In this document: one piece after another, positions 1 to 64,000 of the stretch
How positions within the stretch are numbered: the stretch's first letter is position 1
How the letters are laid out: each line of letters starts with the position of its first letter
NCBI GenBank assembly: GCA_947492745.1
Contig: CANLOE010000021.1
Coordinates: 1-64,000, forward strand
Direction of reading: 5' to 3'
DNA length: 64,000 nt
Source of the DNA: an uncultured Cyclobacteriaceae bacterium
GTDB taxonomy: Bacteria > Bacteroidota > Bacteroidia > Cytophagales > Cyclobacteriaceae
Position numbers and translations under genes: made by a program
Notes under the pieces: model-generated
What the model saw: only the letters and a program-made list of their open reading frames with translations
Database searches by the model: none
What the model was told of the DNA's origin: nothing

Positions 1-111
1 CTGCGTTGACAATCCTCGGGATAGCGCTGCTATCCCTGCGGTTCCCGCCTTGATTGAAACAAAATGACCAGCGGAATGAATCTTATACGACATTTGAAAC
101 CCAAATTTGTA
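1..111 (+). mobile_element. Family A MITE-like element, left end outside window
   Basis: Right two thirds of a family A element; the full unit is about 159 bp. It contains the central hairpin GGATAGC-GCT-GCTATCC and ends AAATTTGTA, followed by TTA, the usual 3-bp target copy. It is non-coding. Seven more copies are annotated at 16779, 25041, 26470, 27667, 29206, 51731 and 63635. Confidence 0.85.
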
Positions 112-245
112 TTAAACCCTCGTGACGAAGTCCCAACGCATGATTCGGGTTTATCTGTTTTTTTTATGGAATCAGCGAATTATCATTTCATGAACTCCAT
201 TGAAAATGGAACACCGTAGTGAACTAAATGCATCATCCAGATTAA

Positions 246-414
246 ACCCCAATTGATCAATAGAGAACCTATTCTGCGCATAAATAGCTTCAAAATCAGT
301 GGCTTTACACTACGTAGGTGCGTCATCTTAGTGATACAAAAGCCTCCTCTACTAAACCACTGATTTTATTACTCTTTACGTTCTCATCACGAAATCCTAT
401 CGATCAATTGGGGT
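246..414 (-). mobile_element. Family C MITE-like element
   Basis: A 169-bp palindromic element bounded by ACCCCAATTGATCAATAG and its inverted partner, with internal inverted arms around AATCAG(T/C)GG. It is flanked on both sides by TAA (243-245 and 415-417), a 3-bp target duplication. Related copies are at 11731, 17128, 24963, 44720 and 63428. Confidence 0.8.
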
Positions 415-433
415 TAAAGCATTATCTTAATAG

Positions 434-471
434 AAAAAGCTGCTCGGGCAAGATGTTCGAGCAGCTTTTTT
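434..471 (+). terminator. Rho-independent terminator
   Basis: A 12-bp stem (AAAAGCTGCTCG pairing with CGAGCAGCTTTT) with an 11-nt loop is followed by a T run. It probably terminates a plus-strand gene lying upstream of the window, now separated from it by the family A and C insertions. Confidence 0.7.
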
Positions 472-512
472 CACCAAAACGCTATTGATCTAGGGGAGCT
501 AATGAGCAATAA

Positions 513-679
513 ACCCAAAATGTCCATTAGAAAATCTATTCCGGACTTAACTGACTTCAAACCAGTAAATGAATGCGTTTTTTGAATTCACCGTAGCGGT
601 GCTACGCTGAACCCAAGAAAACGCACTGATGTATTGCCATTTAAGTCCTCATGACGAAGTTCCAACAAACATTTTGGGA
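513..679 (-). mobile_element. Family B MITE-like element
   Basis: A 167-bp element with ends ACCCAAAATG and CATTTTGGGA and a central hairpin CGTAGC-GGT-GCTACG carried on long imperfect arms. It is flanked by TAA on each side (510-512 and 680-682). It has the same length as the copies at 24764, 26632 and 51552. Confidence 0.85.
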
Positions 680-788
680 TAAGAGGTTTTGTATGATACT
701 ATTCATTCTCTATACCCCATCTATCCATTCCTTTCCTCTTTACTCGTTATCAATTTTACTTTTTGTTCGAAAATGAAAAGGGATGAGT

Positions 789-1757
789 TCAGCCGTCATG
801 ATCTCTACCCTCGATGTGTTTCCTCTTCCATGAATCGATTTCTCTTTGTCGCTCTTCCAACTCTTCTTTCGTAGGCTCATAAGCTATCAATCCATTCAAG
901 TCAGGCTGGCCTGCATCCACCCAACAGGTATACCAGAAGTTCCCTATCATTTTTATGGAAGAGCGCATCTGGCGTTCTACCATTCCATGTAGCGCTTTAT
1001 GGTAGGCTAAGGAAAAGTCCTTACTGTAAACCCTCACTGTGGTCGCTCCCCTTGTCTCATAGCTGTATTTTTTATCTGTACCGAACTCGGTGCTAATTCG
1101 ACGTTCTTCGGCAAAAACAGTATCCAATGCGCAATGAGCACTAACTATTGCTTTCCATGCCTCCATTTGCGGTTCTTTTAGGTAAGAGGCCCTACCTATG
1201 AAAAAGTCATACTGACCTGAGTATAGCTCGGGCATTCTGGACTCCCAGAACCCATGTATCCCTACCTGCCCCGTCAGTTGTCCGTTGTAATTTTCAGTGG
1301 TATGCAATGGAACATGCGCATCACCGATGTAATGTCCCAAATCAGCGGAAAGACGTAGTATGTTCTTGACATCTTTTTTCAGGAATGCATTGGTCAGCTG
1401 GTATCTGACTTTGTCGATATTCCATGGCACGATACCATAAGCTTTTAAAGTGTCCTCACTATGGATTGCTACCGCTGCTTTCCAATACCTGGGCAAGGTA
1501 TAGAGCGCACTGTCACCATATACGTCCAAGTCGATATAATGCTTAGCGGCCTCACCTTCTACTGCATACCTCCTGCGGTCCGGGTTAACGGCGTTTTCCG
1601 TCAGGTAGCGTATATGATGCTTATAGAATCCTATCATCTCCTCGGGGAGCGTAAATACAGCCAGTCGATTGATCTTTTGATGTGCATAAAACCCCCAAGT
1701 CCAGCCTGTGCCATTCGCAAAAAGAAGTAGTAAAACGCATAAAAGTCCTTTTCTCAT
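789..1757 (-). CDS. Secreted S1/P1 nuclease / zinc-dependent phospholipase C-like protein
   Basis: A protein of about 322 residues. The start is placed at 1757 because the sequence from there (MRKGLLCVLLLLF) is a good signal peptide; an ATG 27 bp upstream in frame is possible. After the signal comes WGFYAHQ, matching the N-terminal Trp-His zinc ligands of the S1/P1 nuclease and phospholipase C fold. Further ligands are visible in KHYIDLD, in GHYIGDAHVPLH (HxxxD followed by His) and in GIHGFWE. Known members are trinuclear zinc enzymes that cleave single-stranded nucleic acids or phosphate esters outside the cytoplasm; which substrate applies here cannot be told. Bacteroidota often carry such a gene near housekeeping loci. 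It is divergent from rpsT, with about 150 bp between them. Confidence 0.8.
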   Translation of the reverse strand: MRKGLLCVLLLLFANGTGWTWGFYAHQKINRLAVFTLPEEMIGFYKHHIRYLTENAVNPDRRRYAVEGEAAKHYIDLDVYGDSALYTLPRYWKAAVAIHSEDTLKAYGIVPWNIDKVRYQLTNAFLKKDVKNILRLSADLGHYIGDAHVPLHTTENYNGQLTGQVGIHGFWESRMPELYSGQYDFFIGRASYLKEPQMEAWKAIVSAHCALDTVFAEERRISTEFGTDKKYSYETRGATTVRVYSKDFSLAYHKALHGMVERQMRSSIKMIGNFWYTCWVDAGQPDLNGLIAYEPTKEELEERQREIDSWKRKHIEGRDHDG

Positions 1758-1835
1758 TATTCCTGTGATGTAGTATTCCGACATACATCAATATAACTAG
1801 AAAGAAGAAAATATAGAAGTATTACAAAGTATGAT

Positions 1836-1866
1836 TTTGTAATAGTGGAAAAAATCGCTATCTTCG
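1836..1866 (+). promoter_or_regulatory. Bacteroidota-type promoter of rpsT
   Basis: TTTG at 1836-1839 and TATCTTCG at 1859-1866 are separated by 19 nt. This fits the Bacteroidota sigma-ABfr consensus TTTG-N19-TAnnTTTG with one mismatch in the -7 box. The predicted transcript starts about 30 nt upstream of the rpsT ATG. Confidence 0.75.
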
Positions 1867-1905
1867 CATTCTGAAATTAAAAAAACGGAAGTGAATTAAT
1901 TTACT

Positions 1906-2157
1906 ATGGCAAATCATAAATCAGCATTAAAAAGGATTCGCTCTAACAATGCAAAGCGTTTAAGAAACAGGTACCAGCACAAAACAACAAGGACTTTCAT
2001 CAAGAAGCTGGAAAGTACTACTGATAAGACAGAGGCGCAGGAATTATTAAAGACGGTAACGGGCATGATTGATAAGCTGGCAAAGAGGAATATCATCCAT
2101 AAAAACAAAGCCGCCAACAATAAGTCAAGACTAGCTCAACTGGTCAATAGCTTGTAG
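1906..2157 (+). CDS. rpsT: 30S ribosomal protein S20
   Basis: 83 residues, a normal length for bS20. The sequence opens MANHKSALKRIRSNNAKRLRN, which is the typical Lys/Arg-rich N-terminus of S20, and continues with basic helices that bind 16S rRNA in the 30S body. The gene has its own promoter (1836-1866) and a strong terminator (2182-2210), so it is a monocistronic unit. Nothing unusual. Confidence 0.98.
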   Translation: MANHKSALKRIRSNNAKRLRNRYQHKTTRTFIKKLESTTDKTEAQELLKTVTGMIDKLAKRNIIHKNKAANNKSRLAQLVNSL

Positions 2158-2181
2158 GCACAAGAAAAATAATTTAATTAA

Positions 2182-2210
2182 AACCTTGTCTTTCCAGACA
2201 AGGTTTTTTT
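2182..2210 (+). terminator. rpsT rho-independent terminator
   Basis: A perfect 9-bp stem (AACCTTGTC with GACAAGGTT), a 6-nt loop and a run of seven T. It ends only 10 bp before the GTG start of radC, so radC is either read through or has a promoter inside this short stretch. Confidence 0.9.
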
Positions 2211-2219
2211 ATTTCGGGC

Positions 2220-2918
2220 GTGGAGGAATCAAGAAAGTATAGCACTATCAAGCAGTGGGCGGAAGAAGATCGCCCCAGAGAGAAGTTGTTAATGAAAGGC
2301 CGTCAAGCCCTTTCCGATGCAGAATTGATAGGCATACTCATTGGCTCAGGTACCGCTTCTATGAGTGCCATAGATGTCGCCAAGTCCATACTTATCCACA
2401 ATGACAATAACCTCAACAGTTTGGCCAAGTTGAGTGTAAAGGACCTTACGCGTTTTAAAGGTATCGGTGAGGCCAAAGCCATCAATATCATCAGCGCGCT
2501 CGAACTGGGCAGAAGGCGGGCCTCCAGTACTCCCGAAAAGAAAATCAAAATCACTAGTGCAAAAGATGCCTATGATGCGATGAGGCCTGAGCTCTTGGAC
2601 TTGGCCCATGAGGAATTCTGGGTCATCCTACTCAATCGGGGCAATCAGATTATCAAAAAACAGCCCATTAGTGCCGGGGGCGTTTCCGGGACGGTGGCCG
2701 ACCCGAAAATCATCTTCAAATCTGCCCTGGACCTGTTAAGTTCCAATATAATTCTGGTCCACAATCATCCCTCAGGCAATATCAAACCGAGCAAAGCAGA
2801 CATCCAACTTACAGAAAAACTAAAATCGGCGGGCGACTTGCTGGATATTAGCGTATTGGACCATATTATATTTACCGATGAAAATTACTTCAGCTTTGCT
2901 AATGAAAATCTACTTTGA
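2220..2918 (+). CDS. radC: RadC family JAB1/MPN-domain protein
   Basis: 232 residues starting at GTG 2220; the next ATG (codon 26) would cut into the conserved IKQWAEEDRPREKLL start of the family. The N-terminal third is a helix-hairpin-helix UPF0758 region (RFKGIGEAKAINI). The C-terminal half is a JAB1/MPN metalloprotease-like domain with the zinc motif HNHPSGNIKPSKAD (HxH...S...D). The historical link of RadC to DNA repair is weak; the biochemical role of the family is not settled. A 30-codon frame starts inside its last codons (see 2902-2994). Confidence 0.92.
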   Translation: MEESRKYSTIKQWAEEDRPREKLLMKGRQALSDAELIGILIGSGTASMSAIDVAKSILIHNDNNLNSLAKLSVKDLTRFKGIGEAKAINIISALELGRRRASSTPEKKIKITSAKDAYDAMRPELLDLAHEEFWVILLNRGNQIIKKQPISAGGVSGTVADPKIIFKSALDLLSSNIILVHNHPSGNIKPSKADIQLTEKLKSAGDLLDISVLDHIIFTDENYFSFANENLL

Positions 2919-2994
2919 CCCCATACGGGACCTGGTTGTTTCCTCTAAAAAAGATATTCCATACAGTCTTATTGATAATCTCGACCTGCTATGA
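2902..2994 (+). CDS. Possible 30-codon coupling ORF between radC and DUF1684 gene
   Basis: ATG at 2902 overlaps the end of radC by 17 bp. The frame runs for 30 codons and stops with TGA in an ATGA overlap with the start of the next gene (2991-2994). The predicted peptide (MKIYFDPIRDLVV...) has a balanced composition. I do not recognise it. The exact stop-start overlap suggests translational coupling or the remnant of a gene; it may also be chance. Confidence 0.3.
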   Translation: MKIYFDPIRDLVVSSKKDIPYSLIDNLDLL

Positions 2995-3602
2995 AAAAAA
3001 ACAAACTGATTTTTCTTTTCTCTATACTTATTCTGGCAGTCATTTTCGTATATTCTTTTCAGGGCGGGGAAAGCGACAGTGCCTATATCGAGCGTATCGA
3101 AAAGGAGAGAGAAGATAAGGATAGGTTTATGAGAACCAGTGAGGAATCACCTTTTGTCGGAAATACGGAAAACTATAAAGGTCTTGAGTTCTTTGCGCCC
3201 AATCCCACCTACAAGGTCAATGCACGTTTCGAAAAAACAGAAGAAGGCCAGCGTTTGACCCTTCCCACCAGTGATGGTAAGTCGAGAGACTATCTGGAGT
3301 ACGGTTATGCCTCTTTTGAACTGAATGGAAAAGAGAACCGACTATTAGTATTGGAGGACGTAAGCAATGATGAGGAGGGCCTAAAGCTCTTCCTCGCCTT
3401 TGGAGATGCCACCAGCACCATTTCCACTTATGGTGGCGGACGGTACCTGGACCTAAAGCATTCGGGTGGCCGCAATATCCTTATCGATTTCAATCAAGCC
3501 TACAATCCCTATTGCGCCTACTCGGAAACTTTCAGCTGCCCGCTCCCACCTAGAGAAAACCTACTGGGAATCAGCATAGAAGCCGGTGAAAAAAACTATT
3601 GA
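2991..3602 (+). CDS. DUF1684 family protein, membrane-anchored or secreted
   Basis: 203 residues. An N-terminal hydrophobic segment (about residues 5-22, LIFLFSILILAVIFVYSF) is a signal anchor. The rest matches DUF1684: SPF near residue 48, a GLEFFAPNPTYKV block, YLEYGYASFEL, TYGGGRYLDL and the diagnostic C-terminal run DFNQAYNPYCAYSETFSC followed by PLPPREN. The family is widespread in Bacteroidota and Actinobacteria and has no defined reaction; the conserved Cys and Asn residues are suggestive of a binding or catalytic site. It lies downstream of radC and may be co-transcribed with it. Confidence 0.88.
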   Translation: MKKNKLIFLFSILILAVIFVYSFQGGESDSAYIERIEKEREDKDRFMRTSEESPFVGNTENYKGLEFFAPNPTYKVNARFEKTEEGQRLTLPTSDGKSRDYLEYGYASFELNGKENRLLVLEDVSNDEEGLKLFLAFGDATSTISTYGGGRYLDLKHSGGRNILIDFNQAYNPYCAYSETFSCPLPPRENLLGISIEAGEKNY

Positions 3603-4018
3603 AACAGACTGTTACCAGTCGGGGCCAATTTCAGGCATTTCTGAAATTACGCGGACCGAAACCCAAATCCACTACTATATTGGTTCTTTGCTGTTCCATA
3701 CATGGGTTTTCCCATCTAAAACAGTTGAGCATAGGACGGTATCCCGCCCTCCCATTTGGCCACCTAGGGGGTAATGTAAAATCCAATTGAGATTTTGAGT
3801 CAAAAAAACAGGTAATAGGCTAAAATGCTTTTTTGAAATCCTTACTTTTGCGAATCAATAGGGATACCGCCCTATGAAAGGGGCTATTTTCGGAAATGGC
3901 ATAGGTTCTTTAGTACCTTACAAACCATCGAGAAGACCTGCCTATCCCCCCTTGCCTCAGCACGGGGGAATTGACGAAAGGAAATACACTGTTCGCAACG
4001 GATAAAAAACGACAACCA
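3603..4018 (+). other. Non-coding gap before pheT with an inverted-repeat pair
   Basis: No convincing gene. The stretch holds an inverted repeat (ATAGGACGGTATCCC at 3731-3745 against GGGATACCGCCCTAT at 3861-3875, one mismatch) and, just inside it, a candidate -7 box TACTTTTG (3843-3850) that could serve pheT, though I see no TTTG at the right distance upstream. Confidence 0.5.
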
Positions 4019-6433
4019 ATGAAGATATCACTACAATGGCTCAAAGACTATATCGACCTCAGTGAAACGCCCGAAAAAATAAGTGAGTTACTCACCTCCT
4101 CGGGACTTGAAGTAGAACACTTAGAGGATTTCGAAGTTGTGGAAGGAGGGCTAAAGGGTCTGGTCATCGGAGAAGTACTGAGTTGTGAAAAACATCCCAA
4201 TGCCGACAAGCTTCGAGTCACCACCGTCGATATCGGCACTGACAGCCCTTCTCCAATTGTATGTGGCGCTCCCAATGTGGGCAGGGGCCAAAAGGTCATC
4301 GTTGCCACTATAGGAGCTACATTGTACCCTAAAGGGCATGAGTCTTTCAAAATCAAAAAAGCAAAAATCAGAGGTGAGGTTTCCGAAGGCATGATTTGTG
4401 CCGAAGATGAGATAGGCATGGGAGAAAGTCATGACGGTATCATGGTACTGGATACTTCTCTGCCCAATGGCACCCCTGCGGCGGCCTATTTCGGATTATC
4501 ATCGGACAAGGTCTATGAGATCGGCCTTACTCCCAATAGAGCGGATGCTACCTCACATATCGGTGTGGCAAGAGACCTAAAGGCCTTGTTGCAAAGAGAC
4601 ATCCAGTGGCCCAGTGTTCGGGATTTCAAAGTAGACAATACCGATCGCACTATACAGGTGAGTGTAGAACATGCCGAGGCCTGCCCTAGGTATGTCGGCT
4701 TAAGTCTCAGCGGCATAAAAGTAGGTCCTTCTCCGGAGTGGATGCAAAACCGTCTGCGCGCTATAGGGATAGGCCCCATCAACAATATCGTGGATATCAC
4801 AAATTATGTTCTGCACGAGACGGGCCAACCTCTCCACGCCTTCGATGCCGATAAAATCGTGGGCGATAAGGTATTCGTAAAGACGCTCAAAGAGGGGACC
4901 CCCTTCGTCACATTGGACGAAAAGGAACGGAAATTGAACGGCCATGATCTCATGATCTGTAACAGTGAAAAACCGATGTGTATCGCAGGGGTTTTTGGGG
5001 GCCTACACTCCGGTATCAGCAACAGCACCCAGCATGTCTTTCTTGAGAGTGCTTATTTTTCAGCCGATTCCATACGTAGGACTTCACTGCGCCATCAACT
5101 GAAAACAGATGCCTCCTTCAGGTATGAGCGGGGTACCGACCCCAATATCCTTATATATGCAGTAAAAAGGGCCGCCCTGCTCATTCAAGAAATTGCGGGA
5201 GGAAAGGTTTCATCAGAGATATCGGACACCCACCCCGAAGCATTTTCGGATTTTCAGGTAGCGATGCGCTTTAGGAACATCAAGCGGCTGATCGGTAAGG
5301 AAATCCCGAAAGAAGAAATTTTCACCATACTTGAAGCTCTGGACATAAAAGCTGTCGCTATCGACGAGGAGGGGTTTACTGCTGTAGTACCGCCTTATCG
5401 TGTAGACGTACAGAGAGAGGCCGATGTTATCGAGGAGATATTGAGAATATATGGTTTTGATAATATCGAAATACCTCCATTCGTCTCCAGCGATATGCTC
5501 GCGGAGTTCCCTAGCCTAAATCGTGATAAAGAACAAAAAGCCATCACTGAGCTATTGAGTGCAAAGGGTTATTATGAAATCATCACCAACTCCCTGACAA
5601 AGCAAGGGTATGCAGAGAACGCAGAACACTTGAACGGAGATCATAGCGTTTTGATGCTGAATCCACTGAGCGAAGATCTGAGTGCCCTTAGACAAAGCCT
5701 GCTTCCCACAGGATTAGAGGTCTTGGCCCATAATATCAACAGAAGACAAAAAGACTTGAAGCTGTTTGAGTTTGGGAAGCAATATTTTCTAAGGGACGGA
5801 AAATATAGAGAGGAGAACAGACTGGCGCTGTTCCTCTCGGGAAATCACAACAGCACTCACTGGGCAGGGCCCGACGAACCCAATTCGATATATCACCTTG
5901 CCGGTATGGTTCAGGCCATCCTGCACAAGTCATCGTTGACGGGGTTTTCGCAGGAGACGGTATCCCACCCCTACTTCGCCCAATGTATGGAAATCAATAT
6001 CGGCCAGAAGAATCTAGTAAGGCTGGGCTCCGTGGCCCCTTCCGTTGCCAAACAGTTCGACATCAAACAGGATGTTTTCTATGCTGACCTGGACTGGGAC
6101 CTGCTTTTGAAAAAAATATCCAACGACGTCGTATACTACGATGTCCCCAAATTCCCTGAAGTTCGAAGGGACCTCTCCCTTGTTATCGATTCCGGTACCG
6201 AATTCGAATCCATCAAAAAACTGGCGGGTAAACGAGGTGGTAAATCCCTAAAGAACATCCATGCTTTCGACGTCTACGAAGGCGATAAAATAGACGAAGG
6301 AAAAAAAGCTTATGCTATCAGTTTTATACTACAGGACGAAGAAAAAACGTTAACGGATAAGGCCATTGATAAGACAATGAGCAAGTTGATTCAGGCTTTT
6401 GAGACCGAACTGGGCGCTATAATAAGGAAATAG
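4019..6433 (+). CDS. pheT: Phenylalanine--tRNA ligase beta subunit
   Basis: 804 residues from the ATG at 4019, which gives the family start MKISLQWLKDYIDL; an in-frame start 48 bp upstream only adds an unrelated tail. Domains in order: EMAP-type tRNA-binding OB fold (about 40-150), B3/B4 editing domain (about 210-375), B5 (about 400-475), catalytic-like core (about 490-690) and the C-terminal ferredoxin-fold anticodon-binding domain (FPEVRRDLSLVID onward). With PheS it charges tRNA-Phe in the cytoplasm. The alpha subunit gene is not in this window, as is common in Bacteroidota. Length is normal. Confidence 0.97.
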   Translation: MKISLQWLKDYIDLSETPEKISELLTSSGLEVEHLEDFEVVEGGLKGLVIGEVLSCEKHPNADKLRVTTVDIGTDSPSPIVCGAPNVGRGQKVIVATIGATLYPKGHESFKIKKAKIRGEVSEGMICAEDEIGMGESHDGIMVLDTSLPNGTPAAAYFGLSSDKVYEIGLTPNRADATSHIGVARDLKALLQRDIQWPSVRDFKVDNTDRTIQVSVEHAEACPRYVGLSLSGIKVGPSPEWMQNRLRAIGIGPINNIVDITNYVLHETGQPLHAFDADKIVGDKVFVKTLKEGTPFVTLDEKERKLNGHDLMICNSEKPMCIAGVFGGLHSGISNSTQHVFLESAYFSADSIRRTSLRHQLKTDASFRYERGTDPNILIYAVKRAALLIQEIAGGKVSSEISDTHPEAFSDFQVAMRFRNIKRLIGKEIPKEEIFTILEALDIKAVAIDEEGFTAVVPPYRVDVQREADVIEEILRIYGFDNIEIPPFVSSDMLAEFPSLNRDKEQKAITELLSAKGYYEIITNSLTKQGYAENAEHLNGDHSVLMLNPLSEDLSALRQSLLPTGLEVLAHNINRRQKDLKLFEFGKQYFLRDGKYREENRLALFLSGNHNSTHWAGPDEPNSIYHLAGMVQAILHKSSLTGFSQETVSHPYFAQCMEINIGQKNLVRLGSVAPSVAKQFDIKQDVFYADLDWDLLLKKISNDVVYYDVPKFPEVRRDLSLVIDSGTEFESIKKLAGKRGGKSLKNIHAFDVYEGDKIDEGKKAYAISFILQDEEKTLTDKAIDKTMSKLIQAFETELGAIIRK

Positions 6434-7013
6434 TAAAGGTTTATGGGAAAAGCCCTATTGAACGCTACATTGTTTTCCCTTATATTGCCTTTTCCGATGA
6501 TAATCCATGCACTATCGCGACCATGGATTCAACGCAGAGAAAGTAGTTTGAAATAGGGTATGCTTTCCCGACAAAGGCATTTTGCTTTGTTCGGCATTTT
6601 TGACCTGAATCGAAAATCAGAATGTATACGTTTTATCCGATACCAATTCGTCCAATGAATGGTAAAAGTAAAGCCTTACAGTCAATGGTCTTTGGAATCA
6701 GTCTCTAAAGTCATGTTCCCCTAAGATGCCATAACCCATTTTCAAGTGTTTAGGTTCTTACTTAGCACATCGTTGACTCGGCTGTGGTATAGGGTCAGGA
6801 CAAACGGAAGAAGGTCCCACAAAGGCATTCTGCTAAACAAGATCGCTTAGTCTGCGGTCTTGTTTGATAAAATCAGACAAAACCAATGTCCATGGAAGCT
6901 CAATTCGCCATGGGTATGTAGCACTAAAGTATGTCATTGTTAGCGACATAAGCTATAACCAGGTCTGTGAAAGAGTAATCTTCATAGCCTTAATGCATTA
7001 GAAAAATAAGAGA
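6434..7013 (+). other. 580-bp non-coding gap with structured segments
   Basis: Contains a terminator (6568-6601) and a second hairpin (6835-6865: AAACAAGATCGC pairing with GCGGTCTTGTTT). No ORF is convincing, and none of the repeat families is recognisable. A small RNA is possible: 6S RNA is known beside zapA in some bacteria. I could not fold or confirm it. Confidence 0.4.
6568..6601 (+). terminator. Terminator downstream of pheT
   Basis: Hairpin CCGACAAAG...CTTTGTTCGG with a short loop, followed by five T. It lies about 130 bp past the pheT stop, so it could end either a long pheT 3' UTR or a separate short transcript. Confidence 0.6.
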
Positions 7014-7310
7014 ATGAAGCAAGATGAACTGAAATCAAACCTGCAGACCCTTGAAAGAAAGGTAAAACTCCTTCTGGGAGAACACCGCTCAATACAGGAG
7101 GAGGTGGTTTTTCTCCAAAACGAGAACGATGCCCTTAGATTGGAATTAAAAACAAGGGAAGAGCAGGTCAGCGACTTTCAAAATAAGATTAAAATCACTA
7201 AAATTGTAAGCAATATAGATACAGAAGACGGAGAAGCTTCTGAGCTGAAAAGGAAAATAGATGATTATATCAAAGAGATTGACAAATGCATAGCTCATTT
7301 GAGCAAATAA
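7014..7310 (+). CDS. Small coiled-coil protein upstream of ZapA (ZapB-like)
   Basis: 98 residues, almost entirely heptad-rich helix (ELKSNLQTLERKVKLLLGE, then LQNENDALRLELKTREEQV) with a short acidic break near residue 72. No enzymatic motif. Bacteroidota commonly encode a short coiled-coil protein directly before zapA; a role in divisome assembly analogous to ZapB is inferred from position and structure only. The gene is 22 bp from zapA and surely in its operon. Confidence 0.75.
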   Translation: MKQDELKSNLQTLERKVKLLLGEHRSIQEEVVFLQNENDALRLELKTREEQVSDFQNKIKITKIVSNIDTEDGEASELKRKIDDYIKEIDKCIAHLSK

Positions 7311-7332
7311 CACACATATAGTACAACCTTTG

Positions 7333-7617
7333 ATGGAGGAACTTTCAATAAAAATAAAGATAGCCGATCGCGAATATCCAATGCGAGTAAAACCAGAGGA
7401 TGAGGCTAGGGTACGGGGAGCAGGGAAGATGATCAATGAGAAAATGAAAGTCTACAGGGAGCAGTTTGGAATAGATGACAAACAGGATTTACTAGCTATG
7501 GTAGCTTTCGATAGTTTGATTGACAAGATAGAAACCGAAGAAAAGCAAGAGAATACCGATGAAAGTGTTTTGGAGCGTATAAAACACCTCAATCAAATCC
7601 TCTCTCAATCGCTTTGA
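7333..7617 (+). CDS. zapA: Cell division protein ZapA
   Basis: 94 residues starting at ATG 7333; a TTG codon just before it is less likely. The N-terminal half (LSIKIKIADREYPMRV, then ARVRGAGKMINEKM) matches the globular ZapA head, and the C-terminal half is a coiled coil ending in LNQILSQSL. ZapA binds and bundles FtsZ filaments at midcell. Context supports it: coiled-coil partner upstream, rny downstream. Confidence 0.88.
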   Translation: MEELSIKIKIADREYPMRVKPEDEARVRGAGKMINEKMKVYREQFGIDDKQDLLAMVAFDSLIDKIETEEKQENTDESVLERIKHLNQILSQSL

Positions 7618-7741
7618 TATTCCTCCTTTGCACGATACATATGATGGGTGTTCAATTTATTTTTTTGTTTTGCCCTACTTCTTTACAGTTTTTTCCTTCC
7701 CGCCCTATCTGTATGCTTGTTTCACTTAAACAATACAGCTA

Positions 7742-9304
7742 ATGGATACTATTTACCTCGTTGTCATAGGCCTTGTGGCTTTGGGCGTGGGCATTTTTAT
7801 TGGAAAAATAATTTTTGCCAAAAACCACCAACAGAAAGAGGAGGAAGCGAAGGAGAAAGCCAAACTTATCATAAAAGAAGCTGAAATCTCAGCCGAGAAC
7901 ACTAAGAAGGACAAGATTCTAGAGGCAAAGGAAAGATTCCTGAAACTAAAAACGGAGTTTGAAGAAGAGGCAAGTCGTAAGAAGAACCAGATTATCAGTA
8001 ATGAAAATAAGCTGAAACAAAGAGAACAGCTTCTCTCCAAGGAAATACAACAGAACAAGAGAACGGAAGCCGAGCTGGAGAGTACAAAGGAGAATCTTTC
8101 CGCTCAAATGGATATCGTCAGGAAAAAGAAAGCGGAACTCGAGAAGTTCAATGAGCAGAAAGCCAGTGTTCTGGAGAAAATCGCTAACCTCACTGTGGAT
8201 GAGGCCCGGGAACAGCTGATGGAGACACTTAAAGATGAGGCACAGAGCAAAGCCTCTTCTCATATCAAGGATATTCTAGAAGAAGCAAAACTGACCGCTA
8301 CAAAACAGGCGAAAAAGGTAGTCATCGAAACCATACAAAGAACAGCCACAGAGCATGCTATCGAAAACTGTGTTTCTATTTTCAACATAGAAAGTGATGA
8401 TATCAAAGGCAAGATCATCGGTAGAGAGGGGAGAAATATCAGAGCGCTGGAAGCTGCTACGGGTGTGGAAATCATTGTAGACGATACCCCGGAAGCTATC
8501 ATTATTTCTGGCTTCGACCCCGTAAGGAGAGAGATAGCGCGGCTATCTCTGCACCGCTTGGTCACGGATGGTAGAATCCATCCCGCACGTATCGAAGAAA
8601 TCGTGGCTAAGACTACCAAGAATATAGAAGAAGAAATCGTCGAAACGGGGGAAAGAACAGTTATCGATCTGGGCATTCATGGAGTGCATCCTGAGTTGAT
8701 TAAAATGGTCGGCCGGATGAGGTTCCGTTCATCTTATGGACAGAATTTGCTACAACATTCCAGAGAAGTGGCCAATCTATGTGCCATTATGGCCTCAGAA
8801 CTGGGGCTGAACCCTAAACAGGCAAAAAGAGCCGGACTTCTTCACGATATAGGAAAAGTATGGCCCGAGGAACCCGAGAAGCCGCATGCCATACTCGGGA
8901 TGGAACTGGCCAAAAAGTATAAAGAACATAATAATGTGTGTAATGCCATAGGAGCGCATCATGATGAAATCGAGATGACAGCGCTCATCTCCCCTATCAT
9001 CCAGGCCTGTGATGCCATATCCGGAGCAAGACCGGGAGCAAGAAGGGAAGTTATGGAATCCTATATCAAGCGACTGAAAGAACTAGAGTCCTTGGCCCTT
9101 GGCTTTGACGGTGTCAACAAGTGTTATGCGATACAAGCAGGTAGAGAGCTGCGCGTGATGGTAGATGCCGATAACGTAACAGATGATAAGGCCGGGCATC
9201 TCTCTTTTGAAATCTCACAAAAAATAGAAAAAGACATGCAGTACCCAGGTCAGATCAAAGTAACGGTAATCCGTGAAATGCGCTCGGTAGCCTATGCCAA
9301 ATAA
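7742..9304 (+). CDS. rny: Ribonuclease Y
   Basis: 520 residues, normal for the family. An N-terminal transmembrane helix (about residues 3-22) is followed by a long charged coiled coil (about 30-200), a KH RNA-binding domain ([15 protein letters not shown], about 225-270) and an HD phosphohydrolase domain with the metal motif LLHDIGK (about 365-371). RNase Y is a membrane-tethered endonuclease that starts mRNA decay. It follows zapA by 125 bp and is probably the last gene of that unit; a family D element begins 16 bp after its stop. Confidence 0.97.
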
Positions 9305-9320
9305 CCTAACCCTATACTTA

Positions 9321-9628
9321 AGAGACTGTTTTAAAATGTACTCTTTTTAGCACATACATCGTTAAACCCGGATTATACATTGGAACTTCGTAACGAGGGT
9401 TTAAATATCAATAAATCAGGGAGTTTTATTGGATTTGGCATAGCACCGCTATGGTGAACTCAAAAAACGTAGTGCAATGACCGGTTTACAGCTATTTAGA
9501 TCTGCAGTAGATTTTTCAATGCATGATCCGGGTTAAAACTTCCACAGATAGCGACGCCATCTGTGGAAGCTGATGCCAGCATTCAAAGCAAGCAACTACA
9601 GATTTAAGTCTAATCACAAAACAGTCTT
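9321..9628 (+). mobile_element. Family D MITE-like element carrying a nested B' copy
   Basis: Left end AGAGACTGTTTTAAAATG at 9321 and right end AAAACAGTCTT at 9628, flanked by TA on both sides. Reading across the inserted B' copy (9366-9533), the two halves join as CATACATCGTTAA-AACTTCCACAGATAGC, which matches the uninterrupted D copies. The D element is therefore older than the B' insertion. Confidence 0.75.
9366..9533 (+). mobile_element. Family B' MITE-like element nested in D
   Basis: 168 bp, ends ACCCGGATTATAC and GCATGATCCGGGT, central hairpin CATAGCACCGCTATG, flanked by TAA on both sides (9363-9365, 9534-9536). B' resembles B in architecture and length but has different arm sequences. 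Confidence 0.85.
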
Positions 9629-9631
9629 TAA

Positions 9632-9666
9632 GTCTTCCAGAGCCAAACACAAAGGCTCTGGAAGAC
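9632..9666. terminator. Strong hairpin between convergent rny and beta-helix gene
   Basis: A perfect 13-bp stem, GTCTTCCAGAGCC with GGCTCTGGAAGAC, around a 9-nt loop. It sits between two convergent genes and may stop transcription from both sides; the flanking T tracts are weak. Confidence 0.55.
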
Positions 9667-9740
9667 TCTTTCAATTCATATCACCGAGACAAAGAGTACC
9701 GCCCGATGTGCTTTGCTCTCCGAAGAAAATCAAAGCTTTT

Positions 9741-11333
9741 CTATTTTTTCATCATGAACCTAATGATAACAGGTACCTCTCCTTTAGAAGTAAGGTCGAT
9801 GATATACATACCATCATCCATAAGCTCAGAAGACAAATCAATAGTCTCTACTGTGCGGTGTCTTTTTGTAAAATGGCCTGTTTTTAGTTCTTTCCCTGTC
9901 ATTGAGGTAATCTTATAGCTAATAGCTCGGTCCATATACGTCGATAAATCCAAGCTCATCTGTCGACTGACGGGATTCGGCGATAGCTTGACCTGAATCG
10001 AGGTATTTTCCAAGGCTGTATTTTCCCTATTATTACTTCTCCCGCTAAACTCATAAGCCCCTATATCCGGTTTACCTGTTCTGCGCTTGCCAAGGATATC
10101 CACAATAGGAGCACGTCTTGATGCGCCACCATTGATAGCGGGCGAACCGGGTTTCAATCTAAAGTTACCTGCACTTGCATTGACAAACTTTGGGTTTACT
10201 CCTATCAGGTTATTGCTCTTGAATATCATACCGTTGCTAACTTTGTAATCGGAGCGGTCATTGTCATATAGAATATTGTTATATGCCTTTATATTATAAG
10301 ACCCTGGAAACGCCAACAAAAAGCCATGTCGCTTGTGAGCTACCATAGTATTGTTGTAAACCCTGATATTATGAATAATACCGGAACCGACCGGATGCTT
10401 GTAAATCATTAATCCGTCATCCCTATTTTCGTAAAACACATTATTATAAATATCGATATTGAACACGTCGCCGATTCCTTCTGTCATGATGGCCATTCCA
10501 TGCCCATTATTGTTCCGCGAAACATTATTGTACACTTTTATATTTTTGATGACGGGCTTAGCGAACTCTGCACCTCCATTGGCATCCAGATATATACCTC
10601 TACGGGTCAGATCGTGTATGTAATTGTCGGCGATAATGCCATTTTTAGCACCTAGCTTAACATCTATCCCTTCCCCTCCATTGATGGGGTCACCACCATT
10701 GAAGATTTCGTTCCCTTTGATTTCAAAGTCTACGATACCATTGGACACGGTTATGCATTCGTTCCATCCTTTATTACAAGCCTTTTCTACTTTGTTGTTG
10801 AGTATTTTCAAATTTCTGATATTCTCAAAATTACCTGGGTTCTTTTTGTGACCTACACCCCAGACTCCGATACCCGACCCGAAAGTATTATAGGTATGGT
10901 TATTCTTGATAATGATGTTTTTCGCTGGGCCTTCTACATATATCCCCACTGTAGGCCCACTTATCCTAGGGATATTCTGTACTTTCAAACCGGATATCTC
11001 AATATGACTGCTTTGCAGCACGAGAAATGTCTTCCCTTCGACGATGGCCTTTAACTCATCTCCGGGATATGCCTTGAACTTGATCATTTTATTTGCAGAA
11101 CCACTTCTGGTAATCTTTACCTGCTCTCTATAGATCCCTCTTTTTATCAAAACAACATCTCCAGGCTTCACAACGTCTGCCGCTTTCTGAATCGTCTTGA
11201 AAGGCCTGTTGTTCGTTCCTGGATTACGATCTGATCCATTAGTGGCTACATATATGTTTTTTGCTGAAGCCGGTATCAATGCCATTAAAAATAAAATCAA
11301 CATTAATCTGTGTAGGATAATTTTAGTTTTCAT
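9741..11333 (-). CDS. Secreted right-handed beta-helix protein with T9SS sorting domain
   Basis: 530 residues with a signal peptide (KTKIILHRLMLILFLMALIPASA). Residues about 25-60 match the DUF1565-type start (IYVATNGSDRNPGT...PFKTIQKAADVVKPGDVV). The middle (about 80-390) has repeated parallel beta-helix turns rich in Asn ladders (NIKVYNNVSRNN, NIDIYNNVFYENRDDG, NIRVYNNTMV). Residues near 400-430 (GSPAINGGA...DIGAYEF) are typical of choice-of-anchor Q proteins. The last 85 residues (KLSPNPV...LSSELMDDGMYIIDL) are a type A T9SS sorting domain, so the protein is exported and attached at the surface. Probable polysaccharide lyase or binding function; no catalytic residues can be assigned. Confidence 0.85.
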   Translation of the reverse strand: MKTKIILHRLMLILFLMALIPASAKNIYVATNGSDRNPGTNNRPFKTIQKAADVVKPGDVVLIKRGIYREQVKITRSGSANKMIKFKAYPGDELKAIVEGKTFLVLQSSHIEISGLKVQNIPRISGPTVGIYVEGPAKNIIIKNNHTYNTFGSGIGVWGVGHKKNPGNFENIRNLKILNNKVEKACNKGWNECITVSNGIVDFEIKGNEIFNGGDPINGGEGIDVKLGAKNGIIADNYIHDLTRRGIYLDANGGAEFAKPVIKNIKVYNNVSRNNNGHGMAIMTEGIGDVFNIDIYNNVFYENRDDGLMIYKHPVGSGIIHNIRVYNNTMVAHKRHGFLLAFPGSYNIKAYNNILYDNDRSDYKVSNGMIFKSNNLIGVNPKFVNASAGNFRLKPGSPAINGGASRRAPIVDILGKRRTGKPDIGAYEFSGRSNNRENTALENTSIQVKLSPNPVSRQMSLDLSTYMDRAISYKITSMTGKELKTGHFTKRHRTVETIDLSSELMDDGMYIIDLTSKGEVPVIIRFMMKK

Positions 11334-11730
11334 TGTTTATTTGGTTTTTGTTTAAAATTTAACTGAATCGACCCTTGCCACTGAGCTTTATCATAGATTT
11401 ACTCTACTTCAAAACTCCGTATGGGGTTGATCAAACGAATTAGAGTTGGAAAATTGAAGAAAACTGCACGATTCAACAACTTCAAACCTACAAATAGAAT
11501 TGGATAAGGACGAATGGTCTATTTTTCCGTTATACAGGATTGAACTTTATGGCTAAAAAATAAAATCATAACAGCTATTTTAGTATTAAAAAATACACTC
11601 CCGACTAACTAACTGTAGTAAAACAAGTTATGCGAGGTCAGGAAATCCTGGCCTTTTTCCTGTCTATCTTCGAGTCGACTACTATCTTTGTCAAAGGTGC
11701 CGTACTCAAAACAAGCGACAGCAAATTTCA
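11334..11730. other. Non-coding gap, left part of a decayed D element
   Basis: No gene. Near 11640-11730 the sequence (ACTATCTTTGTCAAAGG, then CAAAACAAGCGACAGCAAATTT) resembles the right half of family D, which continues past the C insertion to AAAACAGTCTCT at 11925. The left end of this D copy is not clear. Confidence 0.45.
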
Positions 11731-11899
11731 ACCCAAATTGATCAATAGGATTTCGTGATGAGGACATAAAGTACACTAAAATCAGCGGTTTAGGTAAGGA
11801 GGCCTTTGTATCACTAAGGTATAAAACCTGCGCAGTGTAAAACTGCTGATCTTGAAGCAGTCTATGTTCGTAATAGGAAGGCTATTGATCATTTTGGGT
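11731..11899 (+). mobile_element. Family C MITE-like element nested in a D remnant
   Basis: 169 bp, ends ACCCAAATTGATCAATAGG and GGCTATTGATCATTTTGGGT, with inner arms AAATCAGCGGTTT and AAACTGCTGATCTT. Target duplication TCA at 11728-11730 and 11900-11902. This copy shows that the 3-bp target is TNA and not strictly TTA/TAA. Confidence 0.85.
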
Positions 11900-11972
11900 T
11901 CAACGATAATCCCAAAACAGTCTCTAAAAGATAGATGTCCTAAAACTTATATATCAAAACCCATAAAAATCT

Positions 11973-13358
11973 ATGAAACATTTTTCTCACCTTATTCTAG
12001 GGACAGGACAAGCCACGAGTACCTTATTGGGTAAACTCATCCCTACTAAAGAGAGTATAGGTGTCGTCGAAGCTGCAAAAGTGGGCGGTAGTTGTGTCAA
12101 TTATGGCTGTACTCCCACGAAGACTTTGGTCGCCTCTGCCAAAGCTTTCCATCAAGCAAAGAGAGGTGACTTCTATGGCTTCTCCGCAGATAACCTACGT
12201 TTGGATTATGATCAGGTCCGAGCGCGCATGAACCATATCAGGCAAAGTAGTAGCAATGGCTTGGCTTCTTGGATGAACAATACCTTAAATGTGGAGCTAA
12301 TTGCGGGTACTGCTCGGTTTACAGGAAAAAAACAGGTAGAAGTCAATGGACAAATGTATACCGCAGATCATATTTATATCAATGTCGGCACAAGGCCAGT
12401 AGCACCTCCTATACCTGGTTTAGAAGATATTACTTGGTTGGATAGTGCGCGACTGTTGGACTTGGAGAGGGTTCCTGAACACTTGATCATTATTGGCGGA
12501 GGATATATCGGTATTGAGTTTGCGCAGGTGTTCGGGCGATTCGGGGCGAAAATCAGTATTCTACAACGTGGAGAACAGTTACTGCATAGAGAAGATGCGG
12601 ATGTAGCCCAGTCCATCACAGCGTTCTTAGAAGAAGAGGGTATTGCTGTTCACTGTAATGCCAGCATCAAAAAAATAAGTGAAAATAAGGGCATAAAAGC
12701 GGTAGAAGTCGAAATCGAGGGGAAAACGGAGGTATTCAAGGGTAATGAAGTCCTAGTGGCTACTGGAAGAACTCCGAACAGTGATACGTTGAACCTCGAA
12801 AATAGTGGAATCGTGACCAATGATCATGGTTATATCGCAGTGGATCAGTATTGCGCGACCAATGTCGATGGGATATATGCCGTGGGAGATGTGAACGGGC
12901 ATGGAGGCTTTACCCATACCGCTGTAAATGATGCCGAAATCGTTCTGGACAGACTCTTCGGTGGAGATCGAACACTTAAAGGCCGCACTACTATCTACGG
13001 GCTGTTTACGGACCCTCCACTGGGCAGAGTGGGCATGACCGAAAAAGAAGCGCTGGAAAAAGGAAAAAAAGTAATGAAAGCTACCCGCCCGATGAGCAAG
13101 ATAAGTCGCGCCAAAGAAATGGGTGAGACCAATGGTTTTGCCAAACTACTGGTCGATGCAGAAACGGACCTGATTATAGGAGCCTCCATTTTGGGACCCG
13201 GCGGGGACGAAATCATCAATATGTTTGCTGCTATCATGCACTCCAACATTCCTTGTCGACATTATAGAAAAGTAGTATTGGTGCATCCTACGGTATCAGA
13301 GCTGATGCCCTGGGTACTGGATGATATCAGAGAGGTCATGGAAGGTATTGAAGGGTAA
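11973..13358 (+). CDS. FAD-dependent NAD(P)-disulfide oxidoreductase (mercuric reductase-like)
   Basis: 461 residues. The redox-active pair is in GGSCVNYGCTPTK (about residues 42-54), the class I pyridine nucleotide-disulfide reductase motif. An NAD(P)-binding Rossmann loop follows (IIGGGYIGIEFAQVFG, about 172-187), then ATGRTPN and a second FAD segment (GIYAVGDVNG). The C-terminal dimerisation domain ends with VHPTVSELMPW, which supplies the catalytic His-Glu pair. There is no N-terminal heavy-metal domain and no mer operon, so mercury reduction is unlikely to be proven by sequence; a general thiol or quinone reductase role fits equally. Monocistronic, between repeat-filled gaps. Confidence 0.85.
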   Translation: MKHFSHLILGTGQATSTLLGKLIPTKESIGVVEAAKVGGSCVNYGCTPTKTLVASAKAFHQAKRGDFYGFSADNLRLDYDQVRARMNHIRQSSSNGLASWMNNTLNVELIAGTARFTGKKQVEVNGQMYTADHIYINVGTRPVAPPIPGLEDITWLDSARLLDLERVPEHLIIIGGGYIGIEFAQVFGRFGAKISILQRGEQLLHREDADVAQSITAFLEEEGIAVHCNASIKKISENKGIKAVEVEIEGKTEVFKGNEVLVATGRTPNSDTLNLENSGIVTNDHGYIAVDQYCATNVDGIYAVGDVNGHGGFTHTAVNDAEIVLDRLFGGDRTLKGRTTIYGLFTDPPLGRVGMTEKEALEKGKKVMKATRPMSKISRAKEMGETNGFAKLLVDAETDLIIGASILGPGGDEIINMFAAIMHSNIPCRHYRKVVLVHPTVSELMPWVLDDIREVMEGIEG

Positions 13359-13598
13359 TCGTACTTTAGCTCGACGGGTTCAAGGCCAATAAGAACCATT
13401 TCAACCCGAGTTATGCCATAGCTCACTATTATGGCTGTCCTTAGTGATTTCATGTGCTGTATCCGGAACCTCTTCTAGAGGCTTCAGAACACTATGCATC
13501 AGCGGTTTTTCTTAGACCCGTTTCACTGATTTGTAGAGGTTTCACTCTGTAATAGAATCGCTGAGGAATAATCGGGACACAACAATCCATTTTCTCCA

Positions 13599-13846
13599 AG
13601 AGACTCTTTTCAAAATGCACCTGTTATTTTCATATGTATATTATTGATTTACAAAGGGCATATGGATTCGCAGGAGAAAGGCATTCATCTCAGGCTGCTG
13701 CTTTCCCTATCATGCTCATTGTTGTATATAATCTTTTGGTGTATGATTTGGTTGGAATTTCCGCAGATAGCAGGCTATCTTTATCCATCGATTTTACATT
13801 CAAAATAAGCAACAGCAAATTTAAAAACAGTTTCAAGACAGTCTCT
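13599..13846 (+). mobile_element. Family D MITE-like element, uninterrupted
   Basis: 248 bp from AGAGACTCTTTTCAAAATG to AAGACAGTCTCT, followed by TA. The inner hairpin is CCGCAGATAGCAGGCTATC. It gives the reference for an unbroken D copy: left arm, then ATGATTTGGTTGGAATTTCCGC, hairpin, then right arm. A 71-codon frame across it is spurious. Confidence 0.75.
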
Positions 13847-14029
13847 TAGAATATAGCCCTTATAGTTAAGTCTCAAATAGTATAAACTTTTAAAACCAAC
13901 ACTTCCAATGCTTATTTGCCGAATATTGAGACCAGTGAAGGAAAAAGTAATGCGTTCGACTTGAGTATCAGGTCTGTTGTTTTATCGTATTGTATCTTCA
14001 TCCGTTCAATTCCACCTCTCTGTAACCAA

Positions 14030-14905
14030 ATGAAAATAGAAATAAGGAACTCTACCCTCATCATCAATACTCAAACCTATCACTTTCCCATCGACTACGA
14101 AGAGTTCAAAAAACAGGTAGGAATACCTTCGAAAGTATGGGAGAAAAGTGAAAATCATATCCTGACATGGGATAACTTAGGAATTTTTGCCCATAGGGAC
14201 AAAAAAAACACCATCTATAGCCTGAATATATATCTAAAAGAAGGGGACAAATTAGATTACCTACCTCGACAGACGTTTCAGGGAGAATACCTCATTGAGG
14301 GGAAAAATATCAAACAGCGAGAGGTCGTCATGGAAGAAATCCACGGAGAGCTGGCCATCTACAATTTCTTAAACGATGATGAAAATGAAATCAGGATTGC
14401 TTTTATAGACTATTTTCCCACTGTCGACCCTTCCGAAAAGATTTTTGATGAAGAACTCTACACGTTCCGCCCACTCGATGGCAAAGAAGTCACATTTAAA
14501 GACTTCAATTTCAAACTAGCGGTCATACAGGTGTTAATGTACGAAAAACAGTTATTGGAACCTTATTTCGATATCGTTGAGTTTGCCAAATGGTACTCAC
14601 AACGCGATATCGATCTGGACAAGGAGGGCCATGACATCATCCCTGAAGTTAAATCTTTTTTTGAGACCCTACCTATCGATGAAGAGCTTGCCTTAAAAGT
14701 CACCGAAATCCATCAGAGTGTAGAAAATGCTGTCTATATGAATATACTGATGTTCTGGGATGGTAGCGGCAGCCCCTTCCATATTACCTCTGCCGAGGAT
14801 GCGGAAAATTTCCCTAACCTAAAAAAAGTCAACCTATTTATGGGTGAGGGGACTCATTTGTCCGATGAGTTCAAGCGATTGAACATCGAAGTCAATAAGG
14901 CGTAG
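14030..14905 (+). CDS. DUF7738/DUF6892-like protein
   Basis: 291 residues from ATG 14030; an in-frame start 114 bp upstream adds a segment that looks non-coding. No signal peptide or membrane helix, so cytoplasmic. The first half (MKIEIRNSTLIIN, FPIDYEEFKKQVGIPSK, TWDNLGIFAH) resembles DUF7738. The second half (FKDFNFKLAVIQVLMYEKQLL, then FFETLPIDEELALKVTEI, ILMFWDGSGSPF, FPNLKKVNLF) resembles DUF6892. Both assignments are from memory of the family pattern. No biochemical role is known. It stands alone, with a D element upstream and no gene partner on its strand. Confidence 0.6.
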   Translation: MKIEIRNSTLIINTQTYHFPIDYEEFKKQVGIPSKVWEKSENHILTWDNLGIFAHRDKKNTIYSLNIYLKEGDKLDYLPRQTFQGEYLIEGKNIKQREVVMEEIHGELAIYNFLNDDENEIRIAFIDYFPTVDPSEKIFDEELYTFRPLDGKEVTFKDFNFKLAVIQVLMYEKQLLEPYFDIVEFAKWYSQRDIDLDKEGHDIIPEVKSFFETLPIDEELALKVTEIHQSVENAVYMNILMFWDGSGSPFHITSAEDAENFPNLKKVNLFMGEGTHLSDEFKRLNIEVNKA

Positions 14906-15349
14906 CCCTCAGTATACCGAGTGAAAGCGGATCAAAACGGGGAAAGTTTCGGGCCGTCCGGTCTTTGGTATATCACCAATATTGACACTGATGGCGTTCG
15001 GATAGACAATTCCCGAACTTTCCTTGCTTTCTTATTTTAGCTTGCTCACGACCGATAATCGCATTTATCTTATGTGTTTATACAAGTTTAGCCACCAAAG
15101 ATTGTGCGTCTTCCTACTTATTATGTATTATCCTACACTAAAAACTCACACGATGGCACTCCTGACCGAAGCAAAATGTCCCTTGGATATTTTGCTTCAT
15201 AAAAAACACAAATTTGTATTTTGTTAAAACGTAGGTGTATATTGCGCAGCTAGCCAAATTGAATTATCAATTGTTTTCACTACATTCTTCGTATTTAAAG
15301 AATAGTAAGTGTATATTTGTTTTTATTGTTCAACAACATTCCTCTTTTT
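14906..15349. other. Non-coding gap before the desaturase
   Basis: No convincing gene or repeat copy; a 67-codon frame at 15024-15227 has no support. A candidate promoter -7 box lies at 15312-15319. Confidence 0.4.
15312..15319 (+). promoter_or_regulatory. Candidate -7 promoter box of desaturase gene
   Basis: TATATTTG fits TAnnTTTG exactly and lies 30 bp before the ATG. No TTTG is seen 19 nt upstream, so this is a partial match only. Confidence 0.35.
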
Positions 15350-16492
15350 ATGAACAAACGCCCTCTAAAATTCTCCAACACCAGTCAAAGAGAATTTACC
15401 ATCGCACTTAATAAAAATGTAAATCAATATTTCAAAGATAATAATATTGCGAAAGGAGCCAATATAATAATGGTTCTAAAAACTTTATTTCATCTTACCG
15501 GTTGGGTCGGATTTTATCTTCTATTAATGATTTTTGACTTTGGTCTGCCGCTCTTCTATGGTCTATGGGCGGTGTTGGGCTTCTTTATTGCGATGGTATC
15601 GGTCAATATTGGTCATGATGCCATTCATGAAGCTTACTCCAAGAAGAAATGGGTCAATAAGTTGCTCTCCCATACGTTCAATCTCAATGGAGCCAGTGCC
15701 TATATGTGGACTAAAATGCATAATACAGCGCATCACACCTATACTAATGTGGACGGTTATGATGAGGACATCGAGTCACTTCCCATCATTAGAATGAACC
15801 CTGAAAAAGAACTCAAACCCATACACCGTTATCAGCATCTGTATGCTGTTTGGTTCTATGGATTGGCTACACTCTCTTGGGTTTTGATTAAAGATTATGT
15901 GAAATTTTTCAAAAATGAAGTAGGCAACTTCTCTGATAAGTCACATCCTAAAAAAGAATATTTTTACCTGTTTTTCTATAAGGCCATTCATTACACACTG
16001 TTTTTCATTCTTCCTTTTATTGTTATCACTCAGCCTGTAGTTCATATTATTCTAGGGATTTTGTTGATGCACTATATCGCCGGTTTTACACTGGCCATTA
16101 TCTTTATGCTCGCTCACGTCGTGGAAGAGACCCATTTTCCAGTACCTGATACCAGTGGTAATCTTGAAGATTCATGGGCAGTACATCAGCTGTATACTAC
16201 TGCAAATTTCTCCCCGAAAAGTCGCTTGGCCAGTTTCCTTACAGGTGGACTCAACCTACAGATAGAGCACCACCTATTTCCGAATATTTGTAGTATTCAC
16301 TATAGAAATCTATCAAAAATCGTCAGAAAGACTGCCAAAGAGTTTGATTTTCCTTATTATGAAGGTTCATTCTCCTATATGGTAGGTTCTCACTTCAGGT
16401 TTCTGAAAAAAATGGGAAGGGAAAAGAATTATCAACCTATTCCTGATGAAAAACAGCTGCACTCTCCTGTTGTATTGAAAAGGGCAGTCTAG
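15350..16492 (+). CDS. Membrane fatty-acid desaturase (front-end/acyl-lipid type)
   Basis: 380 residues from ATG 15350. All three histidine boxes of integral-membrane desaturases are visible: GHDAIHEA, HNTAHHTYTN and QIEHHLFP, the last with the Gln that replaces the first His in front-end desaturases. Four hydrophobic segments flank them (for example FYLLLMIFDFGLPLFYGL and the later IIFMLAHVVEE region). The enzyme introduces a double bond into an acyl chain using a di-iron centre and electron donors not encoded here. Likely role: adjusting membrane fluidity. No cytochrome b5 domain is fused. Monocistronic. Confidence 0.9.
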   Translation: MNKRPLKFSNTSQREFTIALNKNVNQYFKDNNIAKGANIIMVLKTLFHLTGWVGFYLLLMIFDFGLPLFYGLWAVLGFFIAMVSVNIGHDAIHEAYSKKKWVNKLLSHTFNLNGASAYMWTKMHNTAHHTYTNVDGYDEDIESLPIIRMNPEKELKPIHRYQHLYAVWFYGLATLSWVLIKDYVKFFKNEVGNFSDKSHPKKEYFYLFFYKAIHYTLFFILPFIVITQPVVHIILGILLMHYIAGFTLAIIFMLAHVVEETHFPVPDTSGNLEDSWAVHQLYTTANFSPKSRLASFLTGGLNLQIEHHLFPNICSIHYRNLSKIVRKTAKEFDFPYYEGSFSYMVGSHFRFLKKMGREKNYQPIPDEKQLHSPVVLKRAV

Positions 16493-16778
16493 CTCTCAAA
16501 TATTTTGAATAGCGTATTGAATTATTACCTGCGTGTAGGTAGTCAATTCAGGAGGGAGCTACTGACTATTCAAGTGTGAAACATAATCAAGCCACTCCTA
16601 TTCGATTTATACTGTCTTTCCAAATCCCTCCAAATTCCCGCATGGAAATTCGGTCATTAAGCTCTGAGAACTCAGAAACTGTATTTGAATTCCTCTTTTG
16701 GATTGGACCGAGTTTGTCATTGAACTTTCTATTACAGGGGAAAATCACATCAAAATCAGTCGCATCCCATTGGTCTTA

Positions 16779-16937
16779 TACAAATTTAGGTTTTAAATGT
16801 CGTATAAGATTCCGCGGGTCATTTTGTTTCAATCAAGGCGAGAACCGCAGGAATAGCAGCGCTATCCCGAGGATTGTCAACGCAGAGTGAAGCAAAATGA
16901 ACAGGAAGATAGGCGATATTTGAAAGCTAAGTTTGTA
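16779..16937 (-). mobile_element. Family A MITE-like element
   Basis: 159 bp, TACAAATTTAGGTTTT at the left and AAGCTAAGTTTGTA at the right, with the central GGATAGC hairpin. Target duplication TTA at 16776-16778 and 16938-16940. The terminal inverted repeats are about 24 bp and imperfect. Confidence 0.9.
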
Positions 16938-16994
16938 TTACATCATAGTTGATGCTATATCTACCCTCCTATTCATTGACTTTATCGTATTTTA

Positions 16995-17124
16995 ACCTAG
17001 ATCATGCATTGGAAAATCTACTGCGAATCTAAATAGCTGCAAACCGGTCGTTGCACTACGTTTATTGGATTCACTATAGCGGTGCTATGCTAAATCCAAT
17101 AAAACTCCCTGATCTATGGACATT
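16995..17124 (-). mobile_element. Family B' element, truncated at the junction with C
   Basis: Starts ACCTAGATCATGC and includes the CATAGC-type hairpin, but the last 40 bp are missing. The sequence passes directly into a family C copy at TTTAAACCC, a tract common to both families, which suggests deletion by recombination at the shared end. Confidence 0.7.
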
Positions 17125-17127
17125 TAA

Positions 17128-17297
17128 ACCCAAATTGATCAATAGGGTTTCGTCATGAGAGCATAAAGTGCAATAAAATCAGCGGTTTAGGTGAAGAGGC
17201 TTAGTACATCACTAAGGGGACGAACCTGCGCAGCATAAAACTGCTGATTTTGAAGTAATTTATGTTCGGAATAGGAAGGCTATTGATTATTTTGGAT
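17128..17297 (+). mobile_element. Family C MITE-like element
   Basis: 170 bp, ends ACCCAAATTGATCAATAGG and GGCTATTGATTATTTTGGAT; TAA on each side (17125-17127, 17298-17300). A short right end of a D element (AAAACAGTCATT) follows near 17322. Confidence 0.8.
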
Positions 17298-17503
17298 TAA
17301 ATATAATACAAAAACAGTCATTTAGAATATGGGAAAAGCCATGTAAGTATGGTGAAATCCATATTCCAAGATTTCCATCCCGATTACCTTTTAGAGAATT
17401 ATAGGTCCAATTACCCATGTACTATTGGAAATGGTGAAGTTTTTGAGATGTAAACCGTATATTTGAAATAAACGATGTGATACGAAAATACCTTTGTACG
17501 CCT

Positions 17504-18940
17504 ATGTCCACTCTATTCAAGAATCTTTTTTTTGCCGCTGCCTTTCTTCTGTTCTTTCCTTTTCAGCTACAGGCTCAGGAAGGGTATCGTATAGATATCA
17601 AAGTCAAAGGACTTCAGGATACCACAGCTTACTTGGGTTACTACTATGGGGAAAGCACTTATATAAAAGACACTGCGGCTGTAAATGGCCAAGGTGAACT
17701 TCGGTTCGCTGACAATGCGGCACTACTGGAAGGCATCTACTTTTTGGTCGTGGACAAAACGCGACTTTTTGACTTTGCAGTAGAGAAGGACCAACAACGT
17801 TTTGCTATAAAAACAGATACGCTTGATTATATCGGGCGTATGGAGATCAAGGGGAGTGACGGGGCCAAACTCTTTCTTGACAATATGAAGTTCAACGTGG
17901 ACAATAATAAAGCTGCCCTACCACATATCACCGTATTGAACGATAGTACGGCTTCGGAGGCAGATAAGAAAAAAGCCCAGGAATCATTCAGCGCTATCGA
18001 TGAAAAGGTAAAAAAGTATCAAGATAAAGTTATAGGGAACCACTCAGAAACATTATTGTGTAAAATCTTTAAAGCCAATAAAGAGATAGATATTCCCAAA
18101 GGCAAGGAGAGGGAGAAAGAAGACCCAAGGTATTCGCTCAACTATTATAAGGCGCATTATTGGGATTATTTTAACTTGAAAGACCCGAGTCTTTTGCGGT
18201 TATCGACCCCGATATATAAAGAAAAGCTCGACATTTACCTAGACAAGCTTTTTGTTCAACATCCGGATACTATCGCTAAGGCCATCGACCGTCTTGTGGA
18301 AGTAGCCAAACAGAATGATGAAACCTATAAGTACTTCGTCTGGAATACGACACTAAAGTACCAAAACCCAAGTACCATGGGACTGGATGCGGTTTTCGTG
18401 CATATGTATGACACCTATTTTGCCAGTGGGGAGATGGATTACTGGGCCAATGCCACAATGATAAAGAACATTAAAGAAAGAGCCGATACGATACGTAAGA
18501 GCCTGATAGGGATAAAAGCCCCAAATCTGATCATGCAAGACCTAGAGAAAAAATCCCGATCTATGTATGACCTGAACAACAAATATGTAATCCTTTATTT
18601 TTTCGATCCGGACTGCGGGTATTGTAGAAAAGAAACACCAAAGCTAAAATCCTTCTATAAGACAACTTCTTTTGATGTAGAGGTCTTTGCAGTTAGCGCC
18701 GATACTTCTATGGTGAAGATGAAAGACTACATCAAAGAGTATAATCTGGACTGGATTACCGTAAACGGACCTCGGACCTATACCGTCAACTATCATGAAC
18801 TTTATGATGCAATGTCCACACCGACACTATATGTCTTGGATGAAAAAAAGAAAATTATCGCCAAAAAATTAGAAGCGGAGCAGTTACAGGACTTTCTGAC
18901 TCGGTATGAAAAAGCACAAGCACAGATAAAATCACCTTGA
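17504..18940 (+). CDS. Secreted DUF4369 / thioredoxin-like (TlpA-type) protein
   Basis: 478 residues from ATG 17504; a GTG nine codons earlier is possible but the signal peptide (LFKNLFFAAAFLLFFPFQLQA) begins after it. Residues about 25-120 form a DUF4369-like beta domain. A helical middle (about 130-340) resembles DUF5106. The C-terminal 140 residues are a thioredoxin fold with FFDPDCGYCRKE (CxxC) and a cis-Pro in MSTPTLYV. Such proteins reduce or isomerise disulfides in the periplasm of Bacteroidota. The specific substrate is unknown. Confidence 0.85.
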   Translation: MSTLFKNLFFAAAFLLFFPFQLQAQEGYRIDIKVKGLQDTTAYLGYYYGESTYIKDTAAVNGQGELRFADNAALLEGIYFLVVDKTRLFDFAVEKDQQRFAIKTDTLDYIGRMEIKGSDGAKLFLDNMKFNVDNNKAALPHITVLNDSTASEADKKKAQESFSAIDEKVKKYQDKVIGNHSETLLCKIFKANKEIDIPKGKEREKEDPRYSLNYYKAHYWDYFNLKDPSLLRLSTPIYKEKLDIYLDKLFVQHPDTIAKAIDRLVEVAKQNDETYKYFVWNTTLKYQNPSTMGLDAVFVHMYDTYFASGEMDYWANATMIKNIKERADTIRKSLIGIKAPNLIMQDLEKKSRSMYDLNNKYVILYFFDPDCGYCRKETPKLKSFYKTTSFDVEVFAVSADTSMVKMKDYIKEYNLDWITVNGPRTYTVNYHELYDAMSTPTLYVLDEKKKIIAKKLEAEQLQDFLTRYEKAQAQIKSP

Positions 18941-18967
18941 GCGGTAGTATAAACTGAACTCTGTCCA

Positions 18968-19312
18968 GGGCCTCAGATAATCTTGTCCTGTAGGTTATCG
19001 GCAAGGATGGTCTGCCACTTCTTGACGATTTCCGGCTCAAAGCTGCTATTACGGTCCTGAAGGGTCTCGATCGTAAACTCACTGGCGGAACTCTTGATCA
19101 TCTTGCGGCCCTTTCCGTTGCGCTTATTGCCGGAACTCCGCTCTGCTCCATTCAGGTACTCCTCCATCTCGACATCAAGGGCCTCTTCCAAAAACCGTTG
19201 CTGCAAGGGCGCGAAAGCACCGCCCTTACCAACAGGCTCTTGTCTGCCCTGAACTGTTCCAAAGCCTTCATCTTCAGAGCTTCTCTTTCTTCTTTTGTCA
19301 CCTCTAATATAT
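18968..19312 (-). pseudogene. IS256-family transposase remnant
   Basis: Reading on the minus strand, the frame ending near 18973 gives FLEEALDVEMEEYLNG, SSGNKRNGKG and RNSSFEPEIVKKWQ, the N-terminal part of an IS256-type transposase (family pattern: LEAELDEHLGY, RNGYSKKT, RNGSFEPQIVKK). The piece before it (KEEREALKMKALEQFRADKSL) lies in another frame, so there is a frameshift near 19225. The catalytic DDE part is absent: the sequence stops after DNLQDKII. No terminal inverted repeats are visible. An old, dead fragment. Confidence 0.8.
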
Positions 19313-19577
19313 AGTCGGTTCAAAGTTAATTACCTAATAATCAATTAGACAGGGTTGAGCTTATACTCTTCCTTGAACACTCCCTTGTAACTGTTCGGTC
19401 AAAGACAGACCTACTCAAAGCATAATCGAGGAATTAAAAGTAGAATAGCGTAGTATATCTATTTTTAAATTATAGCAAAATGAGTAAATTAACACCTTAC
19501 TAAGGTTCTAATAGCCAACCTACTTCTATAGGTTGTATTCTTTTATGCATGTGTTAACCTTTGATTTGTGCCGTTCC

Positions 19578-21713
19578 ATGAGCCCCAGATGCTATTCAAT
19601 CGCATTTTCCATCTTTATGATGCTCGGTCTAGCTGTTAGCGCGCAGAATACCGAAAAAATAAACAACCTGACGTCCAAGGCACAAAAAAGCCAACATTCG
19701 GAACGTTACCATACGCTGAACGCGCTAGGCTGGGAATACCGAAAATTTCAACCCGATAGTACGCTCTATTTCTGCCAAAAGGCTTTGGATGAAGCTAAAG
19801 CCAACGGAACAAAGAATACTGTCGCTACTTCTCTCAATTTTATGGGAGTGGCTTATTTTTACAAGGGCGACTATAGCAATGCTTTCCGATATTATACCAA
19901 AGCTCATGGTTTTGCCAAGGAAAACGATGACTTAGCTCAATATGCTCATGCCTTCAATAATATAGGCCGTTTATATTTCATACAAGGGGACTTGGTTCAA
20001 TCTTACGAACATTACTTCCATGCACTAAGGATATTCAAGGATATAAAGGACAATGATGGTATGGCTCATGCCTATAAGAGTCTCGGAAACTTGTTCAAAA
20101 CGGAAAAAAACTACGATAAAGCTTTGGAGATGCTAGGCCTGGCCAATAGTATCCGTGAACAGAATGGCGGTGGCAGCTCAAGAATAAGCATCCTATCGGA
20201 AATGGCGGAAACCCATAAGCTCAAGAGTAACTACCAAAAGTCAAAAGAGTACCTCCATATCGCCGAAGAAGTCGCCAAAAATACAGGTGATTCCATCAGT
20301 ATGGCCAAAATCAAGCTGGGGCTATCGAGTCTTTACTTTGATACTTCAGTCTATCAGCAAGCATTACGCTCAGCGCAGGAAGCACTCCGCACCATCAATA
20401 AAACGAAAAATAAGGACATGCTATCCCGTGCCTATTTTCAATTGGGCAAGGTCAATTTCAAATTAAAGGATTTTGCCAGTGCAAAATCATGTTTTTCGAG
20501 AACGATCCAGCTTACCGAGAAGTCCGGGATGCTGGAACGCCAATTCGGAGCCTATCTATACCTCTCCAATATCTACAAGAAAGAAGGAAATCTGAACAGG
20601 TCCTTCATCAATTTCAAGAACTACACTTACCTTAAAGACTCCGCTGAGCATATGGATAAGGTAAGGACCATAGAACTACTTACTGCCCGGGTAGATGTAG
20701 AAAAAATAAGTAGCGAGTTCGAGGCACTCAAATCCAAAGAGCTACAAGACCAGCAGACCATTCGTTATGAACGTGCCAAAAATCTGACACAGACCATGGC
20801 ACTATTACTCGCGCTATCTTTGTTCATCACCTTATATCTAGCTTTTAGAAGGAGAGTGGCCACCTCTAAAGCACTGGAGAGTAAAAACCAGCAGATAGAG
20901 CAACAGAGTCAAGAGATAAGTACACAGAACAAACGGATACAGGCACAAAATCAAAAACTACAGAAGAGAAACGATACCTTGGCCGATCTAAACGACGAAA
21001 AGGACAATCTAATGCACTTGGTGGCCCATGACCTGAAATCCCCCTTCAATAAGCTACTTGGATTGTTGGATTTAGTGGGAATGACCGGCCCCCTGAACAA
21101 TGAGCAATCGGAGCTCACTCAATTGTCCAAGAATACAGCAAGGGCAGGCGTAAGCCTTATCACGGACCTATTGGATGCCACTGCTTTCGAAGTATCCCAA
21201 AGACTACATGTATCGACGATAGAAGCCTGTGGTTTTCTTGACGAAAGAATCATAGAATTCAGTACAGAGTCGGCCTCCAAAGGTATACGAATCAGTAATG
21301 AATCGGACAAAAAAGTGTACTTTGATACCGATAGGGAATCCTTGACCCGGATAATCGATAACTTGATTTCCAATGCCATCAAGTATGGAAACCTCAATAC
21401 CGACATCCGTCTTTCATCATTTGAACAACATGAGCATATCGTAGGCATATCCATTAAGGACCAAGGACCTGGTTTCAGTAGGGAGGACAAGAAAAATCTT
21501 TATAAAAAGTTCCAGAGGCTCTCTGCCAAGCCTACAGCAGGAGAGAGTTCCAATGGTCTGGGTCTAGCCATCGTCAAAACACTTGCCGACCGCTTGCACT
21601 GCACGATAGAGCTGATCAGTGAAAGCGGCCAAGGCAGTGAGTTTATTCTTTATTTTCCTAAAACCATATTACAGGGACCTCCCGTATCCCTTCCGGAAAT
21701 TGTCCACGAATGA
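19578..21713 (+). CDS. TPR-containing sensor histidine kinase
   Basis: 711 residues from ATG 19578, chosen for the signal peptide (YSIAFSIFMMLGLAVSA). The periplasmic part holds six or more TPR units (ALNALGWEYRKFQPDSTLYF, NFMGVAYFYKGDYSNAFRYY, NNIGRLYFIQGDLVQSYEHY and so on). A single transmembrane helix (TMALLLALSLFITLYLAF) is followed by a coiled coil and a kinase core: H-box LVAHDLKSPFNKLLG, N-box DNLISNAIKYG, G1 KDQGPGF, G2 NGLGLAIVK. The TPR sensor with no named ligand is typical of Bacteroidota. No response regulator is adjacent, so it is an orphan kinase. It converges on the purine phosphorylase gene, 22 bp apart. Confidence 0.9.
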   Translation: MSPRCYSIAFSIFMMLGLAVSAQNTEKINNLTSKAQKSQHSERYHTLNALGWEYRKFQPDSTLYFCQKALDEAKANGTKNTVATSLNFMGVAYFYKGDYSNAFRYYTKAHGFAKENDDLAQYAHAFNNIGRLYFIQGDLVQSYEHYFHALRIFKDIKDNDGMAHAYKSLGNLFKTEKNYDKALEMLGLANSIREQNGGGSSRISILSEMAETHKLKSNYQKSKEYLHIAEEVAKNTGDSISMAKIKLGLSSLYFDTSVYQQALRSAQEALRTINKTKNKDMLSRAYFQLGKVNFKLKDFASAKSCFSRTIQLTEKSGMLERQFGAYLYLSNIYKKEGNLNRSFINFKNYTYLKDSAEHMDKVRTIELLTARVDVEKISSEFEALKSKELQDQQTIRYERAKNLTQTMALLLALSLFITLYLAFRRRVATSKALESKNQQIEQQSQEISTQNKRIQAQNQKLQKRNDTLADLNDEKDNLMHLVAHDLKSPFNKLLGLLDLVGMTGPLNNEQSELTQLSKNTARAGVSLITDLLDATAFEVSQRLHVSTIEACGFLDERIIEFSTESASKGIRISNESDKKVYFDTDRESLTRIIDNLISNAIKYGNLNTDIRLSSFEQHEHIVGISIKDQGPGFSREDKKNLYKKFQRLSAKPTAGESSNGLGLAIVKTLADRLHCTIELISESGQGSEFILYFPKTILQGPPVSLPEIVHE

Positions 21714-21735
21714 GTAAACCTATTCGACTCTTAAA

Positions 21736-22548
21736 TTACGCATCAGCGATTAGCGCTTTCAGTAGTCGTGTCATTCCCGGCTCGGCCTTCATCGCTGCTG
21801 CAATAACTTTTTCTACCGTTACTTTCTCGATATTCCCTGGCGTACAGAGGTCTGTAATAACGGAAATGGCGAAACAGGGCAGTTCCATGTGCCGCGCAAC
21901 GATATTTTCGGGTATTGTGGACATTCCTACCGCATCGGCTCCGATAACTCTAAGGTATTTATACTCTGCCTTGGTTTCTAGGTTGGGTCCTGTAACACCA
22001 ACATATACGCCCTGATGTGTGGGTATGTCCTCCTGCTTCGCAATTTCCATTGCCCGAGCAATCATGTCTTGGTCATAGGGTTCGCTCATGTCCGGAAAAC
22101 GCGGCCCAAAATCATCCCAATTTTCCCCTACTAGGGGATTTTCGGGCATAAGATTGATATGATCGTCAATGACCATCAGGTCGCTAAGCTGAAAATCCGG
22201 GTTCAGGCCACCTGCTGCATTGGAAATAAACAGTCGCTCAATACCCAATAGTTTCATCACCCGCACGGGAAAGGTCACTTCTTGCATACTATACCCCTCG
22301 TAGTAATGGAACCTTCCTTGCATGGCCACCACTTCTCTCCCTTCTAATTTCCCGAAAATCAACTTTCCGGAATGCCCTTCTACCGTAGATAGCGGAAAAT
22401 TCGGAATATCCGTGTAATTTAAGGTGTGACTGATATCGATATCATTGACCAAGGCCCCTAGGCCTGTTCCCAATATCACACCGAACCTTGGTTTTATATT
22501 GATTTCTTCAAGGATAAACGCTACTGTCTCTTTAACTTTATCTATCAT
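21736..22548 (-). CDS. punA: Purine nucleoside phosphorylase (trimeric type)
   Basis: 270 residues. Motifs of the PNP-I/MTAP family: GVILGTGLGALV (phosphate loop), GRFHYYEGY, FISNAAGGLNPDF, DHINLM, and GPNLETKAEYKYLRVIGADAVGMST with the purine-binding Glu and the Met of the nucleoside site. It cleaves inosine and guanosine to the base and ribose 1-phosphate in purine salvage. Cytoplasmic. Length is normal. It is divergent from the YceI gene. Confidence 0.95.
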   Translation of the reverse strand: MIDKVKETVAFILEEINIKPRFGVILGTGLGALVNDIDISHTLNYTDIPNFPLSTVEGHSGKLIFGKLEGREVVAMQGRFHYYEGYSMQEVTFPVRVMKLLGIERLFISNAAGGLNPDFQLSDLMVIDDHINLMPENPLVGENWDDFGPRFPDMSEPYDQDMIARAMEIAKQEDIPTHQGVYVGVTGPNLETKAEYKYLRVIGADAVGMSTIPENIVARHMELPCFAISVITDLCTPGNIEKVTVEKVIAAAMKAEPGMTRLLKALIADA

Positions 22549-22666
22549 TTTTTACGGAATTATAGGAATTGATTCGAAAAAATCCTCAAATCAGAAACCA
22601 AATACAACACTCTTCGTTTTAGATGTTTAAACACATAAATTATCTCTAATCATTAAAATTAACCTT

Positions 22667-23272
22667 ATGTACTCAAAAAAAAATATTTTTCTTTCTTTCT
22701 CTGTTATTCTGATTTTCATTTTCTCTTTTACTCTTGTAAAAACCAAAAGCTACACGGTAGATCCCGCTAAGAGTCAGGTGACCTGGTTGGCAAAAAAAGT
22801 AACAGGACAGCATGACGGTAGCGTCATGATAAAAAACGGGGAATTACAGGTAAGTAATGGCAAATTATCCGGAGGTATGTTTACGATAGACATGAGCACG
22901 ATAAAGGTACTGGATATTGAAGACAAAGCGACCAATCAAAAGCTGACAGGACACCTTAACTCAGATGATTTTTTTGCTGTGACAAAATACCCCGAGGCTA
23001 CTTTCAAGATCACCAACGCTATGGAGAAGAAAAGTGATGCCGGTAATTATGAAATCAGTGGTGACCTCAGCATCAAAGGCAAAACGGAGAATATCACTTT
23101 CCCTGCGACGATCAGTATGGAAGGGAATACGGTCAATGCCAAAGCCACATTGACATTTGACCGTTCTAAGTTCGATGTCCGTTATGGCTCCAATAGCTTT
23201 TTTGATAACTTGGGCGATAAAGCTATCTACGATGACGTAGCCATGTCGATTGATCTCAAAGCAGCGCTTTGA
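22667..23272 (+). CDS. YceI family periplasmic lipid-binding protein
   Basis: 201 residues with a signal peptide (about 1-25). The mature part is a lipocalin-like YceI barrel: YTVDPAKSQVTWLAKKVTGQHDG at the start, then SGGMFTIDMSTIKVLD, LTGHLNSDDFFAVTKYPEATF and SIKGKTENITFPA, ending with FDRSKFDVRYGS. Known members bind isoprenoid chains or are induced by stress. Nothing in the neighbourhood identifies the ligand. Confidence 0.92.
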   Translation: MYSKKNIFLSFSVILIFIFSFTLVKTKSYTVDPAKSQVTWLAKKVTGQHDGSVMIKNGELQVSNGKLSGGMFTIDMSTIKVLDIEDKATNQKLTGHLNSDDFFAVTKYPEATFKITNAMEKKSDAGNYEISGDLSIKGKTENITFPATISMEGNTVNAKATLTFDRSKFDVRYGSNSFFDNLGDKAIYDDVAMSIDLKAAL

Positions 23273-23769
23273 ACTGAAAACTCGTTTTATGGAAGCTCCC
23301 CATCTCAATTCTTGAGGCGCGGTTTCTGTACATGACTCTCTCCTCTTCTGTCAAAATCAGTAGGGGATTTTTTTTGTCCATACCCAATCACTACGTGAGG
23401 AAGAAAGCGAATGAGGTAATGAGATCATAAGTGAATGGACTTTGTACGAACATGCATTTCATGCCAATTCGAGAGCAAAATAAGCCTTCTCTACTAACTT
23501 GTTTACCTTTATCAGGCTTGGAACACCCGCATTGGTACTACCCTCATTGTCAATTGATTCCACCTCTACAATAAACAATGACAAATTTCCAACTATAATC
23601 CCAAGATAATCTCTCTAATGAGTATTCCAGCAAGATTAGAGCAAAGGCATATTTCTTTTTTTCAAATATACCATCCTTCACAGGGCTTCTTTCGTAGAGA
23701 TAACAAGCTATCCTACGCCCTTATGCTAAAAGAGCAGGTAGATTATTTTTAACCACAAACCCTAAAGAA
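23273..23769. other. Non-coding gap of about 500 bp
   Basis: No gene, RNA or clear repeat copy. The sequence from 23560 to 23640 (CAATGACAAATTTCC, then AGATAATCTCT) is vaguely like the right end of a D element but too diverged to call. Confidence 0.4.
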
Positions 23770-24558
23770 ATGAGAATCAATGTAAAGTACTTTATGTACA
23801 TCACTTTGTCATTATTGTTCGCTATACCGATGACTTCTTGTGATGAGGATGATACCTCGAACAATACTGTAGATCCGAATCCCGTCGTCAAAGAAAATAT
23901 CCTACTTGCTACCAATAGTACCGTAGGATCGTATTTAACGGATAAGGATGGGATGAGTCTTTACTATTTTACCAAAGATGCTGATGGGGCAAGTGCCTGC
24001 ATGGACGATTGTCTTAAAGCTTGGCCTGTTTTTTATGAAAAGGATATCCAAGTCGGCGAAGGTCTGAAAAGCTCGGACTTTGGGGTCATCACCCGAGAAG
24101 ATGGTACAGTACAAAGTACCTACCTAGGCTGGCCTCTATATTATTTTGTCGATGATACCAAAAGTACGGAGCTAAAAGGTGAAGGCTTGGGAAATGTCTG
24201 GTTCGCTGCAAAACCTGACTATTCTTTGATGATCGCTGATTTTCCTGTAGCCGGTGAAACCAAGACGTTCTTAGTAGATGACAAAGGCAATACCCTGTAC
24301 CTGTTCACTGAGGATGAAAAAGAGGTCAGTAATTGTGCAGATAAATGCATTGAAGTATGGCCCATATTTCATGCTGAGGATTTGGTCATTCCTTCTACAA
24401 TGGAAGCTTCTGATTTCGGAACCATCACAAGAGCCGATGGTATAGAGCAAAGCACTTTTAAAGGAGTTCCCCTGTATTATTTCGCGAGCGATGAAAAAAG
24501 AGGTGATACAAAAGGTCAAAATGTCAATGAAGCCTGGTTCGTGGTAGAAACCAAATGA
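23770..24558 (+). CDS. COG4315-type lipoprotein with two secreted repeats
   Basis: 262 residues. Lipoprotein signal ending IPMTSC near residue 24, so it is lipid-anchored. Two repeats of about 105 residues follow, each of the pattern LYYFTKDADG, C(x)DDC, LKAWPVF, then EDGTVQSTYLGWPLYYF; the second copy reads LYLFTEDE, CADKC, IEVWPIF and GIEQSTFKGVPLYYF. This matches the secreted repeat of unknown function. The CxxxC pair in each repeat may form a disulfide or bind metal. Monocistronic, followed by a nest of mobile elements. Confidence 0.88.
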   Translation: MRINVKYFMYITLSLLFAIPMTSCDEDDTSNNTVDPNPVVKENILLATNSTVGSYLTDKDGMSLYYFTKDADGASACMDDCLKAWPVFYEKDIQVGEGLKSSDFGVITREDGTVQSTYLGWPLYYFVDDTKSTELKGEGLGNVWFAAKPDYSLMIADFPVAGETKTFLVDDKGNTLYLFTEDEKEVSNCADKCIEVWPIFHAEDLVIPSTMEASDFGTITRADGIEQSTFKGVPLYYFASDEKRGDTKGQNVNEAWFVVETK

Positions 24559-24763
24559 TACTTCTCGGAAAACTTCTGCAATGATATGTTTGAGTTTTTC
24601 TTCGGCACTAAGAGACCGTTTTGCTATGTCTCTTTATATTCATCCGCAAGGCATTGATTTTCAATGGGTGCATAGAATTCGAAGGATAAGCATTTATCTC
24701 AAACTTTTACTTTCATTCATGTTCCATTGCTATCCGTGATCTTTTAGCGCCTGATTTCGTTTA

Positions 24764-24930
24764 ACCCAGAATGTTCGTTGGAACTTCATCATGAGGACTT
24801 AAATGGCAATAAATCAGTGCGTTTTCTTGGATTCAGCGTAGCACCGCTACGGTGAATTCAAAAAACGCATTCATTTACTGATTTGAAGCCAGTTAAGCCC
24901 GGAATAGATTTTCTAATGGACATTTTGGGT
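24764..24930 (+). mobile_element. Family B MITE-like element
   Basis: 167 bp, ends ACCCAGAATGTTCGTTGG and CTAATGGACATTTTGGGT, hairpin CGTAGC-ACC-GCTACG. Target duplication TTA (24761-24763 and 24931-24933). Inserted in a D element. Confidence 0.9.
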
Positions 24931-24962
24931 TTAAATTTTCGCAGATAGTCCTGCTATCTTTA

Positions 24963-25295
24963 ACTCAAAATGATCAATAGCCTTCCTATTACGAGCATAA
25001 ATTACTTCAAAATCAGTGGTTTTACGCTGCGCAGGTTTTATACAAACTTAGCTTTTAAATATCACATATCTTCCTGTTCATTTTGCTTCACTCTGCGTTG
25101 ACCATCCTCGGGATAGCGCTGCTATCCCTGCGGTTCTCGCCTTGATTGAAACAAAATGACCAGCGGAATCTTATAACGACATTTGAAACCCAAATTTGTA
25201 TTACACCCTAACAATACGCTAGGCCTCCTCACCTAAACCGCTGATCTTATTGTACTTTATGCCCTCATCACGAAATCCTATCGATCATTTTGGGT
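24963..25295 (-). mobile_element. Family C element interrupted by family A
   Basis: Outer ends ACTCAAAATGATCAATAG and CTATCGATCATTTTGGGT. Removing the A copy (25041-25200) and one TTA leaves 170 bp, the standard C length. The flanks differ (TTA and TGA), so the original target copy has changed by one base or was altered by the nesting. Confidence 0.85.
25041..25200 (+). mobile_element. Family A MITE-like element inside C
   Basis: 160 bp, TACAAACTTAGCTTTT to CCCAAATTTGTA, with TTA duplicated at 25038-25040 and 25201-25203. This insertion into C shows that A moved after C had arrived. Confidence 0.92.
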
Positions 25296-25320
25296 TGAAC
25301 GGAATCCGAATTCCGGTAGT

Positions 25321-25620
25321 TCATTTGAAAATTTTTCTGTCCGGGCGCAGCGTTTTCAAAATTTTCTGCATCTCACAGGCTGGCCCGAAGCCTCCCCTGA
25401 CTTCGTCCTGCTTCATTTTCATCAATAGGACCGAGCGTAAAGAAAGGGCTCGGGGAACCCTTCCGGCGAAGGGGACGGTCTGTCGCGCAGGAGTAAGCGC
25501 CCGGCCGGCTTGAGGCAAAACGGACCAAGGGGTAGATACAAAGATGTCCTCTACCATTTTGGCAATGAAAAGGTGTTTTCGGCAGGAATGTATATGGGTA
25601 GGGTCAAAATGAAGCAACAT
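25321..25620 (-). other. GC-rich, strongly foldable tract with a 99-codon frame
   Basis: The composition differs sharply from the AT-rich surroundings. On the plus strand CCGAGC/GCTCGG (25431-25436, 25448-25453) and CCCTTC/GAAGGG (25458-25463, 25468-25473) form two adjacent stems, closed by GACCG/CGGTC. On the minus strand one frame stays open for 99 codons (start 25620; HFDPTHIHSCRKHLF near the start, LRPDRKIFK at the end). I do not recognise the protein. Either a structured RNA or a leftover of a transferred element; low confidence that it is translated. Confidence 0.4.
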
Positions 25621-25703
25621 GGATAATCCGATAGCTAAGCATATAAGTCCAACGGATGATATATCGACAAATTGTTAAAATAGTTGGTGTATCTCTGTAT
25701 GTA

Positions 25704-25925
25704 AGAGACTGTTTTAAAATGTATCTTTTTCTTTCTTACGTACTTCTTCTGGTGCATGATTTCGTTGAAATTTCCGCTAGCTAGCGCGACATGCTATCTT
25801 TGTCAATGGCTCACACGGCAGAAGGCCCCTTCACTAATAATGCCCCGAGGGCATTATTTTAACGCTAGGTCCTATCCAAAATAAGTGATCATAAATTCTA
25901 AAATAATATCTTCAAAACAGTCTCT
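25704..25925 (+). mobile_element. Family D MITE-like element, 222-bp subtype
   Basis: AGAGACTGTTTTAAAATG to TTCAAAACAGTCTCT, flanked by TA on both sides. It is nearly identical over its whole length to the copy at 45044-45265, so this subtype moved recently. The right end lies 21 bp before the ATG of the sigma factor pseudogene. Confidence 0.9.
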
Positions 25926-26469
25926 TAGAAGTGAAGAGAATTTAAAATGGAATCATTGATCGCCCAACTCCAGAGCGCAAACAATGAAGGCTTGACCTTG
26001 TTGGTCAGGAAATATAAACACCCTTGTGTTCAGCACTTGCTTATGAATACGAAGTGCAATACAGAAGAAGCAGAGGAGATTTTCACTGAGGCCATTGTGA
26101 ATCTGAGGAAAAGGGTTATTGAAAATAGGCCGGGAACCATTTCTAACCTAAAAGGATATCTTGTTACTACTTCTTACAATATGTGGTTGAAGCAATATCA
26201 AAAACAAAAAACGCAATCCTTTGGTTTTAGGAGAAGTAGAGCATTATTTTGACGAATACCTTAACAATGAATTCGAAAATGGTACCCTAGAAGAGGAAGC
26301 CAGACAACGGTTTTTGGATATTTCGGAAGAGGCCCTGGATTCCATGCGGAACAAGTGCAAAAAAATCACACCTATTTTTATATAGAGGGCAGAAGTATGA
26401 ACGAAATCGCAAAATTGATGGGCTTTGCCAATGAGGCCGTTGCCCGGTCGAGCAAGTATCTTTGTTTTA

Positions 26470-26627
26470 TACAAATTTAGCTTTTAAATATCGCCTATCT
26501 TCTTGTTCATTTTGCTTCACTCTGCGTTGACAATCCTCGGGATAGCGCGCTATCCCTGCGGTTCTCGCCTTGATTGAAACAAAATGACCAGCGGAATCTT
26601 ATACGACATTTGAAACCCAAATTTGTA
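26470..26627 (+). mobile_element. Family A element inside the sigma factor gene
   Basis: 158 bp, target duplication TTA (26467-26469 and 26628-26630). It abuts the family B copy; its right TTA overlaps the left TAA of B. Confidence 0.93.
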
Positions 26628-26631
26628 TTAA

Positions 26632-26798
26632 ACCCAAAATGTCCATTAGAAAATCTATTCCGGACTTAACTGGCTTCAAATCAGTAAATGAATACATTTT
26701 TTGAATTAACCGTAGCGGTGCTACGCTGAATCCAAGAAAAAGCCCTGATTTATTGCCATTTAAGTCCTCATGACGAAGTTCCAACGAACATTCTGAGT
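26632..26798 (-). mobile_element. Family B element inside the sigma factor gene
   Basis: 167 bp, ACCCAAAATG to CATTCTGAGT, flanked by TAA (26629-26631 and 26799-26801). Removing it with one TAA restores the coding frame of the host gene. Confidence 0.93.
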
Positions 26799-26842
26799 TA
26801 AAGCTTTGAAAGAAAAAGTCAGGTTCTTGGAGCATAAAAATC

Positions 26843-27892
26843 ATGAAAATAAATGAGCGCATGACCATTTCACCTTACGAACATGAATTGATAGACAAAT
26901 ATTTTGAGGAACTCCTGACTCAGGAAAAACAATTCGAATTTGATCATTTCCACAAAAGTTCGTTTGCTTTTAGAGAAGAAGTACTTCTTCAAAAGGGATT
27001 ATCGCTGCACTAGAAAGCAAAGCATAAAGCCAAAATGATGGTAGAAGTACGGACAATGGCAAAAGACGCTTCCCTTGAGGACCTCTTGGACAAAGAAGGG
27101 GGAGCTGAAAATATCCCCTCCCCTGACAGGCCAATGGACGACCGGTATCCTGAGCCGCGATCCGATTTAAAGTCAATGTTCAAGATCAAGCATTGGTACT
27201 GGGCCGTAGCGGTATTCGCCTTCTTGGTCTTATCTCTTCCTTTTCCGCTAAGTAAAAACGTCGAAACCGCCGACGCTCTTTATGAGAAACACTACGAACC
27301 TTTTCCCGCGACCTCTATTTCCAGAACTGCTGATAGCGACAATACTGCGCAGTACCTGGCTTCCCATATGGAAAAAGCCCATACCAAAGCCATTCCCGAA
27401 ATAAAAAAACACTTCAACCTAGCTCAAAATCTCACCTTAAAAGCTATAGAAGAAAGCCTGAAACAAGTTCCCAAAGAATCTAAGTCGTCGCTCATCTATC
27501 TGAGCATAGCCTATCTGGAAATGGATAGCCTGAGCAAAGCCGAAGCCGTCTTCAATACCATCATCCAAGGGGGAAAGGATGAATTTCTTAAGCAACATGC
27601 CACGTGGTACCAAGGACTCACCGCTCTGAAGCAAGGAAAAACCATAAAAGCCAAAGGTATCTTTAATACAAATTTGGGTTTTAAATGTCGTATAGGATTG
27701 CGCGGGTCATTTTTTTTCAATCAAGGCGAACACCGCAGGGATAGCAGCGCTATCCCGAGGATGGTCAACGCAGAGTGAAACAAAATGAACAGGAAGATAT
27801 GCGATAGTTAAAAGCTAAGTTTGTATAAAAAGATCATTGCCAGTTCCAGTTCCTATAAAGGCAAAGCTCAAGAGGTAATGGAAGCCTTGTAG
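26843..27892 (+). pseudogene. TPR membrane protein paired with the sigma factor, disrupted
   Basis: ATG 26843 overlaps the sigma gene end by 14 bp. The protein starts MKINERMTISPYEHELIDKY, has an in-frame TAG at 27011-27013 (codon 57), then continues in the same frame: KMMVEVRTMAKDASLEDLLD, a transmembrane helix (HWYWAVAVFAFLVLSLPFPL), and a periplasmic TPR-like part (SSLIYLSIAYLEMDSLSKAE, TWYQGLTALKQGKTIKAKG). Family A (27667-27825) splits codon ATC-TTT-AA from A-AAG-ATC; removing it with one TAA gives IFKKIIASSSSYKGKAQ and a stop at 27890-27892. Such sigma/TPR-membrane pairs are common in Bacteroidota and probably act as sigma and regulator. Both genes are dead here. Confidence 0.85.
27667..27825 (-). 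mobile_element. Family A element inside the TPR gene
   Basis: 159 bp, TACAAATTTGGGTTTT to GCTAAGTTTGTA, target duplication TAA (27664-27666 and 27826-27828). Coding sequence resumes in frame directly after the right target copy. Confidence 0.95.
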
Positions 27893-28344
27893 CCATACTC
27901 TAGCGAAAGCAGACGTAAATCTGAAAATCAATCAGGGCCAAGCTTGATAAAAGAACATTTCATATACTGGCCATTTAGAAACTTTTTTGAGTTGTATCTT
28001 TTTTTCCGGAAAGTATCGGTTTTTTTTACCGTTAGATAATACTACTCTTCGGTAAGATTAATCTTACACCTCAATACGGGTATCGATAACTTCTTGAAAT
28101 AATTTTGATACAATCCTTTAGATTCACTGTAAAAAGTAAAAGTAGTCCCTTTTCAACGTATACTGGACAGGTAGGAGAACAGTTGCCATTCCATAGCACA
28201 TAGATAATATAAACTTACATTTCAAACGTCCTTATCTTGCTGTTGATTTTGTAATATTGCAGCTTGTACAAACCTATCATTGTAAAACTTGGCATGGTTT
28301 TGTATATGCCTAGTTAAAAATATTTTATAATTAATCTTACACCA
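27893..28344. other. Non-coding gap of about 450 bp
   Basis: No gene or family copy. It is AT-rich and presumably holds the promoter of the beta-barrel gene; TAATATTG near 28251 resembles a -7 box but has no clear -33 partner. Confidence 0.35.
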
Positions 28345-29022
28345 ATGAAAGCGTATTTATTCATTATTGTTTTTTCTGTCCTTTGTCTATTTTCCACTGC
28401 TCAAGCGCAAGAGTTGCGCTATGGTATCCGTGGAGGAGTGAACTTTGCCACTTGGAGTGGTGACGCCGTCAACTTGGTCAATGATGTTTTTGAGGTCACC
28501 TCTCTATTGGAAACAGAATCAAGAACTGCTTTTCACTTCGGTGGTTTTGTCAATATTGAAGTTATCGAGCCACTATCCTTGGAAACGGGGCTTTTCATAT
28601 CTCAAAAAGGATTCAGCGCCCGACTGAGAATTTCCGAAGAAACCCCAAGAGGTGTCCAGATTTTAGGGCCGTCCCTTAAGACCTTGGCTAAATCTACGTA
28701 TATCGATATCCCTGTGATCGCTAGGATTAAACCCTTCGGAGGATTCAGCGTATATGCCGGGCCTCAGTTTTCTTTCTTGCTCCAGAACACATTAGAGACC
28801 AAGGCAGGTCTTTTTGGGATTAGTCTTATCAATAATGAACAGGATATAAAAGACCAATTTGCCCCTTTGGATGTGGCTATCGTTGCCGGTGTGGGCTATG
28901 AATTTGAAAACGGGATCAATTTCAATGCAGGCTATGATTTCGGGCTTACCTCGTTGGATGAAAGAGAGCGTATCGATGTCAATAATAGGGTCTTCAAACT
29001 CTCTGTTGGGTATACCTTCTAA
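28345..29022 (+). CDS. Outer-membrane beta-barrel (PorT-like porin family) protein
   Basis: 225 residues with a signal peptide (KAYLFIIVFSVLCLFSTAQA). The mature part alternates short amphipathic strands and turns (LRYGIRGGVNFATWSGD, LETGLFISQKGFSARLR, YIDIPVIARIKPFGGFSVYAGPQ, VAIVAGVGYEFENGINFNAGYDFGLTS) and ends VFKLSVGYTF with an aromatic C-terminus, as outer-membrane proteins do. It fits the eight-stranded Bacteroidota barrel family (outer membrane protein beta-barrel domain). Function unknown. Its TAA stop codon overlaps the start of a D element (TA target plus the first A of the element). Confidence 0.85.
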   Translation: MKAYLFIIVFSVLCLFSTAQAQELRYGIRGGVNFATWSGDAVNLVNDVFEVTSLLETESRTAFHFGGFVNIEVIEPLSLETGLFISQKGFSARLRISEETPRGVQILGPSLKTLAKSTYIDIPVIARIKPFGGFSVYAGPQFSFLLQNTLETKAGLFGISLINNEQDIKDQFAPLDVAIVAGVGYEFENGINFNAGYDFGLTSLDERERIDVNNRVFKLSVGYTF

Positions 29023-29035
29023 GCGACTGTTTTAA

Positions 29036-29203
29036 GCCCGGATCATGCGTTGGAACTTCGTAACGAGGGTTTAAAAACCTGTAAATCAGGGATTTTTATT
29101 GAATTTAGCATAACACTGCTATAGTGAATTCAAAAAACGTAGTGCAACGACCGGTTTGCAGCTATTTAGATTCGCAGTAGATTTTTCAATGCATGACCCG
29201 CGT
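29036..29203 (+). mobile_element. Family B' element nested in a D left end
   Basis: 168 bp, GCCCGGATCATGCG to GCATGACCCGCGT, with the hairpin variant CATAACACTGCTATAG. Preceded by the D left end AGCGACTGTTTT at 29022 and followed directly by A. TAA flanks can be read on both sides once A is removed. Confidence 0.75.
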
Positions 29204-29205
29204 TA

Positions 29206-29364
29206 TACAAACTTACATTTTAAATGTCGCCTATCTTCCTGTTCATTTTGCGCTACCCTGCGTTGAAAATCCTCACGATAGCGCTGCTATCCCTGTGGTT
29301 TTCGCCTTGTTTAGCCCAAAATGATCTGCGAAATCTTACACGACATTTAAAAAGCAAATTTGTA
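29206..29364 (+). mobile_element. Family A element beside B'
   Basis: 159 bp, TTA duplicated at 29203-29205 and 29365-29367. Its central hairpin carries changes (CACGATAGC), so it is older or decaying. Confidence 0.88.
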
Positions 29365-29394
29365 TTAAACCCAAATTGATCAATTTGGGTTTAA
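29365..29394. repeat. 30-bp perfect palindrome, minimal C derivative
   Basis: TTAAACCCAAATTGA followed by its exact reverse complement. It consists of the two ends of a family C element joined with the whole interior deleted. Confidence 0.8.
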
Positions 29395-29446
29395 CGCTAT
29401 CCTTTTGTTTTCGCTAAGAGCGAAAAAATCTAGATCACCCCATATC

Positions 29447-29476
29447 AAAGAGGCAGTTTTTCCGAACTGCCTCTTT
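29447..29476. terminator. Bidirectional terminator at the end of the polysaccharide cluster
   Basis: A perfect 12-bp stem, AAAGAGGCAGTT with AACTGCCTCTTT, around a 6-nt loop, with T or A runs on each side. It lies just past the stop of the last glycosyltransferase on the minus strand. Confidence 0.8.
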
Positions 29477-29504
29477 TTGTTGGATATCCAATGGAAGAAT
29501 ATAG

Positions 29505-30632
29505 CTATTTCCCTTCAACAAGGGCTACCTGTCGAACGTTTTCATTTTCTATTAGGTCAATAATACTCCTGCACTGGAGTTTTTCGTCAAAAGCCGATGA
29601 TTTTTGACGGGCATTGGCCGATAACCGTTGGCACTCCGCAGGTATCCCGGACAGTTTTTCAACAATCGCTTTGAGCCCTTCTCCGTTTTTAGCGTCTATT
29701 TTATATCCCGTTTCATCTTCATCGATAAGTTCCACGGGGCCTCCTACGGGAGGACCAATGACAGGTATACCATAGGCCATCGCTTCGATGATGGTCAGAC
29801 CAAAGGACTCTATGTAATACCGAACATCAGAGAGGTTCATGACCAATTGGGCTTTTTCGTAAAAAGGGTGTACCTCCGACTGTTTCGGGTATAGCTTCAG
29901 GTTTTGCGGCAAATCCTTGCCCTCAAAGAAAGCGTCAATATCATTCTTTTTGGCACTAATGACCAGGTCCCAGTCCAATTTGGGAAATTGCTGCGCTAGG
30001 GACAGGTACTCCCAGAGTCCCTTTTCGGGTAGTAGCGATGTTAACATCAGTACCGTGAAACGCCCCTCTTCGGAGCGGCTACGGTATCCATAAGCCATCG
30101 CCCTTTGCATGAACGATGTCGGCAGTGCATTATAAATGACCGAACTTTTCACTCCTTCCACTTTTTCGTTTTGTAGTAAATACTCGGATACATATATCGC
30201 ATGATGGCAAGTCAGTCTCACAAAAAATTGCAGAAAAGCCTTGAAGTGCTTTTGCAGCTGTGCTTCGTGAATATGATAATAGACGGGTTTGCCGATACAC
30301 CATCCCGCTAGGGCGGCCCCAAAAGGCAATAGTGTATTGATGTAAAACACAACATCTTGATTTTTATATTTCAAAAGCCGAAATACCAGCCCTAAATGTG
30401 CCGTCATAAAGGTAAAAAAACGTACAATCTTGTTTTCGGACATATGATAGCGAAAAGGGTAATAATCGACTCCGTCCAATCCCCTTAAAAAACCGTCTTC
30501 CTGTAAATTGGAACAGTGGAGGTCTATACTGTAACCTTCCCTGACCATGGCCCGCAATACCTGAGACAGTACCTTCGGGCTTCCCGTAAAATCGTTTCGA
30601 GATTGTATACAGACTATTTTTCGTATTGACAT
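29505..30632 (-). CDS. GT4 family glycosyltransferase
   Basis: 375 residues, GT-B fold. N-terminal half starts IRKIVCIQSRNDFTGSPKVLSQ, with a hydrophobic middle typical of membrane-associated enzymes. The C-terminal half has MLTSLLPEKGLWEYLSLAQ and the nucleotide-sugar motif ESFGLTIIEAMAYGIPVIGPPVGGPVE, the E-x7-E signature of GT4. It probably adds one sugar to the lipid-linked repeat unit at the inner face of the membrane. Last gene of the exopolysaccharide cluster; donor and linkage cannot be read. Confidence 0.88.
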   Translation of the reverse strand: MSIRKIVCIQSRNDFTGSPKVLSQVLRAMVREGYSIDLHCSNLQEDGFLRGLDGVDYYPFRYHMSENKIVRFFTFMTAHLGLVFRLLKYKNQDVVFYINTLLPFGAALAGWCIGKPVYYHIHEAQLQKHFKAFLQFFVRLTCHHAIYVSEYLLQNEKVEGVKSSVIYNALPTSFMQRAMAYGYRSRSEEGRFTVLMLTSLLPEKGLWEYLSLAQQFPKLDWDLVISAKKNDIDAFFEGKDLPQNLKLYPKQSEVHPFYEKAQLVMNLSDVRYYIESFGLTIIEAMAYGIPVIGPPVGGPVELIDEDETGYKIDAKNGEGLKAIVEKLSGIPAECQRLSANARQKSSAFDEKLQCRSIIDLIENENVRQVALVEGK

Positions 30633-30664
30633 GGCTTCTTACATTTTTGTTTTCCGTACAAAGG

Positions 30665-31942
30665 TCATGTTCCCGAGTCGGCCGCAGACCATTGGCCTTC
30701 GGTCTCCAGTGGTGCTGTGGCTTCTTCTTGCAGTACCTCTTTATAAAGCTGTTGAAGTTCCAATCCTCTTTGATTCCAGTCAAACCGTTGTTCAAAACGT
30801 GTCCTTGCCCCTAAGCTGAGTTTGTGCTGTAGAGTAGGGTTTTGGAACAGCGTATACAGTGCATCGGCAAAGCCAGCGGCACAGCTTTCGGGTACTCCAT
30901 AAGGTATTCTGATACCGGAGGTGTCGTCGATCAGTTCGCCCGGCCCGCAATTATCGAAACAAAGTACGGGTAGACCGGCAGCCAAAGCTTCGGTCACTAC
31001 CATGCCCGCTCCTTCATGCGATGGGAATAGAAAAATCTTTGCTTTTCGATAGAGGTTCATGACTTCGGCCTGAGGCATCCAAGCAATCAGTTCCACTACA
31101 TCGTTCAGACCTGCACCCTCAACACTACGCTGTAGTTGTTCTTTGAGCGGTCCTTTTCCTACCATTTTGAACTTTACCTTAGTTCTGTCCTCTGTACTCA
31201 ATCGTTGCAGGAAGAGCGCTACGCTCTGTAGGGCTATGTCGAAACCCTTTAAGGTCACAAACCTGCCTATGGATAAGATGGTAAATCGGGTATCACAAAT
31301 ACCTTCTTTTTTATGAAAGGGATATAATACACCACTGACGGCGGGCATCAATACGTTTTTTTTCTTTACACCTCTGGCCTTACTGTTAATGACCAATATC
31401 CTTATGGCATAGGCCTTGGTGATTTTCAGGAAAGGGTCCAAGGTCCAGAAGCATCTTTTTGCCAGCCATAGCAGTTCTTGTTTCCACCGCTCCTTTCTAC
31501 TTTTCAGAAACTGAACGGGAATCTTTGGGTGGTGGCCTATCGGACCCCATACCAAAGGCCTGCCCAACAACCATAAAAAAGAGGGGGACCAATCGTTATG
31601 AAAGTTAAGGTGATGACCTATATCGAATTTCAAGCCTTTGCCCATAACGGCTAAAAAGGGCAAGAACAGGTTCCACAAATAAAAGTACAGCATCGCACCG
31701 CGTTCTTTTCGCTTCCAGAAGCGCATCCAATAAGGCATGTCATAGTAAACAAATTTGATATTATGATATATAGGGTCAGGGTTTAGCTTCATCCATTTGG
31801 AAATATCGGCCCCGTTATTTTCGCGGGTTATCGCGATTACTTTATGGAACCGTGCTATCTGTAGGATAAAATTCCATCCTGTGCCGCTTTCCGAACCCTC
31901 GTAGGGGTTAACGGCATAGGCCGATACCAATATTGTTTTCAT
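30665..31942 (-). CDS. GT4 family glycosyltransferase
   Basis: 425 residues from ATG 31942 (MKTILVSAYAVNPYEGSE); the open frame extends 25 codons further upstream without family similarity. N-terminal acceptor domain has GSESGTGWNFILQIA; the C-terminal donor domain has LSIGRFVTLKGFDIALQS and FPSHEGAGMVVTEALAAGLPVLCFDNCGPGELI, the GT4 E-x7-E motif. Cytoplasmic, membrane-associated step in repeat-unit assembly. It follows the acyltransferase gene and precedes another GT4 gene by 32 bp. Confidence 0.88.
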   Translation of the reverse strand: MKTILVSAYAVNPYEGSESGTGWNFILQIARFHKVIAITRENNGADISKWMKLNPDPIYHNIKFVYYDMPYWMRFWKRKERGAMLYFYLWNLFLPFLAVMGKGLKFDIGHHLNFHNDWSPSFLWLLGRPLVWGPIGHHPKIPVQFLKSRKERWKQELLWLAKRCFWTLDPFLKITKAYAIRILVINSKARGVKKKNVLMPAVSGVLYPFHKKEGICDTRFTILSIGRFVTLKGFDIALQSVALFLQRLSTEDRTKVKFKMVGKGPLKEQLQRSVEGAGLNDVVELIAWMPQAEVMNLYRKAKIFLFPSHEGAGMVVTEALAAGLPVLCFDNCGPGELIDDTSGIRIPYGVPESCAAGFADALYTLFQNPTLQHKLSLGARTRFEQRFDWNQRGLELQQLYKEVLQEEATAPLETEGQWSAADSGT

Positions 31943-32026
31943 AGTCGTAGTATTTCTGTCGGTCTGTCCACATGCTATTGATGGTATTGTAAAGTCCAAA
32001 ACATCCAATCCGGACATCCGCCGAAC

Positions 32027-32755
32027 CTAAGAGGCTCCGACGTACTCCCCTTGTTCTTGTTCCTGTTCCGCTATGACTTTGATTACCTTTGCAGGTACTC
32101 CCCCCACAACACTTCTTGGGGGCATGCTTTTAGTGACTACTGCTCCCGCAGCGATAACACAATGGTCTCCGATAATCACCCCATCCAGTATGGTGACCTT
32201 TGCCCCTATCCAGCAGTTCTTCCCTATTTTGATACCTTTTCGGGATACCCCTTGTTGACGTATCAGCTTTGTACTGTCCTCAAAGAGGTGGTTTTCCGGG
32301 TGACAGCTGAGGTAAGCTCCTATGATACAATCATCACCGATTTCCAACCCACCGCCGCCGCCAAGATGAGCAAATTCGCCGATACCCACTCGATGCCCGA
32401 TATGGATATGTTCTCCCAAGTGATTGAATGAGGTGGAAATGATAACGCGACTGAAGGCCCCTATACTTACCCGATTACCGATGCGAAGCTGTCCTTTTCC
32501 CATAGCTCCCAATCGGGCGCCTTCCCCAATCTGTACCCACCGTCCCCAGCGCATATTCGCTACGTGAAAAAAAGAAACCCCTCGACCCAAAAAAATCATA
32601 CTGGGTCTTTTGAACCAGAACAGGACCTTCAACCCTCTCAGAAAGCAACTCGATTTTTCCCACATCAACGCGAAGAGCAAGCGGCTTCCCACCCCCTCAT
32701 CGAATTGAAAATCGGGATTCCTGAGGCGTATTATTTTTTCGATCCAGTACTTCAT
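32027..32755 (-). CDS. Left-handed beta-helix (hexapeptide) acyltransferase
   Basis: 242 residues. Hexapeptide repeats (I-G-x4) run through the C-terminal two thirds: QIGEGARLGAMGKGQLRIGN, IGHRVGIGEFAHLGGG, IGDDCIIGAYLS, IGKNCWIGAKVTILDGVIIG and CVIAAGAVVTKSMPPRSVVGG, which ends with the PPRSVVGGVPAKVI tail of the WcaF/NodL/Maa type. The enzyme probably acetylates a sugar of the polysaccharide using acetyl-CoA. The catalytic His is likely the one in NHLFED. The stop is 84 bp before the next gene in the cluster. Confidence 0.88.
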   Translation of the reverse strand: MKYWIEKIIRLRNPDFQFDEGVGSRLLFALMWEKSSCFLRGLKVLFWFKRPSMIFLGRGVSFFHVANMRWGRWVQIGEGARLGAMGKGQLRIGNRVSIGAFSRVIISTSFNHLGEHIHIGHRVGIGEFAHLGGGGGLEIGDDCIIGAYLSCHPENHLFEDSTKLIRQQGVSRKGIKIGKNCWIGAKVTILDGVIIGDHCVIAAGAVVTKSMPPRSVVGGVPAKVIKVIAEQEQEQGEYVGAS

Positions 32756-32982
32756 AAGGATTTATCCATAAAATTTCAGTTCTATGATATACTGTTCCTA
32801 CCCCTGCTTTCTCAAAGCCATAAGTATAACTCTTTTCAGAAGAGTGAAACCGATGTGGAGTATTTGCAGTACCACTCTAGACTATAAGCAATACGTCTCT
32901 TTCAAAACAAATTACTTCGCTTACTTCTCCATTGGGTCAGTTAATTGTTTTTTACCGTTTTCCTCTTCTACAGATACCTTTG

Positions 32983-35727
32983 CTATACTTTTTCCCGATA
33001 GTACTCTTCTATCAAGGCCAGTGTCGTTTGTAAGTCTTCATTATCAATAGGGACATACCTATTTTTCACCTTACTATCCAGCTGTAATTTTCTGAACAGT
33101 ACCAAGTACTTTTGTGTAAGGGACTGTATCACCTCTGGCTCCAGTTCCTGTTTTCTCTTATATATGGTAGCGGCATCAGCATATAAGAAAAAATTGATAT
33201 CCGGCGATAGGACCCATCGGTACAATCTTCTTAGCCAAGCTCCTCCGAGGTGTATGTTAGACCGCTTGCTATCAACAATAAAGTCAAAATAGTAACGATC
33301 GTAGATAACGGTATAGCCCCTAAGGGTGTACTTTAGCTTTATGTAAAATTGTCCTAAGAGATAATCAATATAATAATAAAAAAAACGCAGTAATGAAGAT
33401 AAGCGTCCTTTATTATTTCCTTCATGAGGAAGTAAGGCCGCCTGCCGCTGTTCTGCTTTCTCTTTTCCATGTACTACTGCACTCAATATGGGAAGCACAG
33501 AGGGCCGATGTCTCAAAACCTTTATCTTCAATCGGTATTTGTTCGCTAAAGTTTCCTTGAAATTTTCTATAATTGTGGATTTTCCCGCCCCATCTACACC
33601 ACTAAAGGTAATGATGATCCCCTTTTCCCACAGCAGTGATTTCCAGCTATCCTGAATATAGGCGATACTACGGCCCCATCTTTGTGACAGTCGATTGTTC
33701 CCGTTCGCTTTTATGGTCTTTACTATTCTTGTCCTTTGTTCCTTGCTTGGGTATAGCATTTCATCGGAGGACCTAAAGTTTACTCCATATTTCTGAGAAG
33801 TATAAGCTACTATCTTCTCCACTTGCTCTAGGGGCATGGACAATAGCCCCTGTACATACTTTTCAGAAACGAGAGCTCTGTTCAGCACGTAAAATAGATA
33901 GATATACTCCCATTGGTGCTGTAGGTGGGGAAGACGTACGCCTTCTGCTGATACGATGCTTCCCTCCAGCACTTCCGCGGCCGACAGGAACCGGAGACTC
34001 TTTCGGTGAAAGGCATGGATCAGATCGATTTCCAGAAAACCTTGATCATAAAAATAGAGGTACAGAAAAGTCATCTGGGATTTTTGAACTTCTTTGACTT
34101 TGGCGGTAAAGGGATGCGAACGGACAAAGGAAATTACCTCGGCCATCTGCTCTCTATCCATCAACATATCGATATCACTACTCTTATCTACCTGAAAAGG
34201 AGCTGTTTCCAAATGTTTCAGTATGCTATAATCGAACCCCTTGAGTTTATGGAAAAGGTCTTCTATAAAACCCGACCTCATGGGAATAGGTGATATCAGA
34301 GTAGCTTCTATGGCTCCTGTAGTGTGCATCGTATCCTCCAAAAGTCCTTTGAATGTTTCCAACATCCAATGTCCCTGTTCTTCTACAAAATCCTGATCGG
34401 CATATTTCAGTAAGTACTGACTGATAATATGCAATAGATACAATCTCAAGTGCAGGGATACATCTACTTGATGTTCCCCGATCAAAGCTTTGATTTCCTC
34501 TTTACCCGAAGCATCATCTACTGCGCCCTGTATTTCGGAGTGAGGAATTCTCTTCACCAGGACACTGACATGCAGCACAAAGTGAAACATATCATAGAGT
34601 AGCGGGGCCGATTCCCGGGACTGCTCCCAGTCATACAGATATGCCCTATCATCGGAAAGGTACATATTCCAAGGGGTAAAATCACCATGACTATACGACA
34701 GGGTGATTTCCTGCTCTATGGGAAGTGCTGCGAACAGCATCCGTAGGTGACCTTCTATATGACGAATGGCCGACTTATCGAGCCCATTATCTTTCCACTC
34801 TTTTTCTTCCAGCTTGTGAAGACTATTTTCAAGCTCTCGGTAATAAGAGGTCTCTCCCATGGCTTTTTTTTCCAAGGATAATTGTACCATCTCAGCAATG
34901 ACCCTAGCATGCAGTGTACAGAAGCCAAGCTGTTGGATAACTTTTTCGGGTCTGATGTCTTCCAGTAGGACACTGCCCCATTTTTGATCGTAATTACTCT
35001 GTGGAATCTTCATTGAAGTGAAGTTATAGGCCGATAGGGTATATAACTGGCGGTGTTCGTTCTCCAACTGTGCTTTGGAAAAACAGCTCATGGGTACTTT
35101 AAGAAAAACCGACTTATTTTCTTTCTTGAAAACAAGCACGGCTTTTCTGTTTCTTCCGGGGATACCCGTATAGAGTGCGAAGTTTTTCTGCATGTGTGCC
35201 AGAATGGGGTGCATTTTTGCATACTCAGGACGATAGAAAATGCTGAACCTCCCCGATCGCTGCCATTTGGCAATCCTGCCCGACATCCGCCCTTTCATCA
35301 GCCTTCGGTATAACCTACCTTGCCAAGTACTCGCATTGTACAAATAGGGAAACAAGGGCCTTCCCTTACCTTCGGGGTATATCCAGCGAATCGTCCCATT
35401 GGGATTATTGATATGACTCAGGTCCATTCGCTGAAACCCTTCCAAGCCCTGTCTTCCTTCATGGTAAGGGGTAATGATCAGGGCGTATTGTGATCGATCT
35501 TCGGGCCACTCCATAGTGGGGACCTCATGGAGCAATACCGGTTTACTTATGGCAATGTCCGAATCTGTATAGGGATCTACAGCCAATATTTCGGCCTTAG
35601 GTATGGTAGTATAATGATTGTCCCACTTCGGGACAACTACCGCTGTTTCGATAAGTGACAACTCCTGCACTTGTCCAAAAATGATGGACAAGGCATGCTT
35701 ATCTTCAGGATGAAAGTAAGCTTCCAT
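32983..35727 (-). CDS. Three-module protein: APH-like kinase, nucleotidyltransferase-like and thymidylate-kinase-like domains
   Basis: 914 residues, no signal or membrane helix. Residues 1-190 are not recognised. Residues about 195-460 look like an aminoglycoside-phosphotransferase-type kinase with the catalytic loop SHGDFTPWNMYL (346-357) and a metal-binding LYDWEQS (364-370). Residues about 495-640 carry SSDIDMLMD (516-524), a nucleotidyltransferase-like GS/DxD pattern. Residues about 700-914 form a P-loop kinase with FSGVDGAGKST (708-718) and YDRYYFDFIVD, like thymidylate kinase. Its start overlaps the end of the polymerase gene by 23 bp. Similar fused proteins occur in polysaccharide clusters; a role in making or priming an activated sugar or phosphate substituent is only an inference. 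Confidence 0.72.
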   Translation of the reverse strand: MEAYFHPEDKHALSIIFGQVQELSLIETAVVVPKWDNHYTTIPKAEILAVDPYTDSDIAISKPVLLHEVPTMEWPEDRSQYALIITPYHEGRQGLEGFQRMDLSHINNPNGTIRWIYPEGKGRPLFPYLYNASTWQGRLYRRLMKGRMSGRIAKWQRSGRFSIFYRPEYAKMHPILAHMQKNFALYTGIPGRNRKAVLVFKKENKSVFLKVPMSCFSKAQLENEHRQLYTLSAYNFTSMKIPQSNYDQKWGSVLLEDIRPEKVIQQLGFCTLHARVIAEMVQLSLEKKAMGETSYYRELENSLHKLEEKEWKDNGLDKSAIRHIEGHLRMLFAALPIEQEITLSYSHGDFTPWNMYLSDDRAYLYDWEQSRESAPLLYDMFHFVLHVSVLVKRIPHSEIQGAVDDASGKEEIKALIGEHQVDVSLHLRLYLLHIISQYLLKYADQDFVEEQGHWMLETFKGLLEDTMHTTGAIEATLISPIPMRSGFIEDLFHKLKGFDYSILKHLETAPFQVDKSSDIDMLMDREQMAEVISFVRSHPFTAKVKEVQKSQMTFLYLYFYDQGFLEIDLIHAFHRKSLRFLSAAEVLEGSIVSAEGVRLPHLQHQWEYIYLFYVLNRALVSEKYVQGLLSMPLEQVEKIVAYTSQKYGVNFRSSDEMLYPSKEQRTRIVKTIKANGNNRLSQRWGRSIAYIQDSWKSLLWEKGIIITFSGVDGAGKSTIIENFKETLANKYRLKIKVLRHRPSVLPILSAVVHGKEKAEQRQAALLPHEGNNKGRLSSLLRFFYYYIDYLLGQFYIKLKYTLRGYTVIYDRYYFDFIVDSKRSNIHLGGAWLRRLYRWVLSPDINFFLYADAATIYKRKQELEPEVIQSLTQKYLVLFRKLQLDSKVKNRYVPIDNEDLQTTLALIEEYYREKV

Positions 35728-37003
35728 TTCTCAATCTTATTTTTTGAATGACACTAAGACGGATCTCTTTTGAAAACAGTAGGGACACCAATAGCAACTG
35801 ATAGAACAGTATACCATAGTTGTTGTGTCCATATATCCCAAACTCCGTAACGGAGTTGAGCAACAATTCTGCAAACATTGTCGCATACAGGTACTGCGAC
35901 GCATTGTCTTTTGTATTGATGATGCCTACAGCAGTGGTCACTATCTGCCAAAAAACAATAAAGCCACCGATTAGACCAAGGTTCATCAGCACTTCCACAT
36001 AAGTATTGTGGGCCATGCTTGCATTCATGGCTTTATGGGTATAGTAGTAGTCGCTATAGCTAAGTCGCATATACCCATTACCCAGCCATGGGTTTCGCGG
36101 TAGCCCTTCGGTCAACAGTACTTTCCAGAAGTCTGTCCTACCTGTCATGGTCATCACCTCCTGTACATCTCCCTGTTTCAGAAAAATCGTGAAGAACACT
36201 ACTGGCGCTAAAGCGATGATCATCGACATGAATACCACTTTCAGTACCTTGTTTTTGTACTGCATGATGAACACCGAGGTAAAAATCAGAAAGGCCGCTG
36301 ATGAGGACCGGGATTTGGTCTCGTAGGTAGTATAGGCAAAAATGAGTATCATAAAGATGTAGAAGGGTTTGACCCCTTGCTCCTTCATCAAAGAATAAAT
36401 GGTAGCAGCACCTATGACACACATCATGCCCACTTCATTGGGATTCTGCAAAAGTCCTCCCAAGCGCGCTACCTCTCCTCCATGGGTATGCCGATAAAAC
36501 ACATCCGGGGCCACGAACATCCCTACAATCATACCACAAGAGATGATGAACAATGTGTAGCCTAAAATCAGGTTCAGCTGTATGGGCTGTCCATCATGAC
36601 TATAGTTGTAAGTGAGCAATAATTTTTGATAGATAAGTGCGAACACACAGCCTTCAATGGTCATCGCTAGTTGTGTAGCGGAAAAGGCCAAGTTCGTAGT
36701 CCATAACAAAGAAGCAAATCCAAGTAATAGATAGGTACAATACAGAAAAAAGGGGAAGGGCTGTGCCAGTTTCATATGTACACTCGCATGCTTATTGGTA
36801 TAGACGAAATACAGTAAAACCGTCAGTAAGGTCATCGATACCCGCAGTACGATTTTAATCGCCTGAATCACTCCTATGCCCCCTACCAGAATAGAGAAAA
36901 AACCCAATACCTTGATGAGCATGATAGCTACCATAAGTATAATAAACCTACGATGTGGACGATAGGAGTTCTCTCTTTCCAAACTGATGTCAATTGGCTT
37001 CAA
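35705..37003 (-). CDS. O-antigen ligase / Wzy-type polymerase
   Basis: 432 residues with about ten to twelve transmembrane helices and one larger periplasmic loop. The family signature region is the loop with GRTDFWKVLLTEGLPRNPWL, GNGYMRLSY and the motif MAHNTYVEVLMNLGLIG near residues 320-345 (H-N-x-Y). In a Wzx/Wzy system the enzyme joins flipped repeat units in the periplasm; ligase activity is an alternative because the two families cannot be separated by sequence alone. Presence of a flippase and a Wzc-type kinase in the same cluster supports polymerase. Confidence 0.85.
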   Translation of the reverse strand: MKPIDISLERENSYRPHRRFIILMVAIMLIKVLGFFSILVGGIGVIQAIKIVLRVSMTLLTVLLYFVYTNKHASVHMKLAQPFPFFLYCTYLLLGFASLLWTTNLAFSATQLAMTIEGCVFALIYQKLLLTYNYSHDGQPIQLNLILGYTLFIISCGMIVGMFVAPDVFYRHTHGGEVARLGGLLQNPNEVGMMCVIGAATIYSLMKEQGVKPFYIFMILIFAYTTYETKSRSSSAAFLIFTSVFIMQYKNKVLKVVFMSMIIALAPVVFFTIFLKQGDVQEVMTMTGRTDFWKVLLTEGLPRNPWLGNGYMRLSYSDYYYTHKAMNASMAHNTYVEVLMNLGLIGGFIVFWQIVTTAVGIINTKDNASQYLYATMFAELLLNSVTEFGIYGHNNYGILFYQLLLVSLLFSKEIRLSVIQKIRLRNGSLLSS

Positions 37004-37279
37004 TTCTCGTCGTATTAAACTTTACTATAATTACTTCGGAGCATACCGCATTATTTACGGTTCTGACATATGCAAATTACTGCCTCTTGACAGGGAAATC
37101 TACATTTTCGGACCATTCGACCCAATCTATAGACCGACGATAGTGTTAAGCTGATTTTCGGTTCTTCATAATCCTTTATTATGCAGTAAAAAGTCAATCA
37201 TTACTCGCCTCTCCCACAAAACATCGATGTGCATTATCTTGGGCCAAACATTACCTATACAATAGAAATACCCTATAGC
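37004..37279. other. Gap inside the cluster
   Basis: No ORF, hairpin or family repeat. It may hold a secondary promoter for the five genes downstream on the minus strand. Confidence 0.35.
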
Positions 37280-38395
37280 TCATGCCGCATATAATTCCAA
37301 TAAGCGGTCAGCTATGGCATCCCAGTTAAAAACGGAACGCGTCATCTGCCGTGCATTATCGGAAAGTATCTGTAAGGTCCCTTTCTGATAGTGTTCCTCC
37401 ATTCTTTTCATAGCACTGGTAATGCCATCGACAGAATTGGGCCGCACACTGATACCCGCATTGAAATCGTCGATATAGTCTTCAACATTTGTCCTTTCGG
37501 TCACTAAACAGGGTTTGCCCAGTGCTGCCGCTTCTACCACGGCCGTCGGCATACCTTCGAACCGTGAGGTATGAAGGAATATATCCATATTAGCAATCAG
37601 GTTCAGTTTCTCTTGACCGAACCTAGCCCCATAGAAGCGAACTTTCTCTTCCAATCCGTACTCACTGACAACCTGCTCTAAGGCCTCCCTGTCCACCCCA
37701 TCCCCAACAAGCCACAGCATACCCTTTCCTCCCTGATTTATGTAATTATAAAATGCTTTTAACATCAAATCCAAACCTTTGTGGTCGATGGCCAAGCGTC
37801 CACAGAAACCGAACACAGGTCCTTTTTTTTGCAAAGGACTGAAATCAAAGCTTATGTCCTCCATATTCTGTCCATTGGGTACAATACACTGCTTACCGGA
37901 CAGGTCTAGCATGCGCTTCAGGCTCTGTTCTTCGCTGAGACCGCTCAGTTGTACTGTCTTGGCATGACGCAGGAGGTAGGATTCGAAATAAGAGAAATAT
38001 ACTTTCTTTATTTGTTTGTTTTTTTTCATGGCCTGTTCGTTATAAGGTCCATGTGGGGTAAACACATAGGCAATCCGTCGCCGCACTAAAAACCGCGCTA
38101 CTGAGAAAAACGCAGGAATAAAAGCTCCATGTAAGTGAAAAACCGTCCCCGAAGGCAATCGGTCCAACTGTTTTTTGAAACGGGTATCAAGGGCAAAGGG
38201 TAGTTTTTGCCTTTGAAAAAAATGAGTAGTATAGTTTCTCGGTATGGTCTCTGATTCCGGGTCGGGAGTAATGCCCCAGAGTTCTACCAAGTGCCCTTTG
38301 CGTTGTTGTCCCATGACCAAGTTATGAACTATTTTGTTCACTCCGTTCATCCGGTCGGGGTTTCCCTTGCCCAGAAGTAAGTGTATGATGTGCAT
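37280..38395 (-). CDS. GT4 family glycosyltransferase
   Basis: 371 residues. N-terminal glycine-rich acceptor region (HIIHLLLGKGNPDRMNGVNKI) and C-terminal donor region with FCGRLAIDHKGLDLMLKAF and HTSRFEGMPTAVVEAAALGKPCLV (E-x7-E). Typical GT4. One of three such enzymes in the cluster, so together with the WecA domain the repeat unit probably has at least four sugars. It lies 34 bp after the flippase gene. Confidence 0.88.
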   Translation of the reverse strand: MHIIHLLLGKGNPDRMNGVNKIVHNLVMGQQRKGHLVELWGITPDPESETIPRNYTTHFFQRQKLPFALDTRFKKQLDRLPSGTVFHLHGAFIPAFFSVARFLVRRRIAYVFTPHGPYNEQAMKKNKQIKKVYFSYFESYLLRHAKTVQLSGLSEEQSLKRMLDLSGKQCIVPNGQNMEDISFDFSPLQKKGPVFGFCGRLAIDHKGLDLMLKAFYNYINQGGKGMLWLVGDGVDREALEQVVSEYGLEEKVRFYGARFGQEKLNLIANMDIFLHTSRFEGMPTAVVEAAALGKPCLVTERTNVEDYIDDFNAGISVRPNSVDGITSAMKRMEEHYQKGTLQILSDNARQMTRSVFNWDAIADRLLELYAA

Positions 38396-38428
38396 TGATT
38401 TTTATCTTAAGTGTTCAAAAAAGGTTAT

Positions 38429-39745
38429 CTATGGCACCCTATCTTCGATAGGTGATAATCCTTGCGAAACATACCGTCTGGCCTTGGTCCAGTATCGGAA
38501 CCAAACCCAGAGTACCAGTACGATGAGTAGCTGCACTGCCATAAGTCCTGTCATCGCTCCCCATAACCCCCAAAACCGAACCAGTGGCCAAGCTAGGGAC
38601 GATGCCATTACAGCTCCTACGATATTGGCCAGAAAGATACCGCTGTTCTTTTCTATGGTCCTAATGGCTATTCTTAGGGGTATCGCCAGGAACACTATGA
38701 AGTAGTGCACCGCGAAACATTGCAATACCGTGGACTGTCCCTCTTCGGTAACTCCATATACCCAGTACATCAGCGGTGCGGCAAAGGCAAAAAGCAATGA
38801 TCCCGTGGCGAGAACTATCACTCCGGATTTCCAGCTTATCTCCATCAGGTATTTTTTCAAGCGTTCCATTCCTTTTTGATGTAGCTGTAGCGAAGCTCTG
38901 GAGGGTATATAGTTTTCCAAAGTAAGAAACAACACATGGAGGATGCCCATGATATTCTGGGCCATTTTCAGTAAACCTACACTGGCATTTCCCAAAACAG
39001 CCCCCGACGCCAAAAAGAAGACATTGCCCGTCATCCATTGTACGACCGATGTGGCCATCAGCCAGCGTGCAAAGACAAAGTGCCTCATTGCTTCTTCCCA
39101 CAACCCGTTCACATCGTTCTTCTTCCAAAATGAACCCCTTGATACCAAGAACAACATACCGATACTGCCTATCGAAAAAGCTCCCACAGCCAAGTAGACC
39201 ATATCCCACAGGGATACACTGCCGTCAGTACCGAAGAAAAGCACGGCTATCTGTAATACGTAAACCAGCGTACTGATAAAGGATATCCTATTCAAATCAC
39301 CGGTGATATAGCTCAATTTTCTAAGAAAATCATAGCTGAGATAGACCATGGTCAATAGGGAAAGCCCAAAATACAGACTAGTGCCCAAGGTCGGTAACCC
39401 AAAAATATCCTTTAGGCCGATACTCAAAATAAAGAGCAATCCTCCGCAGAGGAACATACTCATGATGTGCAAGATGGCCACTTTACGTAGGTACTCGTTT
39501 CGGCCCGAACCTTCTTCGTACTTTCCAAAAAAGGTCTGTAGCGGGGATACGATGAAAGCTTGATGCAGATTTACGAAATACTGCAAGAGCATCCATAAAA
39601 TCATAAACGTACCGTAGTTCTCCATACCCATCTTCCTCGCCATGAGTATACCCACCAGGAAATTCCCCCCGCTGACCACGCCCTGCTCCACAAAAGGTTT
39701 CACCTTTTGTAATGGGCTGCTCCTGAGTAGGGAGAGGTCAAGCAT
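38429..39745 (-). CDS. Polysaccharide flippase (Wzx/MATE-like)
   Basis: 438 residues with about twelve hydrophobic helices (for example GGLLFILSIGLKDIFGL, VLFFGTDGSVSLWDMVYLAV, LWGAMTGLMAVQLLIVLVLW). The protein opens MLDLSLLRSSPLQKVKPFVEQGVVSGG, close to the first helix pattern of MOP-superfamily exporters. It would flip lipid-linked repeat units across the inner membrane. Its start overlaps the Wzc gene end by 8 bp, so translation is coupled. Confidence 0.85.
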   Translation of the reverse strand: MLDLSLLRSSPLQKVKPFVEQGVVSGGNFLVGILMARKMGMENYGTFMILWMLLQYFVNLHQAFIVSPLQTFFGKYEEGSGRNEYLRKVAILHIMSMFLCGGLLFILSIGLKDIFGLPTLGTSLYFGLSLLTMVYLSYDFLRKLSYITGDLNRISFISTLVYVLQIAVLFFGTDGSVSLWDMVYLAVGAFSIGSIGMLFLVSRGSFWKKNDVNGLWEEAMRHFVFARWLMATSVVQWMTGNVFFLASGAVLGNASVGLLKMAQNIMGILHVLFLTLENYIPSRASLQLHQKGMERLKKYLMEISWKSGVIVLATGSLLFAFAAPLMYWVYGVTEEGQSTVLQCFAVHYFIVFLAIPLRIAIRTIEKNSGIFLANIVGAVMASSLAWPLVRFWGLWGAMTGLMAVQLLIVLVLWVWFRYWTKARRYVSQGLSPIEDRVP

Positions 39746-42068
39746 TCCAGCCTTGCTTTCGGTTCAGGAACTCTGAGACCCTTATCCAGATGCGACTGAA
39801 AAATTTATAACTGTTTTTGCCATCGCCCATATAATAACCGCTATAGTAGCGTGCTACAGATGTACCATTGAGTATCATGGATATGTTGATGATACCATAC
39901 TCCTCCTGTAACAGCAGTGGATTGGCCAGTAAACGACGATTGGTCATGTTGGCACGAACCACATACAAATTGAGATCACTATTTTTCATAATCGGTATGG
40001 TGTCCACTGTCATTCCGGAAGGCGAAGTATCATAAATGAGCACATCGTAACCTTCTTTCAATGCTTCTATTGCTGGGCCGCTATCACTGAATGCCAACAC
40101 AGTAGCATGCGCTTTTTCTGTTTTTCCAGAGGCTATGAAGTCTACGTTATGGACATCGGTTTTCTGAATGATGTCCTCTCTAGAGGCATCTCCATTAAGG
40201 TACTCCACCATTCCCGTCCGGTTGGAGGTATTGAACAAGCTGTGCATACTGGGTTTGCGTATATCAAAATCGACCAGAAGTACCTTCCATCCCAGATCGC
40301 TCAGTGTTTTGGACAAATGGTAGGCAACAAAGGTCTTGCCTTCGTTCTGTACTGTGGAACTGATGCAGACCGCTTGTCCTTTCTGTATCTTCCTTTTAAT
40401 GATAAGCGTTGCTGCCATGGAAGATAAAGCTTCCTGACAATGACGGTGCAGCTTAGAGTATATGGGCAATACCCCTACGACAGGCAGTTCCAAGTGAGAT
40501 TCCAACTCTTCTCTTGATCCTACGATGGGCTTGAGATAGTCCAGTAGATAGGAGATGAACACACTCACGGCAATACTCACTAAACCGATAATGATCAATA
40601 TAAAGGTACGGCTAGGGGTCGTACTGTATTTAGGGAGTTCTGCCTCGCTGATTACTCGATGAAAGGATACGCGTGCTTTGCTCAGGATTTCCGCTTCCAA
40701 TTTTTTTTCGGCCAGAAAGGAGTACATTTTCTCCTTTAGCCTGAACCTCCGCTCCAAATCAATAAGCCGACGTTCTTTTTCGGGAAGAGACTCAAATTTC
40801 TGCAACGCATCGGCGATGGCTTTCCGAATACTTTCTTTTTCCTCCTTGATAGAACGGAGTGTATTGTCAATACTCTCCTTCAGCAATTGTGTCAGTTCTG
40901 AAATCTGTTCTTTCATACTGATGATGAGATTGTTCTGAGGTTGTAGCTTTAGGAGCTGCTTCCCTTTCTCTAGCTTTAACTTATTGAGACTGCTCAGACG
41001 GTCTATAAAAACGGGGTCCAGTACGGATTCGTAATTGGGGGCGATGATAGCATCATCGGCATTGTTCTTGAGGTGTTCGGCTATCCGTATGACTTCTTCT
41101 TCTTTTATCTTCAGACCTACGGCCTGAAGCTCCAGCTGACTGACTTTGTTGATACCGGCCTGAGTCTCCTGTCGGGTATTGATGATTCCGAAGTTCCGTT
41201 TGAAATTAGCAATATCCATCTCTGCGGCCTTTAACTCTGCATCGACGAGTTTCAGTTCCTTTTTGATAAAGTCAACCGTATTCTTTGCCGCTCTTTCCTT
41301 GAAGCTGATTCCGTCCTCGATGTAGGTATGAGCATGTGCATTGACAAAGGCTTGTGCTTTTTCGGGAATTTCGTGCTTGTAGGAAAAATAAATAATATCT
41401 ATCTCCTTATCGGGGCTTCTGACAAAGAAATTCTCATTACCGAACTGCGTGGCCAGATTTTCATAGGTACGGAAGTAGACTTCAAAATTTCCCGAAAGTA
41501 AAAGGCGCTTCTTATCGCTATCGATAAAATCTTTGTTGACCGTGATTTTGAAAACGAAACCATTGCCCTGCACCGTACTGTCGAAAGCTCCTTGTACCGT
41601 GCCTACTTGAGCGATAGTAGGTGCCGATAGCGTGAAGTCCTTTCCATTTGTAGAGCTCACTATAAAAGCATGGTCAAAGTAGCTACTGTCCATCTGGATG
41701 ACCTCCACTAGAAAGGGACGTTCCTTATACAGTTCTATGGTCTTTATCTTGCCTTTCCTAAAGTACTCCACGGAAAAATCGAGTTTTTTCAGTGTCTGGA
41801 TAATCAGGGACTTGGAACGGATGAGTTCTACCTCATTAGCGGTCTTATTACCTTGAGCAAATATATCGAAGCTTTTGTAGAGACTCATATCGGATACACC
41901 ATGATTGGTATTATCCAGTTTGATGATGGTAGTGGCCTCATATACGGGTTTTCGATAATAACTTGCCTTGAAAGCAAGTACGAGACCGATACTACAGCAA
42001 GCTACTATCAGGTACCAGCGCTTTAATAGCGGTCGTAATAACCGAAATATTTCGTTAGGATTTCTCAT
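39738..42068 (-). CDS. Wzc-type polysaccharide co-polymerase / BY-kinase
   Basis: 776 residues. N-terminal Wzz domain with a first transmembrane helix (YLIVACCSIGLVLAFKASYY), a periplasmic coiled coil (about 255-450), GNVR-like region and a second helix (FILIIIGLVSIAVSVFISYLL). The cytoplasmic kinase domain follows: Walker A SSTVQNEGKTF, Walker A' VDFDIRKPSMHSLF and Walker B VLIYDTSPSG. The C-terminus is Tyr-rich (ARYYSGYYMGDGKNSYKFF), as expected for autophosphorylation. It controls chain length and export together with the Wza domain encoded directly upstream. All key motifs are present. Confidence 0.92.
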   Translation of the reverse strand: MRNPNEIFRLLRPLLKRWYLIVACCSIGLVLAFKASYYRKPVYEATTIIKLDNTNHGVSDMSLYKSFDIFAQGNKTANEVELIRSKSLIIQTLKKLDFSVEYFRKGKIKTIELYKERPFLVEVIQMDSSYFDHAFIVSSTNGKDFTLSAPTIAQVGTVQGAFDSTVQGNGFVFKITVNKDFIDSDKKRLLLSGNFEVYFRTYENLATQFGNENFFVRSPDKEIDIIYFSYKHEIPEKAQAFVNAHAHTYIEDGISFKERAAKNTVDFIKKELKLVDAELKAAEMDIANFKRNFGIINTRQETQAGINKVSQLELQAVGLKIKEEEVIRIAEHLKNNADDAIIAPNYESVLDPVFIDRLSSLNKLKLEKGKQLLKLQPQNNLIISMKEQISELTQLLKESIDNTLRSIKEEKESIRKAIADALQKFESLPEKERRLIDLERRFRLKEKMYSFLAEKKLEAEILSKARVSFHRVISEAELPKYSTTPSRTFILIIIGLVSIAVSVFISYLLDYLKPIVGSREELESHLELPVVGVLPIYSKLHRHCQEALSSMAATLIIKRKIQKGQAVCISSTVQNEGKTFVAYHLSKTLSDLGWKVLLVDFDIRKPSMHSLFNTSNRTGMVEYLNGDASREDIIQKTDVHNVDFIASGKTEKAHATVLAFSDSGPAIEALKEGYDVLIYDTSPSGMTVDTIPIMKNSDLNLYVVRANMTNRRLLANPLLLQEEYGIINISMILNGTSVARYYSGYYMGDGKNSYKFFSRIWIRVSEFLNRKQGWNA

Positions 42069-42089
42069 AGATTTTTGAATACCGCTATT

Positions 42090-43838
42090 TTACCTTACTG
42101 TTGAGAGGAAAATGGCCAATGCCGAAACGATGCCTACAAAAGGGACCGCTTTTTGTGAGGCATTATCAAAACGTTTGGCCCGTCGTGAAGGTATGTACAC
42201 CACGTCTTCGGGATAAATCTGTATATCCGAAGCTCCCATGTTTTTTAGGTACCTCATATCAGCAATCGTAAGGTCGGGTATGGCGGGATTTCCTCTTAAA
42301 ATCTGTACAGAGGAAGTTTTTGCATAATGAGTAATGCCCCCTGAGAGGCCTATCAACTTTGTCAGTGGTATACTTTGGCGCTCTATGCTGTATACTCCGG
42401 GCTTTTCCACTTCTCCACTAATGGTTACTTCCAGATTGATTACCTTCAGGGTAATCTGAGGTGAGGTGACGTATTCGCTATAGCTGTTTTCCAAAAATTC
42501 TTCTGCTTCTTTGAGGCTCATTCCTCCGATGTGTATCTCTCCTATCATGGGCAACAATGCATTTCCGTTTTGATCGATAGTCACCCATTTACCTTGCTCC
42601 GGGTCTTTGCCGATGGCCACAAAGACCGAACCGATACTCAAATCAGGATGATCCCATACACTGAGTGATAGCTGGTCACCTGCCATCAACCGATGTTCGT
42701 ACTGATAGGACTCGTATGTTGTGCCTTCCTCTTTTCCCGTATAGCCTTTAGGATCATATAGATTCTGAGCACAAGAGTTGATAATAATACCAACGAACAC
42801 AAAGGATAGGGTCCTTTTAGCCATTATGGGCTTTTTGACGATGAACAATAGCATGACCATCAACAACATCGCTCCCGCTAAAAGTAATAGCCCGTAGATA
42901 GGGGCGTACACTATCTCTGAAAGCAACAGTTCGGTAACAATAAAGATGAGGTTGGCTCCTGCCATGGCCAAGACCGTTTGCGAACGATTCAGTCCCAATT
43001 CCTGACAGCGATGATGCAAGTGATTCTTGTCACCTTTCAAAGGAGAGACTCCGTTGGACAAACGGATAATGATGACCCTGATGGTATCCGTAAGTATGAG
43101 TGTCAATGTCAATACTACGAACAATGGCCCCGACAAGATCCATTCCTGACTCTGTAGGGGTGTCGTGTTCCATGCTTTGAGTGCCAAAAAAGTGATGATG
43201 AGACCGCAGGTCAGTGAACCGGCATCACCCATAAATACTTTAGCAGGGGCAAAATTAAATACAAGAAAACCCAGAATAGCCCCCATGGTAGCTATGCCGA
43301 TGGTCGCAAAGAACAACTGTCCTTCACAATAAAGGTAGGTACTCAAGGCTCCAAGTATAACCGTACCTATCGTGCCCGCAAGACCATCTACTCCATCGAT
43401 AAGGTTAAAGGCATTGATCAGGAACAATGCTCCGACAAATGTAATCCCATAATTCAGACTGATGGCGATTACCGTGGTTCCGAACAAGGGTATATACAGG
43501 TCGTATCCTATCATCAACATACCGATGGCCACCCCTTGAAAGGCGAGCTTCTTATAGGGACTCATATCATAACGATCATCCAGATAGCCTCCAAATACGA
43601 TAATACACGTGCTGCATAGAAAGAGTATTACTTCACTATTTCCGACAATTAGAGCATGGATTATCAAGGTAGTACTAAAAGCCAAGAATATACCAATGCC
43701 TCCCAAGACAGGTATTTTTCTCGGTTCCTGTCTATTTTCCCCCCCCAAAGCATACATACCGATACTCTTTCCCAGTGCAATGAGACGTGGCATAACAAGA
43801 ATGGCCACCAAAAACGAAATAAAAAAAATGCGCTCCAT
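42090..43838 (-). CDS. WecA/MraY-type sugar-phosphate transferase fused to Wza-like export lipoprotein
   Basis: 582 residues from ATG 43838, which has a clear Shine-Dalgarno (AAGGAG 5 nt upstream); the open frame runs 32 codons further without support. The first 338 residues are a polytopic UDP-sugar:undecaprenyl-phosphate transferase with GGYLDDRYD, NAFNLIDGVDGLAG, VFMGDAGSL and NHLHHR. Next, in the same frame, comes MAKRTLSFVFVGIIINSC (ATG at 42824), a complete lipoprotein signal with lipobox, then a polysaccharide-export domain (YEHRLMAGDQLSLSVWD) and SLBB (ISGEVEKPGVYSIERQ). Usually these are two proteins in two membranes. Either a true fusion cut at the lipobox, or two genes joined by a frameshift: a TAA in the neighbouring frame overlaps ATGGCTAA at the junction. 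Confidence 0.85.
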   Translation of the reverse strand: MERIFFISFLVAILVMPRLIALGKSIGMYALGGENRQEPRKIPVLGGIGIFLAFSTTLIIHALIVGNSEVILFLCSTCIIVFGGYLDDRYDMSPYKKLAFQGVAIGMLMIGYDLYIPLFGTTVIAISLNYGITFVGALFLINAFNLIDGVDGLAGTIGTVILGALSTYLYCEGQLFFATIGIATMGAILGFLVFNFAPAKVFMGDAGSLTCGLIITFLALKAWNTTPLQSQEWILSGPLFVVLTLTLILTDTIRVIIIRLSNGVSPLKGDKNHLHHRCQELGLNRSQTVLAMAGANLIFIVTELLLSEIVYAPIYGLLLLAGAMLLMVMLLFIVKKPIMAKRTLSFVFVGIIINSCAQNLYDPKGYTGKEEGTTYESYQYEHRLMAGDQLSLSVWDHPDLSIGSVFVAIGKDPEQGKWVTIDQNGNALLPMIGEIHIGGMSLKEAEEFLENSYSEYVTSPQITLKVINLEVTISGEVEKPGVYSIERQSIPLTKLIGLSGGITHYAKTSSVQILRGNPAIPDLTIADMRYLKNMGASDIQIYPEDVVYIPSRRAKRFDNASQKAVPFVGIVSALAIFLSTVR

Positions 43839-43967
43839 GTTCTCCTTTTTTTTAATGTTAACAGTTGATACTATGCTGGGTCGCAACCCATTAGGTTTAT
43901 CATTTTTTAAGGAGGTCAAATCAGTTATGATCATGTTCAGAAGGAGTATTGTTCCCGCTCAACATTT

Positions 43968-43975
43968 CAAAAGTA
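43968..43975 (-). promoter_or_regulatory. Candidate -7 box for the exopolysaccharide cluster
   Basis: On the minus strand TACTTTTG fits TAnnTTTG. A perfect 12-bp palindrome, GGTCGATCGACC (44006-44017), lies about 30 bp upstream of it and could be an operator. No TTTG sits exactly 19 nt upstream. Confidence 0.4.
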
Positions 43976-44017
43976 AGGATTACCTCATCGTGTTTACTCA
44001 ATTTTGGTCGATCGACC

Positions 44018-44531
44018 TTTCTGTAAAGACGAATGGTAGTGAATAAAGAACGATTGGAAAAAATAGCGGCATCGGACAGAATAGCTATCCCATCTGCTTG
44101 TTCACCGCCCTAAACCCACACAACAAGTTTCATAATACGAAAAAAAACGGTAATAAGATAGTGCATCTTATGAGATAATCAGAGTATTTTTATACCGGTC
44201 AACTATATTTCATCCAGCAGGCGTAGCTTAATCGTACATCACTCTAATAATCAATCATTTCCGCTTGGAACTTTCTTTTAAAATTAATTGGCGATAACTC
44301 TTTTTCATTTGCCGCAGTCGATAACTGCATTTTTTCTGTTCTTAAGATTCTTTTCCTTCTCAAGGCAAATCGATTCCATTACTGAGAAGGTTTGCTCGAC
44401 CCTTCGTCCAAACTCGGCCTTAGCGATAAGGACAGGAAGAAGGTCAAAAGGCATCAAATCAGTCTCAGAGTTTTTTTTTTGTAAATACAATTGATTTTGG
44501 CTGAGGTTTATGAGAGCAGCCCCATGCACTC
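44018..44531. other. Non-coding gap upstream of the cluster
   Basis: No supported gene. A 74-codon minus frame at 44305-44529 contains a stretch faintly like a transposase end but has no start signal or family match I trust. Confidence 0.35.
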
Positions 44532-44544
44532 AAAGACCATTTTA

Positions 44545-44714
44545 ACCTGGATCATGCGTTGGAACTTCGTAACGAGGGTTTAAACAGCAATACATCAGGG
44601 AGTTTTATTGGATTTAGCATAGTACCGCTATGGTGAATCCAATAAACGTAGTGCAACGACCGGCTTGCAGCTATTTAGATCCGCAGTAGATTTTTCAATG
44701 CATAACCACCTAGT
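44545..44714 (+). mobile_element. Family B' element nested in D
   Basis: ACCTGGATCATGCG to a degraded right end near ACCTAGT. The hairpin is CATAGTACCGCTATG. The right flank no longer matches the left TTA. Confidence 0.7.
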
Positions 44715-44719
44715 TTTAA

Positions 44720-44889
44720 ACCCAAAACTATCAATGGCCTGCCTATTCCGAACATAAATTGCTTCAAGATAAGCGGTTTTACACTACGGTAGGTGCGTCA
44801 CCTTAGTGATACAAAGGCCTCCTCTCCCAAACCACTGATTTTATTACTCTTTATGTTCTCATCACAAAATCCTATCGATCAATTGGGGT
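44720..44889 (-). mobile_element. Family C element nested in D
   Basis: 170 bp, ACCCAAAACTATCAATGG to CTATCGATCAATTGGGGT. Flanks are TAA and CAA, so one base of the target copy has changed. Confidence 0.75.
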
Positions 44890-45043
44890 CAAAGGAACCT
44901 TTCACTTTTATACATATGTATTGATATCCCAGGGACACACGGAATCCTCGGAAGAACAATAGTTATCTCAAGTTCAGCATGTCCTACATCAGGCTCATTT
45001 CTTAGGTACTTTTCCTAGCGCATAATTTCAAAACGGTCCCTTA

Positions 45044-45265
45044 GATACTGTTTTAAACTGTATCTTTTTCTTTCTTATGTACTTCTTTCGGTGCCTGATT
45101 TCGTTGAAATTTCCGCTAGCTAGCGCGATATGCTATCTTTGTCAATGGCTCACGCGGCAGACCGGTCCCTTCACTGATAATGCCCTCGGGGCATTCTTTT
45201 AACGCTCGGTCCTATCCAAAATAAGTGATCATAAATTCTAAAATAATATCTTCAAAACAGTCTCT
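45044..45265 (+). mobile_element. Family D element, 222-bp subtype, abutting the LytTR gene
   Basis: GATACTGTTTTAAACTG to TTCAAAACAGTCTCT, TA on both sides. Almost identical to 25704-25925. On the minus strand its last base completes the stop codon of the LytTR gene (TA target plus A). Confidence 0.9.
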
Positions 45266-45990
45266 TATATCAGGTTGATTTTTTGCATGAGCGACTCGCG
45301 ATTTGCACGGCTCACGGGTATGACCTTATTCTTGATCAGGAGATTGTAATCTTCGATATCCACGATTTTCTCCAGATTAACGATGAATGAACGGTGTACT
45401 TTCAAAAAGCGTTTTTTGTTCAACTTGGTCTCGATATTTTTCATGGTAGAATGGACGATATAGCCTTTGTCCTTTGTATTGAATACGGCATAATCACCTT
45501 TGGCCTCTACATAATATATATCTTCATCCAGTATTCGGATAAGTCTTGAATCCACCTTGACATACAGGTGGTTGTTTTCCATGATACTGCCTTCTTCCGT
45601 TTTCAATGCCTTTACTTTTTTGAAATTGCTCATGGCAATCTCTAGTGCCGCATGGATATCTTTCATCCCATACGGTTTCACAATGTAACCGAAAGGGCTG
45701 GTCTCGCTGGCTCTTTTGAGCGTGGTAGGGTCGGCAAAGGCGGTAGTAAATATATAAGGGATGTTATACGCGCTTTGTATATCGGCAGCAAGGCCTATCC
45801 CGTCTTTTTCACCTTTCAATTGTATGTCCAATAGTGCAATATCAACTTCGCCCTCTCTTTCCTGTAACAGTTTCATCGCTTTGTCCGCAGACTCTGCCAA
45901 ACCAGCGACTTGATGATTGAGACATTCCAGTATTTCGTGTAGGCTACTCGCTATCGAAGGGTCATCCTCCACAATCAGTATATTGTACAT
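45265..45990 (-). CDS. LytTR-family response regulator
   Basis: 241 residues. Receiver domain (1-120) with acidic pair VEDD, phospho-Asp in ALLDIQLKG and Lys in YIVKPYG. A short linker is followed by a LytTR DNA-binding domain (about 140-241) with YYVEAKGDYAVF and FLKVHRSFIVNLEKI. Binds direct repeats upstream of target genes once phosphorylated. It is the last gene of the FIST/kinase/regulator unit, 21 bp after the hybrid regulator. The neighbouring exopolysaccharide cluster on the same strand is a plausible target. Its stop codon is formed at the edge of a D element, so the ancestral C-terminus might have differed. Confidence 0.92.
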   Translation of the reverse strand: MYNILIVEDDPSIASSLHEILECLNHQVAGLAESADKAMKLLQEREGEVDIALLDIQLKGEKDGIGLAADIQSAYNIPYIFTTAFADPTTLKRASETSPFGYIVKPYGMKDIHAALEIAMSNFKKVKALKTEEGSIMENNHLYVKVDSRLIRILDEDIYYVEAKGDYAVFNTKDKGYIVHSTMKNIETKLNKKRFLKVHRSFIVNLEKIVDIEDYNLLIKNKVIPVSRANRESLMQKINLI

Positions 45991-46011
45991 TTCTATAAAT
46001 TTAGGATGATA

Positions 46012-47106
46012 TCATAGTTTGAATTTCAGCTTTGCCATAGTTCCCTCACCAAAGGTTGAGTTGATAACCAGTGTTCCCTGATTCAGCTTCATGATCGATT
46101 TCACTAAAAATAAACCCAAACTGAAGCGATTCGAATCCATAAGGGGGGCTTTTCCTACTTGTGCAAGTTGTAGGGCCTTCATTCCTTTACCACTATCGAT
46201 AACACTGAAGTGGTACTCCCTGCCTATAACCTTACCTTCTATGATTACCAGCGACTTGAAGCTAGAATATTTAAAAGCGTTGTCCAGGATTTCGTTGACC
46301 AGAGTCTTAAAATAGGTAATCGGAATCGGTATTTTCTCCTCATCGATGTCCTTAAAATATAGATCATGTGGCCTTTGGTACATCTCCGAGGCACTTACCG
46401 CTATCTGACGAACATTTTTTTCCAGCTTATTACTGCCACCTATAGTAAAGTGTTCTCTGACCGCCTCATCGTATTGTGCCAATTGTAATTGTTGGTACAG
46501 GATAGTATTGTAAGTTGTTCTTTTGATTTTTCGGCTCGATACTGCCAGTGTCCCTATCAGCTGCTTCAGTTCGTCTTTACTACATTCTTCATAATAATCA
46601 TATCCATGCTGCGCTTCATCGACAAGGTATTGTAGGGATGAAAGCAACTGCCTTGAAAAAACGGTATTGCTCAAAGGCGCTTTGGATTTCACCTTCAACT
46701 CCAGCGATTTCTCTTCGTTTTCATGTTTTCGGAGGCGGGAACGGACCGCTGCGAAGAGTTCTTCGGCCTTAAAAGGTTTCGAAAGATAATCATCAGCCCC
46801 TAGGTTCATCCCTTTTCTCAGGTCTTCGCTCTGAGATTTTGCGGAGAGAAAAATAAAAGGGATATGCGACACCGAGGCCTCTTTTCTAATATGTTGGATA
46901 ACTTCAAGGCCATCCATGACAGGCATCATGATATCGCATAGGATCAGTGAGGGACTATCCCTGAAAATGAGGTCCAGACCTATACTGCCGTTTACTGCCG
47001 TGAGTACTTGGTAACCTTGTGTTTCCAACAACTCAACAATGCTCTCCCGCACAAACTCATTGTCTTCGATAACCAATATCTTATCCATACTATTATTCTT
47101 TTCCAT
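46012..47106 (-). CDS. Response regulator with C-terminal histidine-kinase-like ATPase domain
   Basis: 364 residues. Receiver domain (about 8-125): VIEDNEFVRES, LILCDIMMPVMDG with the phospho-Asp, and DYLSKPFKAEE. The middle is helical and lacks a recognisable H-box. The C-terminal part is an HATPase fold with NEILDNAFKYSS, DSGKGM and SLGLFLVKSIM. This order (receiver first, ATPase last, no HisKA) suggests a regulator with its own phospho- or protein-binding output. The gene starts at the stop of the PAS kinase gene (TAATG overlap), so the two are translated together. Confidence 0.85.
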   Translation of the reverse strand: MEKNNSMDKILVIEDNEFVRESIVELLETQGYQVLTAVNGSIGLDLIFRDSPSLILCDIMMPVMDGLEVIQHIRKEASVSHIPFIFLSAKSQSEDLRKGMNLGADDYLSKPFKAEELFAAVRSRLRKHENEEKSLELKVKSKAPLSNTVFSRQLLSSLQYLVDEAQHGYDYYEECSKDELKQLIGTLAVSSRKIKRTTYNTILYQQLQLAQYDEAVREHFTIGGSNKLEKNVRQIAVSASEMYQRPHDLYFKDIDEEKIPIPITYFKTLVNEILDNAFKYSSFKSLVIIEGKVIGREYHFSVIDSGKGMKALQLAQVGKAPLMDSNRFSLGLFLVKSIMKLNQGTLVINSTFGEGTMAKLKFKL

Positions 47107-49814
47107 TAATAGGGTATCACTACAGAAAACGTAGAACCTATACCGACCTTACTAGTTACCTCTAACTGTCCTTTATGCATAGCCGTGTACTGCTTCACAA
47201 TAGAGAGTCCTAGGCCAGTGCCTTGAATATTGTCCACATTGGAAGCTCTAAAAAAGGAATCGAACAACCGGGTTCGATCATCTTCGGGAATACCGATGCC
47301 ATAATCCGTTACACTGAAGACTACTTCTGCAAGCCGAAAGTCGATTTTCACTTCGGGTGCAGGTCTATCTTGTGAGTATTTGAGGGCATTGGTAATCAGG
47401 TTCGAAAGGATATGCGAAAAAATATGCTCGTCCAATAAAAGCTCGCGCGCCCTACCCTTGACGGTCAAGGTTACTTTACGATGGTCTTTCTGCGTGGAAA
47501 AAGACTGACTCAGTAGCTCCTCGACTAATGCTACGGCATCTGTAGACCGAAGGTTAAATGGAATTTTACCTGCCTCTACTCTACCCAATAACAATATATC
47601 GTTGAGAAGATGCGTAAGCCGCATGATCTCACCGTTGATTCTTTGTAGATTTTTGTCCACTTTGTCCTTACCGATCAATGTTTCGTTCTCTAAACGAAAC
47701 TCCAATAGCTCGGCGTTTGCCTGAATGGTGGTCAAAGGTGTCCTGAATTCATGGGAGGTCATGGATACAAATTTCGATTTGAGTTCATTGAGTTCCTTTT
47801 CTTTCTGTAATGCTTTTTCCATTTCCAGTTTTCCCATTTTTTCCAGGGTGATGTCCCTGACAAAAGCACTGAATACATAGTGGCCCTTCACCTTTATGGG
47901 AGCTATGCTCAATTCAATATGAAAGGAACTTCCATCTTTCCTCAGGGCCTCCAGTTCTAATCTTTTGTGCAGTACAGGGCCATAGCCGGTATTCAAAAAA
48001 CGCTGTACTCCCAGATTGTGACGTCTTCGGTATTTATGAGGTATGATCGTTTCGCTTATTTCCCTACCGAGTGCTTCTTCCCTGGAATAACCAAATATCT
48101 CCTCGGCCCTACGGTTCCACTCAATAATGAACCCTATCTCATCTATACTGATAACCGCATCGAGAGAAGAGTCAATGACCGCTCTGAGTTTATTCTCACT
48201 TTCCCTAAGAGCTTCCTCTGAGGTTATCCGGTCCGTTACATCAAGGTGGATTCCTACGGAGCCCTCCACCTTACCATGTTGGTCATAGAGGGGTGCCCCG
48301 CTGACCATGGTATGAACATTCTTCCCGCTACGGTGTTTTATCTCCATTTCATAGACATTACTCAACCCTCCTTCACATAGCTTGTGGTTCTCTATCATCA
48401 TTTTTTTTTCCTCATGATGCATCAGTAGCAGCTCAGAGGCATTTTTTCCTATAAGCTCCTGCTGGCTATATCCCGTAATCTTACAAAAGGAAGCATTAGC
48501 ATAATTAATGATTTCATTGTTGTTCACTTCCAACAAGCCCAGGTTCATGTTCTCGATGATTCCCCTGTATTTCTCCTCACTCCTTTTCAGTTGTTGCTCC
48601 GCTCTGACGTTTTCGGTCACATCCCTAGCGATAGCAGTAAATCCCGTCACTTTATCATCTTCTACAATAGCTCTTACAGTCTGTGCCAGCCATAGCTCTG
48701 CCCCTGTGTCGGTGATGGAAGCGAACCGTAGGTAAGTAGACTCGATATTCTCGGTCAGCTGTTTGTAATAAAAGCCGACAACCTCCTCCCTTTGTGAGGG
48801 ATGGACCAGTTCCCCGAAAAAGCGGCCTATAATAGCTTCCTCACTGGACTCTATGGTCTGAATGGCCTTGGGATTGGCATAAGTAACATAACCCAAGGTG
48901 TCTATGCTATAGATGATATCGTTCGCCGCTTCTACAAGCTGCCTATACTTCATTTCGCTTTCGCGAAGGGATATTTCGGCTTCCTTCTTTTCGGTAATCT
49001 CCTTACCATAGATGTTCATGTAATCGTTGCCTCTGAACTCTACCAATAAAAAAGAGTAGTACCTCATGCCTACCTTCATCTCAAATTCTTTTCTGAGGCT
49101 ATTGCTCTTCCCGATGATCTCGTTGAGAAGAACATCAGGTATCCGATGACCTACATTCAAGTCAAATACCGTCAACAAATAAGAGGCCGAGCGATTAGCA
49201 TACATCAACCTATAATCGACAGAAATCCTGATAATGGGGCTGGGGTTTTCTTCGGGAAAGCGCGCTATACTTTCCACACGCTGCTCTGCTTCCGTACGCT
49301 GTTTTATTTCTTTCTTCAGTTTCTCATGTAGCAGGCTGGCCTGCAACATATTCCCGAATTTCAGAACAACTTTTTCCAGCTGGACCAGTTTTTTAGCAGA
49401 TAGCTTGTCGCCGGAGTGCTGAGAGAAAAGCTCCAGCATACCAAAGTCGCCCAAAGGAAAATAAGCATAGGTACCTGGACCGATATTTTTATCAATGAGG
49501 GCATCGGAGTCTTTGCTAAGCAGCAGTGGATGCTTATCCTCACGTTCCAGACATTGTTTGATCTTAGTGGGTAGTCGTACAGTATTTACCGATGGCCTAT
49601 GCTGTGGAATAGAATAGAAGCGCACATGGTCACTCTTGTCTTCCAATAGGGATTTCACCCATATAGAAGTAAACTCCAAATTTTTCCTTGACATCATTGT
49701 TCTTAGAAAAGCATCTGCATTTTCGTAAAAATCCAAGGACTTGCCGATACTCAATGATAGCTCATATAATAACAGTACATCTTGAAGGATGTCACTTTTG
49801 GAATTCTTTTTCAT
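47106..49814 (-). CDS. Multi-PAS sensor histidine kinase
   Basis: About 902 residues from ATG 49814; an ATG 18 bp upstream is also possible. No signal peptide or membrane helix, so a cytoplasmic sensor. Residues about 15-190 look GAF-like. Four PAS units follow (YRQLVEAANDIIYSIDTLGY, YRGIIENMNLGLLEVNNNEI, LRAVIDSSLDAVISIDEIGF, preceded by a weaker one near 200), with PAC tails such as VTGFTAIARDVTE. The kinase core has H-box VSMTSHEFRTPLTT, N-box NLITNALKYS, G1 DYGIGI and G2 GTGLGLSIVKQY. It overlaps the FIST gene by 23 bp, which ties its input to that sensor. Confidence 0.92.
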   Translation of the reverse strand: MKKNSKSDILQDVLLLYELSLSIGKSLDFYENADAFLRTMMSRKNLEFTSIWVKSLLEDKSDHVRFYSIPQHRPSVNTVRLPTKIKQCLEREDKHPLLLSKDSDALIDKNIGPGTYAYFPLGDFGMLELFSQHSGDKLSAKKLVQLEKVVLKFGNMLQASLLHEKLKKEIKQRTEAEQRVESIARFPEENPSPIIRISVDYRLMYANRSASYLLTVFDLNVGHRIPDVLLNEIIGKSNSLRKEFEMKVGMRYYSFLLVEFRGNDYMNIYGKEITEKKEAEISLRESEMKYRQLVEAANDIIYSIDTLGYVTYANPKAIQTIESSEEAIIGRFFGELVHPSQREEVVGFYYKQLTENIESTYLRFASITDTGAELWLAQTVRAIVEDDKVTGFTAIARDVTENVRAEQQLKRSEEKYRGIIENMNLGLLEVNNNEIINYANASFCKITGYSQQELIGKNASELLLMHHEEKKMMIENHKLCEGGLSNVYEMEIKHRSGKNVHTMVSGAPLYDQHGKVEGSVGIHLDVTDRITSEEALRESENKLRAVIDSSLDAVISIDEIGFIIEWNRRAEEIFGYSREEALGREISETIIPHKYRRRHNLGVQRFLNTGYGPVLHKRLELEALRKDGSSFHIELSIAPIKVKGHYVFSAFVRDITLEKMGKLEMEKALQKEKELNELKSKFVSMTSHEFRTPLTTIQANAELLEFRLENETLIGKDKVDKNLQRINGEIMRLTHLLNDILLLGRVEAGKIPFNLRSTDAVALVEELLSQSFSTQKDHRKVTLTVKGRARELLLDEHIFSHILSNLITNALKYSQDRPAPEVKIDFRLAEVVFSVTDYGIGIPEDDRTRLFDSFFRASNVDNIQGTGLGLSIVKQYTAMHKGQLEVTSKVGIGSTFSVVIPY

Positions 49815-50916
49815 AAAAATTACCGATAACAATACTTTTGTTCAAAAATTCGAGGTATTTACCATCAAAAGAACTGATTTCGCCCAATGTCAAGGCTCCT
49901 TCGAGTATACAATCGGGATTACTTGCCTGCACCATCCTATTGACCACATCCAATTCTTTCTGTAGCTTATCACCCATATACATGAATCTCGAAATACAAT
50001 CCGTGACCAAACAGTGTACCGGTCTGGAATCCTTGAGGGCTTCCTCGACCGCTTGCCAAGAGGCCTTTAGTAGTTCCTCTGTCGTACCTTGCATTATGTT
50101 AATGGCAGAGTTTTCAGGAATAGCACCTACAAAAATCATATCTCCTGCCTCATTGGTCCTTACAGGGTCTCTTATGATATCTTCACAGCCCTCTTTATAA
50201 ACTCCAAAGGGAAATGACTTGGCCGTTTCGAAAAAATTCTCTTTGGTTACTCTCTCGCCCGAAAGTTCGAACAAACTTCTCTGATATACTTCAAAGGCAT
50301 TTTCCCAATTCAGTTCCTGTACAACATTATTCTCTCCTTTGGTAATAACGATAGGGCCATAGGCCTTGCTCCATCCATGTTTGACCCCCAAATCAAGATC
50401 CAGGTCCAAAAAAGTGATAATGGCCGCATCTTGGTGCAGACCTCTGCTAGAGAGGATACAGGGCTGCTGTTGCATGCTCAAAGAACCTGCGCCTCCACCA
50501 AAAAAATCGAGGGTATGGCTCAGGTTATCGTACAGTTTATTGAAAAATGGAGTAATATTCGGTGTCAGACCATCGATATACATGATCGCAGATTTGGCCC
50601 CACACTCCAAGGCCTCTTCAAACTGCACACTTGGAAGGACGAACTCCTCTTTATCGAGCCCTTCGATAAGGATAGGACCCGTTAGTTTAGGGAATTCGTG
50701 TATGATGACCCCTTTATTTTTTTTCTCGTTCCCATATATCAAAGCGGGAAAAATAGCCCCAAAAAAAGTGACCTGACATTCATTCAAGGCCTCGACCAAA
50801 TCAGAATAGGCGAGGGAATTATTTTCCGCAATCAGCAGTAAGAATACTGTGTCCCTATGATTTTTTTTCTGGAGTTCGTTCACGATGTTCTCTACGGTCG
50901 CAATCGGCAAATACAT
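49792..50916 (-). CDS. FIST domain sensor protein
   Basis: 374 residues. FIST N domain (about 25-200: IVNELQKKNHRDTVFLLL, FFGGGAGSLSMQQQPCI) and FIST C domain (about 215-360: FEVYQRSLFELSGERVTKENF, FPFGVYKEG, INIMQGTTEELLKASWQAV, ALTLGEISSF near the end with the family's conserved E-I). FIST proteins are thought to bind small ligands, perhaps amino acids, and feed two-component systems. Here it is the first gene of a unit of four and overlaps the kinase gene. No membrane segment. Confidence 0.9.
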   Translation of the reverse strand: MYLPIATVENIVNELQKKNHRDTVFLLLIAENNSLAYSDLVEALNECQVTFFGAIFPALIYGNEKKNKGVIIHEFPKLTGPILIEGLDKEEFVLPSVQFEEALECGAKSAIMYIDGLTPNITPFFNKLYDNLSHTLDFFGGGAGSLSMQQQPCILSSRGLHQDAAIITFLDLDLDLGVKHGWSKAYGPIVITKGENNVVQELNWENAFEVYQRSLFELSGERVTKENFFETAKSFPFGVYKEGCEDIIRDPVRTNEAGDMIFVGAIPENSAINIMQGTTEELLKASWQAVEEALKDSRPVHCLVTDCISRFMYMGDKLQKELDVVNRMVQASNPDCILEGALTLGEISSFDGKYLEFLNKSIVIGNFYEKEFQK

Positions 50917-51380
50917 ATTACCTAGTATTAATTTAACTGATTTTTTTCAATATTCCATCCTTTACTCTTTTGGAGGTCGTTGGAATTAAATACAAAATAC
51001 AGCTTTATTAAAAAACAATAAGAGTTATTAGACAATCAACACCCATGTACTGTTGATTGGTCAAAAATGAAGGATAATTAAAATTCAAAATAAAAACAAC
51101 TGAAAAACAACGCGTTAATAAAAAAAATATACATTCAAACATTTACTTAGTCAAGTAAGTTTTATATCAAAAAATGCATTATTAAAACACAAAAACAACA
51201 AAGAGTGCTATATACGTTTCCAATCAATCCGAATGCCTTCCTATCACGATGAGTGGGTTTTCGGTCAAAAAACTTCCGTATCTTCTATTTATCACAATAG
51301 AAAGAGACTGTTTTTACACCGAGTTATACCTTAGAACCCCACAATCAACACTTAGAAGTGATTTGGGACAAGATAGTTTG

Positions 51381-51510
51381 TTGACTTAGGTGCCACTATT
51401 TTCCAAAGGCCCTAATGACAAGTCTATCCGTAACGATTCAACACTATCCCGATTTTTTCCCATGGCCATTACCTATAATGGTTTCCCATTTTATTTTTTC
51501 TTGAGTATAA
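51381..51510 (+). repeat. Family E repeat, copy 1
   Basis: About 130 bp beginning TTGACTTAGGTGCCACTATT and ending TTGAGTATAA. It is about 80 percent alike by eye to 60503-60630. No inverted ends are obvious. Confidence 0.75.
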
Positions 51511-51551
51511 ACAGCTACAGGTCATAGTGTTTTACTGATTTGCTTTGTTTA

Positions 51552-51718
51552 ACCCAGAATGTTCGTTGGAACTTCGTTATGAGGACTTAAATGGCAATAC
51601 ATCAGTGCGTTTTCTTGGGTTCAGCGTAGCACCGCTACGGTGAATTCAAAAAACGCATTCATTTACTGATTTGAAGCCAGTTAAGTCCGGAATAGATTTT
51701 CTAATGGACATTTTGGGT
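51552..51718 (+). mobile_element. Family B MITE-like element
   Basis: 167 bp, TTA duplicated at 51549-51551 and 51719-51721. Nearly identical to the copy at 24764. Confidence 0.9.
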
Positions 51719-51730
51719 TTAAGGTCCCAA

Positions 51731-51890
51731 TACAAACTTAGCTTTTAAATATCGCCTATCTTCCTGTTCATTTTGCTTCACTCTGCGTTGACAATCCTCG
51801 GGACAGTGCTGCTATCCCTGCGGTTCTCGCCTTGATTAAAACTAAAATGACCTGCGGAATCTTATACGACAGTTGAAACCCAAATTTGTA
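51731..51890 (+). mobile_element. Family A MITE-like element
   Basis: 160 bp, flanks CAA and TAA, one base apart. The hairpin has a G-to-A/T change (GGACAGTGCTGCTATCC). Confidence 0.85.
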
Positions 51891-51977
51891 TAATACGAAT
51901 TTTAGTGCAGAATACGGGTTCAACACTCGACTCCACCTCGTTCCACACTCAGAACAAGTGATAACAGAGTGTACTTA

Positions 51978-52145
51978 TCCCGGATCATGCATTGGAAAAT
52001 CTACTGCGGATCTAAATAGCTGCAAACCGGTCGTTGCACTACGTTTTTTGAATGCACCATAGCGGTGCTATGCCAAATCCAATAGAACTCCCTGATTTAT
52101 GGATATGTAAACCCTCGTTACGAAGTTACAACGCATGATCCGGGC
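51978..52145 (-). mobile_element. Family B' MITE-like element
   Basis: 168 bp, TCCCGGATCATGC to GCATGATCCGGGC, TTA on each side (51975-51977 and 52146-52148), hairpin CATAGC-GGT-GCTATG. Confidence 0.85.
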
Positions 52146-52179
52146 TTATAATTTCGAAACAGTCCCTGACTGCCTTTAC

Positions 52180-52236
52180 AAAAAAGATAGCCTTCCGGTA
52201 TATCGAATTTAATATTCGAAACCGAAAGGCTATCTT
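52180..52236 (-). terminator. Terminator of the large surface-protein gene
   Basis: On the minus strand AAGATAGCCTTTCGGT pairs with ACCGGAAGGCTATCTT (one mismatch) and is followed by a T run. The loop itself contains an inverted TCGAATATT/AATTCGA pair. It lies 36 bp after the stop codon. Confidence 0.85.
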
Positions 52237-52271
52237 GAGTCTCCATCACTTAACTTTGACTTTTTTAATCT

Positions 52272-55200
52272 CTAATTTTTAATAATCTGTGTATAGGCCC
52301 ACTGTCCGTACTGATCCTTGACCCCCACCACGTAGTACCCATTCGGTAGGTGATTGAGATCGAGACTTGGCTCGAAGTACCTGTCATTGCTCAATTGCAG
52401 TACTGTTTTGCCGGTTCTATCTTTTAGGTCAACCTGCACAAAGGGCAGTGTCCTTGTTTCACCATCAATCTGACCAAGGTACTTCAGCGTCACTGTGCCT
52501 TGATTTGGATTAGGATAGGCCAGTAGCTCGTTATTATATGACCTAGGGTAGTTGAACTTATTAACTACAATATTTGTAATCAGATACTTATTAAAATCAA
52601 ACTGTATCGCAGCTCTGTTTTTGATTTCCGTACCTGGCCATACGCCGACTTTGGGTTTTATCCTGAACTTGACAAAACCGTGACTCTCAGGTTCATTTGT
52701 GGTACTGTCGGGCAGGTGGATGTCATAGGCTTCGAACTTCAGCACATTGTTCTTCAGAATATTGTACCTAAAGTTATGGCTCAATCCTGTGATTTCCAGT
52801 GTGTGGGTGTCGAGGTGCTGCGAAAGCGTATCGATGATAATGACCCTAGATGCGTAATAATTACCTACGTTCTGAAAGCGTATGGTATAGGTCAACGAAT
52901 CGCCTTCGCCTATGCCTCCTCTGGGAAAGACCAGTTTATCATTGGGGTCAAAAGAGCCTACCACCTCTTCTTTGGCCGTAGCAAGATTATCCGACATATC
53001 ACAGTCCGCCCCCGAACCTGCGATGACAGCAGAGACGCTCAAAGAGTCTCCATTGGTAGTGGCCAACGAGATAGAATCCGTTAAGTAGATAATGCCTTTT
53101 TCGAATGCCGCTACCGTACCCAGATCCCAAGTGTACTCCGTACTACTGGGGCCATTGGTCTCTCCGTCCCACTCAGGGTCGCCATCAACAGCTACTACAC
53201 CCTCTTCCATATGGATACTCAGTTCGGTGTCCAAGGCCGCTTTGCTACCTTTATTTTCGTATACGATGACCAGAACATTGCGAAAGCCCCTTCTAAAAGC
53301 CGTCGCTGCCACACTTACCTGAAGGTTAGCTTCATTACAAGTAGGCGTATTGCCGAAGTCATTGCCACAGTATTCTCCGGAAGGTACGATAGATAGCTGA
53401 TAATCACCTTGAGGTACAGGCGAACTTTGGGCCCAACCTTCCTGGGCCACTTGTGATAAGGTATATTGCCCTTCTCCCAAGTAGGTCCTGTAATCGCCCT
53501 GCTCGTCCGTCACCAACATCATACCCAAAGGCTCTACTCTTATTTCCACACCGGGCATGGCCGTCTCCCCGACATCATAAGCTCCATTGCCATTAGCATC
53601 ATGGTATACTTTGCCACATACCAGTGGGTCGGTTTCTTCGATAATTTCCACACAACCGTTTACCGGTTGATTAACAAGGTACTGTGTAGTACCCGAGGGC
53701 CACTCTACGATAACCGAATCGATCTGAGCAGCATCTCCTAGGCCGAACAAGGCCCGAAGTGTACTCTGGCCACTTGACCCGCCGCCGGTCTGTGCCGATA
53801 CTTCCCTCACCTGCCATACACTACTATTGTACACAGTGGCCTTTACCCTTATCTTAGCTCCGATGCCCGAGCGATTACTACGGGTACCCTGTAGCGTAAA
53901 ACAACCTTTAGAGTTACAGCTTCCGCCACTATTGGTAAAATAGGTGTTGGTCTGATTACTATGCTGGGCGATGAAAAGGTCCAAGTCGCCATCATTGTCG
54001 GGGTCTCCCCAAGCACTGCCAAAAGAGTTGCCCCCAGAGTAGTTGATAGCATTGTCCGTCTTGGCAAAGGTGCCATCACCGTTATTGGTATAGAGGAAAT
54101 TGACCTCATTTTGATCATTGGCCACGAACAGGTCCAGAAAACCATCATTGTTAAAGTCACCCCAAGCACTGCCATGGGAATGTCCTCTATCATTGACAAC
54201 AATACCTGATGTCACTTTGGTAAAGGTACCATCACCGTTATTACGGTACAGAAAATTATTTTCATTACCTGCATTGGCCACGAACAGGTCCAGAAAACCA
54301 TCGTTATCATAATCACCCCAACTGGCCCCTACCGAGTTGCCTCCATCCTGAACAATACTGCCTTCGGTGATTTGGGTAAAGTCACCATTGCCGTCGTTAC
54401 GGTAAAGGATATTGTCCTGATCGATGTTGGGGATGAACAGGTCCATATCCCTATCATTATCATAATCGGCCCAAGTGGCACCAATGGCATTGCTGACAGA
54501 TAAGCTAGGTGCGCTGCCACCGTTCACGGTAAAGTTGCCACTACCATCGTTTTTGTAGAGTCGATTGAATTCCGACCGAAAATAACCCGTAACAAAGAGG
54601 TCCAGGTAGCCATCGTTATCGTAGTCCACCCATGATGGCGTATGACTATGCCCATCGTAAGTATTGATAGACTCTTGTATCGCTTTGGTAAAGGTACCGT
54701 CACCATTATTGTTGTAAAGAAAGCTAGGCCCTCCTGACTGATTCGACACGAATACATCGATATCGCCATCGTTATCATAGTCGGCCCAAGTACTGCCCGT
54801 AGCTGTGGACCTATCTTCTACCAGAGGACCTGTAGTCACCTTGCTGAAGGTACCGTCTCCGTTATTCTTATACAACAGGTTCCCTTTCTGAGGATTGTAC
54901 TCTGGTACGAACAGATCCTCAAAACCATCGTTATCATAATCCACCCATGCTGCACTCCAGCTATCGCTGATATCATCGGTCAGTCCAGCAGTAGTGTTCT
55001 CTTCGAACTTCACTGTAGGATCATAGGCAAAAAACTTTGTGGGCAAAGCAGCTCCACAGGATTCCTGACCGTTGATTTCCGCAAGGATGAAATCCCCTGG
55101 CCTATAGTCGCTGTTCAGGGTAAATCTGGCTTTCAGCTGAAACCGGTTAGAATCCAAGTTCAGCACACCGGGCAATCCATTTTCTGCAATGTAAGTGCTG

Positions 55201-58200
55201 ATTTCCCATGTATTAAAAACTATCTCACCATTAGTAAGTATAGGATCGCTCAAGCCCTGAAAGGAACCGGTCAGTGGAAAGAGGAATGCCGAACTGCCAT
55301 TTTTATAGGCTATTCCATTCGTGTTAGGGAGTATGAATTTGACCTGTATACTGTCCGCCATTGCCAGTTTGGTACTGGCCACTTCTATGGTGACCTCTAC
55401 TTCCCTGTTGCACACATCTCCTATAGGCTCCCCTTCTAAGGTCACTTGCAGTTCTGCTGGCTTTGGCTCCATGTCCAGCCTCGTGGAATACACCGGGCAG
55501 GTAAAGGACTCGAAGGTGGTCGGATACCCCGAACACTCGTATCCGGCATAAACCTGAATATAATCAGGTGAACAAGCAGAGTAGCTTGCAGTGATATTGA
55601 ACTGTCGTGTAGCATTCTGACCGATAGCACCTACGGTATACAGCTCCCCTTGCTGTGTCAGTAGACTATTGTCCGAAGCATTACGGACCTGTTCTACGTT
55701 CACTTCCCCTGTCGGGGAGACGATGTAAAGCCATACATTGTCCGCCTCGGAGTTGTTCGTATTGTTTTTGACCCTAAGATTCCAGGTTACCGTTTTCTCG
55801 ATACCGTCCACAACAGGATTGGCCGAGGACAAACCTAGGGTCGTCGGCGAAAACCGTACCTGATCGGGCGAAGCGGTATACCAGTCTGTCTCGCCACCGC
55901 CTATGCGTGTATCTCTTTCAAAAGTAAAGGCGAAGGGCATGTCCTGATAGGTATTGACAGGGACATCACAGGTAGGGGCTATCTCTACCCTTAGCTCTCC
56001 TTCATATCCATCATCCGATAGTTTCAATGAACCCCCATTATTCTCAAAGTACTGCGCTAGATTGTAATAGAGTGTATCATTGCTCACCAAGTCCGGGATT
56101 ATGCTATGAAGGGTCTGGGTAGCACTGTTATTGGTATAAATAGTTCGGGACTGTCTCAGCCGGGTATTGATCAGCTCATAGTTATCCGGAACAACGGTCC
56201 ATGCACGTCCGACATGAGACCACTGCCTATATTCGTAGGGAAAAAGATTTCCTCCATCATAATTGCCACAACAGGGTCCTACACTGAACTTGAAATGCTG
56301 TATAACTTCTCGGGAACAGGCACTTATCGTATATCGATTGACCGATTCATTTCTAAAGAAATAACCGATCAAAGTGATGTTACCACTGTAGCTATCGCAT
56401 TCGTATTTGTCGGCATTGTCCGTGGGCTGTGCGATATCGCTAAGGTAGTACTCGTTCGAAGCGGTAATTTCCCGTACTGCCCCTCCGATATTACCCGTAA
56501 CCTCATAGTTGGCGTACAATAGGACCGAATCGCCCTGTTCAAATTCGTAGCCCGAAAGCGCAGGACAACTGGCAGAAAGCACGGCCGTGCTGAAATCATA
56601 GGTAAAGGTCTGATCTTCTCCATTGATCACTCCCGTAGGCGTGATACCATCACAGGTATAGGTCTGTAGTGTACTGGCGTCGTATATTCTTACCGAAGCA
56701 CCGATAGCCATCAGGTTCTGTCCCGCTTCTATCTGAGAGGAAGCATAGCCAAAAGACCAGCTGGGATGATCGACCGAGGTATTGACTACTCCATAATGCA
56801 CTGTACGGAAAGTATCCCCGACCATGACCCTATTTAATTTTACTCGTGTGAAATCCAGGCTACCCGATGCATCGGCGTTACCATCTTGGTTGTTATCGGG
56901 GCTACCAAAACTGGTCCTTTCGATATCAAAAGCATAAAAAGACATCCCTTCGCATACACCACCCGGGCAGTGCAGTTGACTACTGACGACTTCATCACAG
57001 ACCATTTCGGTATAGAAGTCCGTCGTACAATCGGTGGCCGTAGCATAATCGATACTCATGGATACATCGACCTGTCCCGTTACCGCAGCGGAACAATCTG
57101 CCGTTAGAAAAAGGTTGACTTCCGACTTGTTGATGGTAAAGGGTGCCGGCATGGGGTACTGCGCCTCTAAGGTTCCATTTGGCGCATCGTATACGATTGA
57201 AGAAGCTGTCCATACACTCGGACCACTTTGAAACAGTATATCTTGATTGGTATCGACAATTTTCAGCCCTGTAGGAAGTTGTATACGAAGTCTATAGTGA
57301 GCTCCATCTCCTTCGGGCAGTTCATTGGTATGTGATGCCACGGTATAACGGAATTCGCTCCTCTCACCATTGTAGATATCGGTAGGCGATTCTGTCAGCA
57401 TGGACATATCCACATTGGTCACTTCTTGGCCAACGGAGGACTTACTGTAAGATTCCAATTGACAGAAATCGTTATAGTCCACTTCATATTCCCAGCCGGT
57501 ATTGTTTTCGTCGGCACAGGCACTGATAGTACAGTTATACGTATTAAAATATATCGTTATCGACTGCCCCGCAGCTATATCGGGAAGATCCAGTAGGACA
57601 CGACCAACGGGCGCTGCTCCAAGACAGGCATAATCTCCCGCATTATCCGTGGCAAATGTGCTCGTGGGCACGATGGGAATCTGAGCCCCGTTATCGACAC
57701 TGTAGGTGATATTCTGTTCATCGATTTTAGAGTATATCCCTTGATCATAGCCATTACCCGTGGATTTGAAGATATCAATGGAGATATTGGTAGCTATACC
57801 CGAGCCACTATTGGTCAATATGATTTCCTGCCCTGAGGCAGAACCGTCACCATAACAGTCGTCCAAGGATGCATTGGACTGTAAATTGATGTTTGGACTT
57901 AGGTAGTCAATGACAGTGTGCGCATAGCTATTGGAAGTGACCGAATATTCTCCATCACAACCCCATGTAGCCGCGATGGCCGAGCTGACAGTCGCATCTT
58001 CGCAACCCGAAGCACGGAGTGTCTGTGTCACCGTGATGCTCTCGTTGGTATCAAAGGTAGTATTACCATTTCCTATAGAAGAGAAATCGCTACCACTAAG
58101 GGTGATGATATCACCCGTCAGCGTACCGATATCGGTAGCCAGTAAATCCACGCCTGCCTGTACTCGTGTGTCGGAAATATCGAAGGTACTTACTGCACCA

Positions 58201-58775
58201 TTTCCCGCATTGACAATACGGATACTTCGGGTATAAGTATCTCCTACTTCCACGTCTATACTACTGGGATTCAGCTCTACGATGTTCAGTGCCGCGAAAA
58301 GCAGGTTATGGGAAGCGGAGGTATGACTTTCATTACCCGTACTGTGCTGCACGGATACTTCATGCCGAAAGACATTTCCCGCTTGTTGATGGGCTATGGC
58401 TGCCTTTTTGGCTACCACATTGATGGAAAAATCAACGGCCTGCCCATTCGGCAGGTCATTCACTTCCAGCAATATATTGCCCAGATCGGTTATATTGCTC
58501 TCCCGAACATTAAAAGAGGAAGACTCCAGTATAGAACCAGGCACATACTGAATCCCAACAGGTAGTGTTACCGTAATCACCTGCCCCGTAAGGGACACAC
58601 CTGTAGCATTAGCATACAGTATATCAAAGGTGGCTTCATCGCCACATACGGTAATATCAGAAAACACCTCCGAACTGATATCCTGTGCCTCAACATACCA
58701 CTGGTTACAGAATAGCAACAATAGCAAAAAGAAAGCCTTGGGAGCAATTTTGTTTATTGAGTAAAATTCTCTCAT
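52272..58775 (-). CDS. Giant T9SS-secreted surface protein with FG-GAP/ASPIC-UnbV region
   Basis: 2167 residues. Signal peptide (KAFFLLLLLFCNQWYVEA). The first 1250 residues are beta-rich, with DUF11-like segments (GDTYTRSIRIVNAGNGAVSTF). Then come about eight FG-GAP/VCBS units (WADYDNDGDIDVFVSNQ, YKNDGSGNFT; DNA 53930-54960) with calcium-binding DxDxDG patterns, an ASPIC/UnbV module (IDSVIVEWPSGTTQ), an SdrD B-like unit (VYHDANGNGAYDVGETAMPG), another DUF11-like part, a DUF7619-like part (GSFDPNDKLVFPRGG) and a type A T9SS sorting domain (YPNPNQGTVTLKYLGQ ... LPNGYYVVGVKD). Likely adhesin or surface-exposed binding protein. It is 29 bp after the DUF1972 glycosyltransferase gene and may share its transcript. 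Confidence 0.88.
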   Translation of the reverse strand: MREFYSINKIAPKAFFLLLLLFCNQWYVEAQDISSEVFSDITVCGDEATFDILYANATGVSLTGQVITVTLPVGIQYVPGSILESSSFNVRESNITDLGNILLEVNDLPNGQAVDFSINVVAKKAAIAHQQAGNVFRHEVSVQHSTGNESHTSASHNLLFAALNIVELNPSSIDVEVGDTYTRSIRIVNAGNGAVSTFDISDTRVQAGVDLLATDIGTLTGDIITLSGSDFSSIGNGNTTFDTNESITVTQTLRASGCEDATVSSAIAATWGCDGEYSVTSNSYAHTVIDYLSPNINLQSNASLDDCYGDGSASGQEIILTNSGSGIATNISIDIFKSTGNGYDQGIYSKIDEQNITYSVDNGAQIPIVPTSTFATDNAGDYACLGAAPVGRVLLDLPDIAAGQSITIYFNTYNCTISACADENNTGWEYEVDYNDFCQLESYSKSSVGQEVTNVDMSMLTESPTDIYNGERSEFRYTVASHTNELPEGDGAHYRLRIQLPTGLKIVDTNQDILFQSGPSVWTASSIVYDAPNGTLEAQYPMPAPFTINKSEVNLFLTADCSAAVTGQVDVSMSIDYATATDCTTDFYTEMVCDEVVSSQLHCPGGVCEGMSFYAFDIERTSFGSPDNNQDGNADASGSLDFTRVKLNRVMVGDTFRTVHYGVVNTSVDHPSWSFGYASSQIEAGQNLMAIGASVRIYDASTLQTYTCDGITPTGVINGEDQTFTYDFSTAVLSASCPALSGYEFEQGDSVLLYANYEVTGNIGGAVREITASNEYYLSDIAQPTDNADKYECDSYSGNITLIGYFFRNESVNRYTISACSREVIQHFKFSVGPCCGNYDGGNLFPYEYRQWSHVGRAWTVVPDNYELINTRLRQSRTIYTNNSATQTLHSIIPDLVSNDTLYYNLAQYFENNGGSLKLSDDGYEGELRVEIAPTCDVPVNTYQDMPFAFTFERDTRIGGGETDWYTASPDQVRFSPTTLGLSSANPVVDGIEKTVTWNLRVKNNTNNSEADNVWLYIVSPTGEVNVEQVRNASDNSLLTQQGELYTVGAIGQNATRQFNITASYSACSPDYIQVYAGYECSGYPTTFESFTCPVYSTRLDMEPKPAELQVTLEGEPIGDVCNREVEVTIEVASTKLAMADSIQVKFILPNTNGIAYKNGSSAFLFPLTGSFQGLSDPILTNGEIVFNTWEISTYIAENGLPGVLNLDSNRFQLKARFTLNSDYRPGDFILAEINGQESCGAALPTKFFAYDPTVKFEENTTAGLTDDISDSWSAAWVDYDNDGFEDLFVPEYNPQKGNLLYKNNGDGTFSKVTTGPLVEDRSTATGSTWADYDNDGDIDVFVSNQSGGPSFLYNNNGDGTFTKAIQESINTYDGHSHTPSWVDYDNDGYLDLFVTGYFRSEFNRLYKNDGSGNFTVNGGSAPSLSVSNAIGATWADYDNDRDMDLFIPNIDQDNILYRNDGNGDFTQITEGSIVQDGGNSVGASWGDYDNDGFLDLFVANAGNENNFLYRNNGDGTFTKVTSGIVVNDRGHSHGSAWGDFNNDGFLDLFVANDQNEVNFLYTNNGDGTFAKTDNAINYSGGNSFGSAWGDPDNDGDLDLFIAQHSNQTNTYFTNSGGSCNSKGCFTLQGTRSNRSGIGAKIRVKATVYNSSVWQVREVSAQTGGGSSGQSTLRALFGLGDAAQIDSVIVEWPSGTTQYLVNQPVNGCVEIIEETDPLVCGKVYHDANGNGAYDVGETAMPGVEIRVEPLGMMLVTDEQGDYRTYLGEGQYTLSQVAQEGWAQSSPVPQGDYQLSIVPSGEYCGNDFGNTPTCNEANLQVSVAATAFRRGFRNVLVIVYENKGSKAALDTELSIHMEEGVVAVDGDPEWDGETNGPSSTEYTWDLGTVAAFEKGIIYLTDSISLATTNGDSLSVSAVIAGSGADCDMSDNLATAKEEVVGSFDPNDKLVFPRGGIGEGDSLTYTIRFQNVGNYYASRVIIIDTLSQHLDTHTLEITGLSHNFRYNILKNNVLKFEAYDIHLPDSTTNEPESHGFVKFRIKPKVGVWPGTEIKNRAAIQFDFNKYLITNIVVNKFNYPRSYNNELLAYPNPNQGTVTLKYLGQIDGETRTLPFVQVDLKDRTGKTVLQLSNDRYFEPSLDLNHLPNGYYVVGVKDQYGQWAYTQIIKN
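53930..54960 (-). repeat. Coding tandem repeats of about 120-180 bp (FG-GAP units)
   Basis: The same DNA phrases recur: CATCGTTATCATAATC, AGGTCCAGAAAACCATC and AAGGTACC(A/G)TC(A/T)CCGTTATT. Two adjacent units (54120-54310) are especially alike, as expected from recent duplication or gene conversion. Confidence 0.75.
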
Positions 58776-58804
58776 AAGTTATTGTTGATATAAAGGTGAA
58801 AAAA

Positions 58805-59953
58805 TTAAGCAGCCCGTTCTATGTCCGCAGTCATGAGAACTTCTTGTTCCGTAGCTCCTCCTTCTATGAGGGAAAAATAGCGATGGGTAATCGTGGACCA
58901 AGTGTACTGCTGGTCGGCAATTTGCTTTAATTGTGTGGCCAAGTCCCTGAGCTGAGCTGTAGAGGTATTCTCAATAGCGTCGATCAGTTCCGACTCGCTT
59001 TTAAAATATATCGATTTATCATAGGTAGTCGCGCGGTTATAGTCAACATCAAAGGTCAATACGGGCAAGCCCAGATGCATGGCCTCGACCAGTGAAGGGT
59101 TAGTGCCACCTGCACTATGTCCATGCAAGTAGAAGCTACAGTTACTTCTCAGCACATCAAGAATCGCTAAGTTGTAGATAGGATCCAGCAACGTTATGTT
59201 TTCATAGCCACCATATCTCTCCTTAAGTTTGAGTCCGTATTTGCTGTGCGCCCAGTTCCCTACGATGACGAGTTGCTTTGCAGGTAATTTTGCAAAGGCC
59301 CCCAATACCATATGAATATTATTTTCGGGTTCGATACGACATACCTTGAAGGCATAATCACCATCCAAAAAAGCATACTTTTCTACCATATCCTCAGTAA
59401 TAGGTAGCGGACGGGTGTGATCTGCCCCGTAGGCAATCAAAGCACTTTCTACTTTATGCTTTTGCTTTACATAATTTTTGATAACGGCATTATCACAGAT
59501 GACCTCGTCAGCGTATCGTATGGCGATGGACTCCGAGTAACGGAGAAAGAGTTTTGTGAACCTCCCCCATTTACTACGTTTCCACTCCATACCATCCACA
59601 TTAACGATTATCTTCTTGTCAGAAACCATTTTGAGAATAGGTAAGAACAAACAACCGGATACGCCCAAAACCAAGAGCACATCGGCAAAGAACATGGCGT
59701 GTAGCATACTGAAAAAATCGTAAAAAATACTTTGGATGCCATTTGGCTTCAGTGGTACGTATACGATACTGGCTCCCTCCCATGAAGAAACACGCTCCTT
59801 TGCACTGTAGTGATGTGTGGAGTTGTATACCGTGATGTTCATCTTAGAAGCCAAATGCCTGACGAGATAATGTGCTAGAGTCTCAAAACCACCATATTTT
59901 GCAGGAACACCTACTGTACCAATAATCGCTACGCTTTTTTTAGAATTGTCCAT
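58805..59953 (-). CDS. DUF1972-type GT4 glycosyltransferase
   Basis: 382 residues from ATG 59953 (MDNSKKSVAIIGTVGVPAKYGG); the frame is open 17 codons further upstream. The N-terminal half is the DUF1972 domain of rhamnosyl- and related transferases (PAKYGGFETLAHYLV, TVYNSTHHYSAKERVSSWEG). The C-terminal half has YKVCRIEPENNIHMVLGAF-like and HGHSAGGTNPSLVEAMHLGLPVLTFDVDYNR, the GT4 donor motif. It probably works on a surface polysaccharide or glycoprotein. It stands just upstream of the giant surface protein, which may be its substrate; that link is inference. Confidence 0.85.
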   Translation of the reverse strand: MDNSKKSVAIIGTVGVPAKYGGFETLAHYLVRHLASKMNITVYNSTHHYSAKERVSSWEGASIVYVPLKPNGIQSIFYDFFSMLHAMFFADVLLVLGVSGCLFLPILKMVSDKKIIVNVDGMEWKRSKWGRFTKLFLRYSESIAIRYADEVICDNAVIKNYVKQKHKVESALIAYGADHTRPLPITEDMVEKYAFLDGDYAFKVCRIEPENNIHMVLGAFAKLPAKQLVIVGNWAHSKYGLKLKERYGGYENITLLDPIYNLAILDVLRSNCSFYLHGHSAGGTNPSLVEAMHLGLPVLTFDVDYNRATTYDKSIYFKSESELIDAIENTSTAQLRDLATQLKQIADQQYTWSTITHRYFSLIEGGATEQEVLMTADIERAA

Positions 59954-60302
59954 GATGAAAAAATGTTTGTTTGGTCTTAAATCGTACTCTAAAATTACTT
60001 TCATTCCTTCAGTGCTTTTTTTCTTTTGGTCGGTTCGTAGAATCTCTAAGTCAAATTGTCAAAATAATCTCATGATCAGTGAGCACCGCATTAGGGCAGC
60101 CCCTATCTACCATTCATCCTGACGTGCGGTACATTCGTCGTTATTTCTTGTCAAAGGTCGAAGGAAATTTACCTATAAACAGTCGAAATCCAAAAAAAAT
60201 ATACCACATAAAATACTCAAACATCTTTAAAATCCGTTATATGTTATTTCCGCTACAATACTCATGAGGTAAAAAATCATTGTGCCGTAAAGTATATCAT
60301 CT

Positions 60303-60462
60303 AATCCAGACGATTCCTTCTATTGCAGAGTCAACTTCTTCAAATCAGTGAAATAGAAGTATCTTTTGAATCAACGGTAGCAGTTTTACGCCGAACCCTG
60401 TAAAACTCAAAATCTATTGGATTTTAATCCTCAGCATGAAACTCCAATACATCCTCTGGATT
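60303..60462 (-). repeat. Degenerate family B copy
   Basis: The order CTTCTTCAAATCAGTGAAAT, GAATCAACGGTAGCAG, CCGAACCCTG, TTTTAATCCTCAGCATGAA follows the reverse strand of family B, with many changes. It is the oldest copy seen. Ends are approximate. Confidence 0.6.
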
Positions 60463-60502
60463 TTATAAAAACCTACCTTTTATACCTAAACACAAGGGAC
60501 TT

Positions 60503-60630
60503 TTGACTTAGATGCCACTATTTTCTAAAGTCTCCGATGACAAGTCTACCCGTAACGGTTCAACACAATACGGATTTTTCCCAAGGGCCATTACCTATAA
60601 GGTTTCCCATTTCATTTTTCCTTGAGCATA
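60503..60630 (+). repeat. Family E repeat, copy 2
   Basis: About 128 bp beginning TTGACTTAGATGCCACTATT and ending TTGAGCATAA. It matches 51381-51510. Confidence 0.75.
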
Positions 60631-60891
60631 ATTTACGTTGACCGTGACGTAATTTTGGCCATACCGCTTTAAAAAAGCTTCATTAGGGTAGAAAATCTTT
60701 AGTTTTCGCTGTGGAATAGAAGGTCCAAATCACTTCCTTATATAATGATTATCATTGAGCTTAATTTATACTCTATAATTTCATATTTTTAGCTTGCTGT
60801 TACCTGCGAGGGGAATTGTATCCTTTTAGAGATATTTTTCAGTAGTAACGGTTAGGTCAGGGAGATGCGAAACGACCGCATCCATATCTCA

Positions 60892-61233
60892 AAGACTGTT
60901 TTAAACTGTATCTCTTTTATTTTATCCGGTAAAGTTGCTTGTCTTTTAGAGTCGGAAGGAACGCTCGAGCTCTTTTTTATGCATTGTGGAGAAATGGGTA
61001 TGTGAAGGTTTTATGTTAAGGGTATTGATGTTTTATGGTCGCATAAAATTTGTATCAGTGGCATTCATCGCAAGCTTTTACTTTCGTTATCATCCTCAAT
61101 ACTGTATGTAATCTTTTAGCGCATCATTTCGTAAAAAATCTTCGTATATAGCCTTGCTATTTTTGTCAATTGATTCTGATTTTAACATATCGGGTAACAA
61201 AATTTAGCCATAACAGCTTTTAAAACAGTCTCT
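60892..61233 (+). mobile_element. Family D element, long subtype, uninterrupted
   Basis: About 342 bp from AAGACTGTTTTAAACTG to TTTTAAAACAGTCTCT, then TA. Internal words CGCATCATTTCGTAAAAAATC and ATATAGCCTTGCTATTTTTGTC match the D middle. It ends 38 bp before the next gene. Confidence 0.75.
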
Positions 61234-61271
61234 TAATCGTAGTTTTTTATAACACAAAGCAAATTTTCTCA

Positions 61272-63308
61272 ATGACACGAAAAAGAACAATAGTTTTCGG
61301 TATCGTACTTCTGTTGGTAGGTATTGTAGCCTATAGCGTGTACCAGTTCTATCTGGTCCCCACCAAGAATCTACTTCCAATATATTTGATCCCCAAGGAT
61401 GCCGTGTACATCGTAGAGACGGAGGAACCCGTTGATAACTGGGAAGAAATCAGTGCCAGTGAGGTTTGGCATCACCTGAACAACAATGCCTATTTCGCTG
61501 AACTCACCTCCAATGCCAATGCGCTGGATACTTTGTTCAAAGAGAATAAAAGTCTGTTCAAATTGATAGGTTCCCGCTCTCTTATGGTCTCTGCACACAT
61601 GTACAAACGGCAGGAATATGACTTTCTCTTTGTGGTAGACCTACAAAAAGTGGCCAAACTGACTCAACTAAAAAACTACCTGAATACTATTTTGAGTGAT
61701 GGCTTCCGTGTCAGCCGCAGGGAGTATCACGGCGAAGAGATCATAGAACTTTATGATAAGGAAAGCCGGGAGACTTTGTATATGTCCTTCATAGAAAACC
61801 TACTGGTCTGTAGTTATACGCATACGCTATTGGAAGCTTCCATCGACCAATACGGCGAACCTGTCATAGGTCGTGATATCGACTATATTGAAATCAGCAA
61901 GAAAGTGGGGCAGGACGATATGTTTCGCCTTTACTTACAGTATCGGTACTTGGACGACTATGCCATGGCCTATATGTCCTCTCCGAATGAGTATCTCCAG
62001 AACTTGAGCGAACACTTACTGTACTCCGGCTTTACTTTTGCCCTGAAAAAGAACAGTATGATCGTAGCTGATGGTTATACCAATGTGAATGAGGATAGTG
62101 TAACCTATTTGAGCGTATTACAATCTTCGGGAAAAGGCTCCAGGAGTATCTCCGGAGTAGCCCCACAAAGGACCGCGTTCTATATGAGCTTGGGCTTTGA
62201 TAGCTTCAGTGAATTCTATGAAAACTTCGTGCAGTTGAAAGAAGAAGAGGGTGGGGAGTTTACCGAACACCGAAAGAGCTTAGCGAAAATGGAGAAATTC
62301 CTAAAAATCAGAATAAAAGAAAACTTCATCGACTGGATTGATGATGAGATAGCCTTTCTCCAAATGCAGGCTTCGGGTCTCGGCAAAAAAAATGAGTTTG
62401 CCATAGTATTAAAAGCCAAGAACGGTGACGAGGCCAAAGAAAATCTAGATTATATCATCAAACAGATAAAGCGGAAAACACCAGTGAAGTTCAAACAGGT
62501 GACCTACAAAGGCTACCCTATCAATTTTATGTCCATAAAGGGTTTTTTCAAATTGCTCTTAGGAAAGTTCTTTGCCGATTTGGAAAAACCCTATTTTACC
62601 GTTATCGACGACTATGTTGTTTTCAGTAATCACCCTCAGACACTCAAAAATGTCATTAATGACTTCAACGCTGAAAATACACTATCGTCATCCCCTGACT
62701 ATAACGCCTTCAACAACTACTTCGACAAAAAGTCCAATCTTTTTGCCTACATTAATACCCCACTCCTCCACAAGAATCTAAAAATGCTTGCGGACAAAGA
62801 GACCCGCTCGAACTTGGAGAAAAACAAAGAGTACATTACCTGCTTCTCACAAATCGGCTTTCAACTGACCCCTTCGGGAAGTGTATTCGAAAGCAAACTG
62901 GTACTGCAATATCAAGACCCGGAGGTCTTGGACCGCAAGTTGCAGTTTGCCAGCCGACCGGAAAAATTACTATTGGAAAAGTTCGGACCTTCCTTCCATA
63001 ACGAACCCTTGGACATTGCCGTGGCCGATGTTACGCTATTAAAAATGGTCGAAGAGGAAGAAATCATCAAGGTAGAAGAAATCAACCCCGAAGACTTGGA
63101 TGCCAAGGTATACACTGAAACCTTTGAGGACGGAACCCTAAAAATAGAAGTCTCCCTGAAAGATGGCCTGAAACACGGAACCTATAGAGAGTACCATCCC
63201 AATGGTGCCATAAAGCTAAAGGGAAAATATAAGCGGGACAAACAGGTCGGTCTGTGGAAAGCTTATGATCAAGAAGGAAATACACTGGAAAGAAAAAGAT
63301 ACCGATAG
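61272..63308 (+). CDS. DUF3352-like membrane-anchored protein with MORN-type C-terminus
   Basis: 678 residues. An N-terminal hydrophobic anchor (TIVFGIVLLLVGIVAYSVYQF) leaves the rest outside the cytoplasm. Residues about 35-620 resemble DUF3352-type proteins: LIPKDAVYIVETEEP near the start, a long alternating alpha/beta body (FLFVVDLQKVAKLTQLKNYL, SLGFDSFSEFYENFVQLKEE). The last 60 residues hold three MORN-2-type repeats (DGLKHGTYREYHPNGAIKLKG, RDKQVGLWKAYDQEGN). The function is unknown; Bacteroidota often have one such gene per genome. Monocistronic. Confidence 0.75.
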   Translation: MTRKRTIVFGIVLLLVGIVAYSVYQFYLVPTKNLLPIYLIPKDAVYIVETEEPVDNWEEISASEVWHHLNNNAYFAELTSNANALDTLFKENKSLFKLIGSRSLMVSAHMYKRQEYDFLFVVDLQKVAKLTQLKNYLNTILSDGFRVSRREYHGEEIIELYDKESRETLYMSFIENLLVCSYTHTLLEASIDQYGEPVIGRDIDYIEISKKVGQDDMFRLYLQYRYLDDYAMAYMSSPNEYLQNLSEHLLYSGFTFALKKNSMIVADGYTNVNEDSVTYLSVLQSSGKGSRSISGVAPQRTAFYMSLGFDSFSEFYENFVQLKEEEGGEFTEHRKSLAKMEKFLKIRIKENFIDWIDDEIAFLQMQASGLGKKNEFAIVLKAKNGDEAKENLDYIIKQIKRKTPVKFKQVTYKGYPINFMSIKGFFKLLLGKFFADLEKPYFTVIDDYVVFSNHPQTLKNVINDFNAENTLSSSPDYNAFNNYFDKKSNLFAYINTPLLHKNLKMLADKETRSNLEKNKEYITCFSQIGFQLTPSGSVFESKLVLQYQDPEVLDRKLQFASRPEKLLLEKFGPSFHNEPLDIAVADVTLLKMVEEEEIIKVEEINPEDLDAKVYTETFEDGTLKIEVSLKDGLKHGTYREYHPNGAIKLKGKYKRDKQVGLWKAYDQEGNTLERKRYR

Positions 63309-63328
63309 GCCTTAGGCCAAGACCTCTA

Positions 63329-63427
63329 AGAGCCTGTCTTGAACTGTATCTCTTTTGTTTTCATTTGGTAGGCATTGATTTTTAATCGTCACTTGGAATT
63401 CGTAGGTACAGATCTGTCTCAAGTTGA
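63329..63427 (+). mobile_element. Family D left part
   Basis: AGAGCCTGTCTTGAACTG preceded by TA; the D sequence runs to CAGATCTGTCTCAAGTTGA and is then interrupted by the C element. No right end is seen before the window ends. Confidence 0.6.
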
Positions 63428-63593
63428 ACCCAAAATGATCGATAGAAATCGTGATGAGCGTATAAATAATAAAATATCAACCATTTGGGTTCGTTCAGCA
63501 TAGCACCGTTATGGTGAATGGGGACAGGAGGGCAAAGCTTCTGGCATGAAGCTATTTATGCGCGGAATAGGAAGGCTATTGATTATTTTGGGT
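63428..63593 (+). mobile_element. Family C element with a B'-type core (chimera)
   Basis: The outer ends are those of C (ACCCAAAATGATCGATAG and GGCTATTGATTATTTTGGGT), but the apex CATAGCACCGTTATGGTGAATGG is the B' hairpin. It is 166 bp long. Flanks are TGA and TTA. Confidence 0.75.
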
Positions 63594-63596
63594 TTA

Positions 63597-63634
63597 ACCC
63601 AAAATGTCCATTAGAAAATCTATTCCGGACTTAA
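63597..63634 (-). mobile_element. Family B fragment truncated at A
   Basis: 38 bp identical to the start of the reverse-oriented B copies (ACCCAAAATGTCCATTAG onward). The rest of B is missing on the other side of the A insertion. Confidence 0.75.
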
Positions 63635-63793
63635 TACAAACTTAGCTTTTAACTATCGCATATCTTCTTGTTCATTTTGCTTCACTCTGCGTTGACCATC
63701 CTCGGGATAGCGCTGCTATCCCTGCGGTTCTCGCCTTGATTGAAAAAAAATGACCCGCGCAATCTTATACGACATTTAAAACCCAAATTTGTA
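63635..63793 (+). mobile_element. Family A MITE-like element
   Basis: 159 bp, TAA duplicated at 63632-63634 and 63794-63796; intact hairpin GGATAGC-GCT-GCTATCC. Confidence 0.9.
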
Positions 63794-63809
63794 TAACACG
63801 ATATGATAA

Positions 63810-63979
63810 ACCCGGATCATGCATTGGAAAATCCACTGCGAATCTAAATAGCTGCAAACCGGTCGTTACACTAAGTTTTGTTGAATTCACCATAGCGGTG
63901 CTATGCTAAATCCAACAAAACTCCCTGATATATTGACGGTTAAATCCTATTTATGAAGTCCCAACGCATAATCCGGGGT
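63810..63979 (-). mobile_element. Family B' MITE-like element
   Basis: 170 bp, ACCCGGATCATGC to GCATAATCCGGGGT, hairpin CATAGC-GGT-GCTATG. Left flank TAA, right flank AAA. Confidence 0.8.
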
Positions 63980-64000
63980 AAATCAATACCTTTGCATTAT

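Follow-up and report, generated by a model that had tools for sequence, protein, structure and literature searches.

The dispersed repeats that lie between the genes of this genome, including those nested at 24612–25295, are very probably MITEs that insert at TNA, with IS4-type parents of two families (A and B'), copies of the C family acting as landing pads for the A family, A having been active late, and the D family being old. A, B, B', C, C', and F would be non-autonomous insertion sequences (MITEs), each composed of two ~80-bp inverted IS arms without a transposase gene.

The window, the whole stretch of 64,000 nucleotides analysed here, comprises the first 64000 bases of one contig in a source genome of 7.1 Mb in 458 contigs. 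Nine of the ten window ORFs scanned match Pfam families of ordinary cell genes, and one window ORF scores 24.1 bits in the Pfam scan for Por_Secre_tail (type IX sorting domain; cut-off 27), a near-match that suggests Bacteroidota. The gaps separating the window genes are dense with dispersed repeats. Tandem repeats of ~156 bp are also present at 53909–54970, within a minus-strand ORF of 2167 aa.

Profile models of the repeat families were first built from 1.184 Mb and then rebuilt on 2.417 Mb of the same genome, a sample of 31 contig stretches (34% of the genome). Interrupted hosts were revealed by removing full elements, innermost first, and proceeding outward. The element counts take in full-length copies only; hits short of full length are not counted. 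Stretches of contigs C59 and C131, chosen for their hits, are excluded from the statistics and used only for the flanks and arms of the parents. Two stretches of contig C8 were first picked for hits, and the contig is in the final sample as 1–100 kb.

The family names A, B, B', C, and D are taken from the first-pass annotation. C' denotes a family whose ends are of the C type but whose core differs, and F is a further B-like family. A is 159 bp long with ends TACAAA..TTTGTA; B, B', C', C, and F are 166–170 bp long with ends ACCC..GGGT; D is ~221 bp long with ends GAGACTG..CAGTCTC. The 2.417-Mb sample contains 205 full copies of A, 96 of B', and 76 of C, and the B-type families jointly have 354. 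The 597 full-length elements amount to 99.6 kb, or 4.1% of the sequence, and fill approximately one-sixth of the crudely called non-coding DNA. By simple proportion, the whole genome would hold ~1750 elements. In crude gene calls on the 31 stretches, gaps between convergent genes are enriched in elements (159 of 578, for 100 of 526 kb), whereas gaps between divergent genes are depleted (103 of 578, for 138 of 526 kb).

In the same 2.417 Mb, the middle bases of the two flanks agree, where both flanks are TNA, in 172/185 copies for A (90.9 expected), 60/71 for B (30.7), 57/77 for B' (23.0), 49/63 for C' (17.4), 45/61 for C (18.4), 12/19 for F (5.8), and 19/25 for D (8.9). Matching flanks exceed expectation in all seven families, and the excess is not due to chance.

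The nest is composed of the following features.

24612–24763, plus strand: left part of the outer D-like element, with end GAGACCGTTTTG preceded by TAA; it rejoins with the stretch to 24962 once B is removed.
24764–24930, plus strand: B element of 167 bp, ACCCAGAATG..CATTTTGGGT; HMM score 199.9 bits over 1–167 of 167; flanks TTA/TTA.
24761–24763 (left) and 24931–24933 (right): target duplication of B, TTA.
24934–24962, plus strand: central portion of the outer D-like element, extending to C; the excised window copy was aligned with 22 other copies.
24963–25295, minus strand: C element, 170 bp without A and split by A; two C hits, 90–169 and 1–96 of 170, rejoin to full length.
25041–25200, minus strand: A element of 160 bp, TACAAACTTA..CAAATTTGTA, in the loop site of C; 178.4 bits over 1–159 of 159; flanks TTA/TTA.

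The nest is largely real and was mostly read correctly by the first-pass annotation, which described four levels. A lies within C and B lies within the D-like repeat, the latter giving 38 hits after removal of B (its own copy counted; E ≤ 0.01, 2.417 Mb). The depth is three, however, B being a sibling of C. It had also been stated that each interruption keeps its target duplication or restores a unit of standard length. This holds for B and A, both flanked by TTA/TTA, and for the rejoined 170-bp C, but C itself has mismatched flanks, TTA to its left and TGA to its right. Beyond 25295, the right-hand remainder of the D-like element, ~75 bp long by the consensus of the 22 other copies, cannot be recognised; the aligner placed bases downstream of the nest into the missing part weakly, and the element looks truncated judging from its alignment. 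The mismatched flanks of C and the unrecognisable right part of D together indicate that C in D is not the clean insertion it had been taken for. As for the order of events, A into C and B into D are sound, whereas the place of C after D rests on an insertion without matching flanks.

The other repeat loci in the window are listed below.

9322–9628, plus strand: D-type element holding B' (9366–9533); outer flanks TAA/TAA, inner flanks TAA/TAA.
11731–11899: C, flanks TCA/TCA.
16779–16937, plus strand: A element outside the nest; 187.0 bits, TTA/TTA.
25705–25924, plus strand: D element of the main D subfamily, shortly downstream of the nest; 246.8 bits over 1–221 of 221; flanks TAA/TTA.
26470–26798, minus strand: A (26470–26627, TTA/TTA) adjoining B (26632–26798, TAA/TAA).
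44545–44888: B' (TTA/TTT) and C (TAA/TCA) side by side, flanks not matching.
45044–45264, plus strand: full D element of 221 bp; 258.2 bits, TTA/TTA.
63428–63978: C' (63428–63593, TGA/TTA), A (63635–63793, TAA/TAA), and B' (63810–63978, TAA/TAA), side by side.

The first-pass annotation had placed further nests with D outside at four of these loci. The one at 9321–9628 is borne out by identical flanks on both host and B'. In the one at 11640–11925, C has matching flanks and the surrounding D is putative. Those at 44532–45041 and 63329–63979 contain elements lying next to each other, B' with C in the former and C', A, and B' in the latter. Two other structures in the window should be noted. At 16996–17297, a B' limited to model positions 32–167 joins C at TTTAAACCC inside B', the remaining B' being absent; from its sequence, the junction looks like recombination between an internal motif of B' and an end of C. 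At 29369–29390, a 22-bp perfect palindrome adjoins an A element and comprises two fused C-type ends (ACCCAAATTGATCAATTTGGGT), which may be a minimal vestige of C ends or the product of their fusion.

In the 2.417-Mb sample, 74 nestings were found, 68 of them with identical TNA flanks. Their distribution is as follows.

A inserted: 2 into A, 3 into B, 14 into B', 9 into C', 19 into C, 3 into F, 0 into D.
B inserted: 0 into A, 0 into B, 1 into B', 0 into C', 1 into C, 0 into F, 0 into D.
B' inserted: 1 into A, 1 into B, 0 into B', 0 into C', 3 into C, 0 into F, 2 into D.
C' inserted: 0 into A, 1 into B, 4 into B', 0 into C', 0 into C, 1 into F, 3 into D.
C inserted: 1 into A, 0 into B, 1 into B', 0 into C', 0 into C, 1 into F, 1 into D.
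F inserted: 2 into A, 0 into B, B', C', C, F, and D.
D inserted: 0 into any element.

A is thus inserted 50 times and serves as host six times, whereas D is host six times and is never inserted. Apart from two insertions of A into A, 48 insertions of A into other families stand against four in the reverse direction. The first-pass annotation had asked whether A is ever interrupted by B, C, or D, and its expectation holds as a tendency, with exceptions: the 74 nestings include none by B, one by C, and none by D, in addition to one by B' and two by F. Host copies make up 6 of 205 in A versus 56 of 354 in the B-type families (Fisher p 6e-7). The 48:4 asymmetry also departs from the share of 0.561 expected under contemporaneous activity (p 2e-8).

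The expected frequencies were calculated with target weights. If all non-A elements preceded A, 18.3% of A insertions should fall into them, and 23.4% (48/205) do so. If all A elements preceded the others, 8.3% of non-A insertions should fall into A, whereas 4 of 354 are found there. Much of the nesting frequency of A therefore needs no special explanation. The closeness of 18.3% to 23.4% also speaks for the view that clustering results solely from the tolerance of non-coding DNA, target preference and order being absent, as does the finding that 4 of the 597 elements have coding sequence on both sides by the crude calls. This explanation is nevertheless highly improbable, because the 48:4 asymmetry and the site occupancies described below conflict with it.

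The nesting order is a tendency and not a strict rule. The median divergence from consensus is.035 in A,.036 in B,.030 in C',.072 in B',.107 in C,.055 in D, and.236 in F. These values rank the families differently from the nesting order, A seeming no younger than B and C' by this measure. The successive waves that had been proposed, with D first, B and C next, and A last, therefore survive in so far as A tends to be late and D early, while the divergence ladder disagrees with a strict sequence. Moreover, a composite B'[C'][A] is found at two sites, 43710–44207 of contig C4 and 43905–44403 of contig C8, with 470 of 502 aligned bases identical. The flanks of the composites differ (TCA/TCA on C4, TTG/TTA on C8), indicating that a nest can apparently be mobilised whole. 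The order within a nest, hence, need not equal the order of arrival at that place.

The location of A is related to its target sequence. The 110 A insertions away from other elements give a palindrome close to GGTNTWANACC as the target, and B, B', C', and C prefer TTNAA. The numbers of TWA sites filled by A, in order of zero to six matches to the motif, are as follows.

Non-coding DNA, a partly circular series because the motif was derived from insertions there: 8/4666, 17/8449, 32/6388, 37/2733, 21/736, 9/108, 2/10.
Inside non-A elements, a series free of this circularity: 2/481, 9/778, 13/831, 6/463, 3/96, 1/12, 12/25.
Coding DNA (16/44352 in total): 0/9471, 1/16523, 7/12256, 3/4871, 4/1104, 1/122, 0/5.

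From zero to five matches, the occupancy of non-coding sites rises ~50-fold, and 12 of the 25 sites with a full match inside other elements are filled. Both observations are at odds with tolerance of non-coding DNA as the sole cause. This dependence of occupancy on the motif indicates that the location of A mostly follows target sequence.

The C family is prominent among the hosts. Of the in-element sites with five or six matches, 29 of 37 are in C, and so are 12 of the 13 filled ones. Fourteen of the 19 A insertions in C are at model positions 80–100, and five are elsewhere. At positions 80–100, A is present in 13 of 28 copies having TAAA at the site, versus 1 of 48 other copies, in which A lies a few bases away. 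In B' and C', A is found mainly in arm sites at model positions ~33–40 and 127–134 (12/14 and 8/9, respectively), the consensus of the favoured sites being TTTAAA or close to it. These positions are consistent with a mechanism in which elements accumulate in scarce non-coding DNA, the A transposase prefers GGTNTWANACC, a part of the C family carries this motif in its loop, and the site-bearing C copies would act as landing pads for A. Under this mechanism, the C loop site GGTGTAAAACC should be hit by A far more often than GGTGACGAACC.

The same junction in 13 C copies could instead mean that A entered C once and that the C+A composite was then amplified as a unit. The A's at positions 80–100 share orientation in 11 of 14 cases, the first genome search gave ~337-bp matches at ~90%, and the apparent movement of the B'[C'][A] composite provides a parallel. 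The 11 A's of the same orientation are also slightly more alike, with an identity of 0.936 among themselves versus 0.919 to other A's. However, the closest relative of each of the 14 A's is never another of the set, although in three cases another of the set is among the five closest relatives. The A-bearing C copies are scattered on the C tree, requiring 14 changes against a shuffled mean of 13, and a single clade is rejected (AU p 0.017), the tree being a quick one that holds 74 of 76 copies (two omitted by length) and leaves 44 of 71 inner branches open. The shared junction, moreover, is explained by the full match to the A target. Gene conversion among A copies could hide a single origin, but amplification of one composite is improbable. 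As judged from the sequences, the A insertions at the C loop site apparently are independent hits.

The parents of two families were found in searches of the genome with DDE_Tnp_1, DDE_Tnp_1_2, and DDE_Tnp_1_4, which gave 14, 1, and 6 matches, respectively. The A parent is 1680 bp long, is flanked by TAA/TAA, and contains an ORF of 430 aa; its arms correspond to positions 1–92 and 81–159 of the A model. A decayed copy of 568 bp is flanked by TTA/TTA. The B' parent, 1381 bp long with TAA/TAA flanks and an ORF of 362 aa on the opposite strand, has arms corresponding to positions 1–85 and 77–166 of the B' model. For A and B', then, the arms, the TNA duplication, and a parent IS with an intact IS4-family gene are all in place. 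A, B, B', C, C', and F alike have the features of MITEs, namely inverted-repeat ends, no transposase gene, and a consensus of 159–170 bp paired nearly end to end. In the whole genome, each transposase is represented by one uninterrupted and one fragmentary copy, whereas full-length MITEs number 205 for A and 96 for B' in the 34% sample. The MITEs would be moved by transposase made elsewhere in the genome, which would insert them at TNA and duplicate 3 bp. For B, C, C', F, and D, the transposase-domain searches of the genome found no parent; such parents presumably exist.

The transposases each exceed the cut-off of a different NCBIfam IS4-family model, with E values of 8e-47 (A) and 6e-61 (B'). 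The YREK motif, Y(2)R(3)E(6)K, is present in both as YGVRWHIEPVFKAWK and YSERWQIEMLFSCLK. The DDE spacings, with residues chosen by eye, are 72/118 in A, within the D(60–110)D(100–150)E range of PMC2266710, and 65/96 in B', where the second spacer is just short of it. The IS5 family includes the IS1031 group, in which TNA is duplicated as 3 bp, as in the elements described here. Nevertheless, the parents match IS4 models, and no IS5 models are among the NCBIfam matches of either transposase at E ≤ 0.001. The single-ORF transposase, the YREK motif, and the NCBIfam matches thus resemble the IS4 family, whereas the duplication and the terminal repeats do not. According to PMC2266710, IS4 subgroups have 7–13-bp duplications (Table 1) and terminal repeats of 10–40 bp. 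Both parents, in contrast, have 3-bp TAA/TAA duplications, with TNA in the derived MITEs, and imperfect arms of ~79–92 bp.

Two other assignments were considered. IS1380-like transposases are less likely parents of B or C, since the nearby B, C, and C' hits are mostly whole MITEs and not arms. One C-like 18-bp end, however, is present upstream of an IS1380-like ORF at locus L132, where the contig ends before any right end. D was considered as a TA-duplicating relative of IS630, but 2 of 12 GAGACTG-ended candidates are flanked by TCA/TCA, so TNA fits better. On contig C11 (18534–20340), D-type ends ~1.8 kb apart surround an ORF of 193 aa that is IS630-like by eye, with flanks TTA/TTT.

In 58 related genomes, the A element is absent except for seven 33-nt partial matches in one genome. 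B-type elements are found in 3 of the 58, in three genera of the same family, at 70–76% identity, one of them spanning just 70 nt. Homologues of the A transposase are present in three genomes (43%, 35%, and a broken one at 30%), and those of the B' transposase in four (31–37%). Of two further genome scans, one with the A transposase confirmed no relative, and one with a window protein resembling TPR/histidine-kinase proteins yielded 5 distant hits (20–26%). Near distant homologues of the B' transposase in genomes G056 and G040 of the same order, duplications of ~9–10 bp were read by eye. In genome G021, 13 B-type copies are full length, of which 11 are preceded by TTA and 12 are followed by TAA, and none has the same 3 bp on both sides. 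The sequence of these flanks points to a TTAA target, and the TNA duplication does not appear there. When the surroundings of the A-transposase homologues of G020 and G001 were scanned for inverted ends with TNA flanks, one yielded none and the other only weak pairs.

The two strands of the elements fold unequally. A, B, B', C, C', and F each fold as one long imperfect hairpin, paired nearly end to end. With RNA energies (kcal/mol), the strands differ in A (−66.9 versus −41.6), B' (−79.8/−55.1), B (−83.3/−57.6), C' (−80.6/−57.2), C (−71.2/−53.8), and F (−78.8/−65.1), the favoured strand being better by 14–26 kcal/mol; the values in D are −60.8/−64.9. DNA energies for one A copy (−28.3/−18.0) and one B copy (−42.2/−30.9) have the same direction. 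When every opposed mismatch and unpaired base was flipped at random, the observed difference was reached in 2 of 300 randomisations for A, 9 for B', 6 for B, 1 for C', 3 for C, and 14 for F. D shows no strand bias (212/300). Related elements are biased likewise, namely the consensus of 13 copies in G021 (1/300) and single copies in G014 (12/300) and G002 (19/300).

The bias is also visible in base composition. At opposed positions, G-U to A-C ratios are 4:0 in A, 7:3 in B', 6:0 in B, 7:1 in C', 6:0 in C, and 5:1 in F. Cytosine is scarce at opposed non-Watson–Crick positions: 0/12 in A, 0/21 in C, 2/21 in C', 1/14 in F, 3/15 in B, 4/17 in B', 0/14 in G021, 1/16 in G014, and 5/23 in G002, versus 13/21 in the unbiased D. 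In an alignment of 11 B-type sequences from four genera, both sides have changed in 19 of 37 pairs versus 9.1 in shuffled alignments (0/500 reaching this value), although that alignment also served to predict the structure, and covariation is expected of inverted repeats in any case. The B-type consensus folds at −28.0 with 37 pairs, and its opposite strand at −15.8 with 23 pairs. Variants shared among copies of the four non-A families tested favour G-U, with 32:11 at ≥10 copies and 62:37 at ≥5 copies, the thresholds being post hoc.

Since the inverted arms make any bias in double-stranded binding sites strand-neutral, a bias on the same strand seems to need a one-strand process. A functional hairpin of RNA or single-stranded DNA, always formed by the same strand, may be the form in which the elements are maintained or propagated, a doubtful explanation to which the energy gap, the randomisations, the same direction in three other genera, and the G-U excess nonetheless lend weight. 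We tentatively suggest, as a possibility on the less probable side, that A and the B type, two MITE lineages with different transposases, the latter in four genera, evolve as a single-stranded hairpin on a fixed strand and pass through folded RNA or single-stranded DNA during their spread, despite the DDE-type transposases of their parents. Because the B-type families are related, A and the B type provide two tests of the bias and not six, and D is unbiased. The G-U bias is absent in rare variants of the non-A families (123 versus 111, p 0.47) and in shared variants of A (8:6). Selection on the fold after insertion was rejected, the G-U excess over all non-A copies (C>T 579 and A>G 423 versus G>A 335 and T>C 240) being gone in unique variants (181 versus 160, p 0.28). 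The divergence of paired and unpaired columns is about equal in A, C', and C, and is greater in paired columns in B and B'. Relative to neighbouring genes, the elements are oriented almost at random (163:133, p 0.09; 79:74; 45:47), the 64-kb window has no Rfam 15 matches at the gathering score, and the favoured strand corresponds to the sense strand of the transposase gene in the A parent and to its antisense strand in the B' parent; all of these disagree with a hairpin function. The unpaired columns of B, B', C', and C are purine-rich rather than G+T-rich (A62, G42, T32, C20), which makes it less likely that the asymmetry arose solely from mutation directed at one strand. The favoured-strand reading stands beside the separate use of C by A as a landing pad.

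ERIC, Correia/NEMIS, RUP, BOX, SPRITE, and Nezha are bacterial MITE families known from reviews; PMC10969869 (section 3.3) and PMC3049150 describe the insertion of BOX, RUP, and SPRITE into one another. The elements described here resemble them in being short, gene-free, and mostly intergenic, with inverted-repeat ends, a hairpin, and a short target duplication. They differ in the 3-bp TNA duplication, in having IS4-family parents identified for two families, and in the measured landing pad of one family within another. As for copy number, a passage in PMC10969869 gives up to 711 ERIC copies in one genome; here, ~600 A copies are expected by proportion, together with several other families in the same genome. 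According to PMC2229807, ERIC is known to act at the RNA level in a manner that depends on its orientation, and processing by RNase III has been proposed for NEMIS. The closest parallel to the landing pad in these sources is QMITE2 of Coxiella, a target of IS1111 in which two IS1111 copies are located (a passage in PMC10969869). There, too, a mobile element targets a MITE, but here both partners are MITE families and 13 of 28 eligible sites are filled. A search of PMC found no description of the A, B, B', C, C', D, and F families. The nest, therefore, consists of a known kind of element, MITEs; the uncommon aspects are their load, the 3-bp duplications of the two IS4-type parents, the landing pad of A in C, and the strand-biased folding.

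With several high-copy MITE families and the apparently single-copy sources of two of them in one genome, the amplification of MITEs by a rare autonomous copy can be tested in a bacterium. A 3-bp duplication made by IS4-type transposases would broaden the view of the IS4 family, and the A–C landing pad puts numbers on the exploitation of one mobile element by another. Should the strand bias result from selection, the hairpins of MITEs would be more than double-stranded sites for a transposase.
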